Source: Engraulis encrasicolus
Taxonomy: Eukaryota > Chordata > Actinopteri > Clupeiformes > Engraulidae
Length of the DNA: 64,000 nt
Assembly: GCF_034702125.1 (NCBI RefSeq)
Contig: NC_085868.1
Location: forward strand, 42,612,888-42,676,887
Reading direction: 5' to 3'
The translations under genes and the position numbers were made by a program. Numbering within the stretch: the first letter of the stretch is position 1; each line of letters begins with the position of its first letter. The notes beneath the pieces are model-generated. The model was not told the origin of the DNA. It did no database searches and saw only the letters and a list, made by a program, of their open reading frames with translations. Positions 1 through 64,000 of the stretch are shown here, one piece after another.

Positions 1-20
1 TTAGGTGTTCTTGTGGGAGG

Positions 21-216
21 TGTGCGCCAATGCAAAAGGACTCTGTGTGCTGCCGTGAGCAGCCCAAAGTTTGCGCCAGGAGAGAAGAGGAGCGGGACAC
101 ATTCGCTGCGTAACAGAACATTCTGGCTTTCAGCCCGTTTGTCTGAACGAGCACGTTCTCCGCACCGCATATTTCCACTACCGGCAAGACTACATGGACG
201 TAGAGGGAACGAGTGA
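21..216 (+). pseudogene. P2X7-like C-terminal domain, upstream exon, frame broken
   Basis: Two adjacent reading frames together look like the intracellular C-terminal domain of P2X purinoceptor 7 (P2RX7_C), a Cys-rich domain found alone or fused in many fish proteins. From 21 one frame gives a Cys-Cys-Arg-Glu motif and runs into TAA at 111. From about 104 another frame gives HSGFQPVCLN and a tract ending in YRQDY, both typical of this domain. The change of frame between about 80 and 105 implies a lost or gained base, so this is either a pseudogene or an assembly error. A donor-like GT at 217 keeps frame with the exon at 359. The family call is from memory of the domain pattern; the frame break is seen directly. 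Confidence 0.5.
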
Positions 217-358
217 GTAGCCTAGTCATATTGTAAAACCATTTGTATGGAATAGTAGGAACCGTATGATTTCATATCAATGATGTAAACTTGTCATGCA
301 GGCCTACATCTAAAACTCATCTGTTTTTTCTCTCTTCTGATCATCTTTCAACTTTTAG

Positions 359-515
359 GTGGAAGAGATACACTGCATATAGACAATTTCTTAGATCTAG
401 CTATGACTACCTGGGAAAACACGCCAAGGTCCCCTTACCTTCCTTTGTGGTGTGGTCCATCCGGATAACTTTTCCCTCTACAGATTACAGGGGGTTCCAG
501 GACAACAGCCCGTGA
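359..515 (+). CDS. P2X7-like C-terminal domain, last exon (partial gene)
   Basis: A pyrimidine-rich tract ends in TTTTAG just before 359. The exon then reads WKRYTAYRQF, a Leu-Gly-Lys-His stretch, and a Pro-Ser/Ile-Arg/Phe-Pro pattern ending in GFQ, before TGA at 513. This is the usual end of the P2RX7_C domain. It continues the domain in the exon ending at 216, so the two are probably one gene or one decayed copy. No full receptor (two membrane segments and an ectodomain) is present in the window, so it is more likely a stand-alone fish domain gene than the ion channel itself. Confidence 0.5.
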
Positions 516-3079
516 TGTTGCTCATGCACAAGTGTTGATAAATAAATGACAATGAATGTCAATACATGTTACCTGTAGCTTCACATGAATTTGTCTTCAT
601 TTTGCAACTCACAACAGCGTACAACAAATAGCCCTAGGGGGCGCCAAATACAACCTCACCAGTAGCGGTTTTAGAAAGTCTGAGGTCCTAGGCAAAGAAC
701 AGTTTCGAGACCCCACGCCCCTTGGCCTAGGTGACACCAAACATACAACTTCAGCAGTGGCGGTTTTAGGAAGTCTGAGGTCCTGGGCAAAGACCACATT
801 TGAGGACCCCACACACACACACATACCACCACCACCACCACCAGCATCACCTAAGATGTAAATGTATTGGATTTATTTTATCTATTACTTTTTGAGAAGA
901 GACAAGTCAACTTCTTAGGAAACAAACAGTTGAACATTTTTCTTTTAGTGTTATTCCAGAGACGAAATCCTGAAATAAAGTGATGAACCATTGGAACAAT
1001 CTTGTACAAATTGTAATAGTCTTGACTGCATCAACCATTCCCATCCTGCTTAGACTTATAATCCCTACCTGCTCCTACAAGCTTACTTTTACAACTCAGT
1101 TATTTGCTTATCAGTTCACTTGATGTCATAATAAATATGAGAGTTACTGTTCAGACAATTTTATAATGTTATGATTTGACATATTTCCTATTGCCATGTT
1201 CTTCCATACTAAATGCATTCACTGAAAATGTCTCAAGCAATGCACATCAAAGTCAAATGCACATTGAATGTTTCAGCATCAGTGGCCTCATGCCATGCTC
1301 AGGCCATCACAGTCATGGTAGGTAGAGGGGTGGAACAGTTAATTGGTCAGGGTACCTCCCTTACAAATTGTCTCCTCCCTCTGTACACCATCTCTGGTGA
1401 ACCTTTGCTCTTCAACATGAGCATAAGGCAGTCCCACCCCCCAAACACCTCCATGACCGAGATGATCTGATCATAGAACGGTGGCCCGCCCTAATCCACA
1501 ACCATAACTGTGGTGCCCAGGGCATGGAATTGGGACACTGCACAGGTTTTATACCCATCATGTGCTTATCACTCTGATATGGATATTGAGTAATCAATTT
1601 CATTGAAGAATGCCACCCTGACTGCAATAGGGATTGAATATATTGTGCTTATCCACAAAAGATAAATCAAACCTTCATTGAAAAGCAATCGATCACCAAT
1701 TTCAGCTTTTAACACAAAAGTAACATAAGAAAAATGCAATATAATATAGAAATGTTTCAAAGTTTCATCATATCACCATTTTATTTTAAGACTCAAATTT
1801 TGTATTAAAACATCAAAAATATGATTACTCAGACAGTGAAGCCTGGAGATTAAATTAAAACACATGGCCATCACTTTTGATTTACTGAAATGTATTAATA
1901 AAAACCCTAAACAGATGTAAACGAACGGCCTCTGCGATATTGTGTGTGTCAATGTCTAAGTCAAGCGGACTAAGACATTCAAAGTGGTGGAACAATTGCA
2001 CACAGGGCGCTAGGGCAAATAGATAGGGCCCACATGCAGCCCGCCAGGGCCCCCACATACAGCCCGTTAGGGCCCCCATTACCTAAAGGAGGGCCCTTGG
2101 ACTAGTTGCAAATGCCCTAATTGTCCTCCTTATAGCTCTGTCCCTAATCATTCATTTGAGCTTTTTCACCATATAACTTGGCAGTTTTGATAGGTACTGT
2201 TTTTTTAACTTCTGAGAGTTGTGATTGACCAATGACTGAGGCAGGAAGACAGAAATGACGGGGATAGGGTATGGAAAAATCTAATTTTGCCCCATAAAAT
2301 TACTTGGGCATTTTTGCTAGCAAACTGAAAACTTACACCTTCACCATGGAAGCTTATCTAGTATTCTTTATCATGTGGTGTTCCAGATGTTGTGCAGTAC
2401 TTCTGGGACAATACAATGAAAGCCCACATGGGTATTGGGGGTGTTGTAGCAACACAGACATGAAATGAGTGGGTAGGATATTCAAAATATCACCTCAAGG
2501 TCTCTCCATCTCAAATGACTAAAGCTAATATTACACACCCTGTAATAACCTTTTTCAGAACCCCAAGGAGAGGATGGAGCAGGTGGTTCCCAACACAGTA
2601 GATCAATGCACTCACAGAAAATATGAAAATAAATGTGTTTATTACATGCAGTTCAGCTCTGTCCAATTTTAAACAAAAGTATGAGTACATTTGTGGTGTA
2701 ATTACAACAGTAGCACATAATACATAACTGTAACACCATGTATGCCATTGTACCTTATGTACAGTGAGACTGTCATTACTAAAAAAAACACTAAAAACCT
2801 AACAAGGACCTGGCCTGGTTCACAACAGATGGTGAGTGTGTAGCTTTGGTGCCCCCTGCTGGAGCAGAGCTACACATACTATCACCGCAAACTCAATCCA
2901 ACCAGTGGAGAATCAGCTGAACATACGACAAGTACATTGGTCTACTTTTTACTCAGATAAGTCACCTGAGTTGGAACCATTTGTATGCATAAGTGTGAAA
3001 AAAAGAGAGAAAAAAGTGTCCTTCCAACACACCCTGTACTGTGGTTTTGGAATTACCGGCATCAAACTTTTGGTAATGT
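516..3079. other. Non-coding interval, no gene seen
   Basis: No supported exon. It contains a local repeated phrase about a 'tctgaggtcct' motif (about 620-800), short CA and CCA runs near 810-842, and fragments near 2000-2100 resembling the GC-rich ends of hAT MITEs found elsewhere in the window. Otherwise AT-rich fish intergenic sequence. Confidence 0.5.
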
Positions 3080-3279
3080 CTATATTGAAGGGTTGTTTGT
3101 GGCGCTAAAGCGTGTTGTGTGTGTGTGTGTACTGACTGCTGCCCTCTTATCCGGCTTTTCACATGATGCACTCAGTGGCTCTGGAACAGGGGATAGGTCT
3201 GGAATGTCAAAGTCATCACAGCTGTAGTCCTCAACTCGACACATGGCCTCCACCATCCGCATCAGCTCTTCAGCATAGC
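3080..3279 (-). CDS. Putative last coding exon of the THAP-domain gene
   Basis: On the minus strand a consensus acceptor (pyrimidines then AACAG) lies at 3280-3281. The exon reads YAEELMRMVEAMCRVEDY followed by an acidic, proline-containing tail, and stops at 3080. It begins in a phase needing one base from the previous exon, while the exon ending at 3640 finishes in phase 0, so an unseen exon probably lies between them, or the model is wrong. The end runs through a TG microsatellite that translates as Thr-His repeats, so the true 3' end may differ. Assignment to this gene rests on strand and order only. Confidence 0.35.
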
Positions 3280-3639
3280 CTGTTGCAGAGGAATATGGGG
3301 ACAAGGTTCAAATTACTCCTACAATAGATATAGCACACTAGTACATCTCAAAAACCTAATCTTATCTGCTATGAACTTTCTATAGTCACTTCAGAAATGG
3401 CCCCAGTCTATCTGAGACATACTACTACTCTTCCTTACCCTGTGATAATGTCTTTTGAAACAAACAAAAGTGCAAGTCCTGAGACATTTACAATCATTGC
3501 TCTGTACATTTTTTGTGCACTGGGAATGTTGCAAGCTGTAGCTAAGTCCTTGATTGAAAGCAGCTTTGGATAAAAGAGTCTACCAAGTATAATGTAATGT
3601 CCTAAAAGTATGTTTCACTGAATATTTCTGTATGATTAC

Positions 3640-3911
3640 CTGCTCTCCATCCCTTTGTATGAAAAGTGACACAGGCTGTTCCCTGCCTTCCAAGACTCTG
3701 TGTGCACAAGAAGAGAACAGTCCCTCGAATCCGGTATGCCTGTTGTGGATGTGATCCATAACTGATGTCCATTTGTCCACCACAAGTTGAACATTGTCAG
3801 GAGGCGTCGAGACCACAGCCCAGTACAGATGGTTTATTATACTTCCCACCCAGGGTTTGACATCCTGGCAACCTCTGGTTTGACCAAGGCTCTGCAACTT
3901 CTTCTTGACAC
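3640..3911 (-). CDS. Internal exon with conserved domain seen in fish THAP-type proteins
   Basis: The exon is bounded by an acceptor (TTTACTCAG at 3912-3920) and a strong donor (GAGCAG then GTAATC at 3639 downwards). It encodes about 90 residues with the pattern KPWVGSIINHLYW, then STP, KWTSVMDHIHNRHTGF and CAHRVLEGRE. I recognise this Trp- and His-rich pattern from fish and cnidarian proteins that carry an N-terminal THAP finger, often transposon-derived. The exon starts with two bases of a split codon and ends in phase 0. It is open throughout. Molecular function of the domain is not known to me. Confidence 0.6.
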
Positions 3912-4411
3912 CTGAGTAAACATGTGTAGATGAATCAATAAATAGTGAATGTAATGTACATCTGGCACACACACACACACACACACCTGGGGCAATGCAG
4001 GGATGAAATAATGTGGGGTGTGTATGTACCAATATATGTGTAGAGACATATAAAATGTAGGCTACACTTCCTTAGAACTGCATAGTCACAGTCCTTGTTG
4101 GTCGCCTCAGACATGCTTGTATGCAAAAGTCACAGTGCTGATCTTTTGTTGAGTTCACATGAATAAATAAGAACATGAATATGAGCACATATAAAATGTG
4201 TGTGTGTATGTGTAAAAGGAAAAATAAAATAATAATTGAAAAAAGGTTTCTTTCCCAACACAAAGAACCTATCTGAGCAAAAAGTAGACCCATGTAGGCC
4301 TACAGTGTACTAAACCCAACCAGTGTAAGGTCTGAGAGTGTGGTGTGTAGTCAAATGTGATCTGTATTAGTAGCCTAACTTAGTTGACCTACACACTTTA
4401 CCAAAACTTAC

Positions 4412-4498
4412 ATCAATTGATGGGACCCCGTCAGCAGTGAAGCCATCTCTTTCCTCTGCAGCAACATAGGCCTACTCAGACTGGCATTCCTGGAGTAT
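4412..4498 (-). pseudogene. Possible intermediate exon with in-frame TAG
   Basis: An acceptor (TTTCAG, 4499-4504) and a near-perfect donor (GAT then GTAAGT at 4411 downwards) frame 87 bases. In the phase expected after the THAP exon it reads ILQECQSE, then TAG at 4472-4474, then AYVAAEERDGFTADG. The protein-like reading with one stop suggests a decayed exon, or this exon is not used. An alternative frame is open but less protein-like. Confidence 0.3.
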
Positions 4499-5081
4499 CT
4501 GAAACATTATATGAATATGATGCCGCGTGAATAGGAGAGAAAAAAGCGCTACTGCAAACCCAAAACAAACATGACAGCAGATTGTTCTTGAACACAGAAA
4601 GAAGTTGCAAATTTACATGACATTACATAACAGCGGTTACTGCATGTTCGTTTGGGTTTCTGACAAGAGTAGGCTATTTGTCAACACGTAGAGTACGTTC
4701 ATGCTCCATTAGTCACGGACACAACGCTGATGGGGGGGCAGTCGCATAGAGTTGCATTGATTGTCTTTTCAGCTGGTAGGCCTACAGTAGACTATTTACC
4801 AGTAGACACATATAATTTTACTGTAACTGTAGGCCTACGGCGGCGAACTGAAATGTAGGAAGGCGACTTGACTTTTTTGCAAACACTCTCTGAGATTAAT
4901 TTAGATGCACGGCTGAAGCACTTTAGTAGCAAGCTTTGTTGAAGTGTTCAGAACTGGCACCAACTTCATACCGTTCACCAAGCAAGTGGTTTACGCGGTG
5001 ATAAAACACAAACCTCTTTGCACTTCCTTTCCCTCGAGTTCATGATTAGAATGCAGTCCAAAATAAGATGGTACAGCCTAC

Positions 5082-5441
5082 CTCCAGCCGCTGCCTTTTC
5101 TCCAGAGCACGAGACCCCCTGCAGCTGGCGTCGGTGCCGCTCGCCCCCCTCGAGCTTGTCCCCCGAGGGAATATGCTCAGCACTGATTTGGGCCGCGAAA
5201 CCCTCTTCAGACGAACATCAATTCCAAGTTGCTCCTTCAGAGCCGGGGTCGAGTCGTAACATTTATCCAGAAAATGTGCAGAACACAGTACAGAGCTTGG
5301 CTTCCACGGTGTTCCTTTGGGATCAGTTCTCGTCCTGCGAGTCCACAGCAAGTTCAATTCAGGGTCTTTTGGAAAGCGATGCAGTGTGAAACCGCTCTCC
5401 CTGGTGTTTGAGCAGTATCCTGCAACGCACCGCTCGGGCAT
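5082..5441 (-). CDS. THAP zinc-finger domain, first coding exon
   Basis: Starts at ATG 5441 with MPERCVAGYC, the classic THAP opening in which Cys5 and Cys10 bind zinc. It continues with the conserved Trp, Pro and Cys-x2-His (CSAHF) and ends the domain with a PKSVLSIF segment, the counterpart of the AVPTIF box. THAP is a C2CH zinc-binding, sequence-specific DNA-binding domain derived from P-element-type transposases. After about 120 residues a consensus donor (CTGGAG then GTAGGC, GT at 5081-5080) ends the exon in phase 0. Downstream exons on the same strand are proposed at 4412-4498, 3640-3911 and 3080-3279. Which fish THAP paralogue this is cannot be told. Confidence 0.8.
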
Positions 5442-5750
5442 GTTGTTAAAAAAATATTCGAGAAAGAACGTACACTCTATCGATTCCTGTCAGGATGGTT
5501 GACAGCACGTGCAGTCAGGTGTAAACAGAGAGGTGTGGCGTGGCGGCATTCCTGAGCATACGTCATTTTATGGAAGGGCCACTGGCATGTGGAATTTAGT
5601 GGCGCGTGTTCAAATTTTGGAAATAACAGGAGAACCAGTAATATTTGTCATATGGATGCATCTCAACTAGAATTTAATAGTTATTTCAGACTGAACTAAA
5701 AAGGGTCGTCTCCACGTGTCATGAGGTCTTTAACCTTGTTGGTTGCATAT

Positions 5751-6740
5751 TTGGTTCCTTAGACATGCTCCTGATGTTCCCCCAACCTTGTTTATTATTG
5801 TGAATGTGTTTTGGTAACGCCCCATTATCTCTCACCATAGTTGAGGTACCCTGATCATGCTACTTGAGCACCTCCCATCCTTCACCATCACTGAAACACC
5901 CTGCGCCTGGCATCAGGTTGGCACACTGCTGTCTTAGAATGGTGATTAAAGGTGCTGAAAACATGCATGATGTCTATTTTTATATATCAGTCTATGCTGT
6001 ACTGTACCATAATGTGAGATTAATATCAGCTGAGCATGTATGAACACGATCTAGTGGGGATTAATACCAAATGTTTTCCTTAATGAAGTTTAAAGATAAT
6101 CATACCATCTACATCAAGTGCACAATGGCGCAAGCAATGTAACATGTGCTGTTACTGACTAGCTCACAAAGCAAGGCACAAGATGTAGCTAACAAATGCC
6201 ATAAGCCAAAAGCGCTATTAGCTTGCTTGCAAAGCAGTTAAACAAGCGCTATGCTGTGCCATGCTGACCAGCCAGCAGGCAGGCAGGCAGGCAAATAACT
6301 AAAGCACTCTGACAGCAGGCTTATATACAGGCTCAAGAGTACCATGTGACCAGATTGATTAGGAGTTTTTCAGGTGCAAGCAATTGAATCATGATATACC
6401 AGCCCTAAGTAATTAGGTTTGGCCAGGCGCTGATGGACAGATTGGTTGTGAAGGGCCTGCTTGTTACCAGCAAAGGTGTAACAAGTTCTCAAGTTATTTC
6501 TTTCACTCACCACATCTTTTGTGTGATGTTGTGTGCACAGCCAAACCTTAGATCAACCCAACCAAGTTGAGTTCAATGAATGAAATGGAATAAAAAATAG
6601 ATTGTGTACATGATTAAATCTGTTACTAATATGTAGACGTATATGATTTAATCGGGTGGACAGTCATCATTGCTTATGCTCTGAACAACACAGTATAAAC
6701 AAAGTTGGGGGAACATCAGGAGCACGTCTAGGGAACCAGA
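5751..6740. repeat. Inverted-repeat element, ~50-bp arms 900 bp apart
   Basis: The arm at 5751-5802 (TTGGTTCCTTAGACATGCTC onward) is matched in reverse complement by 6688-6740 with a handful of mismatches. The interval is non-coding and holds a short GGCA run near 6280. This is the architecture of a non-autonomous DNA transposon or a pair of opposed repeat copies. The following 6.74-7.1 kb is rich in repeated GGGAAC/GAACC phrases and is probably also repeat-derived. Confidence 0.45.
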
Positions 6741-8177
6741 CGTGACCAGACCTATAATGTAACCATCAAGGTTATGGGAACCATATGGGAACGATGAGGG
6801 AACAAACATGAAAAGCAATAAAGGTACGGTGAGAGAACGGCGAGGGAATGGAATGGGAACCACACATATATCGTTCTGGGAACTTAAATTAAACTTTCCT
6901 GGCAACCCAGTGAGAACCAAAACAGAACCAAAAATTACGTATCTGAAACGTATCCAGAACCGAACCGGAACCAATGGCTGCTTGTTTTTTACTGTAACCA
7001 AAGGGAACGTTACTAAGTGGTAAATTTTGGTTTGGTAATAACCCCAACCTTTAGAGAACCAAAAGTCAAACGTTCTCTTTACGTTCTGTGTTACTAGGGT
7101 ATACTGTATGTCTCTTGAAATGCAAAAACGTAGATGGCTCGGCCATGTATTCAGAATGTCCAGTGAAAGAACATCAAAAGTCACCTTGAGATGGACCCTG
7201 ATTGTGAAAGCGAAGAGGGCAAGACCTTTTTCTTTACATTTTCGTCTCTTTGCTAGACTGGTCCAAGACTGTTTTTCTTCCACACAAACAGTTGTGAGTT
7301 GTCATTTTTTGTTCGGTCAAGAGAAAGGCGTGTCAAACATTAGCTCTTTAAGTGTCTTCATTAGAGAGTTGTTGAAGCGTGTCAGTGGGTTATTAGACTC
7401 ATGCACACAAAAAATGCTGCGCGCCATTAGCAATGTGATTCATTCATGAGCTTGGAATTGATTTCATCTCGCTGTCACCGTGCCAGTGAAACAACCAGGC
7501 GAATGTCCTTCACTCAATTAAACATTTTTTTGAGCCAAGTTCACAGGGGGGTGGAGAGAACTGCTATCTGGTGTCTCAGGAGATCTAAAAAGATATATCC
7601 AAGTTCACTGAGCCATCCCTCCATGTCTTTCTCCATCCCTCCCTCTTTCTCTTGGACGTGGGAGGGAGAGAATGAGGATGAGGTGAGAAAGAGTGTGAGA
7701 GAGAGAGAGAGCGAGAGCGAGAGCGAGACAGACTGAGTGAGTATCAGAATCCGCTGCCTTCGACAGTGATGGATGACAATGCACCTTGAGAATCTATCCG
7801 TAGTAATTGTGTTTAAGATTGTGTGGCCCCCATACCTTTAAATTTACTCTGAGATTCAATAAGTAGAGTGTTTCATCCTTTACCAGCAAGATGTTTCACT
7901 GCTGTCACACATGCTTGACAGGAAACAGATGGATTATGGGGTTTTCACGACAAAAGAGGAGGCCCTGGACCATGCTATAGCCGATACTGGATATTGTTGT
8001 GTAGAGCGCAGAATGAAATTGGCAGCTTACTTACACTACAAAAGATGTTCTCAGCCCTTTGAGATTGTTTTGTGTGGGAGTGCACACAATGCTTGAGCTG
8101 GCATGAGCGTGCTCACACGCACATACACGCACACATACACACAAACGCACGCACGCACACAGACACACCGACACACC

Positions 8178-8178
<1 letters not shown>

Positions 8179-8267
<89 letters not shown>
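8179..8267. repeat. (CA)n microsatellite
   Basis: About 45 uninterrupted CA units, preceded by degenerate CA-rich sequence from about 8110. Confidence 0.97.
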
Positions 8268-8271
<4 letters not shown>

Positions 8272-9724
8272 GGCTGCCCTAAAATCAAAGAATTGCAATT
8301 TTATGAAACACACAAAACATTGCAAAACAAAGCACTGTTTTTTTGTAAGATGATGTGCAAAGAAGATATCACATCCTGCCTGAACACAAAGGACCACTCC
8401 TCCATGACTAACATCTATTTCAACTTTTCTTTTATATCTCTATTGTGTCACTTCAAAACACTTCCTGCCCTGTATACTTGCTGTCAGGGAAGCCAACTTG
8501 GGGGGGGGGTGGGGGGGCAGAATTGGGTCCTCATTACATTGTATGTATTAGGTAGGGGGGCCCTTTCAGATAACTTCGTCCTGGGCCCGGCCAAAGCTGT
8601 CAGTGGCCTTGCTTGCTGTAGATCCAGCCAGAAAATGCGTTCTCCGGACTCCAACTGAGCAACACATGCGTTGTCCCTTAATTACCACCTGCTGAAATGC
8701 AAAAAAAAAAACCTGATGTTACCATGCATCACACGTCACAGTAATTTTGGCATTGCTTTGTGTTTGCATGCAGCAGAGCACAGACCAATGTATAATAGCA
8801 GCTATTGTCATGCAACAGATTTCGTGCACTTTGTACAGCAGTACAAGTTAATCTCGGCTGACTAAAAAAAATGAAGTCTCACAGATTATGGTAATGGGGT
8901 TGGTAGTTTCAGAAAAACACAAATCATTCCCGTCCCAACCAGTTTTTGTTCATTTGACCAACGTTTTTTGCTTATTCCGTAGGATATGGGGAAAATACAA
9001 TAGTGAAACACTCCCACACAACAAAACAGTCCATGCCAATTTTGCCAGCAGAATAGAACCATATCTACGTCTTCCCACTAAACGCCAGCCCCTCATTTTA
9101 AGGTCAAACACAGGATTCATGCTGTGCACTGTACAATAAGGTGAAAGTGGTCCACCACTCACCATGTTAAATAGTTTGGTTCAAACATGTTCAACCTGGT
9201 TACCATTTCTGATATGCTGAAGGTAATACAGGTCATCAAAATATTTGCACGATGCCATGACAACCTACAGGATATGCACATTATGACCGGCAAGTAAGTG
9301 AAGCATAGCCTGATTATTATCGACTTCAAAATGGTGATGCGTCACTAGAAGGGCGCTGCCTGGCTAAGTAAAGCATGCCAAGCAACAACCTACGCAAATC
9401 GCCACTGACCTTTCATGTTTGTCTGTAGAGGGAGAGGTGGTGAACTGAGCGTAGTGGATCACTCATTGCAGAAAGGCACACGCTACCGTAACTAATACCT
9501 CCTTGTGATTAGCCTGGCGTATAGCGTGGCCCCTTGCCCGTTCATTTACCCTTTCTCATTGATTGATGATTGTAATTTAAATACCCTCTGGAATCGATAG
9601 GAACATGCACCCATCTGCTTGACCGATGTCACCAGGACGTGAGAGATGAATGGAGCCTGGGTTACATCCTTTGTCTCCTCTTCGTTCTTGTCTCACATGA
9701 ACTGTACATGCACCTATGGCATGT

Positions 9725-9726
<2 letters not shown>

Positions 9727-9793
<67 letters not shown>
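9727..9793. repeat. (GA)n microsatellite
   Basis: About 33 consecutive AG units. Confidence 0.97.
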
Positions 9794-9796
<3 letters not shown>

Positions 9797-11239
9797 AAAA
9801 AAAAGTCTGGACATCATGTACCTTCGGTTAAACTAAGACTATGATGACTAGTTTACTATTTATAAAAAGGAAACAGCTTTGCTTGAGGGGGACTCCTCGG
9901 CTGATCAGTGTTGCTTTTGTGTAAACCCTTGGGGACCACTACACCGCTGTGCTGTGTGCTGCAGTGTTTATTTATTTAACTTGCTGTAGTGGAACTGAAC
10001 TTGGAGTTGGAAGAAGGGAGGACAGAGAGATTACTATGCAGCAGACTACTCTTGCTTTTCTAGATGTGTCATCAGTTTGGAAATCGAACACATTGTGTCA
10101 CCAGTACGGGAAAGGTTCATCTTCACATACAGTGGAGTTGGTTAGTTTCCAAACTACTGCACAGGAAGAGGTTAAATTATCTTTCTTTGTTAATGTCTCT
10201 TAATACAAAGCATTTCAGCTGTACAACCTAAATTGAGTTTTTTTTTTAAAGTTCTACTGCATGCAGCATTTTCAAACATTCCAAACATAAATGATGTGGT
10301 TGGTGCACAGTGCTAGATTGCATTAGTACTCACCAAAACGTATCGTTAATTTCATGGTATTATATATAGCAAATAACCGTCAGAAACTCATATAGAGTCC
10401 AGTTATGATAGCAATTTACTGCACCCCTGGAACGGTGCTCACATCAGCAGCATTTGCCACCCTTTTTTACATCTTCGTAAAATGTTACTGCTGTTTGTGC
10501 TACCTAGGCAAACATCTGGAGGAAATAATCATGACCAGTCCTGGTGTCCTGGCAGAGATAGACAGTGTCAGAGTCTCATGACAAATTGCCTTATATGCCT
10601 AATGGCGATGCAGCTTACTTAGGTGCTGTGTCCATATATCAGGATATTTTCAAATGTGAATATTTTTTTATCCTGTTTAGGTGTAAAACGCAACATTTGG
10701 ATACAAATAAAAACTTCATTGTAACAGGTCAGGTGCGTTTAGCCCCCTAAATGGGATATTTTTTTAAAGCCTGTTTTTTTTATATGTCGATTTAAAACTC
10801 TGTTTATGTGTTAACGGAAGACCAAAACCACTGCGTTTTCAAAAATATCCGTGGAACCATCACCTTAATAACAGGTCAAAACAGGCCTGTCTGTCTCTCT
10901 GAAGTCTGTGTTGTTTCGGTCATGCACTAGACTTGAACTTGAAAAGTTAAGGCCTGTTCCTCAGGGTCAAGAACACAAAATGTGGTGTTAATTCAACTCT
11001 TAGAGAGTACGCTGGACCCAAATACACTCTAGAAGATGTTGAATTGACTGCCTTAGTGTTGAATTAACACTGTATTTATTACTGTGTATGGTGGAAGCAT
11101 AGGTGACAAAGATGCTCTAGGCTGCTCTGGTCTTCAGATGCTGGGGTCATGCAGGGTTCATCCTCTGGCTGCATGGCAGGACAGCATCTTGAGGTGATTA
11201 ATGAGCTTATACCACCATCGAGAAGCAAACATAATTGTC

Positions 11240-11425
11240 TCCGGGGCGCTGTGGCGCAGCGCGCTAAGCCCCCGACATTTGGGCTTACATTGCCCATGGG
11301 GACCCCAGTTCGAGTCCGGCCACGGTCATTTCTCAGCCCTACCCCATCTCTCTCTCACAACTGCTTCCTGTCTCCTATCAAACTGTCCTGTCATAATAAT
11401 GGCCAAAAACCCCCCCAATAAATGC
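11240..11425 (+). mobile_element. tRNA-derived SINE
   Basis: The head resembles a tRNA: an A-box-like TGGCGCAGCGCG at about 11252 and a B-box GTTCGAGTCC at about 11310. It is followed by a body containing TCTCTCTCACAACTGCTTCC and a tail ending in CCCCCCAATAAA. This is the layout of the common fish tRNA SINEs. Pol III would transcribe it from the internal boxes, with LINE-dependent retroposition. Confidence 0.8.
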
Positions 11426-12156
11426 ATTTGAAATTATTGTGTCTGCAAAACATAAGATGGCCACACGGGAGGAGCTGGAGTATTCAGTTACAGCATTTTG
11501 CTAGAAATTAAAATAATAGGTACAATATGGACATTGCGCTGCTAGATGTTTGAATTACATTGATATACTTACTGCTTTTTATCAGCAAAGCGTTGAGTAA
11601 TTACACCGTCAACAACAGCTACTACCTGCTTTGAAATTGAGGTAATTGTGCCTTCATCGTGTGTGTTGAGAATAGCTGTTCACAAAAAATCAATAAAGCT
11701 ATCCCAAGAGCCAATGGAAGGCAAAAATGTATGCGGAAATCCTCCCCATTTGGTAAATCGCAGACTATTGGGATTTTTTTTTGTCAGAGGTGCTGCCTTA
11801 ATGAAACACATGTTGAGCACCTGTAACAATTGCTGTCAATATCTTTCAAAATGCAATCTTTTGATAATGCCCGAGCATAAGCAGGGCATTTGCCCCTGGG
11901 CCCAGGGCCTTCCTGTATTATTGGTGGGGGCCCTACTGTGATCATGGCAAGTTGTTTGAGGGGCCCTATCAGTGTTTTGCCCTGGGGCCCTATGTTCTAT
12001 TGTTCCGACACTGTTGGAAGGCCTATTCCAAAGCAAATGTTCATCATCTCAATTATTCATGTGTTTGCTCAGAAATCCACCCAGATTTACAAACAATTTG
12101 CATTAAATGCCTGCACTAATTTCATCCCTCAAGGTTAGTCCATTTTCCCACTTTAA

Positions 12157-13242
12157 CCCTATCGCGCCGGATGCATCATATATGTCTCATCAAATTCAAA
12201 GCCCTCTCCACGCTGACACAAAAAAAAATCGATCTGAAAAACATCCTGCGTGTCATTTCCAAACGTCCTGCAGTACGCGGAAACCGCCACAAGAGAGCAG
12301 CGGTCGACAACAAGTTGACCACAGCTCGGCGAAAAACAGGAAAATGGGGTAGAAGCGGTTTCCCTGACCAACGCTGAGATTTCGTCAAATTGCATAAGGT
12401 TTGTGTACAAATTTCCGAAATATAACTCTACATCCTTTAATTTGAACACTTGCTTTGTGCAATTAAGCAAGGAAGAGTTTATATTTTTACACCGTGTTGC
12501 AGAGAGATCGTGCTAAAACTGATGAGACATATAAGCACCATCCGGCGGTGGCAGGAAGTCAGCCATCAATGCATTTGCTCCATAGGGAAACTTACAAAGC
12601 ACACCACGACGATCGTTTAACAAAACACACAAGTTGTTTTACTTCAAGACAAAGATATTGCCTTAAGAAACAGGTTTTACTTGCAATTTTGAAAATGTAA
12701 TGCAAAATGTTGAAATTATGATCTCGTAAAAAATGCATTGAAGTGAATGGAGAAATGGTCCAATTGTAGTAATGGACCCATATATTCAAATTACACATCA
12801 AAAATGAATAATGATCTATATTACACTCATAAATAGGTTGTTGAGCATTCGATCAGCTATGTTTTTACATAGATTTTAAAAAATTACCCAACCAGGCTGT
12901 GGGAAATGTAAAATATGGTCCTGCTAAAACAAGGATAGGCTTAAAAAAATGGCAGGATCTCACTAAATATTTAAAGATAATCCTCAAATTAAATTGTCTG
13001 ACAACTTTTTTAAATTAAAAAAAAGTTGTAAATGCATTAAAAGTCATTTTTCAATGGTCATGAAATTGGAATTTTCATTCATTAAAAGCCTGATGCATCA
13101 TATATGATGCATTAAATATCTCAGCGACCTTAACAAAATTTTGAATTTTTTTTTTACATTTCTTATAAGGGACCAATATTGAAGCAAATTCCAAAAAATT
13201 AGAATTTTCTCTCATTGCTTTCATGGTTCAGGTTTCACAGGG
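12157..13242. mobile_element. piggyBac-like non-autonomous element (TTAA-flanked)
   Basis: Flanked on both sides by TTAA (12153-12156 and 13243-13246) with ends CCCT... and ...AGGG, as in piggyBac-superfamily elements. A subterminal GATGCATCATATATG motif occurs near both ends. No transposase ORF is present, so the copy would depend on an enzyme in trans. Confidence 0.65.
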
Positions 13243-13883
13243 TTAAAATCCAACCCTCTAATCTCCACATTTTTCCCCCCCTTGGTACCTACGTAATCTA
13301 TTAGTTTTTGTTGTGCACTGGATGGGTGCCAAAGGTCAATCCCTTTGCTAATATGCAACTCCTTGGCAATGTGTTTGGGTAAGACCCATAATCATTGTCT
13401 TTGGCACATCAGTGGGGTATCTTGTACAACACGGCTGTGTTTTCCATTAAAATCCCTGAGACATGTGTTTAAGTACCCCGGCACACTGCCAATCAGCAAA
13501 CATCCACCAGGTGGAAAGAAAAAAGAAAGAATAAACACAGGGAAAAATAAGACCTCCATATCATTTAGCTATCATGACTAATTTTCACAATGGTTTTCTG
13601 CGTTTAACTCTAAATGTTTTAATTGCTGACCTGTAAAAATGTTGTAAATACCATCATTAGAGCAGTGGCGCCCCAAGCCAACTAATAGGCTACTATGAGT
13701 TGCCGAGGCAAGTCATTGGCTGCATTCCAACTCCCTCCCTACATTTGTGCTTGTGGCTCGACGCGCCGCCCCCGTGGAGATAACAATAAAGTTTCCCCGC
13801 TGTCAGCCTGGCCACAGCAACTTTTGAGGGACCACCAGCTAATGAAATTATGACTTCAGAATTGGGCTTTTGCAAGATATTTA

Positions 13884-14040
13884 AGCAATATGACCCGAGT
13901 GGGAGGGATGATGTTGACGGATATCCTCCTTGGCGTGGTTCGGCCATAGGCACGAAACCGAAGGCTGAGTGCCGTCGGCAATCACACCAGGGAGGATATC
14001 CGTCAACATCATCCCGACCACAAGGGTCATATTGCTTTTA
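13884..14040. repeat. Palindromic element, ~46-bp arms
   Basis: The sequence from about 13886 (CAATATGACCCGAGTGGGAG onward) through GGATATCCTCC is repeated in reverse complement at about 13991-14036, around a GC-rich centre of ~60 bp. Transcribed, it would form a long hairpin. Probably a MITE; it lies just outside the retroviral 3' LTR. Confidence 0.65.
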
Positions 14041-14340
14041 TACAATAGTTCAATTACCAACAAAAATACCACAATTCATTTTCGAATAAATTTGTATTAA
14101 TTACCTTCATCATTAGTTGCATTACCTGCTCCGCTAAGCAAAGTAGTTCCGAAAGTAGTTGATTGTAGCCTATGGTTGCTATGCAATGACGAGCTGGCAG
14201 TGCCAGCGCGCAACGTTCTGTCGTGGTTTCCAATCGATGTGACAATCACCAGACCATGTGATTATGGGATAAAATAGAGATAAGTTAGAAGACAATTCAA
14301 TCAATAGGCAAATACACCAGCATAGATTGTTGATGGAGAC

Positions 14341-14346
14341 TTTATT
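14341..14346 (-). terminator. Retroviral polyadenylation signal AATAAA
   Basis: AATAAA on the minus strand, about 375 bases after the TATA-like box, followed by a GT/T-rich stretch (GGTGTATTTG). The spacing suits an R-U5 poly(A) site. Confidence 0.6.
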
Positions 14347-14439
14347 AACTCGACTCAGGTTAGGGACATTGTACAAACAAGTTCAACGTACAAGTTTCCA
14401 ATGCAATACATCTTAGACTTGAAACATTTCAGCAAGACA

Positions 14440-14572
14440 ACAAGTTTCTGCAAAACCAAAGTTTTCCCAAAGGCTAAGTTTTTCTCAGAGACTAAGTTTT
14501 CTCAGAAACTAAGTTTTCCTCAGAGACTGAGTTTTTCTCCGAGACTAAGTTTTTCTCGGAGCCTAAGTCTTT
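14440..14572 (-). repeat. ~18-bp repeats in LTR R region
   Basis: About seven imperfect units on the minus strand of the type GTCTCTGAGAAAAACTTA. Neighbouring units offer GAGA/TCTC pairings, so the RNA could form a chain of small stem-loops near the 5' end of the viral transcript. Function unknown. Confidence 0.7.
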
Positions 14573-14607
14573 TCAATAAACTAAGTCCCATAAACCAAAG
14601 TCGAGAA

Positions 14608-14620
14608 TTACTTACTGCAA
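14608..14620 (-). promoter_or_regulatory. Candidate 5' splice donor inside R
   Basis: TTTTGCAGTAAGTAATT contains a near-consensus donor (GCA then GTAAGT, GT at 14615-14614), about 80 bases downstream of the predicted cap site. In the missing 5' LTR copy it would be the major donor for env or accessory messages. Foamy viruses also place the major donor in R. Not proven. Confidence 0.35.
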
Positions 14621-14718
14621 AAGCCAGACAGCAAACCGCGAAGTTGATCAACTGAGGAGATGCTTCAGGTGGTCTCTGGGACTCCGTTGGCAAAAATCCT
14701 TCCGAGCTCTGGGCTCGT

Positions 14719-14735
14719 CGTCTTTTATGCTCCCA
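14719..14735 (-). promoter_or_regulatory. LTR TATA-like box
   Basis: GAGCATAAAAGACGACG on the minus strand, preceded upstream by ATTGG (inverted CCAAT) motifs. Predicted start of transcription about 14690-14700. Confidence 0.5.
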
Positions 14736-16175
14736 GGTGTGGGGCATCTTGTACACCTGACCAATCCCTGTCCTTTGTCCACCTGGATTGACCACCTCTC
14801 GGCCAATCAAATATCAGATGACGTTATGATATGTCGGGGAAATTTTATAATCGTGGATTTATTGACGGGAGTTTTCCAAAAAGAATAACTTTTAAGGGGG
14901 TTTTTGGGTTTTTAATTAATTCTGAACAGTGACATCATGTGCTTTCCAGAGGCAATTCTATGTTCATATGGGCCCCAAGCGAAAGTGCAAAAGAATGAAC
15001 TTCTGCACCAAAATCACCACTACTGTAGTATAGTATAGGCTGCTATCCATTGTCTAGGAGCTCAGGGGTCCCAATCGATTGTTGGTCTTGGTATCTAGCT
15101 GGTGGCTAGATACGCCTCTGGTGCTTAAATCATTTTCTTCATTAAAACTGGGAGCTGGTATCAGACCTGTCACCTAGCCTTCGTTATCTATAACTTATGT
15201 CCAGATCTAACGAAGTTGCAGTATGTACATTGTGTTTCGATCCTACATGCAGGGACGTTACTGGGCCTGGGACAAAGCAATTTGAAAGGGCCTCTGACCC
15301 AATGTATACTGTGTATTGAGGACCCAATTATGGGCCTCCTCTGTTGGTGTCCCTGCCTACATGGACGAGGAAACTCCCGTTTTGTTCTTTTGGAGTCACG
15401 GGCATACAGGTGCACTCAAGCAAGGCACACAGTAAATTCCACAATGCCCATTCAACACCCAGAGAGCAGGCCTGGATTTAAACGAACTCTATAAGTGTTG
15501 AACTAATGCCGCAACACCAACTGTGCAGTTTCGGTTTAGCAACATCTGCTGCTAGCTGAATCTTCTGGGTCGTCGCGCCCCTTGGTCTCTTACAATGGGG
15601 AACTTCCCAGCAACGGCCTAGCTTCACGTAGACTTTCAGTCAGCCACATTATATGTATGTGGAGAGGGATTCTCTATTAGTATATGGTCATATCTAAGGA
15701 TAACCACCTTTATCTTTTTCATAACTAGAGTTTTAATAAGAACTAATTTAACGCCTACCTAATGTACTAATTAATATGTTTTTCTTCTCCTCACTTTAAG
15801 GCATGGGCATGTAAGCTAAGGCACACACACACACACACACACACAGGCCCACATGTAAGCCTCCTCGTACAGGCAGTGCTGCACACCTGCATTTGGCAGA
15901 CTGCCCATCATTGTCTCTGTCAAGCGTGGCTGCTCTTACTAACACACATACACACACACACTCTGGTTTTCTGAGTCTCTGTTCAACATAAGAGAGTAGT
16001 TAATATATTTAAAGTAAGAACTGAAACATGCAGATATAATAGAAATAAAAGTATATAAACGTAATAATAGTAATATAATTATAATGCAAGTAGTATAATA
16101 TACGGTTCGTTTTTATTATCCTTTAGGTGCAAGCACAAACTAATCTGTCACTCTATATACCAGATTTCCTCCACA

Positions 16176-16190
16176 TATTCCCCCCTTTGA
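16176..16190 (-). other. Polypurine tract bordering the 3' LTR
   Basis: AAAGGGGGGAATA on the minus strand, directly followed by TGTGG at the LTR start. It closely resembles the murine leukaemia virus tract, which primes plus-strand synthesis. Its position fixes the LTR right edge at 16175. Confidence 0.65.
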
Positions 16191-18153
16191 GGCTTATTAA
16201 GCCTCATGAGAGTGTGAGTTCCATCTGGTATCCTTCTAGGGACCTTTGCATTCCCGAGACGGTTCTTGAATGAAATTTCCCTGTTTTATACGTTTCCTAC
16301 ATCATTATCTAAGTACATCTTATAGTCTTAACGATTACATGTTATAGATACAGATAATATGCTACTACTCCTAACTAGAAATATATATATGGGTTTGCAT
16401 AAGCATAAGTATAATCGTCAGAGTGATCCTTATTTGATCAACTCCCCTAGGTACTAACACTACTTCATCTATTCTAAGATCCTTGGGTCTCCCGGGAGGG
16501 GCCCATGCCTATCCTCTTTAACTTCCCAGACTTCTTCTTTTACTGAGGGAACCTCTATCGGCGGATCTGCATCACGCAAGACCCTTTTGATAGGTACTTC
16601 TTCGGGCACATGGTTACGACTACTTTCAGCTGGTCAAGTCAGGCTTCCGACTGGGTGAACCCCTGCCTTGGGCGTTCCTTCACTCTGCAGGAGCCTCACT
16701 AGCATCGCTTTGCGCTAGCATCGCTTTGCTAGGGGTCACTTTGCCAGTGGTCACGTCCCTTCTCGGGGAATCACCATCCACTTGTCGTGTCAACCATCCA
16801 AGCTAAGTAGCGTCACGTTTTTACGTTCAGGCCTTTTGAGTTCCCTCAAACTGGGTTTCTTCTTTTTACAGAATTTCGCCTTCTTTTTAGATTTAGGATG
16901 GACCTCTCCTGGGGGACCTCAAGTCATCGCTTTTTAAGCTGATTAACATGTGGTTACATATAACGCATATATCTGTATAATATAGTGAGCACTCGGCCTA
17001 ATCATAATACTACTTAATCTATATATAATAAGTCTAATCGTACACTAATCTAAGCATTAAATAATAAAAGTACCAATAAACTAATAAACTAATTATAATC
17101 ATAAAAGCGTAAAATAATCATAATGATAAGTGTAATAAGCAAGCGGAAATCTACCCTAATCACAGAGATCACGGGCGGCCTTGCGTGTGAGGGCTAGTCC
17201 TCAAAAGAAAAATTAACGTTACCTATATCGAATATATAAAAGCTTCTACATGCAGATGTACCCCCAGCCCAGCCTATGCAACCAGTCTGCCTCCTTCTAC
17301 ACTCCCTTTCACTCCCTTGGACTACTGTTTGCATAAGTCGGGCACACATGAGGTATTATGTACAGAAAACCCTCAATCGTCCTTCGTTATCCCAGGCAGT
17401 TAAAGCCTTGGCCATCTAAGTGGTCCAGCAAAGTGTCGGGCACCACACCGTTTTCAGTCCACATGACTGGCTGACACTGTATTCGACTAAAACTCTCCCT
17501 AACAACCTTTTCACACCTTGCAACTTCTCAGTTGATCAACAGATTTTCATGTACTACAACACAGTTATATAGCGACCCTTGTTCCTCCAAAAGAAAAATG
17601 CTAAACCGACATAACTTTAGGAAAGGAACTCCTGCTTGTCACGGTAGAGATAACAAAATAAACAAAAAGGCAGTTAACATAGTTAATAAACAAAAGAGCA
17701 TGAAATAAATCAGAACATAAAAGTAATGAGAAACACAGGTCGCAACTTAAAACAACGTAGGTCATAGAATAAAATAAAACGAAATAAACTTAGAGAGATT
17801 TTCTGAAAGAGGAGAAAGAAATAAAAGTCAATCGCTCCTATAATGTCTCCACCAACTTCCAAATATAGTTAATGATAATAATAATGCGAAGAATGGAATA
17901 AAATAATATGAAATAAAATAGAATATAAAGGATAAGAAATAAAAAATTAAAATAGAAGAAAGTATAAGGAATGCAAGAAATAGAATCAGTACACAAAGTA
18001 AGGAAAGTAACCCGAGTAAAGAAATAGGTAAATCTTGGCATGACATAAAACAAAATGTAAGAATAAACCATGTAAAATAGAAATAAACAGCTAGAATAAT
18101 ACCACTCAAGATGAACAAATGGAGATCAGTGTGAATTGAAACAAATTTAACAA
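16191..18153 (-). other. Non-coding region between env and LTR
   Basis: About 2 kb without a long ORF. Around 16.45-16.92 kb the minus strand has short protein-like pieces, one Lys-rich with repeated KKK clusters ending in VTLLSLDG and one Glu/Val-rich ending in DPRILE, separated by stops. From about 16.97 to 18.12 kb it is extremely AT-rich. It may be the remains of a 3' accessory gene or a long 3' untranslated region. Confidence 0.4.
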
Positions 18154-18174
18154 ACTCCCTACCTCCCCCCTTTG
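18154..18174 (-). other. Second polypurine tract just after env
   Basis: AAAGGGGGGAGGTAGGGAG on the minus strand, starting 29 bases after the env stop codon. It is longer than the LTR-proximal tract but the following sequence does not start like an LTR. Could be an extra plus-strand primer or the border of an older LTR arrangement. Confidence 0.45.
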
Positions 18175-18202
18175 CGACACTAGCTTTCGCATACAGGGAG
18201 TT

Positions 18203-21200
18203 TCACACTCGACTTGACTGGAACTCTGTTTCTTGAAACCCCTCATCTTGAGCCCTGCCCATTAGTTCATAGAGACGATTTTCAACGTCTGGGTCAAGTA
18301 CATTCTCCCTTCTGGTGAGTTCTTCCATTGGGCCTAGGACTATCAGTTGTTTCTCAATGACATTAGTGAAAGTTTTAGAACAGATCTTCCCACAGCATGC
18401 AGTTATGCAACACACCAGGGCAGCCACTATCACTACGCCCAACATCACCTTAAGTACCCAGCCCAGAAAGGTGGTCCCAAAGGAGCCTATGGTGTTTGTC
18501 AGTGACGCCCAACCTGATGAGAAGAAGTTTCCTACTCCTGACCAGTCTAGCCCTTTGTCCTTCCCTGCATGGTAATGGGCTACATCTCTTACTCGTATCA
18601 GATTGGACATGGCCTCTTGGAATTGGTTGTCCAAGTCAGGGTTATACGCTGCGGGGATCCAAGTACAACAATCTTCCCCAACTATCGCACACATGCCTCC
18701 TTCCTTTGCTGCTAGCCAGTCAACTACCAGACGTAATTGAAGCGTCATCTTATTGTTTGCGACCAAGCTCTCGGTTAACCAGTTCAGTCTTTCATTAAGG
18801 ACATCCAACGCCGTTATTGTGTAGTTCATGAATTGCTGTTGATTGTAATAAACGAAATTTATCCATTTAATGTTTTCTGAAACCATCAGGGCTGTCCCAA
18901 TGATTGGTATTGCAGCTACAAATCCCCCTATAACCCTATCCCGGGCAGTGAATTCGGTTGGCACGTCTTCTATTGAGGTCATTTTAAAACTCGGCAGACT
19001 TGAGTCGGAGGATCTTTTAGACCGTTTGATAGCATTGTCTATGTAATCAGTGGAATTTAGTCTGGATAGGGGAAGGATATTTGTTCTCTGCCCTATCCTC
19101 ACCCACGCACACGTACCTGACCAATTCCATGGCAGTGTTTTCCGTAAACCATATTTTGGTCCACAGGCCCAGAAGAACTCGTCAATTGGAGTCATTGTTG
19201 CTATTATGCCTGGGTGATATGGGCTAAATCCGTTTTCCAGAGCACAAACGGCATGCACTGGATTTGGGCCTGCAGATGGACATGCGTCTAGTACTCCCCA
19301 AGTACCACTTAAGTCCCTTGTCCATGTGTGCCCACACCTTCCCTTAAAGGTGCCCACATCCTCCCAGTCATCCCCAAGATCATCGGGGATGGTGCCACGC
19401 CATCTTGTCTTATTTTGAGCTGGGCCATGAAAGCACTCATATTTTGCCGTTCTGTCTACTGCATAGTCCTTTATCCATGCATCTTGGCTTTCAGTTATGT
19501 TTGGGAACTTCCTTTTACATACATCCAATACTAGTACCCCATTTTGGAAACGGTTGGGATTGTTCCAAGGATGGTCTGCACTACCAATTTCAAGTACACA
19601 CCGGGGAAATGAAACGTTTTCCACATTTCCACCCCAGGCAGGAAACCCTTTCTCCACACCAGATTCCTCTTGTTTCCACCCATCTAACAAAGAAAATGGG
19701 ACCGGAACAGCATAGGTTTTCAACCACTGTTTGGAACACACATAACAGTCCCCTTCAGGATATAAAGATCTGGCTGTAAAGTCTGCCCAGTGGAGCCAGG
19801 CATTGGTTTCAAACCATTCAGAAATGTCATTTGTGAGTTCACGCTTCTTGCGGGGATGTCCTGTGTTAGCATCCCACCGACGCATGTAAATGTCGGCAGG
19901 GGACCAATTATCAGGGTCCTTAGTTGTTCGTTGTAGACATGCAAAGTAGTGCTGGTCCCCTTCCTGCATGCCTGTTACCTGCATCATAATTCTTCTTTGC
20001 TCGACATCGTTCCAAACTTTTGCCCTAATCTCTTTCGCGACATGTATTTCGCGCGGCTCTTCCTGCTGTCCGCTGCTAAAATTAGCCAGTCTTTTAAAGC
20101 CTCCTGACTGCCACACCCACACGGATTCAACTGTGTCTGGGGTGTAGGGACATCTCATAAGGGCATCGTTTCCTGATACCTGGGAGCCAACAGGGGTACT
20201 TTGGGCTACCTGCAGGTCATCCCTGCCCAACCCCCTCTCAAGTTCAACGCCCTCAGGTGTCAGGGTCATACCCTTGGTCAACTCTGTTTGTGTGTCCAAG
20301 TCTCCCATTCCTCCGTTGCCTGAACTAGTTATGCCTAGCATTTCGTCCTCCTGGGGGATATCTGTTCCCAGGGGTGTCAGTGTCTGTGTCTGTGTCTGAT
20401 TTGCTTTCACCTTCGGACTCATCATACTCCCAGTATGCTGCTGTGACTGGGTCATCGTCAGTTCCGAAAAGGTGAGGTCTGGAGAGGAGGTTGGCTTGTC
20501 GTACTGCATAGTCATCAGGGAACTCTGATAAGAGTCTTTCCCATGCACCCCCGTCGTCAGCTGCTGAATCAGACCATGACCCACCTGATGGTGCCGGTCT
20601 ACGGAAAGTTTCGGGGTCAAGGAGTTCATCGGGGAAGAGGTCTTCGACGTGCTCCTGCTCTGCCCCGTGCCCTCCCACACTCTCTCGATCGCTGGGTGGT
20701 TGGGAGTCTTCTTGGGGCCCAACGCCTCCTGGCTCGGGCCCGTATTCTGGAGTGTTTGGGTCATTAAGGTCTTCCAAGAACCCTCCGCTGACGAAAGGTT
20801 GGTCTGCTGGCCACCTCTCAATGTCTGGAAGCTCGTTTCCGACGTTGAGGGGGCTGGGACGTTCATCACGGGATCTCCTCTGCTCCACGCCTTCCTCTGG
20901 CTCCCCTCTAGGTACTTCTGGTTCCTCCGCTGGGGGCGGCTGTCCGTCATCGATGGTTGTAGGGTCATCCGCTCCCCCGTGCTCGGCATCCGGACCCACG
21001 ACGACCTCTCCTCCTGGCTCGGTGACTGGATCATCCGGCTGCTCAGGTCCGCCACTCTCTGGGTCATCTCGTCCGCGGTCGCTCGGCACGGCAGGTACCC
21101 TCCCCTCGTCCCCTCCTTCATCGGGCGCGGGGATACTGGATGGGTCTCCGGCGGCAACCGGATCCACGTTTTCTCCTGGATCTCGACCCTCCCGGAGCTC

Positions 21201-21478
21201 TGGATCACTGCTATGGTTACCTGCTGACAAAGATTCGGGAGAAAAGAGAGAAGGAGCCCCAGGCCCAGAAGGCCCAGGAGGTATCGGCGGAGTTTGGGAC
21301 GGCCCTCCGGCTTCATCCCGACCTGGGTCTGCCCCCCTTGGTGGTCCGTCACTGTCATCATCATTGTCACCCCCTCTTGGGGAGGACTCGGGAGGGTCAG
21401 GTGGCGGGTCATTCTCACCCTCGGATTCTCCACTTGGTCTTGGTGCCCTGTAACAACAGTTAAGGTGATACCACACAT
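18203..21478 (-). CDS. env: Retroviral envelope glycoprotein (gamma-type)
   Basis: About 1091 residues from the first ATG at 21478; the frame is open back to 21490 but without an earlier ATG. Residues 66-81 are a hydrophobic segment behind a polar leader, likely signal or signal-anchor. A basic RKKR site lies at 543-546, and a CYVC motif at 578-581 matches the CxxC of gamma-type SU. A second basic site, RSKR, ends at 822 and should be the SU/TM cleavage. A hydrophobic fusion-like segment is at about 849-866. An immunosuppressive-domain-like helix leads to a CX6CC motif at 930-938, and a membrane anchor lies at about 1004-1033, followed by a ~60-residue tail. Several N-x-S/T sites occur. The first ~384 codons overlap pol in another frame. 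The message is presumably spliced. No inactivating stop is visible. Confidence 0.9.
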   Translation of the reverse strand: MCGITLTVVTGHQDQVENPRVRMTRHLTLPSPPQEGVTMMMTVTDHQGGQTQVGMKPEGRPKLRRYLLGLLGLGLLLSFLPNLCQQVTIAVIQSSGRVEIQEKTWIRLPPETHPVSPRPMKEGTRGGYLPCRATADEMTQRVADLSSRMIQSPSQEERSSWVRMPSTGERMTLQPSMTDSRPQRRNQKYLEGSQRKAWSRGDPVMNVPAPSTSETSFQTLRGGQQTNLSSAEGSWKTLMTQTLQNTGPSQEALGPKKTPNHPAIERVWEGTGQSRSTSKTSSPMNSLTPKLSVDRHHQVGHGLIQQLTTGVHGKDSYQSSLMTMQYDKPTSSPDLTFSELTMTQSQQHTGSMMSPKVKANQTQTQTLTPLGTDIPQEDEMLGITSSGNGGMGDLDTQTELTKGMTLTPEGVELERGLGRDDLQVAQSTPVGSQVSGNDALMRCPYTPDTVESVWVWQSGGFKRLANFSSGQQEEPREIHVAKEIRAKVWNDVEQRRIMMQVTGMQEGDQHYFACLQRTTKDPDNWSPADIYMRRWDANTGHPRKKRELTNDISEWFETNAWLHWADFTARSLYPEGDCYVCSKQWLKTYAVPVPFSLLDGWKQEESGVEKGFPAWGGNVENVSFPRCVLEIGSADHPWNNPNRFQNGVLVLDVCKRKFPNITESQDAWIKDYAVDRTAKYECFHGPAQNKTRWRGTIPDDLGDDWEDVGTFKGRCGHTWTRDLSGTWGVLDACPSAGPNPVHAVCALENGFSPYHPGIIATMTPIDEFFWACGPKYGLRKTLPWNWSGTCAWVRIGQRTNILPLSRLNSTDYIDNAIKRSKRSSDSSLPSFKMTSIEDVPTEFTARDRVIGGFVAAIPIIGTALMVSENIKWINFVYYNQQQFMNYTITALDVLNERLNWLTESLVANNKMTLQLRLVVDWLAAKEGGMCAIVGEDCCTWIPAAYNPDLDNQFQEAMSNLIRVRDVAHYHAGKDKGLDWSGVGNFFSSGWASLTNTIGSFGTTFLGWVLKVMLGVVIVAALVCCITACCGKICSKTFTNVIEKQLIVLGPMEELTRRENVLDPDVENRLYELMGRAQDEGFQETEFQSSRV

Positions 21479-24400
21479 CTGAACCTTCAACTCTTACCGC
21501 TCTTCCGGTGGCCTTCACTACCTTGTACGGTCCCTCCGCTCTAGGGTCCAGACAAGATCGGTTGAATACTCTCAGGAACACGTAGTCCCCTGGACGCACC
21601 GGCAGCCCTTCTTCCTCTGCATTCCTCCCCAGACGTCTTTCTCTTGCCTGTTGCTCATTATAAATAGTTTTGTGAATATTACACAGTTGCAAAATATACT
21701 GTCTTATTTCTCGACTCAACGCCTCGGCGGGCGGTCCCTGTCCATCTCGCAATCTTGGGGTTGGCATAGCCCTCCCCGTGAGCATTTCGTGTGGTGTCAA
21801 GTGGGTGCTTCGGTTTACCTCACATCTCATTTTCATTAATGCCAGCGGCAGGGCATCCACCCAGTTCAAACCTGTACTTTGAGTGATTTTTAGTACCTTG
21901 TTCTTCAGCGTACCATTTGCTCTCTCCACCATCCCTTGGCTTTGAGGATGATATATACATCCAAACCTCAGTCGTATACGCATGCGCTGGGCTACTTTTT
22001 TCCACACGTTAGCGATGAAGCTCCGCCCATTGTCACTGGAAATAGTCTCAGGAATTCCAAAGCGGGGCACCAGTTCTCTTGTCAAAAAGTTAGTAACAGT
22101 CTTCTCATCCTGCCTTGGGCTGGGACATGCTTCAACCCATCTCGAGAATCTACACACCACTACTAACACATATCTCATACCTCTCACTGTTTTGATCATG
22201 TCTATGTAGTCCATTTGTAAATGTTTAAATGGCCCATCAGGAAGGGGAATGTGTCCTAGGGGTCGTGGAGCTGTACCTTTTCTAATGTTGTTCATACTGC
22301 AGATTCTACAATGTCGAAGGACAAAGGATATTCTGTCTTGTAGACCAGGGGCCCAGAATCCTGATTTGAGGACTTGGGTCTTCACCTCCCCTTTTGCACA
22401 ATGATCAGGTTCATGAGCAACCCAGATAATAGTATCTAAGAAGCTATGTGGCGCTACTATTCGCCCGTCAACAAATCGCCAAAGACCAGTCTGGTCTTGC
22501 ACTGCACCCCTCTCTTCCCAAGCTTGTTTCTCCCATTCAGAAGCTGCTTCTTGTATAGGTCTTATATGATCATAGTAAAATTCAGGTATTGTTAGGTTTG
22601 TTCTTCCTCGCTCACGGATAGGTATCACCCGCCCCCTTAACACCCGCCCTGCAAACTCTCTATCTGTCTCGTTTGTTGGGCTCCAAGACTCAGTGTCATC
22701 CTCAGAGTCTCCCTGCACTGGGCATTGGAGCCTCTTCGCAGGTATTGGTATGGGTGTACCCTTAGGTATGCATGGGAAGTCAGCACATAAAGGGCAGTCT
22801 GCTCGTTGACAGAGAGCACATATTAATGGCTCGAAGTGGTGGAAGTGTTCATCTCCTATTCCGGAGCTACACCACTCGCAACCCTCGTTTTGCCCCTTCA
22901 TGTAGGGACAGGGCAACCCTCTCACCTGATGGTAGTGGGGGTGTGGGTCTACCAGCACTCCCATGGTTTTCTCTTCCTCTCGTTCTGGGGTCAGTTTCCT
23001 CATGTAGTGCTTATGGCCTTCTACCCACATCCTTGCTTTCTGCTTTCGTCCCTTTCTGAGTGCTATTGACTCGTCTTCTGAGTCTTCTTCCCAATTAGGC
23101 TCGCGGCCCTCTACCCAGTTGCAGAGGCCTGATTTCTCTTGCTTCCAATACTTCCCCATTACTACTGCTTTAAGATATTTAGTTAATACAACTGCCTGGC
23201 ACAGGTCAGGCACAAGTATATCTACTCTATGCCTGCCTATGCACTCTTCAGCTGCTTCTAGTAATGCGGCCATGCTAATGGCTGGGTCATGTCCATACTC
23301 CCCACATCCGAATAATGGGACGGTTATCACTCGGGCTTCATATGCTGTACATGTCTGGAATGCATTCTTGTATAACCCTTTCAATACTTGGGCAGACCCT
23401 TCAGGCCCAGTCAATCCATTCCTGTATACCATAGGGACGTGTATTATACGATGAAAGGCCCAACCTAAGTTATATGGTTTGGTTTCGAACACTTCTCCTG
23501 GCTGTAAAGGGCCTATCTGAGATATCCGGGTCTCACATTCTTCTTGATAGTCATTTCCTGCCAAGTGTTGGATAATTCCTGACACTCCCCCTATATTTGT
23601 GAGGTATTGGTCTGTTGGGTTCACCAGGGAATTTCCTAAGTTCGAGGGTGTATATTCTTGTAAAAATACTGGTCTTACGCTGATATTTAATGCTGTTTCT
23701 CTGGATACTAATCCTCTAGTAATTGGTATAGGTGTTCGGTTATCTGGATTTGGTACCATCCTCCCCTGTGCTTCATACCCAAACTCCTTTTCCTTCTTGG
23801 TACGTCTTCCTCCTCTTTCTTTCCCTATGATGGCGGGTAACATGGTATCAGGGTATCGTGGTTCACAATATCTGCTGGCACACTCCGGGCATTCTGACCT
23901 CTGGCACAGAGCACATACTAATGGCTCGACCGTATGTTTGTGATTCTGACTGTCTATCCACTGTGAGCACCACTTACACTCTTCTTTGGATGGGAATGGG
24001 CATGGTGCTGGGCACCTAACTCGCACTCCCCTTTCTGCCATTATATGCCATTGGATGGTGGCTGGTTGTACTACCATGACGGTTGTCTCAGGCTTGGTCA
24101 CCAGATGTCTGGCCTTAAGCGCTGCTTCTTTGGCGACCTCATCTGCCTTTGCGTTGCCCAATGTGATATAGTCCTGCCCTTTGGTATGCGCTTTGCACTT
24201 ACAAATGGCCAATCTGTCTGGCAGCATCATAGCCTTAAGCAGCTGCACTATTTGATGCATATGTTGGATTGGACTGCCGTCCGTTTTCTTGAATCCTCTT
24301 TGTTTCCACTGTGCCCCATGTACATGACACACACTGTGGGCATATGCACTGTCTGTGTGAATGGTCACTTCTTTTCCTTTCCCCAATTGGCACGCTGCAG

Positions 24401-27400
24401 TTAACGCCTTTAGTTCTGCTAGCTGCGCAGAACATGGCTGGGCACATGGTTCACACATTACTGTCACAAATTGTGAGGTGAGCCATTCAACCACACTAAA
24501 TCCTGCATGTGTTTTGTTGTCATAGTTATGGCTTGATCCGTCTACAAAGTAGACATTTCCTCTCTCTAGAGGTTCGCTTGCTAAGTCCTCCCTCAATTTT
24601 GAAAATGCTTTGGATTGTGCCACACATGCATGTGGTTCTCCGTCATAATCTGCTGGTATGTAATCAGCAGGGTTGGTAGCCATGTCACACGTTTTTATTG
24701 TTACATCTACAGCGAATGGAAGGTTATAATATCGTAACTGTCTCTGCGGAGTCAGACAGAACCTTCCCTGCTCTGCTAACTGGGCTATCGCATGGCTTGT
24801 GTAAATGGTTACAGGCCATCCCATCGTCAAGGCGCTTGCCTTGGTATAGGCCACATATACGGCATCCAAACTTTGATAACATGGCGGATAACCTTGTGCC
24901 ACGCTGTCGAGTTTGGTGCAATAGTAAGCAATTGCTTGTCTCCCTCTTCCGACGCACTGGCTCTGAGACAAGATTGCGGCCATATATGTGTCTCGCCCAG
25001 GCTCCTTCCTAGTTGTGACATATAGATTAAATGGCTTTGTATAATCGGGCATGGCCAGCGCTGGCGCTGTCTGCATCTGTTGTTTTATTCCCTCAAACGC
25101 TTGTTCTGCATCATGGTTCCATGTTAACCGATTTGATAATTTATCCGTACCGGCACTTGTTATCAGAGCCCTCAGAGGGGCAATCTTTTGCTCATAGCAT
25201 TCTATCCATTCACTGCTGAATCCTATCAGTCCTATGAATGACATTAATTGCTTCACAGTTATCGGTTTGGGTGCTTTAGTTATTGCTGCTATATGTTCAG
25301 GGGCTAGCCTCTTCTCTTCTTGGGATATCAGTCGTCCAAGGTAGATTACTTGTGTTTGTGCAAACTGCAACTTTTTCCTGGACACTTTGTACCCTCTTTC
25401 TGCCAGCACCTCTAATACTTGTGCTGTGTCCTTCTCGCACGTTTCTTTGTCAGGCGAAGCTATTAATATGTCATCGACATACGACAAGAGGATTGATTTG
25501 CAATCTACGTGTTTTAGATCTTCCGTTAACACTTGATTGAACACGTGCGGCGAGTGCTTAAACCCCTGGGGGAGTCTAGTGTACAAGAGAGTCTTTCCTT
25601 CGTATTGGAACGCAAATAGGCCGTGGCATGATGATGCTACTCGTACTGCGAAGAATGCTTGTACTAAATCAAGTACCGAGAAGTATTTGGCCTCTTTTGG
25701 GATATTGGTAAGTAATACGTGTGCATTTGGCACGTCTGCAGGATAATCCTCAACTATGTCATTGATAGGCCTTAAATCTTGTATCATTCTCCATCGAACT
25801 CCATCTGCCTTTAGTATGGGCCAAATGGAGGTGTTACAGTACGCCTTTGCCACTTCTTGCAGTACCCCTGCCTTGAGTAGCTCCTCGATGGTTCCCCGTA
25901 TTCCCTCTCTGGGCTCGTCACCCAGCCGATGTTGACGCTGGAATGGAAGCACTGCATGGGGTTTTAGCTTAAATTCTACCGGGCTGGCTGATGTTATCAG
26001 TCCGATATCTCCATCCCCTTGGGACCATACTGACTTTGGTACATGGGCTAGCTGCAAGTCTATTGGATCACTTGGTTCTGTTTCATCTAGTATTGTGCAC
26101 ACTCCTGCTGTTCTTTTCTGCTTACAGGGCTTGTTCCTACAGATAGGGCACTTTTCCCTACGGCATATCGCGCATCCTAATGCCATAAAATCATGGTTGT
26201 GTTGGGGTGTCTCATCTGATGAGTCGGGTGTTTCTAATTCCGTACTCTCTATCCTCCGGTTATCTCTTGGATAGAGGTTAGGCTTGGGCGCATGGCTGCA
26301 CCATTCACAATCATCTTCTCCATAGGGACATGGTTCTGGACACCGAATTAGTCTACTCCCATCTGCCCCATGTCCCTGCCATCTTGCATAATGAGAGCGA
26401 AATGCGAACCGGTCCCAGTCTGGGTCTTTGGAAGTGAATGGGACATGGTTGTCTGTGTCCCAACACCTATATCCTGATCCCCCAAACAGCCTATAGAGAC
26501 AGTAGGGGTTTCCGTATGGACAATCTTTGGTGTACTTAACTTCTGGATCTCCGGAGTCTGCATTTTCATCCAGTATTACTACCTGTGGGCTTCCCCAGTA
26601 TTTCTCTGGGTACCCTTCATTCGTGAGTTTGTACATTTGATTTCCTCCACTTCCAGAGCTAGATAATTGCCATCCTTCTCGCTTTTCCTGGAGGGGCTGC
26701 CACTCAGCATATCTCGCCCTTAGCATTATGGGGCCCATATCTTGGGCCCGGAATCCTCTCCCCACTCTGAGGGTGATATGTGGAGTGGTTCCTGGCATCT
26801 GGAAGTGATGTATAAGTTTCTCTCGTAATGGTCCTTTCCCGAATCGCACATCAGCAGCTATTCCTTCAGCCGCAATAATAATGGCGTGTATTTCCATTGG
26901 ATATAAGGTTTCTGGGTCCATATCTCTTAACCACTTCTCTTCCCTCTCCTTATTAATTCCCTTATCAAACTGTAATGTACAGTGATATGGCGTCCGTGGT
27001 GTCCTTAGTAATTCATGTGTTTCTCTTTTAAAGACTTCTCGCTCGATTCTTTCAGTTATGTGTTTGATATTTGGTTCGAAATTACTTATCCAGTATACTT
27101 GTCGTGGTTGGTCAATTTCAGATCTATACCACTCTGGGTCTGCTGTTTCTTGAGCCTCAGGTGTATCAACAAGTCTTGCTACCATTTGCTTTGATAGTCC
27201 TGGAATCTCAACTCCCTCGGGTGTACACTCTATACTCAGTCCCAATCTACAGAGCGCGTCTCTTCCAAGGAGGTTGACTGGGGTACTTTCAGCTATTAAT
27301 ATTGGAATTTTGATTTCCCTGTCTTCAATTCTAATTGTCACTGGAACGGTCATGGGGCTCAATTGTGTTTCCCCTGAAAAGCCAACAGTCTTCCGGAATT

Positions 27401-27578
27401 TTCCTTTGGACAACGGGAGGTGCAGGGCATCTATTGGCTGAAGACAGGTGTATGTGGCGCCAGTGTCGACTAAGCATTTAACGCTCTTCCCCGCAATGAG
27501 TACCCTGAGCTGGGGTTCTCCATCGGCTCCTTTTGATATTACAAGGAGCTGACCCTCCCTTGGCTTTTCTGGGCCTCG
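20325..27578 (-). CDS. pol: Retroviral Pro-Pol polyprotein with extra macro-like and 2H-like domains
   Basis: The frame is the same as gag and opens right after the gag UGA, so translation should be by readthrough; about 2417 codons. Numbering from the codon after UGA: protease 1-116 (DTGA at 38-41, LLGRD at 103-107); 2H-like segment 193-305; Cys/His module 1 about 353-485; reverse transcriptase about 525-750 (LPQG near 669, YVDD at 700-703); RNase H about 1005-1155 (acidic D, E, D, D all present); Cys/His module 2 at 1189-1238; macro-like domain about 1298-1475; Cys/His module 3 at 1556-1603; integrase about 1690-2040 (HHCC finger, D,D35E core complete, GPY motif); then ~370 acidic, proline-rich residues overlapping env. 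Usual retroviral Pro-Pol is about 1100-1200 residues. All catalytic motifs look intact. Confidence 0.93.
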   Translation of the reverse strand, partial: RGPEKPREGQLLVISKGADGEPQLRVLIAGKSVKCLVDTGATYTCLQPIDALHLPLSKGKFRKTVGFSGETQLSPMTVPVTIRIEDREIKIPILIAESTPVNLLGRDALCRLGLSIECTPEGVEIPGLSKQMVARLVDTPEAQETADPEWYRSEIDQPRQVYWISNFEPNIKHITERIEREVFKRETHELLRTPRTPYHCTLQFDKGINKEREEKWLRDMDPETLYPMEIHAIIIAAEGIAADVRFGKGPLREKLIHHFQMPGTTPHITLRVGRGFRAQDMGPIMLRARYAEWQPLQEKREGWQLSSSGSGGNQMYKLTNEGYPEKYWGSPQVVILDENADSGDPEVKYTKDCPYGNPYCLYRLFGGSGYRCWDTDNHVPFTSKDPDWDRFAFRSHYARWQGHGADGSRLIRCPEPCPYGEDDCEWCSHAPKPNLYPRDNRRIESTELETPDSSDETPQHNHDFMALGCAICRREKCPICRNKPCKQKRTAGVCTILDETEPSDPIDLQLAHVPKSVWSQGDGDIGLITSASPVEFKLKPHAVLPFQRQHRLGDEPREGIRGTIEELLKAGVLQEVAKAYCNTSIWPILKADGVRWRMIQDLRPINDIVEDYPADVPNAHVLLTNIPKEAKYFSVLDLVQAFFAVRVASSCHGLFAFQYEGKTLLYTRLPQGFKHSPHVFNQVLTEDLKHVDCKSILLSYVDDILIASPDKETCEKDTAQVLEVLAERGYKVSRKKLQFAQTQVIYLGRLISQEEKRLAPEHIAAITKAPKPITVKQLMSFIGLIGFSSEWIECYEQKIAPLRALITSAGTDKLSNRLTWNHDAEQAFEGIKQQMQTAPALAMPDYTKPFNLYVTTRKEPGRDTYMAAILSQSQCVGRGRQAIAYYCTKLDSVAQGYPPCYQSLDAVYVAYTKASALTMGWPVTIYTSHAIAQLAEQGRFCLTPQRQLRYYNLPFAVDVTIKTCDMATNPADYIPADYDGEPHACVAQSKAFSKLREDLASEPLERGNVYFVDGSSHNYDNKTHAGFSVVEWLTSQFVTVMCEPCAQPCSAQLAELKALTAACQLGKGKEVTIHTDSAYAHSVCHVHGAQWKQRGFKKTDGSPIQHMHQIVQLLKAMMLPDRLAICKCKAHTKGQDYITLGNAKADEVAKEAALKARHLVTKPETTVMVVQPATIQWHIMAERGVRVRCPAPCPFPSKEECKWCSQWIDSQNHKHTVEPLVCALCQRSECPECASRYCEPRYPDTMLPAIIGKERGGRRTKKEKEFGYEAQGRMVPNPDNRTPIPITRGLVSRETALNISVRPVFLQEYTPSNLGNSLVNPTDQYLTNIGGVSGIIQHLAGNDYQEECETRISQIGPLQPGEVFETKPYNLGWAFHRIIHVPMVYRNGLTGPEGSAQVLKGLYKNAFQTCTAYEARVITVPLFGCGEYGHDPAISMAALLEAAEECIGRHRVDILVPDLCQAVVLTKYLKAVVMGKYWKQEKSGLCNWVEGREPNWEEDSEDESIALRKGRKQKARMWVEGHKHYMRKLTPEREEEKTMGVLVDPHPHYHQVRGLPCPYMKGQNEGCEWCSSGIGDEHFHHFEPLICALCQRADCPLCADFPCIPKGTPIPIPAKRLQCPVQGDSEDDTESWSPTNETDREFAGRVLRGRVIPIRERGRTNLTIPEFYYDHIRPIQEAASEWEKQAWEERGAVQDQTGLWRFVDGRIVAPHSFLDTIIWVAHEPDHCAKGEVKTQVLKSGFWAPGLQDRISFVLRHCRICSMNNIRKGTAPRPLGHIPLPDGPFKHLQMDYIDMIKTVRGMRYVLVVVCRFSRWVEACPSPRQDEKTVTNFLTRELVPRFGIPETISSDNGRSFIANVWKKVAQRMRIRLRFGCIYHPQSQGMVERANGTLKNKVLKITQSTGLNWVDALPLALMKMRCEVNRSTHLTPHEMLTGRAMPTPRLRDGQGPPAEALSREIRQYILQLCNIHKTIYNEQQARERRLGRNAEEEGLPVRPGDYVFLRVFNRSCLDPRAEGPYKVVKATGRAVRVEGSDVWYHLNCCYRAPRPSGESEGENDPPPDPPESSPRGGDNDDDSDGPPRGADPGRDEAGGPSQTPPIPPGPSGPGAPSLFSPESLSAGNHSSDPELREGRDPGENVDPVAAGDPSSIPAPDEGGDEGRVPAVPSDRGRDDPESGGPEQPDDPVTEPGGEVVVGPDAEHGGADDPTTIDDGQPPPAEEPEVPRGEPEEGVEQRRSRDERPSPLNVGNELPDIERWPADQPFVSGGFLEDLNDPNTPEYGPEPGGVGPQEDSQPPSDRESVGGHGAEQEHVEDLFPDELLDPETFRRPAPSGGSWSDSAADDGGAWERLLSEFPDDYAVRQANLLSRPHLFGTDDDPVTAAYWEYDESEGESKSDTDTDTDTPGNRYPPGGRNARHN
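21459..22508 (-). other. Integrase domain of pol
   Basis: Within pol: an H-x3-H plus C-x2-C zinc-binding head, then the catalytic core with Asp (LQMDYID), Asp (SSDNG) and Glu (MVERANG), with exactly 35 residues between the last two. A GPY motif follows near the end. Catalyses insertion of viral DNA into the host genome. Confidence 0.9.
22770..22913 (-). other. Cys/His module 3 of pol
   Basis: CPYM(x)6CEWCS, then HxxHH and EPLICALCQRADCPLC ending in FPC. Spacing of Cys and His suggests bound zinc. It lies between the macro-like domain and integrase and is clearly homologous to modules 1 and 2. Confidence 0.75.
23154..23687 (-). other. Macro-domain-like segment of pol
   Basis: About 178 residues with the expected order of macro-domain signatures: a VNPTD segment (usual VNAAN), a GGVSGII loop followed by HLAG, an E-rich helix, a HRIIHVP strand (usual V-I-H-x-V-G-P), and a VITVPLFGCGEYG loop (usual P-x-I-S-T-G-x-F/Y-G), then an Ala-rich helix. 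Macro domains bind ADP-ribose and some remove it from proteins. The second Asn of the first motif is Asp here, which may alter activity. Identified by eye; position between RNase H and integrase is unusual for a retrovirus. Confidence 0.8.
23865..24014 (-). other. Cys/His module 2 of pol
   Basis: CPAPCPFPSKEECKWCS, then HKH and EPLVCALCQRSECPEC ending in RYC. Lies between RNase H and the macro-like domain. Same pattern as the modules at 22770-22913 and 26124-26342. Confidence 0.75.
24114..24566 (-). other. RNase H domain of pol
   Basis: Acidic catalytic residues appear in order: VYFVDGSS, AELKAL, IHTDSAYA and NAKADEVA. This set is complete, so the domain should degrade the RNA strand of RNA-DNA hybrids. 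Confidence 0.9.
25329..26006 (-). other. Reverse transcriptase domain of pol
   Basis: Contains the primer-grip and finger motifs of the family: a WRMIQDLRPIN segment, a VLDLVQAFF segment carrying the first catalytic Asp, LPQGFKHSP, and the YVDD catalytic box at 25470-25481. Confidence 0.95.
26124..26342 (-). other. Cys/His module 1 of pol
   Basis: CPEPCPYGEDDCEWCS, a longer linker than in modules 2 and 3, then HDFMALGCAICRREKCPIC ending in KPC. An additional CPYGNPYC motif precedes it at about 26500-26522. Lies between the 2H-like segment and reverse transcriptase. Confidence 0.7.
26664..27002 (-). other. 2H-phosphoesterase-like segment of pol
   Basis: Two H-x-T-hydrophobic motifs, YHCTLQFD and PHITLRVG, lie 68 residues apart, each at the end of a predicted beta strand. 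This is the defining catalytic pair of the 2H phosphoesterase superfamily (LigT, AKAP7, coronavirus NS2). It sits between protease and module 1. The rest of the fold cannot be confirmed by eye, and 68 residues is at the short end of the usual spacing. Confidence 0.55.
27230..27578 (-). other. Aspartic protease domain of pol
   Basis: Begins at the codon after the UGA. VKCLVDTGATYTCL carries the catalytic D-T-G-A, and NLLGRDAL gives the conserved C-terminal G-R-D. Would cleave Gag and Gag-Pro-Pol as a dimer. Confidence 0.9.
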
Positions 27579-27581
27579 TCA
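27541..27581 (-). promoter_or_regulatory. gag-pol UGA readthrough site with downstream hairpin
   Basis: The gag stop is UGA followed by C, a leaky context, and pol continues in the same frame. Starting 16 bases downstream, CAAGGGAG and CTCCTTG can pair across a 6-base loop with one bulged G. Gammaretroviruses use UAG with a pseudoknot at this point; here the codon is UGA. Confidence 0.6.
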
Positions 27582-30500
27582 ATAAGGGGCTCCCCCATAC
27601 GGGGAAGCTGGCCCTTGGGCTCCGGTTTGTGTTTGTGGGATTTGTTGCAGTCCTCCTGCCCCTGTGTTGGTTCCTGTTGGGTCATTCACAGCCTGTTGTT
27701 GTTGCTGTCCAAGTTGCTGCGGGTTCAGGCCCTGTTGGCTCAGCCATTTGGGGCAATTTCTCTTTATGTGATTCAGGTCTCCGCATGTCCAGCAACCTGG
27801 TTGGTTATTGAATTGTTGTTGGTTACCTTGGTTATTTCCCTGGCCCTGTCCTCCCTGTCTTCCCTTTTGCTGTCTATTTGGGTTCCACTGTCTCTGTCCT
27901 TGGCCTCTCTGCTGGTTGTTTACCAAGGTTTGAATTGATTGTTGCAGGAGCCCTAGTTGCTGTTGTGTGGCGAGTTGTGCTTGTTCCAGGGCACTCACAG
28001 GGGCACCCACAGGGGCACTCACAGGGGCATTCGCAGGGGCACTCACAGGAGGCTGACTCCCGCCTCCTGGTGCTTGTTGAGGGGTTAGATTGGTTCCTTG
28101 ATTTACTACGGCAGCCTGGATTCCCAGTTTCTCCTTTTTGGCATTCTTGCTTACCTCCTGGATCTGCATTTGAGTTAATTTGTATAGTGCGTCTTCATTG
28201 CGGCGTTTTCTCTCTTCTTGCTCTTCTCTGTATGAGTTGACATGGTAGACCACTATGGTGGTGAATTCTTCCCGTGAGGTGGTTTCTATACGTGATTCCG
28301 CCTTTACTTTTGCCCTCACGGCCTCTGGGAGAGCATTCATGATTGCTTTCCTGAACATCATGCGGTCAGCCGGTGCAGAGTCAGGTTCTCTGTCCATTCT
28401 TATCTTATACTCCTGTGCTGCCTTGCTGATGAATACTGCTGGGTTGTCATCGTCCTTCATTTTTCCTATAAAATCTCCTGTGCATCTAGTCGGGTACTTT
28501 TTCCGTAGCTCCTCCCAAATCTTCGAGCGGAAGTGGTTCAGGTTGTAGCAATCCTTAGCGGAATGTGACATGATGTCCCCTAGTCCTGCTGCCTTAAAGA
28601 CAGCATCAGTGTCTGCATATCCTATAGTTTTGTTGAGGAGGTACTTCACATCTCCTAGGGTCACATGAATGTTGATCATTTCCTTTTCAAACTGGCTTAT
28701 CCACATTCCTGCCCCGTCCTCCAGCACTGGCAGTTTGTTCATGCAGGACTCACAGTCGCTGTGCTTCCATGGTTCATAGTTGATTCGGTTGTTCTTGATT
28801 ACCAGTGGGGCCATTATTTCTGCTTCATGCTCCGATTCATCTGTCTCCTCCTCCATGGGCCTGGGTCGGTGCTTTTGTCTCTTCTTATCTTCTTTCCGTT
28901 CCTTTTCCAATCCTTTCCTGGATTTGTTGATGCCCTTTTTAACTCCGCATTCTATCTCGTCCAGCCCTTTCTTCATTCCTCGGCGCATGGTGCTGACTCC
29001 TTTTTCTACTCCTTTCTTCATTTTCTTGAGGCTCTTCAGGCCTAGAGCAGTCATGGCCGGGGATAGGAGCAACATTGTTTCTCGCTGGTCGTCGTTCAGT
29101 CGTATCTTGACTATCCCTTGTTGACAGGCTGGATTTTGGGATTGTCGTCTGTGTTGTGTCAACCCTCTGGCTCCTCTGAACATCTGGTGACAGGAGGGAC
29201 ACTCGCCTTCCCTCATGGGTATGGCATATCCTACTGCTCCTTCTGGATCTCTTAGTGACCCGTGTTCATCTTCCTCGTCTTCTTCTTCCTCATATCCGTC
29301 TTCTTCCTTCTCGGATTCTTCCTCGGAGCCTTCCTCATCATCGTTGTCCTCCAGGATCTCATGTAAGGTCCGGGTCAGATTCAGTATGTCTTCACTGTCG
29401 CGGACCGTATCTTCTCTTAGTTTGCGCGCGTCAGCTTTGACTTTCTGGGTTTCTTTCCACAATTCCCTGTTTTCCTCACGGGTCTCCTGTCTTGTCCTTT
29501 CAATGACTTCTCCCAGTTTTCTTAGGGCTTCTTCCGTCCGGGCTGCCCTTGAATTGACGTTCTCCATTTGTTGTTCAATTATCACTCCTGTCATCAGATC
29601 GTCATGCTGTCCTCGTTCCAGACCCTTCAGCCAGTCCTCATGTCGACTTTGTCGCTTGTCGACGTGGTTGCCCAGGAGTCTTACCTCATTCTTGAGATCT
29701 TGATGGTGTGCGCGGATTTCTCCTCGCTCTCTTCTTGCTTCAGTGTTGACCCTGTCTTGTAAGGTGAATTTGTCATTGAATGCTTCGTTCATCCTGTCTT
29801 GGATATTCCATAGTCCTCTCTCAGCCCATTGCGGGAGAGAGGATCTCTGCTCTGTTGCTGGTTCCTTGCTTCCATGCCCCTCAGTCGTCCTCCTGGTGGG
29901 TTGGCTGACGACGAAGGTGCTTCTTTGTGTAGTTGCACTTGGTTGTCCTGGATGCTGGCTGGTCACACTGCTTCGTCTCACTTCTGCCCTTCCTCCTGGG
30001 GAACTAGTCCTGGAGCTTGGGTCTTGGAACGTTACTGCTGGTCCGCTCCCTCTCAGCTCGCTTTCTTCCAGTATTCGGTTGTATTGGGCGGCTCCTTCTC
30101 TGTCCCAGGACTCCAGCAGCGCTGTGGTCTGGGCCGCAAGGTTATCTGGGTTGACACTCTCCAATAGTGTTTCGTGTCGGGTTGCCATGCTTGTGGGACT
30201 CACTGCACGGCTTCCTCCTGATGTTGGGTCCATCGTTGGTCTTAAAGGGCTCATCGCACGGTTTCCTCTACTTACCTGCTCCATCGAGTCCCCGACTGTG
30301 ATTGGGGACTGTAGGGCAGAGGGTCGGTCTTGCTCCCTTTCAGGCGGGCATGCTGGAGTCGAGGTCATCATGGCAGGTCCTCTGCCGTCCCTTCCTCCTG
30401 GCATTCTGGTTGTCATTGGTTGAGGGCGAATATGCATTGCGTCCTCAACCAGTCCTCTTGCGGCTGCTCTTCCATCACCTAGGGCATTTACCAGGGTCAC

Positions 30501-31085
30501 TAGTTCATCAGTGGGCCCCTTAAGCCCTATTGAATCCAGATGTACTTCGTCCCCAACATCAATGTTAGGGCACATCCAGGCCGGAACCTGATGGTGCGGG
30601 GCGCACTGGTGTTTTCTTGATCTTGCTATCTGTGTATATGGTGGGCCTCCCGTGGGTCCTTCTCTCAGTGTTGGAACTGCAGGATAGAGCTGGTTTGGTG
30701 GGCTAACAGAAGGGCATGCCCCTGTGGCAGGGGCATATGGAGGGGGCCTTGCTGGCCCTGGGTCCCCAGCTGCCTCAATTTTCTTGTTCTTTTCCTTCAT
30801 CTTGCTTTCCTCGATGTGTTGCGCGCCTAGTCTCATGAACTCCTTCAGGACTTCAAGCTCTGTTTCTCGTTTAACGAGCCTTTTCTCTCCTCTTTCTGCT
30901 TTTTTATAGTTTTTTATTTTCTCCTCCATCTGCACTAGCAAGGACATTAGGAGTGATCCTTCTTTAGGCCATGGGGTGGCGTCCTTTTTAGTCCTCTCAG
31001 CCCATTTTTTACTTACATTTTCCACGACCAGCCGACTGGCCGCATTACTCCTGATGACCATTTGTATTGGGGTTATTTCTGCCAT
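27579..31085 (-). CDS. gag: Retroviral Gag polyprotein, unusually large
   Basis: 1168 residues from ATG 31085; typical Gag is 500-650. No N-terminal Gly for myristoylation. Residues 1-110 are basic and helical (matrix-like). A PPPY late-domain motif is at 114-117, with a second PPY motif near 147. Residues ~120-600 are an extra disordered, charged region with coiled-coil potential and a long acidic run. A C-x2-C-x12-H-x8-C finger starts at 629, followed by a Lys/Gly repeat segment of KKG/EKG type. A capsid-like region spans about 758-1010 and ends in a charged helix with REEQEERKRR, like gammaretroviral Gag. Ala-Pro-Val repeats (12-bp DNA repeats near 27983-28048) follow, then a CCHC zinc knuckle at 1098-1111. 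Ends at UGA 27579-27581, read through into pol. Confidence 0.92.
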   Translation of the reverse strand: MAEITPIQMVIRSNAASRLVVENVSKKWAERTKKDATPWPKEGSLLMSLLVQMEEKIKNYKKAERGEKRLVKRETELEVLKEFMRLGAQHIEESKMKEKNKKIEAAGDPGPARPPPYAPATGACPSVSPPNQLYPAVPTLREGPTGGPPYTQIARSRKHQCAPHHQVPAWMCPNIDVGDEVHLDSIGLKGPTDELVTLVNALGDGRAAARGLVEDAMHIRPQPMTTRMPGGRDGRGPAMMTSTPACPPEREQDRPSALQSPITVGDSMEQVSRGNRAMSPLRPTMDPTSGGSRAVSPTSMATRHETLLESVNPDNLAAQTTALLESWDREGAAQYNRILEESELRGSGPAVTFQDPSSRTSSPGGRAEVRRSSVTSQHPGQPSATTQRSTFVVSQPTRRTTEGHGSKEPATEQRSSLPQWAERGLWNIQDRMNEAFNDKFTLQDRVNTEARRERGEIRAHHQDLKNEVRLLGNHVDKRQSRHEDWLKGLERGQHDDLMTGVIIEQQMENVNSRAARTEEALRKLGEVIERTRQETREENRELWKETQKVKADARKLREDTVRDSEDILNLTRTLHEILEDNDDEEGSEEESEKEEDGYEEEEDEEDEHGSLRDPEGAVGYAIPMREGECPSCHQMFRGARGLTQHRRQSQNPACQQGIVKIRLNDDQRETMLLLSPAMTALGLKSLKKMKKGVEKGVSTMRRGMKKGLDEIECGVKKGINKSRKGLEKERKEDKKRQKHRPRPMEEETDESEHEAEIMAPLVIKNNRINYEPWKHSDCESCMNKLPVLEDGAGMWISQFEKEMINIHVTLGDVKYLLNKTIGYADTDAVFKAAGLGDIMSHSAKDCYNLNHFRSKIWEELRKKYPTRCTGDFIGKMKDDDNPAVFISKAAQEYKIRMDREPDSAPADRMMFRKAIMNALPEAVRAKVKAESRIETTSREEFTTIVVYHVNSYREEQEERKRRNEDALYKLTQMQIQEVSKNAKKEKLGIQAAVVNQGTNLTPQQAPGGGSQPPVSAPANAPVSAPVGAPVSALEQAQLATQQQLGLLQQSIQTLVNNQQRGQGQRQWNPNRQQKGRQGGQGQGNNQGNQQQFNNQPGCWTCGDLNHIKRNCPKWLSQQGLNPQQLGQQQQQAVNDPTGTNTGAGGLQQIPQTQTGAQGPASPYGGAPY

Positions 31086-31849
31086 GGTGCGTGATCTGTT
31101 TATTAACGCCCCTTATGCTTTTTGGAAAGTTGTGGAAATCTATCGATATTGTACCGTGTATTTAAAGAATCTCTTTTAGGGGTATGCTGATGAGTGACTG
31201 CAAAATATATTAGTTGTGTTCTATTAGTTTTAACTCTATGTATACTAGCAGTGCTAGTCTTGAGCTACAGTGTACAGTATGTACTTCACTTTCCCCTAAG
31301 GGATTTAGTTTTACTTCACTTATTGCGTAATTTCCGTCTTCTGTTTTCCTAATTATCAAGACTTTACTTTGTTTTTGATTGCAATAGGTATGATCTGCAT
31401 TCATTTCATAAACCCGTTATGATTAATTACCCAGTTCCACACCTTATTTCAGTTTTCCGCCTTCTTCCTTTTATTTAAAATTTATTTGAGTGACATACAA
31501 AACATAGTCCCCTTTGTGATCAAGTTTATTTTCGGGGACACCGTGACCCAATACAATTTTGTCTAACAGTGCATGACTAACATAAGTACCTTGTGGTCTA
31601 TTTACTTTGAAGTTCAGCAATGGTTTGATTTCATAAACAGTGCCCTTCATGCAGCAGCTCTTAAGGAGCTGTCCGTGCCTAGTCACATACAATGTCCTTT
31701 AATATGGCATTCATCGATACAAACAGTCCAGGTAAATAAGTGCTTAGACCTTTTTCACACAGAGTAACATAGAGTTATACCAATGTTAAATGCAAGAACT
31801 TCTTCAAAGGTTTTAAGGCATACAGGCTATAGTCACCTTGGGCAATCTT
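31086..31849 (-). other. Interval between upstream ORF and gag
   Basis: About 760 bases. One ATG-started frame of 64 codons (31210-31404) and one frame without ATG (31471-31692, 73 codons) share a register and look fairly protein-like, but stops separate them. They could be a decayed or spliced small accessory gene; I do not recognise either. Confidence 0.3.
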
Positions 31850-32968
31850 TTATTCACTGCTCTTGCTTTCCGTCCTTCTAGTATGCTTGTACAATGAATC
31901 AATCAGAGCTCGTCTCACTAGTTCTCCTGGACGGAGAATAGCACAGGATTCATCAATTACCCTGTGTAGGGCCAAGTAAGGCAGGTCAGTGGGAAGGCTA
32001 GACCTGTTGTTTGTGGTGCGCTTAGTTTTAGCATTCACCTGGAATTTAGATCTTGTGTTCACTTGGTATTTCCCTGTACCTTTTAAGTTCAGTATGGTAA
32101 TCTCTGTCCCTGACACCAGGGTGCTTGGGCACCACTTTCCCTCAGGAAGCCTCCTCGTGGTGCGAGGCCCTCGCCACTTTAATCTCTCACTTTCTTGCTC
32201 AAGTTGTGCTATCTCTCTATTCTTTCTCTCGATCACGTTACCAATCTCTGCTTCTTCTCCCTCTTGGCTCAAATTTGACACATAAGCTTCCTTCCACGCA
32301 TGCAACTCACTCTCCCCCTGAGTTATGATCTCATCAATCCTTTCCCCAGACACACCCCTCCCCAGTAATCCTTGTCCCCACTGTTTTAGCTTTGCTATCT
32401 GCTTCTCGACACGCACGCTAAACCTTGCCTCAAGAAGCGCTCTGTTGTGCTCCCAATCCTCACTATCTTGCCTTGCAATTGTCCCTGACGTTCCCTCGCC
32501 AGGATCTTCTACCTCCCTAGCCTCTTGCCCTGCCTCCTCTACTTCGTCTCCTTGCTGATCCTCATCTATAAATGGGCTGTCAGCAAGAGCGAATATGTAT
32601 TCTTCTATGTCGTGAAGATCTGGCAGAACATCAGTAAGAAAGTTATCATTAAGTTCATCACAGTTTTCCGGTACAGTCGGGCTATAGGGGTTAGGTGAGT
32701 CGGGTGGGGCTTCTTCCACTTGGGGCTGTACGGGTGGGGCTTCTTCCACTAGGGGCTTTACGGGTGGGGCTCCTCCCGCTCGGGGCTGTGCTAGGTAAGA
32801 TGGGAGCTGGAAGTCGAGTGGATAGCCACTGCGTGCACGGAGTCCGTCAATCAGCCACTTCTCCACAGCCTCAAACACATCACACTCATCGCACAACGTC
32901 GTGGTCCCGGATACGAGATACTTTACAGGCTTTATAGGAAGCTCTTCAATGACCAGGGTCCTTTTCAT
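31850..32968 (-). CDS. Accessory protein encoded upstream of gag
   Basis: 372 residues from ATG 32968, the most 5' ORF of the provirus. Residues 1-60 contain Cys-x2-Cys in TLCDECDVF and a helical stretch. Residues 64-89 are three copies of a 10-residue Pro/Glu motif (GGAPPVKPLV type) encoded by 30-bp DNA repeats at about 32700-32789. Residues 100-175 are acidic. A helical segment follows at about 172-200 and a likely coiled coil at 240-265. The C-terminal third is basic. No family recognised. Walleye dermal sarcoma virus also has an ORF (orf C) between leader and gag, but I see no sequence resemblance. Open without defects, so probably a real viral gene. Confidence 0.65.
   Translation of the reverse strand: MKRTLVIEELPIKPVKYLVSGTTTLCDECDVFEAVEKWLIDGLRARSGYPLDFQLPSYLAQPRAGGAPPVKPLVEEAPPVQPQVEEAPPDSPNPYSPTVPENCDELNDNFLTDVLPDLHDIEEYIFALADSPFIDEDQQGDEVEEAGQEAREVEDPGEGTSGTIARQDSEDWEHNRALLEARFSVRVEKQIAKLKQWGQGLLGRGVSGERIDEIITQGESELHAWKEAYVSNLSQEGEEAEIGNVIERKNREIAQLEQESERLKWRGPRTTRRLPEGKWCPSTLVSGTEITILNLKGTGKYQVNTRSKFQVNAKTKRTTNNRSSLPTDLPYLALHRVIDESCAILRPGELVRRALIDSLYKHTRRTESKSSE
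32700..32789. repeat. 30-bp tandem repeat x3 inside accessory ORF
   Basis: Three imperfect units starting CGGGTGGGGCTTCTTCCACT on the plus strand. A multiple of three, so the frame is kept. Confidence 0.85.
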
Positions 32969-33102
32969 CTACCATTAACACAAAAACAAAGGCAACATTC
33001 ACACTTTAGTTCACATTCATACACCTTTTAAGCATTTATCAAAACCCAAGCTCTTCAAAGCACGGTTTACTTCAGCAATTCACAATAGCTATTCATATTT
33101 TA

Positions 33103-33395
33103 GGCCTTTAAACAAACAAAGAGACAGACAAACATACCGCAGCCAAAAACCCTTAGCTACCCGGGATCCCGATAACCTGTGAGAGAACCTTCTCACAAAA
33201 TGCGCATACCACGGCAAAGCCGCAAACCTTCTTGCAAGACAACAAACAAAGACAGACAAACACACCGCAGCTAAAAACCCTTAGCTACATGGGTACCCAA
33301 ATCCAGTGAGATAACCTTCTCACAAATGCGCATACCACGGCAGAGCCGCAAACCCCCTTGCAAGGAAAACAAACAGACAGACCAACATATAATAC
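33103..33395. repeat. 126-bp tandem repeats running into the gap
   Basis: Two units and the start of a third; for example TGCGCATACCACGGCA recurs at 33201 and 33327. The repeat continues up to the Ns, which suggests the assembly broke in this array. It probably belongs to the viral 5' leader or 5' LTR border. Confidence 0.8.
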
Positions 33396-33495
33396 NNNNN
33401 NNNNNNNNNNNNNNNNNNNNNNNNNNNNNNNNNNNNNNNNNNNNNNNNNNNNNNNNNNNNNNNNNNNNNNNNNNNNNNNNNNNNNNNNNNNNNNN
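33396..33495. other. Assembly gap (100 N)
   Basis: Exactly 100 Ns, which is usually a placeholder of unknown size. The missing 5' LTR (expected ~1.9 kb) and primer-binding site are probably hidden here, since no LTR-like sequence appears just to the right. Confidence 0.95.
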
Positions 33496-36400
33496 CTTGA
33501 AACTGTGAAGCGCATTTCTGTGTGGACTGCGACTGGGCTTTGCTTACAAAAATGATGCAAGATGCATGTGAACACTTTGCAACTTCAATATTTTTAGTTA
33601 GATGCCTACTTTTGTAAGCCAGATTTTAGCATTTTTGTGGACCGCACTTGCTGATAAAACATTGTTATTAGCTGCGTAAAGACACCCCCCCCCCCCACCC
33701 CTCTTTCCCTCTCCTGTCCCGCATGAGATTCGAGCACTGTTCTCACACACACACAACAACACAACTCGATCCCTTGTAGGCCTATGATACCCTGGTGTCT
33801 GCTTTAGGCTACTGCTGAAGGCTACAACTTTGCTGCTGAAACACTTTCTCAGGCAAACGTCTGATGTGTGTGCAAACCCGAGGAAGGGGTTCGCGTTTTC
33901 CCTTCCAATAAACTAAAAGGCAACTCATTCCAGCTCCAAGCGGCCATCGTTTAAAATTGCATGGCACCCGGTATCTTGCATCCAGATGCCCACTTTGTAG
34001 CCTACTATTCATTAATTTGCGCGTGGTGGACGGCAAACTTGTTGCTATATTCCGAGCATCTCTTCCTCTTCCGCGCAAATGAGATCCGATTGTAGCGGTT
34101 CTCACTTCTCACACACTGCAGGAGACAGACAGCCTTGCCGTCTCTGTGTCAAAAAGTGTCCGTTGTCCCACATATCTCCCGTTTGAAACTATCTTACGTG
34201 TATGAATATTTAAAGTAGGGATATGTTAGATTGCCTTCAAAAGACTACGAAATTGCAGCCGCAGTGGTGTGCCAACTGCCCAGACAACTGCACTAGAATC
34301 AGATAACTTCTTTCCTCTCTGCCAGAATCCAGCTACCAACTGGAATACGTGTCTCTGTCATGCGGGCGTGCGTGCGCCCAACTTAGTCCAGCATAGAACA
34401 AAATAATAGAATGATGGCAAGTTCAAAATGCGCGGCCCTGATTACATTCTATCCACGGCGGAGTGATTATTAGGTGTGATGAGTCTCCAGGGATGATGTC
34501 CACCTAGACATCCTCCTCCTTGCCGACGCGTAGAATGGCAGTAGAATGCCAGTAGAACGCGTATCATCCAATCAGATATCGCAAAATAAATTGACCGGAT
34601 CTACCTATTGTATAATGAATTAAGTTTCTGTCGTCAGTGACATCATCACGAGGTCACAAGCAGGCAAGTGAGGACGGGAGTCTGCATAATGGAATGTACC
34701 CACTGATTCTCTTCCACGCTTGAGGTCACAGCAGCTCATGGTGAGCTGTCATTACTCATTGGACATGATACAGGATCTCTTTTGGATGAAATCACACAGG
34801 AGATATTTTGTTAGTGAAATATTGCCTCTTTTCCACTGCCGGTTTTCTGGTAGGCCTACTGCTCGACAAAGCGTGACTCGCACGAAACTATTTGCTTTTT
34901 GAATAGGCACGACACAGCGAAAAGTGTCGGGCAAGTCGCGCTGTGTCGAGTTGTGGCCTACCAAAAAAAGGGCAGTGGAAAAGAGGCATATGTGTGCTTT
35001 TTTTGTGCATGTCAAATGGAATGGGGACTCGTTGGGGCTCTGTGTGTCCGACCTCTCCTTGTCCATTTGTGCAGGTTGTGAATCCAAAGTCATGTTCATT
35101 GCTCACTGCTGGTGCCTTGAGCTGGTTGCGGAGGAAAATGAAAATAGCTCAAATTAGACAATATGATGGGGGGGAGAGAGAGAGAAAAAGAAATGTGAAT
35201 GAAAAAGAGTTTGCCATTACCTATAATTGATTCCCACAAACCATCAATACAGTGTTCTGATTCAGCGTATTGACTTGCATCAGCGAATTCTCAATCAATT
35301 CCACGTAGAATAGTCAACTCATGTAAGATGAAAAGTGGTGATGGTTTCGCATGGTTTGTGTGCAGCGTGTGTGCATGTGTGGGTACTGTTGTGTGTGCAG
35401 GCATATTGTTCTCCACCAGTTTTACATGGACGATAGCACATTTTTTTCCACCTAGGGGACTGCCTGCTTAATGGGACCGTGTCAGCACTCTTCCCTTCAT
35501 CCCCTTTGCAAATGTGCATAAAAACCTCTGACAACGCATCAATGCTCATTCCAGCTTTATCTAACCGCTGCCTTCATTGTGTGCCAGTCACCTTGTGCTA
35601 ATACATTTACTGTGAAGCACCCGTCCAAGTCGACTTGAGCAACACCCCTTTTGGCAGTTCCACCCCAGATCAGCTGAAAAGGGCATCTGGGCTGAGGTCA
35701 CCCCCCACTGTTTCCCCCCAGGGTTTACACTCTTACACTATTTAAGCACATATGGGTCTTATGGTACGGTAGCCCCTTCTGAGTGTGTCAATGCAAAGAC
35801 ATTTCTTAAACTTGGAGATTAACCTCTCAATTGAAGTTAAGCCTCATTTACCCTAGTTTTTTTCATTTTGGATATGCAACTGTGTATGGTATAGGACTAT
35901 CTGCTTGCACATATGGGACAGAGGCTTTGCATATCCCAACTTATTGATCACCCTGATTTAAAATGTTCCTCAGCCACCTGAACCCCTGCATACTGCATAT
36001 AACACAAGGCTCCTCATTGTCTGGTGGGGGAATTTGAAAAATCATGTTGGCTACTCTGTTGATTATAGTGTATTGAAAAGTTTCGCACTTAATCCTTTTA
36101 ATTTTAAAAACCAAACTGAGAAACTTGTATTGTAATATGTAAGCATAAATGAAAGGGTCTTTTACTGTAGTATCCGAATTAGGACGCCACAGTAAACATG
36201 CTTCAAAGAACACATCATCTTATTAAGTAAGGGTTAACGTTCGGCGAGAAGGTCGCTACCGTGGAATAGCAGCACAACAGAGAGAATCTTTAGACCCCGA
36301 CGCGGAGCAGAGGGGTCTTGTTCTCTCTGAAGTGTAAAACACCTTTTACTTCTCTCAATTCATTACATCACGACAGCTACGGAGTGACATGCCATACATC

Positions 36401-38493
36401 GCAGGTGACAGAGCGAAGAGTCGAAATAGAAATTAAACTCTGAGTGTATGGTTTTAAATTAAGCAACTCCATAGGCCTACATTGAATTGAATACATTAGG
36501 AGAAGAGAAAGAAGTTTCTTGATGAAATGGATAACATGTTGCACAAGTGAGAACAGTGATGTAGCGTAAAATACAAGCTGGACAGAGGAAACCAACCATA
36601 CAGTAATTACTTCAAACACAGCTTTTCCTTTCATCGAAAAGCCTGTTTAACTTATCAATTCTGAGGGAAATTCTGCTTCAGTAACACAAAGTGGGTAATC
36701 CATGGGGAAAATATTTTGCTTTGCTGGATGCAGACAACAGAAGGTCCTTGAAATATGCATGATTATTTACCAAACTAATGTGATTATAGCCAGAAGAGAG
36801 ACTGTGTTCCAGCAGGCCATTAAGTGGAGACTGGGGTTTAACTTGGGATCAGTGTAGGGTGGGGAGTTTGATATCTCTTCCCTGCCTGCTCATTACTATA
36901 CAATAAAGAGAAGGGGATAGAAACCCTGTTGTGAATTTGTCACACTCAAAGGAGAATCAACAAAACAGGGCTCTAATGTCTGAGTTGTGATAACTGGGCC
37001 TTTCAATATACTGGTTTCAGACTAATTTACTGAATGTCCAAGGATTCAGCATTTTTTGTTCTGGGATTTTTTTTTTCAGCATTATCGCGGTGCACCAAGC
37101 AGGCATGTGCACTTATTTCATGGGAGTCACATGGCTGATCTGATTAAAATGATCTGACTTCCTGTTTGAAAGTGGGCCAACCCCATTGTTTGGTTTCTTT
37201 ATTTAGATGTAAAATGTGTTTAGTCCATCCTTTGCCTGCCAATTACTATAAAGTGACATTTACTTCTAATCCTTGATAGATTTATTACCAATGTGACGGT
37301 AAACTAATGGGGGAAAGCAGTTCTCTTTTTCTAAGAAACATGTATAACATGGTTACATAAGTATAACATGGTTACATCCATGAAAAGAGGAATATATGAA
37401 ATTTTGAGAAGGAACAAAATAAAACAAATTGAGTGAAGCAAGTAGGTTAGCCACCAGATCCCTGAAGTGGCAGATGCAGCAGTGGCACTGTGCGTCTCAG
37501 CATGGCCAAGTTGAATGCTGTGAATTCATTCACTGTCTTCCTAGGGCTACTGTTTCAGATAGCCATGGGCAGCCATGTGGCCTAAAAACAAAAAGATACA
37601 CACACTCCCTCTGTATGATCCATGCAGTTGCATTCTGAATTGTATATGCAAATATTGTCATGAAGGCCAACTTGCTAGGCAGCTCAGCCTTGAAATATCA
37701 GGGTCCCAGAGCTCTGTACTGTACACTGGCGGTGTGTGATATCTCACCTGATACCACGAGTAAGTATCAGGAAAGGGAAGGCAAGACGTTTGCAATGTGA
37801 TCAGGCAAGCAGGTCTTTCAAGGCTGCAAGGTGCAGAAATCATTTAAAACATGTAGCCTACCACAGCCCAACTTCAGACCTTGGTTTTCTTGTGATGATG
37901 GTGTTTTTCTGGATGACAGCTGATGACTTGAGGGTGAAGGCATTCACCTCGCCTGCCACCACAGATAGACAGGTGCAGGAAGGCCGACATTGGGAGGAGC
38001 TCCAGTGGACAGTCTTGACAGCTCTGACCGGGTCATCATCGTACAGATTATCCTGCACAAAGACTGGACAGAGACTGTTTTCAGATGCGGATGGTAGAGC
38101 GAAAGAGTCAAAGCATACTCAGAGCCAGAGGTCACTACAGTAGGCTACATTTGCATGGCTGAGGAAGAACTTCTTGAATGTTTAATTTTGGATGACAATA
38201 TCCCTGCTACAGTGTGGTACCTTGGTTATTATTGTTAAGTATTGCCAAAACAGGTTTATGTTTTACTGTATGTGTCTTGATAAGCCCTCTTGAACTTAGT
38301 GGACTACAGTAATTATGTATATTATGTATATAAGACAGAATGATGACAAGCACCGGCGCACACCCAAATTGCATTTGAAACCAACTGAAATGCTGATGCT
38401 CTAAGATGAATTGACTGCGAGAGCAGATATGACTGAATCAGTGCCTAGTAGCCTAACAAACAGTTATCAATCCCCATTCTCTCGCAGCCTGTT
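33496..38493. other. Non-coding interval right of the provirus
   Basis: No gene seen. Contains a palindromic MITE at 34824-34987 and a repeat-like stretch at about 36235-36350 with AGACCCC/GGGGTCT inverted pieces. The rest is AT-rich. Confidence 0.5.
34824..34987. mobile_element. Palindromic MITE, GCCTCTTTTCCACTG ends
   Basis: Ends GCCTCTTTTCCACTGCC and GGGCAGTGGAAAAGAGGC are inverted copies, and the TAGGCCTAC/GTGGCCTAC and CTCGACA/TGTCGAG pieces inside also pair. A second copy lies at 42018-42174. Confidence 0.7.
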
Positions 38494-40171
38494 AGGGGTC
38501 TTACACACCAAGGCGGTAAAGCGTCGCGGAACGGCCGCGTTTTTTACCGGCGTCTGTGAAAATACATTGTAATCAGGGCTCTAAATTAACACACGCCAAC
38601 CCGCCAAACACGGGTGAAAATTAATTTTGGCCGGTAGAAAAAAATATCTACCCGCCCATTTGGCTAGTAGCGCCCGAGTAGCCTACAGTGTGAACGGTAA
38701 ACGGCGGCTTGTATGACAACGATACGGCAAGATTTCCTACATTACCCATAAACACTCCCGTCATGACCCCACCCCACCGTGAGCTTTCCGAAGCAGCAGC
38801 CACTTCATGCTGCTGTTGCGCGCGCCAGGACAGAACGCATTTCAGAGCTCTTGTGCGCTCACACTACTGTATTTTGACAGGCAACTCTCCCCTGCTCCTG
38901 TCGCTTTCGCTCCACCACTTTTAACGTCACTATTAGGCCTACTGTTACTATTAGCATTCACCGACACCGACACACCTTGCTCTAGCAGGCTGCCTTTTTA
39001 AGCTGCTCGGACCTGACCGAAGAGTTTCAAAAACAGGAGTGTTGTGGAACGAAATTGCGACAAGGGCAGAGGAGGAGAACGGGCTGTCAGAGTAGTGTGA
39101 GCGTAGCTGTCAGTTGTCTTCTGAAATGTTTTAAGTCCTGGCGCAACTAAGTTGGAAAGCCCACGCCATCGGAAAGAAGGGCAGACCTTATGCCCGTGCG
39201 AGTAGGCTACGTGCGCTACGTACGCTATGGAAATAACAAAGGAAGCTAACTTTTCCGTGATATTATTTGCTTTTAGTTAAACATAGCGTAGGCTTCTTGT
39301 TATTTTGTTGCGCATGGTAGAGAAGAGCTCCTGGAGGAAATAATGGTGCCTATAGCGTCATATTGTAGGCCTAGGCCACATAAACACACAGCACACACGA
39401 CATCATATCCATTATTGCACAACGTGTGTGTGTGTGTGTGTGTGTTGACCTCTCCTCTCCTCCTCTTCTTTTCCTCTCATCTCTTCTCATTCCTTGGAGC
39501 GAGAGGTTTTGTAGTGTTTGGCTGTGTGTTTGGTTTAAAGGTCTGTTGTGTGTGTGTGGCTTGTGTGATATGATTCATTGTTTTCAGAGGTAAAAATAAG
39601 AATAAGAAGTTAAAAAAGTATATATAATATACTTATTATAGACCTAGTATGTAGGCCTATAGTGTTTATGTGTTGTGGACATTTGAATAAAATAACCATA
39701 ATAATAATAATAATAATGTAAAAAAAACACAACTAGCCTAACGCATAGCCTATTTTGGCAAGATAAAAAAATGGCTAGTTGAAGTCCTGTTTGGCTGGTA
39801 AGAAAAAAGGTCTACTAGCCANATTGGCTGGTGGTGGAAAAAGTAAATTTAGAGCCCTGATTGTAACCTATCTGTCCTTACACACCAACCGGCGGTAGTC
39901 GGGCGTTAGCGGCGCGGGAGCCGGCTCCGCGCCGCATTTGGAAAATAGAACTCCAGCGTATTTTTCACGCCGGCAACCGGCGGTGTCTCATTCAAATGAA
40001 TGGCAAAGTAGCACGCTAGCTTTAGCTGTGGGGAGGGTTTTGAACAGGACTGGCCGCGCACGCCGACGCTGTCAGTGTGCAAGGCAGAGAAAAGCACGCC
40101 GGCCAAAACTAAGCAGAAAGACCGCGTCCGTCCTGCGACCGTTCCGTTCCGCCTTGGTATGTTTTGGCCCT
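38494..40171. mobile_element. Outer TIR element interrupted by a hAT MITE
   Basis: Left end AGGGGTCTTACACACCAAGG and right end CCTTGGTATGTTTTGGCCCT are imperfect inverted repeats, both followed inwards by GC-rich CGGAACGG motifs. The 38574-39859 element sits inside it. Without the insert it is about 380 bp. Confidence 0.55.
38574..39859. mobile_element. hAT-type non-autonomous element
   Basis: Ends CAGGGCTCTAAATT and AATTTAGAGCCCTG, flanked by 8-bp duplications ATTGTAAT and ATTGTAAC. No transposase. Includes a (GT)n tract near 39424 and one N at 39826. Confidence 0.8.
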
Positions 40172-40418
40172 TAGTGAAGGAGATTTGCCTGGTAGACACG
40201 TCCACCAACTGGCCAGAATCAATACCATATTTGCTTACCAATCAAATTTCTCCAAGCATGATTGCCTATTTATTTAACCTCCCTGGCAGTCAGTTTTACT
40301 CCGAAATACATTCATCAAAGTGGTTGGTTGACCCAAATAGTTGCTGCCTTTTGAATGCATTTGAGTTACACTGTGAAGGGCAGACTGAATTGTTTTTATT
40401 ACTAGTTAGTGCTTCAAT

Positions 40419-41703
40419 GGCTACGTTTACATGAATTAATCATTCAGAATTAAATAGTTACGTCAACTTTACTTTGATCTTTCATTTAACATATTCACTA
40501 GCAAGTCACGTAAAAATACGTTTTGCCTCCCATGCGTTGGCTCCCAAACCATTTGAGTGTTATTATAGCTAATCAAACCACCTCCTGATCATGTCACGTC
40601 ACGTCTCCATTTACTTCCTAGCTAATCAAAACATGTCCTGCTAGCTAGCCTGTTCCTAAACATATGATGAAAGGATAAGGAGTTTTGCTGTCATCAAGAT
40701 AGGTGTAAAATGGAAGGTTGTAATGAAAAACAGCACGCAACACAGTAGGAAGTAACCTAATTTTGGGTGAGTACTTGTCAGTGGTGCCAAGTTAGCGACT
40801 TTGTCGCTATATTTAGCGTCTTTTTGACGGCCCTGGGCGACAAAAAAACTCATCCAGCGACTTAGCGACTTTTTGGAGCATCTGCGACTTTTTAAAACGC
40901 GTATTTTCAATGACAAATTCATTCCACATTTCCACATAATTGTGACTCTGCGCCGCCGTCAGAAGCGTTTCCCACGGTTAAGCAGGGCTGCAGATAAGCT
41001 CTGATCTCCAAAAAGTAGCTAGCACCGCCCATCTCTACTGTGAACGAATGCATGTGGGCACGTTTTCTGTAGATCAGCGCGCCATGCGTGATGCTGTGAC
41101 GTCATACGTAACGTCATAACGTCATCTAGCGGACTTCTAGCGACTTTTCAGCGAGCCAATAGCGACTTTGGCTGATTTTCTTTTGGCAACACTGGTACTT
41201 TGGCACGTCTACTTTTATAAACAGAAGGAAAACTGCCAGTCAAGTGACAGTAGCTAGCTAGCGTTTCAGATGATGTGGCTCTGAACAATAGCCTGACCAG
41301 GTGATTTTTGCATCGAAATAGTTTACTTGGAAGCTACTGGAGTTGTTCTTCGGGCGTGAAAATGCATTTAGACCCGCAATTTAAACTCAGAGAGTCAGAG
41401 CGCACCCGTGACAAAAAAGGCTCTATCTCATTTCGAATGTTGAAAACGCTATTTTTACCTAAACCAGTGCTCGCTTAAAGCGGAATAACTTCGGAATGGA
41501 ATAAGCTAGAAACAACCCATAAAAATATACAGACAGCTGAGTTTGTGGCATGTGTTTGCTGACATGTGTCTGTGGGTTGAAGACAATATATTCGGTGGCT
41601 GTTCAAAAAATGACAAAAAGGAGTGTTTACATGACGTTTTCATAGCGGAATTAAGCTTTAAACAGAGTTAATTCTGAATTGAATGTCTCATGTAAACATA
41701 GCC
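40419..41703. mobile_element. TIR element with GGCTACGTTTACATG ends
   Basis: GGCTACGTTTACATGAATTA at left is matched by TCATGTAAACATAGCC at right, with AATTCTGAATT-type pieces inside each end. Interrupted by the element at 40779-41194. No ORF. Confidence 0.65.
40779..41194. mobile_element. Short hAT-like MITE nested in 40419-41703
   Basis: Ends CAGTGGTGCCAA and TTGGCAACACTG; flanks GTACTTGT and GTACTTTG agree at 6 of 8 bases. Internally repeats TAGCGACTTT several times. Confidence 0.65.
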
Positions 41704-42017
41704 AGTATGTGCTGTTGTCAGGTCAGCTATGATGTGATCCTCCCTTTCATCACCTAAACCCCTGTCCTATCTGTTTTCTATGGCAGAGCACTCATGACAA
41801 ATAATCTAAGCTGCACCCTCTCTCTCAGGGAGAAAACAGATTTCAGCACCATTACCATTTCAGCACTAGGCTTCTGAAGTCTGCTGTGCTCCAACAAAGG
41901 GACGTTTTCAAAGTAGCAGGGATGAGGAGATAGTATCACCAGTACGCGTCTCATAATAATAGAGCCAATCACCTAGAACCACTCTACATTGCTGAGCTGT
42001 ATGCTTAGGTGTGCTGT

Positions 42018-42174
42018 TATGCCTCTTCTCCGGTAGGCCTACAGCTTGACACAGTGTGACTCAGCCACCACTTTTTGCTTTACGATTGAGCTGTGTCGTG
42101 CCTGTTCAAAAAGCAATAAATGGCGGCTGAGTCGAGCTGTAGGCCTACCAGAGAACTGGCAGTGGAAAAGAGCC
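42018..42174. mobile_element. Second copy of the GCCTCTTTTCCACTG MITE
   Basis: Ends ATGCCTCTTCTCC and CTGGCAGTGGAAAAGAG, with TAGGCCTACAGC/GCTGTAGGCCTA inside. Same family as 34824-34987. Confidence 0.65.
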
Positions 42175-45100
42175 TATTGAGTGTTAGAAAGTGCCTATGT
42201 GCTCATGCACCTCTCAATTATAGCTACCTGCTAAACCGAAGGCCCATCAAACTTAATTTAGATGAAAAGAAAACCTTCAAAAAACAAAGAATGGATGAAG
42301 TCATTGGGGGTGGACAACAAATATTTCACTTCCAATGCATGCTTTGAGAGTGCAAACCAACTGCACTGACAAAGAGTTTCAGATCAGCAAATACAATATT
42401 TGCTTAATTTAACCCGACTTCTGGCATTACACTCTCTCACATCCACATGTCTACATGAATACAGATGGAGACAGATTATTTCGCTGGGTGAGCAGATTCC
42501 AATAATGATAAACCTCTGTGCCTGTAGGAAAGTCATAATAGCGGTCTGTGGCTCAGCTAGCACCAAGTCACTCAAGAAAAAAAGCACCCGATTTGGGCAT
42601 ACAATAAACTGGTGCACACAAGGCCTTATCACTAGGTCATATGGAGAGAGGAAGGGCAAGCGTTATTGTCTTCCCTATAAATGCAAAACACAGTCATGCA
42701 TGCTCTGTGCAAATGAGTTGAGCTAGGTGAAATTTTAAATGGAGGGGTGTGGAGATCATATCAGCCTCACCCAGCCAATAGGAGTCCTCGTTTTGGCTGC
42801 TTATTAAAAGCTCGGCTAAGCACCGTGACAAAGCACACATACTGTGGTCTGACTTACTGCGACTGGGTGACATGACATGTTTTATTTGAGCTAGCACCAA
42901 GTGCAGTGACATAACCTGCTATTGAAGGGAAACAGGCTGATGTTACAAGTTCCTGAAGTAGATTGGTGACCTTAATAAGCCATTAGCTTTTTTGATCAAT
43001 CATCTGAACATTGTTTTCAAATAGACAAAAGGGGGGGGAAGCAAAACTTCATAATATATATCATATAGTCTGTGTATATATACAGTACACAGTATAAAAA
43101 TAAATATTTCTGAGTAATTGTGTTATTTTGGACTGCAGCGTAGTTGTTTGCGCATTATTAAATTGGCATTAATCAGCAATGGTCACAAACCATGTTACTG
43201 TTTCTGTGGAACACTGAGCCGTTGTGGAGTCTTGATTCTGCACTGCCTTCTGCTGATCCTAAAAGTCTATAACTGTGAGAGTCTCCCTCCGACAGCCCAG
43301 TCCTGACCCCTTGAAATGACTGACTGATGAGAGTAGACCATAGGCCCTGATACGGACATCCCAGCGGAAATCACAAATCACTTTAGCTGAGGTCTGGTAT
43401 TGTAATGTGCTCCACCATGCGCTGGCTGGCTGCCACAGCTAGCAGCTAGAAGAAGCAGCAAGCAGCCTGGTAGGTGGTAATGATGGACTTGGCCATCCCA
43501 TGGGAGGGATGTCTAGGGATAGTCTGCTGGAAGGCAGAGGCAGTGTGCCGAGTTGACTGCCCTGGATAGAAAGAGGGAGAGGAGTAGAGAAGGAAGGAGA
43601 GGGCTAGAGAGGTCGAGGAGCTGTGAACTCCACTGTGGAAGTGTGAGAGAGGTCGAGGAGCTGTGATCTCCACTGTGCAAGTGTGGCTTTGATGGAGCAT
43701 TTGCAACAGCCTTGAAATGAGGCATTGAGGAGTCAGGGGTGAGACTGAAGAGGCCACGGGGGAAAGCTGACTGAACAGAGCAGGAATGGGGAAGGAACAT
43801 TCTGGATGTGCTGGAGCAGAAGTCGTAGATGGAGGGACTGGGAGTAAACACAAAAAAAGTTTTTGTAGCCAAAGTAGCTTGTGTACACGAGGCCAGTACA
43901 ACAGTGTGTATTGTATTTGATTCTATGACTTAAAAAAGACCTGGCATCTTCCCCTCGGTACCCACACCTCCCCATTTATCTGGCTGACTCTATCTGGCTG
44001 AGTAAGGCCAACCTTGACATTTCACCTGTATCATGCAGGAATCAAGCTCTTGCTGGGCATGTGCAGTAAGTCCCTTACCATGGGACCTTATTACTGTGGA
44101 GTTCTGTTCCGTGACTCGGGTCATTTCCCCATCCAGCTCAGGATTTCTTGTGGTGAGTGTGGTCTGCTACCTTTTTTTTTTGATGGATGCTTCTTGTGGA
44201 TTTACCTTGACTGGTTACCTGGACAATAGGGAAATCTTTGATGGTGGCACACCTAAGGGAAATCAAACCTGACGCCGAAGGGGCTATTTGTTTTACCTAT
44301 CAGTAGAACATTGTTTTGTTTTCCCTTTAAAATAATAATAATACTATTTTTGTCACTATGACATAACCATCTTTCCCTGGAACAATGGAAGGCTCGACTA
44401 GGATTATAAGAAAGTATGACCACCGACATGGACAACCAAACCATCATGCACCTAAAAAAACTCATTCAAGCATAATGTCTTCTTTCTAGCAATACTACCT
44501 TCAAATGCTGTATAATGGTGGACATTGTGAACTATAGGCCTCTACGTGTTGATGGTTTTTAAAAAAGTCTGTTTTGCTATTGTAACATACAGTACACCAT
44601 TTAATAGATGGGTCTACATCATGTACTACACTGTACAAAGAATCATATTTGTTTAGGTCACTCAGCCTTAGAGGCTCACTGCTTGAAGAGCTCAGATGGA
44701 CAGTCATTTGGGATGCGCTAGTTTCATGAATCCCGAATGACTCTACTGCCCTAGTTTCATGAATCCCGAATGACTCTACTGGATTCACCAGCCCATCTTC
44801 TTAACCTGTCTCTCAAAGCTGTTTTCCCCCACTGGGGTTTCAGTCCTACTGAGATGGTAGCATGCTGAAAACATTTTTTTTCTAGAGAACCTTAATATGG
44901 GTTCATTAACATTTTAACAGTAAGGAAGAATAACTAATGAGAAGACAACATGTTTGTGTTTTTTCTTCTTTTCTTCCCACATCTATAATCATAATCATCT
45001 TCGATGTTGACAGGCATAGCTGGCATGACTGCCATATGTTTGAGAGATGAACTGTGTCACGGCTCAAAACATCTGTTTTTCCCAGCGAGCATGAGTGAAG

Positions 45101-45398
45101 CTGCTGAGTGTTAATTATGCCTGCCAGTGGAAGCTCAACTATGGCAAAGGTCCTCTGCAAGTTAACGCCGCCCGTCTTTTGTCCCGCTTGAGGGATAAAC
45201 AACAGATAAGCCCCATAGCTAAGGGATCACATTATTCTATTGCCATGCTCTCTATCCTGTATGCTGTGTGTTCCCAGCTCACCTAGTGCATCTTCCTCCT
45301 CACCATCACACTTGAATATGTTGCAAATTAATGCCACACTGTACATGGCTTGGAGACTTCTTTTTCACAACTGATTACTGCTATTCTGACTACCTACC
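42175..45398. other. Non-coding interval, no gene seen
   Basis: Two short direct duplications: a ~40-bp unit (GAGGTCGAGGAGCTGTGA) twice at about 43608-43688, and a ~37-bp unit (CTAGTTTCATGAATCCCGAA) twice at about 44718-44790. No coding signal beyond chance frames. Confidence 0.5.
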
Positions 45399-45406
45399 GA
45401 ACAGTA

Positions 45407-46035
45407 CAGGGCTGGTCTGGGGGAGGAATAGGGCCCGGGCACTTTTGACTTCAAGGGGCCCCTCATAATTAGTGAGGCATAACTGACTCACCAGAGGACC
45501 CTCATAGGTAGCCTGGGCGAATAGCCGACTGTTGACTCCGTCAATCAGTCTGGCAAAAGCCATGAGGAATCAGTCTCCGTGGACGATGGGAGATGGTCTG
45601 ATCTTACTCTATCATTTAAATTAATTGAAGTTCCAAACTCAAATTAAAACCCATATTGTGCTTTATTAGCATGCCTGTTACGTTATAGCGTCGCAAAAGC
45701 ATACAAATAACAAAACGAAAGTGTGACTATAGTTACCTTAACCAATCAGTAACGGAGCTCGCGGGTGAGTTCTACGTCACCACTCTCAACTGTTTGCTGA
45801 TTGGCGAAACACTAAGAGAACCGAGCTCGAGGCTTTTGCCAGACGATGTGCGGAGCCAAAATCTTTGGGTGGAGTACAGAGGATGGCGTCGCGAGGCTAC
45901 CTCATAGTCCCCTATTTTCAGAAATGAATACACTGTACATATATCTTTTTTTTAACATTTCTAAAAATAGGGACCCATGAGGGTGCGTGGCCCACCGGGA
46001 AATGCCCTCTGTGCCAGATGGCCAGTCCAGCCCTG
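45407..46035. mobile_element. hAT MITE with a second MITE nested inside
   Basis: Ends CAGGGCTGGTCTGG and CCAGTCCAGCCCTG, flanked by GAACAGTA and AAACAGTA (7 of 8). Inside, about 45510-45898 starts GTAGCCTGGG and ends GAGGCTAC between CTCATAG copies, which marks a younger insertion. Fragments of the outer family recur near 63080. Confidence 0.75.
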
Positions 46036-46043
46036 AAACAGTA

Positions 46044-47908
46044 CATTCCCAAATCATGGGTTTCATGTTGCCTGGCTACCACCAGACCTAATCACAAGTG
46101 AGTGTCTTTCAGATTGGAACGATTGTGTAGAACTAAAGGGAGTGTGGGAGTTCCCTGGCTAGGTTTCATGCACAGAAGAAGCAGGAATAACAGCACATGT
46201 TCCAGTCCACTGTCTGGAACTACGACAGTGGGATTGAAAATCATGAGTCTGGCTGCATGGAAGCTGGCCGTAAAAGAAAATCCACATTCACAAGTAGCTT
46301 GCGAAGCTGAGTGGGAAATCACAAATCTGGCGAGACCAAGGCTATTAAAGAGAGGCATTGGTGTAGCTTCTTACTGCAGATGGGGTTGCCGGCGGGCCTA
46401 TTCACTATTTGCTGAAAATACTCAACTACATCATAACATTGCTATGACAGTACCGAAAGCCTTACGTAACAGATTAAGACATAGCCATTACAATGTTGGT
46501 GACAGTGAGGTTATAACATACTGTAGGCTCTGCACTAAGGAGTTAATAATTACATCCTCAAGCAAATTAATCATATTTCGCATCATTTGTTTGCTTTCAT
46601 AACGCATTCTTCAGTTCAGAGCCTCCTGAAGCCAAACTGAAAGTGACAGATGACAATAATAACTGTGACAGCAACCAAAGTATACACTTCAATAGTAAAT
46701 AGTCAAGTGCCATCATTAAGTTTGTAGCGGACCAATCAACTCACCTCATTTGTTTGTCTAAACAGCCATCAATAGAGGGATTAAAACTCTTGCAAATAGC
46801 ACATGAGGCTCGATTTATAATCCATGAAGAAACAAACAAACTAAAATGAGGAGTTGCACTTGGCGCCATGCTGTAGGCTAATGCACTGCACATCTCGGCT
46901 CAGTGGCGGCATATGTGACTCTTTGACGGCTGTCTGTCGTGCCTCTCCATCACACAGTGCATTAGTGACAGGCAGGGGCATGCTAAGCAGTAAAGCTAGT
47001 CGAGCCCAGCCAGGCTAATTGCTCCATTAAGACGTGATGCAAATCCAATAGAGGGGCGTCATTCAAGGCTGCGATTTAGCTCCAATGACCACAAATCAGT
47101 GTGTGTGGGTGTGGGGGGGGGGCAGTACATGTAGGCTATGTAGGCCAACAGATAAATACTGCCGTCTTGCTTCAAAGTTTGTGTATCTTGATGATAGACA
47201 TTACATAATCATTAGTGCGCTGATCCATGGTACTGACTCTGTGGAGGGATGTACTGTACATCCACACACAACTGATCTCTTTCTCTCTTTCTCACACAAG
47301 AACACACAGGAGTAAGGCCCACGCTCGGGAGAATCTCAGCTCCGAAGGTCAGCTATTCATAGGTAAGGGATTCAACTTAGCGCCTTGTGTGAATGCTCCC
47401 TCTTTGCACCAGATCTCACAAGTGAAATAGTCTGTAGGCCACCACCTATGCAGTTTCTCATAGGAGATGTGGTTTACCATTGCCCATGGCCGTCGATTGG
47501 ACGTTACAAATGTGTAATTTGACAATATAGCCCATAGCCAATCGTGTCAGTTGTATCTATTCAAACAAACTGCAGTCATCACTTCTGCATCTCCATCTGC
47601 ATCTGTCACTGCATCCACCCCTCCCTGCTCTCTGATTGGAGCCCAAGATCTGGTACCCTCACATAGGGATAGAATTGGATGCTATCTTTCAGATCGGAAA
47701 GATTGCGCAAAGCAGCATGGGATTTCCCAGGCTGCTCCTTCTCTGGCTTTTCCCCACTTCTCCTAACTATCACAATGTGTTTCTCTGTATTAGTTTGACT
47801 TTGCCTATAGGAAGCGCTTTTGCCTTACTTTCGTTGTACTTTATTTTCCTTTATTCATTGGCGACCTCTGAGTTGCTGACCCATGGGCTCTCATTCTGTC
47901 TCCTCTTC

Positions 47909-47953
<45 letters not shown>

Positions 47954-48654
47954 CTTTCGTCCCTCCCATGGTATAAATTAAGTCAAGGCTCTGTGATGTT
48001 TGGTGGTGGGTGACTGCCTCTAAATCTCTTAGTGGGCAGAGGGCCATGCATGGCAGCGTTTAGCATTTCTTCTCCAATGCCATACTGCACCAGGGGGAAA
48101 GACCAGCCCTTCCCACTCCGCTAATTTACTGCCCAGGGATGGGCTATGGCCTGGTCTGGTGTATGCAGTGAAAGCTAACCAGCTTGCCCTCTTCATGGAT
48201 CAATTCTCTGCACAACTGCCCCAGTGTTGATCCAAGATATTATCTAGGCACTGTAAGTCGACCTCTACTTCACCTTTGTAGAGGGCGGGGGTGGGTTGGG
48301 GGCTTCTCTGTGATTTATGTGGAATGCCCTCGAGGGGGAGGAAGAAGAAGAAGAAGAAGAAGAAGAAGAGGAGACAGAAGAAGAAGAGGGAGGAGGAGCT
48401 GGAGGAGGAGATCAGAATGGGTATCTACGGCAACCTCAATGCATCACACCTACGTCACAACATTCCATTTTTGTTTTTGTTTTTTGCTCTGCTGTGGCTC
48501 TGCCAGAGTGGTAGATTGTGTTTACATGAGTTTGCATGGAGGGCTGGATGCCTTGTTAATGTGCTCGCTGTGCCCCAGATCCACACTCTGTATTCTGTAT
48601 CATGGTCTCCATGGCAACGTGAAACTACCTGACAGTTCTGGGGCAAGTGCGTAG
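46044..48654. other. Non-coding interval, no gene seen
   Basis: Contains a (CT)n tract at about 47914-47950 and a GAA/GAG-rich purine tract at about 48335-48412. A 166-codon frame at 46102-46602 has no recognisable domain and no gene context. Confidence 0.5.
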
Positions 48655-48852
48655 ATGGAATACAGTCCCTCCAGGAAATCGCGATGTTGCGATCGCGGCG
48701 TTTTTCACAACTTCAATGAATTCCGGCGAATTCTGCGCGAGAGCGCAACTTTAACCAATCACCGCGATTTCCCGCAACTTTGAACACTTTGAACCAAACC
48801 AATCCATGTTGCGCTGACTTCAGTGACGTCGACAAACTTCCTTTCAAAAAGG

Positions 48853-49179
48853 ATGTGCTTCCTTCCTTACTTCCTGGATTCTCAGTCGAAAACAGAAGCA
48901 GAATGTCTGGTCATCTCCCAACTAAAATACTTTGTAGTTGCGAAGGACAGGGTAAAACAGTTTCCTGATGTCCTCCACGAAAGCGGGGGGAAACTATTTT
49001 GTACGCCGTGCAACCTAGTAATTGAACACAAACGGAAATCGTCCATCCTCCGACATATCAGAACGTCAAAACACCTCAAACGTGTGGAAACACAAGTGGA
49101 ACAGAAGACACAGGCGAGGCAAATCACAGTGACTACGGCCGTGGCAAACAAAACTATGGCTACCGTGGAAAAAAAGAAG
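48853..49179 (+). pseudogene. hAT transposase, N-terminal zinc-finger exon
   Basis: Reads DRVKQFPDVLHESGGKLFC, then C-x2-C...H-x5-H with KRKSSILRHIRTSKHLKR. This is the BED/C2H2-like DNA-binding head shared with CGGBP1, a mammalian protein derived from hAT transposase. The first ATG of the frame is at 48853; the residues before DRVKQF are uncertain. Ends at a perfect donor (AAGAAG then GTGAGT) in phase 0, joining the exon at 51700. This exon itself shows no break; later ones do. Confidence 0.7.
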
Positions 49180-49572
49180 GTGAGTTCTTTGTGAGAGGTG
49201 CATGTGTTCGTACTAACTTGCTGACTTATTAACTAGCGGATGTTCATCATGTTGGGTTAATTTGCAACCCTTGCTGTGCGCCATGTCAAACCGGCTATGT
49301 TCGGAAGTATGTCACGCGATAGAATTTAGCTTTGGGCAATGTGTCTCACATGCACTTGTTACGATATGGGATATCAGTTTGTCATACTCGGTTAGCAACT
49401 GTTTATGAAAGACCTGCGCATGAAACACCTGTTCTTGGGTTGTCGTGAGCAGAGCTAATGGAAATGGTTGTAAGCATATAAAGCCAGGTTGCGATTTAAA
49501 ACTAAGGAAGGCCTATTGTTTGTTTGCACTCAGGAACTTTTCAGTGCATCTCTACCATCCACATGGTGTTAA

Positions 49573-51278
49573 CTCATTGGCTGCCAGCCATTTTCATAAA
49601 AGAGTACCTCGGAGTGCCAGAGATTTTTCAGCATTTTGGGCGTTTTTTGGAGGCTCACAGAAAATTGAATTCTGTGTCTATGTCAACACCATACCTATCA
49701 AAACACAGATTAGACGCTCATTTGTTATCAGAAAAAAATGGTGTCTCTCTACCCCTTTCCGTTCTTTCATAATCATCTGTTGAAAATAAGTGGAATTCGC
49801 CAAAATGCTGCTTTCTAGCCAAAAAGCTGAGAAAACGCCATTTGAAGTAGAACTATAATTGCAAACGTTTTTGCCCATAATGACATCGTCCTAACAACTC
49901 CAAACCTATCAGATGCTATTACAGAGTCTTCTGTCACCTGTAGCCTGAAAAAAAGATCGTTTGTATGATCTTTTCAACCTAATAATGTACTGAAATATAA
50001 CGGGGGTGGGCTCGAAAAAGAGTGTTTTGGTTTGTTGCTAGCGCACACAATGAATCATGACAGCAGGTGCATGTAACTCCGTCAACTCACAGAAATACTG
50101 TCTCATCGCCTCTGTTTAGCCTGTCGTCCTCTCGTTGGGGAACTAATCACGCTGGATTGTTTCCTCCCGTACCGTGTATGTGTGAAGGGAAGGCGGGGAG
50201 GCAGGCAGGCAGGCAGACAGGCAGCCCAGCTTAGCTTACTGCAGTTTCTTTGGCAGAGCGGACAATGGGCAGATTATGATTACTGTCATCATGTTTCTGC
50301 TATAGTGATCTTGTCATATGCTCAATGAATTTTCTTTTTGATTAAGTACTGATCACATATCCAATCCAACAATTCATAAGCCGATTGGAGTGGTGAAGGC
50401 TAGCTGGTCTGAGGCTAAGTGTAATGCTTTCTCATGTGAGCTGAATGCATCTGACCAGACACAAAGGCTACTCTGTTCCAAGAATCTGCAACCCCCTGTC
50501 TTTTTTGATGATACAGTAAGCTGATCATACCATACAGATCCATAAAAAGTAACTGTAGAATGAGTAAAAATAGTTGACTTACCAAGGCTCCTTTATTTAG
50601 GCTTAGTTGTAAGTTGTTAGCGATTTCGTGCTAGCTAACTAGCGCAACAAACTTTATAGCCAAGCATTCCCAACTGAGGTGACTACACATCACCACCAGT
50701 CCCATACTGTTGTATTTTCCTGTTAGATGATCTTTTGTACGCATCATCCTGATATTGTGTAGGCTGATCACATATGCAAAATGAAACGGTTGCCACACAG
50801 ATCTCTGGTTGAACATGGTGTATTTTGGGCAAGCTAGCTACAATGCCTACTAGCTAGATAGCAAAAGGGGGGAGTTGTAGTTCATGAGAGGAAGTTTTTT
50901 TGTGAGGCTCTGACATCAGTAGCCGACCTGTGTTAAAATCAGAGGGCAAGAAAGTATACTACTGTCACAGGTGCTTTAGTTTCAACAATGATTTTGCTAT
51001 GCTACTTTTGAGATTATAATAGTAAAAAGGGATGTTTTTGTCTTGACATTTCCTCTTGCTCTGAGCTAATGCCCTGCCCTGACTGTTCCTAAGGACACTT
51101 CTGCCACCTACAGGAACAGTTAGAACATGCCTAGAGGCGTGAAATTTATACACAACATAGGTCAGACCGTCCTCAAGGCGTGGCTGTAAAAAAACGCAAT
51201 AATCGGCGATCGCCGCCAAAGGCAGGGGGCGTCACTATTCGAAATGACGTCATGGCGACGTCAAAGGCAGCCAATGAG
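49573..51278. mobile_element. TTAA-flanked element inside the hAT intron
   Basis: TTAA on both sides (49569-49572, 51279-51282) with 13-bp inverted ends CTCATTGGCTGCC and GGCAGCCAATGAG. TTAA duplications suit piggyBac or Kolobok superfamilies; the ends do not look like typical piggyBac. Contains a short GGCA run near 50200 and no transposase. Confidence 0.65.
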
Positions 51279-51699
51279 TTAATAGCATTTCTGTGCTGCG
51301 CATACCTGGCTAGCCGCGGGGTCTAAAGTCTAAAAAAAGTATTTTTAAATCACTGTTTTAAGGCCTAAAAGGGGTCTAAAAAAATGTGCCCCAAGTTTTA
51401 ACAAGGATTTAAAATGTCTTTCCCCGTACCGGTCTGCAGCAAAATGCTATGTAGGCCCTATGAAACGTGAACGTCAAACATGAACAAACATTAAATGTGG
51501 AAAATGTGAGCAAGCGCCAAAAGCGCAATCCCTAGACTGTACTGGCATGTCGGTTCCGTGACAGTGTGAGGCAGAGTGGAGTGGAGGACTGTTTGTGGTT
51601 GTTGAGGATATTTCAGTCATCATGGCAGTACATAAATTAATATCTAAGACAAAGCAAAATATTTACCACATCTTGTGTTTTACTACTTTTTGTCCTTAG

Positions 51700-53359
51700 A
51701 TTTGTGAGGATTGGGTTTCCACCTGCACGGCTGTCAACATTCCCCTCTCGAGGAGCGACCACCCTGTCCTGAGGAAATTCCTCAAAGAGAAGGTTGTTAC
51801 AGTTTTTCTCGATTGGTTTGGCTAATTTCTCGAAACTGAGATGACATTCTCAAAACAACACAGACAAATCTCCAAACCAACTTGCAATTTCCCACAACAG
51901 AATGGCATTTTTCATTGCTTTCATCAAATTTCAAATGCTTTGTACATGTCTCAAATGTTTAGTACATCTCGGCAGATGGCTATGTACAAGTACCCTACAG
52001 TTGACACATTGAGCATACATTTAGCACATTTTCCAAATGAATTGACCTTTCTTATCTAAACGAATTAGAATATTCTCAGTGTAATGGTTGCCCTCCCCAA
52101 AACATGTCAGCATGATTTCATTGTGTGAGTGATGCAAAGTAGTCTACACAATTGTCAAAACAGTTAAGAACATAATATTTTAAGAATTTCTTTACTGTAA
52201 ACAGTAAATTCATGACAGTGTTCAACAGGACGGATGATATTGTAACTTTACTAGTTTGTAGAAAATAATTTTACAACCGTGTATACGACAGTTTCCTCTG
52301 TTATTTGGCTAATTTCTTGACATTTTTTCAAACGGCATTCTGTGGAAGGAATTTGACACACGGGTAAACTGCTTTTGGAGTGATATGAGCAAGTGATGAG
52401 GATCCATGTAGCTATGCTGAACCCTCCAGTTTATTTTGACAGAAGGACTAAATTAATGCAAATGAGCCAAAGCAATTGAGAAGGATCTATACCATTTTGA
52501 TGGTACTGACCATTTATGTGGGAGAAGGTCTAGTGCTGATTCAAGAATGAGCTGTTTTGGGAGGTATATGACATTTTGCTAGTTATCTGATCTGTTGTGC
52601 AGAAGTGTAAGAATGTTTAGCCAAATGACCCAAAATTTATAGAAATGTCATCTCGGTTTCAAGAAATTAGCCAAACCAATCGAGAAAAACTGTAATGGGG
52701 AGCAATTCCTGGGAGCCACCAGATCCAAGAGAAATACTTAAGTGACGTCTACCTGCAGCAGAAAGAAGCTCTCAAGATCAAGTTGATGAAGAGGCCTATT
52801 GCAGTGATTTGTGATGAAACGCCAGATGTTGAAGGCCGATGTGTACTGAATATTCTACTTGCACCACTAGAAAAAGACGAGTGTGGGAGAATTTTGGCAT
52901 ACCTCGCCGACACAGTATTCCTTGAGCAGTGTAACCACTCCACTGTGTCTGTGGCTCTTGTGAAGTGTCTGCAGGAGTACAGTATCGACAACTTGGACGT
53001 CATGGTATTCAATACTGACAATGCATCATACATGAAGAAGGCTTACACTGCGGCCCTGCAATCCCTCTTCCCCAACTCTGTGCATGTGACCTGCATGGCT
53101 CATGTCATGAACCTTGTTGGAAGTGCATTTAGAAGACCATTTGACCAGTTGAATGCGTTCATGCTGACCTTCTCCCAAATGTTTTTTTAATGCTGGGTCA
53201 CGCAAATGGAGATACCTGCAATTCATGACGCAACGCCTACCACAAGGGAAAAAAGCCACAATGGCACCAAATCCATGTGCAACTCGTGGTTCTCTGCTGT
53301 GCAGTATCATTCAGAGCACTTCGGACTGTACAAGGAATTCATCGAGAAGGAAATTGATG
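51700..53359 (+). pseudogene. hAT transposase, central exon, broken
   Basis: Starts after an acceptor (TTTTTGTCCTTAG) with ICEDWVSTCTAVNIPLSRSD and continues after an inserted element (51800-52692) with YLSDVYLQQKEALK, RPIAVICDETPDVEGR and VFNTDNASYMKKAY, the RNase-H-like catalytic core pattern of CGGBP1-like hAT transposases. Breaks seen: the MITE insertion, one missing G in the G run at about 52697-52700, one extra T at 53186-53192 giving a stop, and a small deletion near 53278 where an ATRWNSW motif is expected. Ends at donor GTAAGT at 53360. Not functional as it stands. Confidence 0.75.
51800..52692. mobile_element. TA-flanked MITE inserted in the transposase exon
   Basis: Ends CAGTTTTTCTCGATTG and CAATCGAGAAAAACTG, inverted over about 48 bp, with TA on both sides (51798-51799, 52693-52694). 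Length 893 bp, no ORF. The left half of the same family reappears at about 60763. Confidence 0.85.
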
Positions 53360-53666
53360 TAAGTCTAACAGCACACTCTTTGTTCATAATGTGTTAATAA
53401 TGTAATGTGTCATTAATATTTCTGATTTACAGTCACATTTCACTGGTACTAAAACATAAACACTATAATTGTTAAAAAAAAAAATAGGATACATGTTATA
53501 AATATTTTACTACTTTAATTATATCTCATGGTATTGTATAAGAAAATCGAAATCTTTTTGTTTTTCAAAAGTTGAGTGACTACAGTGTCTGTGAGATATT
53601 AAAATTGTGTTTTTGAGTTACTGCTCTAACATATTTTGAGTTATTTGTTTGCTTTCTATTCTTAGA

Positions 53667-54472
53667 CCTGTGGTAAGTCCATCCCTCCTTCAGTGGAGAG
53701 ACTTCACGAGATGCTTCAAGATCCAAACATGGCCCAAAGTCTGCAAGTCCAGATCTGCATCATGACAGATAAGTGCAAAGTGATTGTAGGTCTTCTGGAC
53801 ATCTTCCAGAGCAGACGTCCAATCGTTACGAAAGCCATCGATTACCTGGAGGATCTTCATATGAAGTTAGAGGCACACAAAGATCTCAGCTACGACTCAT
53901 GCGTGGAATATTTTGAGGGAGTTGATCTGTCCTTTGCAATCAAGATGCAGATTGTAAACAGAGTGGCACAGGCATACATCACTGCAGAGGAGAAACTCAG
54001 CAAGTACATGTCTGATGGACAACCTGCCATTCACTTCCTCAAAGAGGTCAGGGTCTTCGATCCTCGTCACATTTCGTTCATGAGCGACAGTGTCTCTACC
54101 TACAAATCCATCCCAGGATTCAGTGATGTCCCTGATGATGAACTGGATACCTACTTCAGACGCCTTGGCCCAGCTGCAGTGCATGCTGCCTCCTGTGGAG
54201 TTGTGGATATAGATCTGTTCTGGGATGGGGTAAGAGAGAGACTGCCCATACTCAGTGGCCTGGCCATCAGGTACAAGTGTGTGATTGTGAACTCGGCAGA
54301 TGCTGAGCGTAGTAACAGCATCTACAAGTTGGTGCTGTCCAACCGACGGAGATCAGTTTCGAACAACAATCTCAAAGCCTTAGTGTTTTTGTACCACAAT
54401 CAGAGGGTTGCCAGTAGAGCGTTTGAGGAAACAGATTTTGAGACCTTTGATGAGTTGTTTCCAGAGGTCTAA
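53667..54472 (+). pseudogene. hAT transposase, C-terminal exon
   Basis: Follows an acceptor (CTATTCTTAG) and is open for about 268 codons to TAA... specifically stop TAA/TGA class codon at 54470-54472. It contains SVERLHEMLQDPNMAQ, FDPRHISFMSDS and a terminal NSADAERSNSIYKLVLSN...NNNLKALVFLYHNQRV segment, which matches the hAT C-terminal dimerisation region. No break within this exon. As part of an element whose central exon is broken I call it a pseudogene. Confidence 0.7.
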
Positions 54473-55007
54473 CTGTTTTAACTTCTTGCCCTTTTATGTT
54501 GCTATCTGATGAGCATTCTGAAACTTGTTTTTTACATTGCATGTTTTATATTACTGTTTTTATGCTTGCTGTTTTTATATTGCAGTTTTATTTATTTGTT
54601 TTATATTGCATGCTTTAGATTGCTGTTTATATTTGCTGTGTTTTTTTATTGTATGTTTTTATATTGCATGACTGTGCTGTGCTCTCTTGATTTGATGTGA
54701 TTTTTATCCAGTGTGATATTAACCTGACTTCACTTGGTGTGATAAGTAGGAGTATAGACAGGTGTTCTGAGACTCTTGCTGATGGGCAGACCAAACGGAA
54801 GAATGAATGAGGCCAACGCTTGCAACCCCCCCACCAAAGGTGAGCAACCGCTTTTGTACTCGCCATATGTTGTCTGTGCTGTCCTGATGCCCCAAAACCC
54901 CACCAATTTGTTCCAAACAGTGCAAAATAAGTTGCTCAGAGCTAGTGGTGTTGGGTAGTACAGCAACTCTGCCAGTTTCCATCCATCTATTCATCTTTAT
55001 TTATCCC

Positions 55008-55127
55008 CACCAGATGCTGTGCTGCTACCACTGATGGACACGGCAGTCACCAGATGCTGTGCTGCTACCACTGACGGACACGGCAGTCACCAGATGCTGT
55101 GCTGCTACCACTGACGGACACGGCAGT
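55008..55127. repeat. 40-bp tandem repeat x3
   Basis: Three nearly identical units beginning CACCAGATGCTGTGCTGCTA at 55008, 55048 and 55088. Confidence 0.95.
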
Positions 55128-57084
55128 CACCTGGAAGAGGGTCAACGAGATCGGGTCTTGAAACAGCAGCTTGCTTTAGGTTGGTTTCCTCTCTCTCGCG
55201 CGCTGTTGCATTTAATGTCACTGCTTTCAAAGTTACTTTTGCATGTAACATTCTATTCCCTTTTTTTCTTCTTTTGTAGATGTCCTGAAAACATGTCATC
55301 TGATCTACCATGGCAGCGATGGAGAATCTGGTTTGACTGACCAGTCACAGCATTTGGAGACAATAAATCACAATAAAGCATTAGGAAATGTATTTAATTG
55401 TCCCGTTTTTTTTTTAAGTAGATGCATAAATATGCCTGTGTTTGCATTTGAAAGCCTCTGCCATAAACATGTTACTATCTGGGAATGGTCCTTGTGAAAG
55501 AACCTGGTTTGCTAAAACAAATAAGGCATTAAGGGTGGTAAACTGTGATCTATTATCTATTGCTGTAATCTATTGTACATCATTGGAGCACTGAGCTAGA
55601 CTATGGATGTGACATTGGGAGCACAGAAAAAAAATGGCATCTATTCTATAGGGTGCCTCAAATTGAGTCATTACGGTAGAGTTTGGCAGTCTGAGCTACA
55701 GCAGAGAACACCTCTACAATAACATCTAGCTGTCAAGTTATCAACGAAGCATTTGTAGTGTAAAATGCATCACTCATCACTTAAATTGTCTTGAGCCGAT
55801 TCAAAACTTAGTGCGTGAACTTAGCGTTTGTATCATACACTGATGGTTCCTACAAGGAAGAGTGCAGAGACTGGGTAAAATTAACTCCTAGAATTTCTGA
55901 AGAGTGGACACGGATGCTTATCTCGATGGTGAGTGCTCGCATTTTAAAGGAACGTTGGTGGTGTAAAAACCCGGTGGCAGGTGGTCTGATTTAGCCACTT
56001 TCTTTGATATAGCCTCGCGAGCCATCCTACGTACTTCCGCCAAAGGATTGGCTCCACTGTACGAAATGAAATGGTAGTATTATGGGATGGTCAGGACCAG
56101 GCTAGGTCTGATGAGCCTACTTTCGTAGCAGGTGGAATAAGTCAGGTCTGGCTAACTGGCAAGGCAGTGGGGTGCAATTTCTCCACGCTTTTTATCTGAA
56201 AATTCTGGATGGTGTAGTGCTCGCCATTAATGACCGAAATAAATAGGCCTGCCATTATGTTATTGTTTGAAAGCCCGCTACGCATCTTATGAGGTTACTA
56301 GGCCTATAGCTTCAGTCGCCTAATTCCGCCTGCATACTTATAAGTGATAATAGTTAATTATGTATGCACTGTTTAAGTCAGGAATGGATATCGACATGAT
56401 ACGAAGTTTGTATGCTTAAAGTTGAAACGGTGATGACATTTAAAACAGAGTCAAACGGCCATAAACAACATTGTAATGAAGGGTGTCGTAATGGCAGCAT
56501 GAAAGAGATGGAACTTTTCACGACGACATTCTGGCTAAAAACTCGCCCTGCATGGCCGCTTTCCTGCTTTGCTTAAGGACCAAAATTAAAATATAAAAAT
56601 GGAAATAATATAAAAACACCAGAGGACTGGAATGTGGCAGTGTCCTTTACTTTCAAGCGTGGGGAAACACATGACAAATCGCAACAAAAATCGCACCTTT
56701 CACTTCATGCCGCAACAAAATCGCAACAACACAGTAAGAAGCTCCGCAACTTTTCTCGCGATTTTCTGGAAATCCCCGTGCACCATCTGGCAATTCGGAC
56801 CGCGATTTTTTGAGAAAATGCCCACGATTTCCTTGTGGGACTGGAAATAACACCTAGTGAGGCATGTCTCACTCTAACATACACACATATACATGCGAGT
56901 GCGCGTGCGTGCGCAAGCGCGCACACACACACACAATGGCAATTCATATTTATTTTAATTGGTATCTTGACTTCAATCAATGCCCTCGCAGACACCCATA
57001 ATAGATCACTTAGAAAAACGAGGAACTGATGGTGATGCATCCTCAAATGTGTAAACTAGTACATGAATGTGTCTTTTTCAGACA

Positions 57085-57222
57085 AGACAGTGTGAGATGA
57101 CAGGAAACAATATGGGATTGAGATATGGGAAAGGACCGGGAAATGACCCGGGCCGAGAATCTAACCCAGATCGCCCACGTAGCGGTCCAGTGCCCAGCCA
57201 TTAGAGCCACGGCTGGCGGGCA
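57085..57222 (-). mobile_element. tRNA-derived SINE, minus strand
   Basis: On the minus strand GTGGCTCTAATGGC resembles an A box and GGGTTAGATTCTCGG a B box, followed by CATTTCCCGGTCC and TTTCCTGTCATCTCACAC, a tail similar to the SINE at 11240. Confidence 0.7.
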
Positions 57223-58743
57223 TGGTATGACATGATTACGCAAGATAGCTCAAATGGCAAATGAGTTTACATATGGTGTCGTCTCTACATTAGAATTTAA
57301 TAATGTTGAGTTGAGTGAGTGATTTTATCTTGACACATGCTTTCGTCTTAACATGTGCAGCAGTGTTGACAGAAGACCTTGTATGACATGATTACTCAAG
57401 ATAGCACAAATGAGTTTACATATTGGGCCGTCCCTGCATTAGCATTTAATAATGTTGAGTTGAATGAGTGAGTTTATCTTGACATGTGTTTTCCTCTTAG
57501 CATGTGCAGAAGGCGTTGAGAGAGAGAGGGCGAGAGGAAATGAGAATCCGGGCATGTTGCATAGTTATCCGTCTATACAAAACTGATCATTCATGCATTA
57601 GTCTGAATCCCAGACATGACTTACCAGGGACATGACTTGCCAGTAGGTCTCTGACTGTCATTCCATGATGTTGTCCCAACATGCACAGGCCATGACGTCT
57701 GGGATTGCATAAGCATTTGCATAATGTACAGCTATGCTCGATTTAGTCGATGTCCGTTTCTTTCTCCCCATGAGGGCATAATCTAAAGGTTTAATAAGAT
57801 GAGGAGGAATAACGGCGGTAAATGTGATAAGGGCTGCCCATGTGACATGAGATGCAAATCTGTGGGGAGACATAAACCCAAATAGGAATTCTAGTCTTCC
57901 CCCAGATGCCTCGTTCATGCACCGTCAGTGCTGACATTCTGAACGAGCTGTGATCAATATTTTGATATCAACGTCCATAACAGTCAATCATCTTGTAATG
58001 CAAGTTAGCAAGAAGTGTTTTCTAAAAAAATAAATTATAGCTTATGAAAGAGAACATCTTCAACGTCGTTTTCACATGTTTGTCCCTGATGTTTGCATTT
58101 TTTGATTATGTACTTCCGTATTACGTATATTGATTAGAGTATGGTGGAAACACAGATGGGATGAGTAGGTTAGATATCTTTCAGGTTTTAATGAGCGTCA
58201 GTTTGTGTTTCCGGACGAAGCCAAGGCCAAGTGGAAACTTCATTACTAAATGGTTCTTTGACCCTTTTCTCAGTTTTGAAGACATGACAATTTTAAACAG
58301 ATCTTATAATGCACATTCCTCCGTAATATTTGTACTCACACGCATCGCGGGTGAAGAATTCTGTTGATCCTGAAGGACACTATTTAACATCCATTCTTAG
58401 ATACTGTAATTAGAAATTCACACCATACTCGTTTTTATAATTTATAGGAACACGTGCAATGAACATACTCCTACACATAATTATTTATTATTTATTTATT
58501 ATACTTGTTACAAGCAACTACTTGTGTGTTATGCAATAGCTAGCAGTTAAAAGAGGGGAAGACATGGCTTGCAGTTCAATGCACTGCATGACAAAAAAAT
58601 GATGAAAGGCCTCCTCCTCCTCTTTCTCCTCCTCCTCCTCCTCTTTCTCCTCATCATCTTCCTCTTCCTCCTCCCCCTCTTTTTCCTCCTCCTCTTCCTC
58701 TTCCTCCTCGCCTCCTCAGTCTCTAGATGCTGGCAGCTGCTAT
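57223..58743. other. Non-coding interval
   Basis: No gene seen. A ~100-base phrase (GTATGACATGATTACxCAAG, AATAATGTTGAGTTGA) occurs twice at about 57225-57330 and 57378-57490. Ends with a TCC-rich microsatellite at about 58605-58712. Confidence 0.5.
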
Positions 58744-59215
58744 TGTAACGGAGGCTAACTAGCACAGAGTTGGCGTAGAACGTTGGTAAACCTCCCTCCG
58801 ATAGCCTCATACAGTCTCGTGCCGTTGGGCCGAGAGACTAGTCTCTTGGCCCAGCGGTATCGTACTGTGTCTCTCATTGCCGAATCGTTGTAGTTGACGA
58901 GGTCGCACATTCGATCCCCGAGGGGGGTGAACAGGTGCAAGATGACCTCCGTCACAGTGGTGCCGTATGACCCGGGATGGGAGTGAGGTTTAAGGGGGAG
59001 AGTGTAACGGAGGCTAACTAGCACAGAGTTGGCGTAGAACGTTGGTAAACCTCCCTCCGATAGCCTCATACAGTCTCGTGCCGTTGGGCCGAGAGACTAG
59101 TCTCTTGGCCCAGCGGTATCGTACTGTGTCTCTCATTGCCGAATCGTTGTAGTTGACGAGGTCGCACGTTCGATCCCCGAGGGGGGTGAACAGGTGCAAG
59201 ATGACCTCCGTCACA
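58744..59215 (+). mobile_element. TRIM: miniature LTR retrotransposon with tRNA-type promoter in LTRs
   Basis: Two almost identical 213-bp direct repeats (58744-58956, 59003-59215), each starting TGTAACGGAG and ending CTCCGTCACA, flank a 46-bp interior. The interior opens one base after the first repeat with TGGTGCCGTATGACCCGGGA, close to a tRNA-His primer-binding site, and closes with AAGGGGGAGAG, a polypurine tract. This is a complete non-coding LTR retrotransposon of 472 bp. Each LTR has an A box TGGCCCAGCGG (58847) and a B box (58909; perfect GTTCGATCC in the second LTR). Target duplication is unclear (GCTAT / CTACC). Confidence 0.75.
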
Positions 59216-59276
59216 CTACCTTTAAGGCTGCTGTTATTTGGGGATGAATCAAGGCGATGTTTTGGTCCATCTAGAC

Positions 59277-59839
59277 CAGGGGTGCCCAACCAGTCGATCG
59301 CGAGCTACCAGTCGATCTCGAGGGGAGTGGCAGTCGATCGCGAGACATGTAGTAATGTGAAGGGGAAAATACTGTCTTTCAAAAGTAGGCTGTAGCAAGC
59401 TTCTGGTTCTGTATTGGTTAGATAATTAGTCCCACGGTAACACAGCATGAGGGGAAAGCATTAGGACGTGACCTTAAGGGTATTGCAGTTGATTCATGTG
59501 TGCACACATGTAACATCGGGTGAGTAACAGAACATGTGCGTAACATGCGTTGTGACGCGGCGATATGCGAGGATCTTCGTCCAAATCGCTAGTCGCATGC
59601 ATCATCGCTAACTGCGTTTATCGTGTGCCGCGTGTAGTAAGGGAAATGTTAGTTGTTGACATGTATGGAATTCACTTCAATTTGTGCTGTTTCTTGCTCC
59701 AGTTGTGGACAAAACGATTGGCCAAACTCACAATAGAAAGCCTTTGCTGTGCTACAATCCCAGAGAGCTGAAAAACAACCCTTCATAGAAGAAGTCACTC
59801 TTAACAGGGGTGTTAACCAATCCAATGAGTTCTCTCATT

Positions 59840-59901
<62 letters not shown>

Positions 59902-60343
59902 TAAAGTGAACTTAACTAGCCTACTATTTACCCATAACAAATGGTGAATTTCTGAGCCCTTTTAAATTTGTAGCCTACCACTGAAGGCATGATAATGCTT
60001 CATCATATTTTAGAAAAAGGGTCTATGTCTCTACATATGCCTTTTTATATAGCCTACCAAATGTTTATCATTTTGAAATTGTTTCAGTTGTTTATGACTT
60101 GTGTATCATGACTGAAATTATCTCTGCATACTATCAGTGCTCCATTGCTTTGTAAACATAGGCTATTCAACACACTTTAAAAACACACTGAAAAGATACG
60201 GCCATAGTAGCCTACTAAAAACATTTTGTTCATAATAATGGTGAATATTTTCATACTGACATCCTTAAATTTGACTTGGTAGATCACGGCAGACCATCAA
60301 CTTCAAAAGTAGATCTCGGTTAAAAAAAGGTTGGGCACCCCTG
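59277..60343. mobile_element. hAT MITE with perfect 8-bp duplication
   Basis: Ends CAGGGGTGCCCAACC and GGTTGGGCACCCCTG with identical ATCTAGAC on both sides (59269-59276, 60344-60351). Contains a (CT)n tract at 59839-59897. No intact transposase ORF. Confidence 0.9.
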
Positions 60344-61121
60344 ATCTAGACAGATAATCATAGGATACAACCAGTGCTACTGTTTTTATTTGTTACGTTA
60401 TTTTTCCCCCTCTGCCCAGGACGGATCTGAGGTAAGGAGATAATCCCCAAACCTTTGAAGTCCTTCCACTGCCCTCAGCCCCTTAGCTCCACCAACAATT
60501 GTATATTTCCACCACCACAGCCTTCCAGCCTGTGTGAATTCCTTGGTGTCCGCTGTGATCCTCAAGAGACCATGTGGGGACTAACTACTAAACTACCAAA
60601 CAGAACACTAACGCCCCCCCAACCCCACACACACACACACACCCTCCCTACCCCATCTCTCTCTTGCACGCCTGCATTCTCTCTCTTTTTCTTACCTTCT
60701 ACTTGCTCAAACACAATATCCTCCCTCAACCAACTGTAATAATGATTCAAGGCAGATATTACAGTTTTTTTCGATTGCTTACACACAATTTTCGGAATCA
60801 GTTCTCCAATTCTCAAAACTCTGCACACAAATCTCCAAACCTCACACACAACGGGCAAAACTCTTCACTACCTCTGAAAAATGCATGTCTTGTCTCAAAA
60901 CAATGTACTCTCTTGTAAAAAGGTCATTTTTGTTCCGAGTTGTCTGCAATGTTCTAGAACTCCCCTCACCGTTTTTTTGATGTTCACTGCTGTCTCAGGT
61001 ATTTCCCTAATTTTGATTCATCCCAACATGCTTCAGAATGGCAAGTCACCTGCATGTCCAACCAGGTCCTTAAAAGCACCAAAAACGAACATTTTCATAA
61101 ACATCAACTCACCGGAGTGGT

Positions 61122-61642
61122 TACTGGTCTTCACTGGTCATCCATATCAAATTTTGTTGCGAAAAGATGCTTCTGTCATGTTTTATTTGGCAGCTCGTTC
61201 ATGCACGAACTATTTTCTAAGCCATCACACAGCCATGGATAAACTTCCGCTCAGCAGTTGAATCTGATGTCCTACACTCCACACCACTTGATGGCGCCAT
61301 TGAGGTCGATTGTTCATTGTCCTTGAGCACGTAAATAAATAGAGAAACTATAGACTGTCAGTAATCGGTACACCAGACAGAGACTGTGTTGGAAAGTTGG
61401 AAGAGCAGATTATATATTCTTTGTAAATGTCTTAGTATTATTTTATTTTTTTGCTGTTGTATTCGTCTTTGTACTACAAACAACTACACCATATCCTCTT
61501 TCCGGTTTCGGTGGCGGAGTAATATCAACCAACATCCAGTCTTCAATAGAACTCAATGGGATTTACAACATGTCAAATTAAACACGACAGCAACATCTTT
61601 TCGCAACAAAATTTCATATGGATGACCAGTGAAGACCAGTAA
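61122..61642. repeat. Inverted repeat, ~48-bp arms
   Basis: TTACTGGTCTTCACTGGTCA onward (61122-61169) recurs inverted at 61594-61642 with one or two mismatches; 424 bp lie between the arms. Confidence 0.8.
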
Positions 61643-62119
61643 TGTTGCCATTATTGCAGTGATTCGAACAAGTGAAAACTAGTCGTCATAGTAGATTGAT
61701 TACTTAACTAGGCTATTAGGTATGCGCAGCCAACTCTATTATAAGGGTCCCAAACACCAATATTTATGTATTATTTATCCATTAGTTATGCCATACTTTT
61801 GTATTAAGTAAGTATTAATTTTGGTCCTTAGTTAAGTATGACCTGATAGCTAACTATTAACTGTGCCCTTACTTATCTATTAGTTAAATAATAATTTTCT
61901 ATTGTTATCTAATAGTTAAGTAAATGCTTACTAATGCTCAACATATGCATTAATAACAATTAATATGTGTGTAATATGGTGTTAGGTAATGATTATTAAC
62001 CCTTAGTTAAGTATTAGGTTATAGCTACTTTACTGTTAATTATGGCCCCTTATTTGGAAGTGTTACCCAATTCTGTAACATTGTTTACCAATAAAACTTA
62101 GCCTCCAAAATGTAAAATC

Positions 62120-62203
<84 letters not shown>

Positions 62204-62311
62204 TATATACACAAACAATCACATAGATAACTGTGAAAATGATTTGTAGACACCATGATCCAAGGACAACATGACCATTTGATCTTCAAAGGTCAGTTTC
62301 ATTAGGTGCAT

Positions 62312-62442
<131 letters not shown>

Positions 62443-64000
62443 ATGCAACCCCCTTTTTACCCACTCTCTCACCCCCCAATGGATTACAGTTGAGATGCCA
62501 GTTGTTGGCTTCACTGAGAGATATGGGGTCTTCCAAATGTTCACACAGAGGGATAGATCATTTGTCATCTGACATATGCACTTTGGAAACTTGATATAAC
62601 GGACACATGTTTTGAGCAGCTGCTTCCACATCTGCTGGTGAGTGGGAGGAGGAGGAGGAGGAGGAGGAGGAGGAGGAGGAGGCTCAAGGTTGATCCCTTG
62701 GAAATGTGGCAATGAGGTTTTCCTGGGTGAGAACAAGGAACACAGCTTTATGGAAGATGCCACTACCTCTCAGTTGACTATAGTGCCAGTTTTTTTTGCT
62801 GAAAAGTTTACCTCAGGGGTTACGGATCTAGCTTCAGTACAAAACAGGACATTTGGTGTACCTCACCACCCAACTCCAACGCTAAAGCTGCCTGCTGATA
62901 TGAACGTACTGCTATAGCTTCCAGTCTCTCATATCAACACCACAATCATTCACCAACTTTTCAGAGGACAGGTCTTTACCTGCAGCCTCTCTCTTTTTTG
63001 TGACGACTCACAGAATCATCCTTGACAAGAAGAGGAAGAGAAACTTCCCCTAGTCAGCAGGTTTAAAGTCCCCGTCGCAGCAGCAGGGCTGGACTGACCA
63101 TCTGGCATAGCAGGCATTTCCTGGTGGGCCCCCCCCCCCATATTTTTGAACTTTTTTTTCTGAAAATAGGGGCCCTGGAGGGTGCAGTACATTCTGATGG
63201 GTGCCTAGTCATGCCTAGAGCTACTGTATGCTGAAGAGCTGGTAGGAGCAGCAGGAGAGGAGGTTGTCTTTGAGGAAGACCTAGAGTCCTTTTTTTGTCA
63301 GTAGTCATCTTTCGCTGTTTGTTGAATGTAGGCACGCTCCCGCTCTCTCTCTCTCTCTCTCTCTCTTGAGTGTAAAACTCGTTCTCTGTTGTGCCCCATC
63401 GACCTGCAAAGTCAGGTGTTGAGCTATGCTAATAAAAAAAGAAGAAAAAATGACCCGATCACTAAGTTTTGGACATCAACAAGCAAGTGTTGCAAGTGTT
63501 TCCAAAATGCAAGTGGATCAAGAGTCCTTGAGGAAATTCAAAGCTGTGTATGCTTCTGGTCTGTTTTCATGTTTTTCACGCGATGTTTTCCATGTTTCAG
63601 CATTTGTAAAGTTGAACCTAATAAATAATTAGTGGATCTTTTTACTTAGTCATTAAACTGATGTATGACCATGAAACTCTTTCATAATACCAAACTTATT
63701 TTATTTACAAGAATCGTATTTACAAGACTCTGCCCTGATAATAATAATAAATGAGCACACGTTTGGGCGATTTCATTTATTTAAACCACATCTTTTCTCA
63801 ACTCACCATTTTCTCAAGACGAAGTTCCCTCTTTTCATGTAGTTTTTGACATTCTAAATATATCAACTATTTTTTTTAATCTGATGTAAATTATTCATTT
63901 CATCTTTATGTGTGAGTTCACTAGCTCGGTGAAACATTGGGTAAATGAATGGAGTCCTCTCCTCTTTCACAACCTGGTTAAAATTACATAGGCCCAATAA

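What the first reader, a model, noticed from the sequence alone, without database searches (positions are those of the whole stretch)
23154..23687. Macro domain inside a retroviral Pol polyprotein
Seen: a ~178-residue segment between RNase H and integrase shows the ordered macro-domain signatures (VNPTD, GGVSGII, HRIIHVP, VPLFGCGEYG). Known: macro domains bind or hydrolyse ADP-ribose, and alphaviruses, coronaviruses and hepatitis E virus use them against host ADP-ribosylation. I know of no standard retrovirus genus with one. Inference: this fish retrovirus may counter PARP-based defence, or use ADP-ribose binding during replication. An Asp replaces the second Asn of the usual first motif, so activity is open.
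Basis: partly seen in the sequence, partly recalled or inferred. Interest (0 to 1): 0.9.

Follow-up and report, generated by a model that had tools for sequence, protein, structure and literature searches.

The report
Macro domain inside a retroviral Pol
An endogenous retrovirus family in this animal genome carries an ADP-ribose-type "macro" domain built into its replication polyprotein, kept in diverged copies although its enzyme site has decayed, so it probably binds something rather than cutting it; macro domains in fish retroviruses had been reported before.

The parts
23154..23687 (-). macro domain (PF01661 core 23274-23624) inside Pol
20325..27578 (-). pol open frame, 2417 codons, same frame as gag after a single TGA (27579-27581)
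27231..27521 (-). aspartyl protease (PF00077)
26631..27122 (-). piece with a probable 2H phosphoesterase domain: HxT motifs YHCTL and PHITL, invariant in three lineages
   Evidence: Pfam LigT_PEase only sub-threshold
26097..26360 (-). Cys/His-rich module, copy 1 (before RT)
25335..25811 (-). reverse transcriptase (PF00078, matched in two pieces); LPQG and YVDD present
24120..24554 (-). RNase H (PF00075)
23844..24032 (-). Cys/His-rich module, copy 2 (between RNase H and macro)
22740..22928 (-). Cys/His-rich module, copy 3 (between macro and integrase)
22284..22451 (-). integrase zinc-binding H2C2 (below Pfam cut-off)
22008..22235 (-). integrase core (rve, matched part); SSDNG motif present
21462..21596 (-). 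integrase C-terminal domain, MLV type (PF18697, 29.3 bits, cut-off 29.2)
20325..21461 (-). about 378-residue acidic, Pro-rich Pol tail overlapping the env frame
27579..31112 (-). gag open frame, 1177 codons; CCHC zinc knuckle just below cut-off
18203..21493 (-). env open frame, 1096 codons: TLV_coat, basic cleavage site, CX6CC, membrane segment
31850..32968 (-). 372-codon ORF upstream of gag, no family match above cut-off
18162..18173 (-). polypurine tract candidate just 3' of env
33396..33495 (.). 100-N assembly gap where the 5' LTR would be expected

Best explanation
This is a class I (gamma/epsilon-like) endogenous retrovirus lineage whose Pol polyprotein has taken up extra domains. The macro domain would be made as part of Gag-Pol by reading through one UGA, be packaged in the particle at Pol levels, and be released, or left joined to RNase H or integrase, by the viral protease. 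Shown: the domain, its place, its retention in diverged copies. Inferred: it works as a ligand-binding or scaffolding part (ADP-ribose, ADP-ribosylated protein or another phosphate-bearing ligand) in the incoming particle or pre-integration complex, and not as an efficient ADP-ribosylhydrolase. If the pair has an active enzyme it is more likely the 2H phosphoesterase.
For: Macro followed by integrase in 4 of 4 copies examined of this Pol type (window, C4, C1, C1194), and preceded by RT and RNase H in 3 of 4 (not C4, which is disrupted there). The C1 and C1194 pieces are 64% identical to the window's over about 1,500 residues and open (whole open frames 2429 and 2339 codons). In the 164-codon macro segment, without indels, the five diverged pairs (from three lineages) have pN 0.26-0.36 against pS 0.69-0.81, with dN/dS 0.16-0.19 in the 3 pairs where dS is finite. 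Loop 1 is not kept (NPTD, SPVN, NPVS), while LFGC..Y.HDPAISMAA is shared by all four. 33 of 33 homologues in the alignment have N, G, G, D and H where the window has D, N, I, S and Q; most are close enterobacterial relatives, so not 33 independent cases. 2H motifs are invariant in 3 of 3 lineages. Gag and pol share a frame across one TGA.
Against: Binding was not measured. The column of the adenine-contacting Asp holds Tyr, and C1194 has lost both loop-2 glycines (LFGCRNYQ), which speak against ordinary ADP-ribose binding. Macro is less conserved (49-56% identity) than RT/RNase H (82-86%) or integrase (74-83% among window, C1, C1194), so constraint may be weak. dS is at or near saturation, so dN/dS is rough. 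Window against C4 gives 0.59 on very few changes; C4 is broken. C1 keeps an Asn at the catalytic place though it loses the first one.
Confidence: 0.46

Rival explanations
1. The macro domain is an active ADP-ribosylhydrolase that removes antiviral ADP-ribosylation.
For: Fold match to active enzymes; other viral macro domains do this (PMC7729036 and PMC10499221, passages); intact frame.
Against: Second Asn is Asp (window, C4) or Ser (C1194); neither the classic D/H pair, the alphavirus Cys nor the coronavirus HGGG is present in the window copy; the loop-2 hydrophobic residue is Glu in the window, though Val in C4.
Confidence: 0.13
2. 2H and macro act in sequence on the RNA-repair by-product ADP-ribose cyclic phosphate: 2H opens it, macro removes the 1''-phosphate.
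For: Both domains in one polyprotein in three lineages. PMC9503650 describes 2H acting on Appr>p and macro on Appr-1''p (passages and section 3.4.1).
Against: Macro site decayed; the 2H assignment rests on motifs and sub-threshold profile scores.
Confidence: 0.12
3. The domain is a passenger or spacer between RNase H and integrase with no ligand.
For: Faster change than RT and integrase; loop-1 residues drift and C1194 loses loop-2 glycines; Cys/His module 3 is partly lost in C1 and C1194.
Against: pN well under pS across old divergence, no indels in 164 aligned codons, LGWAF and HDPAISMAA unchanged in all four.
Confidence: 0.24
4. Chimera, misassembly or a host exon caught in frame.
For: A 100-N gap lies in the provirus region.
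Against: The macro-integrase join recurs on four different contigs and the RNase H-macro join on three; the gap lies upstream of all four long open frames, over 400 bases from the nearest.
Confidence: 0.01

Closest known systems
Fish epsilon-like ERVs with CNPase or macro domains (Basta et al. 2009, J Virol 83:10152, as told in PMC4977317)
   Same: Endogenous fish retroviruses reported to carry a CNPase or a macro domain
   Different: The review calls them additional open reading frames; here both lie inside the Pol frame. The paper itself was not held, so it may describe this very arrangement.
Cane toad (Rhinella marina) endogenous retrovirus, protein A0A2U9K508, named Gag
   Same: Its predicted structure matches the window's macro model (E 6.0e-8, prob 1.00, 22% identity)
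   Different: In a protein named Gag, not Pol; its sequence was not seen
Walleye dermal sarcoma virus
   Same: Epsilonretrovirus with an ORF 5' of gag (PMC3185748, passages); 2H domain reported (PMC9503650, passages)
   Different: No macro domain is named for it in the passages read; its sequence was not compared
Coronavirus and torovirus polyproteins with macro and 2H domains
   Same: Macro fold embedded in a replication polyprotein; 2H domains in several nidoviruses (PMC9503650)
   Different: Nonstructural proteins of RNA viruses; in PMC10221186 (passages) no coronavirus Mac1 had lost its catalytic residues
PARP14/PARP9 macro domains, macroH2A, E. coli YmdB
   Different: Host or bacterial proteins; site residues differ

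Membership tests
Macro domain (PF01661) | profile score above the curated cut-off | tested here: met
   61.6 bits against 22; C1 47.9 and C1194 39.5 bits
Macro domain (PF01661) | alpha/beta/alpha macro fold | tested here: met
Macro domain (PF01661) | binds ADP-ribose or a derivative | not testable with these tools
   needs a protein assay
MacroD-like ADP-ribosylhydrolase | NxxN with the second Asn | tested here: not met
   Asp in window and C4, Ser in C1194; Asn in C1, which lacks the first Asn
MacroD-like ADP-ribosylhydrolase | one of three catalytic-loop types (classic D/H pair, alphavirus Cys, coronavirus HGGG; PMC7729036) | tested here: not met
   window reads NIGGVSGIIQ
Retrovirus, class I | RT closest to gammaretroviral type among solved structures; MLV-type integrase end; TLV-coat Env | tested here: met
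   RT best rows E 2.3e-55 to 1e-53, which I recall as XMRV/MLV entries; Pr125Pol (recalled as foamy) 5e-30; HIV-2 5e-10; HIV-1 about 1e-5; PF18697; PF00429. No tree was built
Retrovirus, class I | paired LTRs | tested here: inconclusive
   no pair found; assembly gap at 33396-33495
Epsilonretrovirus (genus) | placement in a Pol tree with known members | not tested
   no named epsilonretroviral sequence was at hand
2H phosphoesterase | two HxT/S motifs in hydrophobic surroundings | tested here: met
   YHCTL and PHITL; such a pair in 3 of 100000 shuffles; invariant in 3 of 3 lineages. The motif definition is recalled
2H phosphoesterase | profile match above cut-off | tested here: not met
   LigT_PEase 12.9 bits in the window, 16.3 in C1194, none in C1, cut-off 23.3
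2H phosphoesterase | fold | tested here: inconclusive
   single-sequence model pLDDT 32.2

The most novel reading that the evidence does not exclude
Retroviruses took up macro domains at least twice, once into Pol between RNase H and integrase and once into the Gag position, both present in one genome. In the Pol form, flanked by zinc-like modules and paired with a 2H phosphoesterase, the macro domain has turned from an enzyme into a particle-borne reader that may link the pre-integration complex to ADP-ribosylated chromatin or repair sites.
Probability: 0.2. Interest if true: 0.8.

Novelty: new variant of a known kind. Interest (0 to 1): 0.55.

Why it matters
ADP-ribosylation is a known front in virus-host conflict, but the viral side is best studied in RNA viruses that express macro domains in the infected cell. 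A retrovirus that carries one inside Pol would deliver it with the particle, next to integrase. A decayed catalytic loop in a retained fold would make this a natural test of binding without hydrolysis, beside the engineered N40D case (PMC10499221) and the recurrent losses described in PMC10221186.

Tried and rejected
Relatives outside the genome: protein database searches with the macro alone and with an RNase H-macro-integrase piece scored over residues 580-1000 gave nothing at E <= 1e-3. Viral contigs gave no relative with the macro, RT, integrase or 2H pieces nor a match to an RT pattern. PHROGs gave nothing at E <= 0.01. I suspect that these collections are poor in animal retroviruses, so the absences mean little. 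The 9 NCBIfam matches are all far below their cut-offs.

Host gene or chimera: rejected by the other copies. Foamy virus: rejected on RT similarity, without a tree. LTR pair: none found. A primer-binding pattern gave 0 matches. No tRNA and no Rfam match at gathering score in the window.

2H by structure: the single-sequence model failed. Profile of three lineages against PDB: one match only, E 0.65, to an unrelated phosphatase. Against E. coli ThpR, BLASTP paired both motifs but at E 0.15 and 0.63, and a global alignment did not pair the second motif. Cys/His module: no Pfam match above cut-off, best PDB match E 0.27. My strict spacing pattern for it matched copies 1 and 2 but not copy 3, and 0 of 20000 shuffles of each linker.

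Literature: all 10 paper searches used. Their listings show no paper titled or abstracted for a macro domain between RNase H and integrase; I opened passages of nine papers only. Basta et al. 2009 and Mazumder et al. 2002 were not held.

Full report

Surroundings. Reading 5' to 3' on the minus strand: a 372-codon ORF (31850-32968), gag (27579-31112, CCHC just below cut-off), one TGA, then pol in the same frame, then env, which overlaps the pol end. In Pol the order is protease, probable 2H phosphoesterase, Cys/His module 1, RT, RNase H, module 2, macro, module 3, integrase, and a tail of about 378 residues. RT resembles entries that I recall as XMRV/MLV most (E about 1e-55), those recalled as foamy at about 1e-30, and HIV far less. 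Env has TLV_coat, a basic cleavage site, CX6CC and a membrane segment. So it is most likely a class I retrovirus; no tree was built. LTRs were not found; a 100-N gap sits where the 5' LTR would be.

The Cys/His modules. Copies 2 and 3 match at BLASTP E 1e-15 and copies 1 and 3 at 1e-9 in single comparisons, with 19 invariant columns over the three. Copy 2 is well kept in C1 and C1194; copy 3 has lost several cysteines in both; the second half of copy 1 is present in both. Pfam and PDB gave nothing significant, and I recall no name for it.

The 2H domain. Two motifs, YHCTL and PHITL, lie 68 residues apart; a pair of that kind came up in 3 of 100000 shuffles of the same 200 residues. In C1 and C1194 both HxT are invariant, with PHITLRVGRGF identical in all three. 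Pfam LigT is below cut-off in two copies and absent in the third, the comparison with ThpR is weak, and the structure attempt failed. I hold it probable, not shown.

Other copies. The family search of the window's own assembly (1.43 Gb, 1,880 contigs) gave 34 macro matches from 47 candidates. I fetched pieces around 5 of the 33 others. C4 is 98% identical to the window over 604 residues, in a frame of only 647 codons. C1 and C1194 are 64% identical over 1,547 and 1,466 aligned columns, with open frames of 2429 and 2339 codons. Pfam finds RT, RNase H, macro and integrase in that order in C1 and C1194. In C4 the macro lies ahead of the H2C2 and integrase motifs, and the part 5' of it is disrupted: no RT motif and no module 2 in its frame.

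Selection. In the 164-codon macro segment the five diverged pairs, which come from three lineages, have pN 0.26-0.36 and pS 0.69-0.81. dN/dS is 0.16-0.19 in the three pairs where dS is finite and not computable in the two where it is saturated, so these values are rough. Window against C4 gives 0.59 on very few changes. I conclude that the domain was under purifying selection while these viruses diverged. Macro identity (49-56%) is below RT/RNase H (82-86%) and integrase (74-83% among window, C1, C1194).

The active site. At places where all 33 homologues in the alignment have N, G, G, D and H, the window has D, N, I, S and Q; the column of the adenine-contacting Asp has Tyr (the role of that Asp is from PMC7729036, passages, and the column match is mine). 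Loop 1 differs between lineages (NPTD, SPVN, NPVS), while LGWAF and LFGC..Y.HDPAISMAA are shared by all four. The loop-2 Glu of the window is Val in C4 and Thr in C1, and C1194 has lost both loop-2 glycines. N40D in SARS-CoV-2 Mac1 has under 1% of activity but binds ADP-ribose much as before (PMC10499221); N244D, the same residue in another numbering, nearly abolished activity (PMC7729036). Viral and host macro domains have lost activity repeatedly (PMC10221186, passages). I therefore favour binding or scaffolding over hydrolysis. The adenine-site change and the C1194 glycines are evidence against ordinary ADP-ribose binding, and a spacer role is not excluded.

A second macro-bearing retroelement. 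At C1077 and C21 a macro match starts 62 residues into the open frame, with NAAN kept. The frames are 1642 and 1695 codons. At C1077 the next ORF downstream, in another frame and overlapping, has RT and RNase H. This is the Gag position, though no Gag family matched. C21 was not followed downstream. BFVD row 26, a protein named Gag of the cane toad ERV, also matches the macro model. I did not test whether the two are related, nor whether the Pol and Gag-position macro domains share one capture.

Mechanism, step by step. Shown: domain, place, retention, gag and pol in one frame across a TGA. From established knowledge of retroviruses (recalled): Gag-Pol is packaged and cut by the viral protease. 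Inferred: readthrough here, packaging, cleavage sites, ligand, and a role near integrase or against host ADP-ribosylation.

Known or new. PMC4977317 (passages) says some fish epsilon-like ERVs include additional open reading frames for CNPase or macro domain proteins, citing Basta et al. 2009, which I could not read. PMC9503650 names alphaviruses, coronaviruses, flaviviruses, hepatitis E viruses and a bat tymovirus for macro domains among RNA viruses and no retrovirus in that section, but reports 2H domains in fish retroviruses (passages). So macro and 2H/CNPase domains in fish retroviruses are not new. The embedding inside Pol, the three Cys/His modules, the decayed but retained macro site and the Gag-position second case may be; the searches listed under Tried and rejected showed me no paper stating them. 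I call it a new variant of a known kind.

Noticed in passing
window 26631-27122 (-): Probable 2H phosphoesterase domain between protease and RT, both HxT motifs invariant in three lineages.
   Followed up: partly
window 26097-26360, 23844-24032, 22740-22928 (-): A Cys/His-rich, zinc-like module present three times in Pol, without a significant match in Pfam or PDB.
   Followed up: partly
L015, L016, L019 (C1077 and C21 of the assembly): A second retroelement with a macro domain (NAAN kept) near the start of a 1642/1695-codon ORF; at C1077 an RT and RNase H ORF follows.
   Followed up: partly
window 20325-21461 (-): Pol runs about 378 residues beyond the integrase C-terminal domain as an acidic, Pro-rich tail that overlaps the env frame; GC about 60% over 20501-21500.
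   Followed up: no
window 31850-32968 (-): 372-codon ORF before gag, starting at an ATG, no family match above cut-off; WDSV orf c is also 5' of gag.
   Followed up: no
window 27579-27581 (-): Gag and pol are in one frame separated by a single TGA followed by C.
   Followed up: no
window 33111-33387: Two copies of a repeat about 130 bases apart, ending at the 100-N gap, in the expected leader.
   Followed up: no
window 53666-54472 (+): hAT family C-terminal dimerisation domain in a 268-codon open frame.
   Followed up: no
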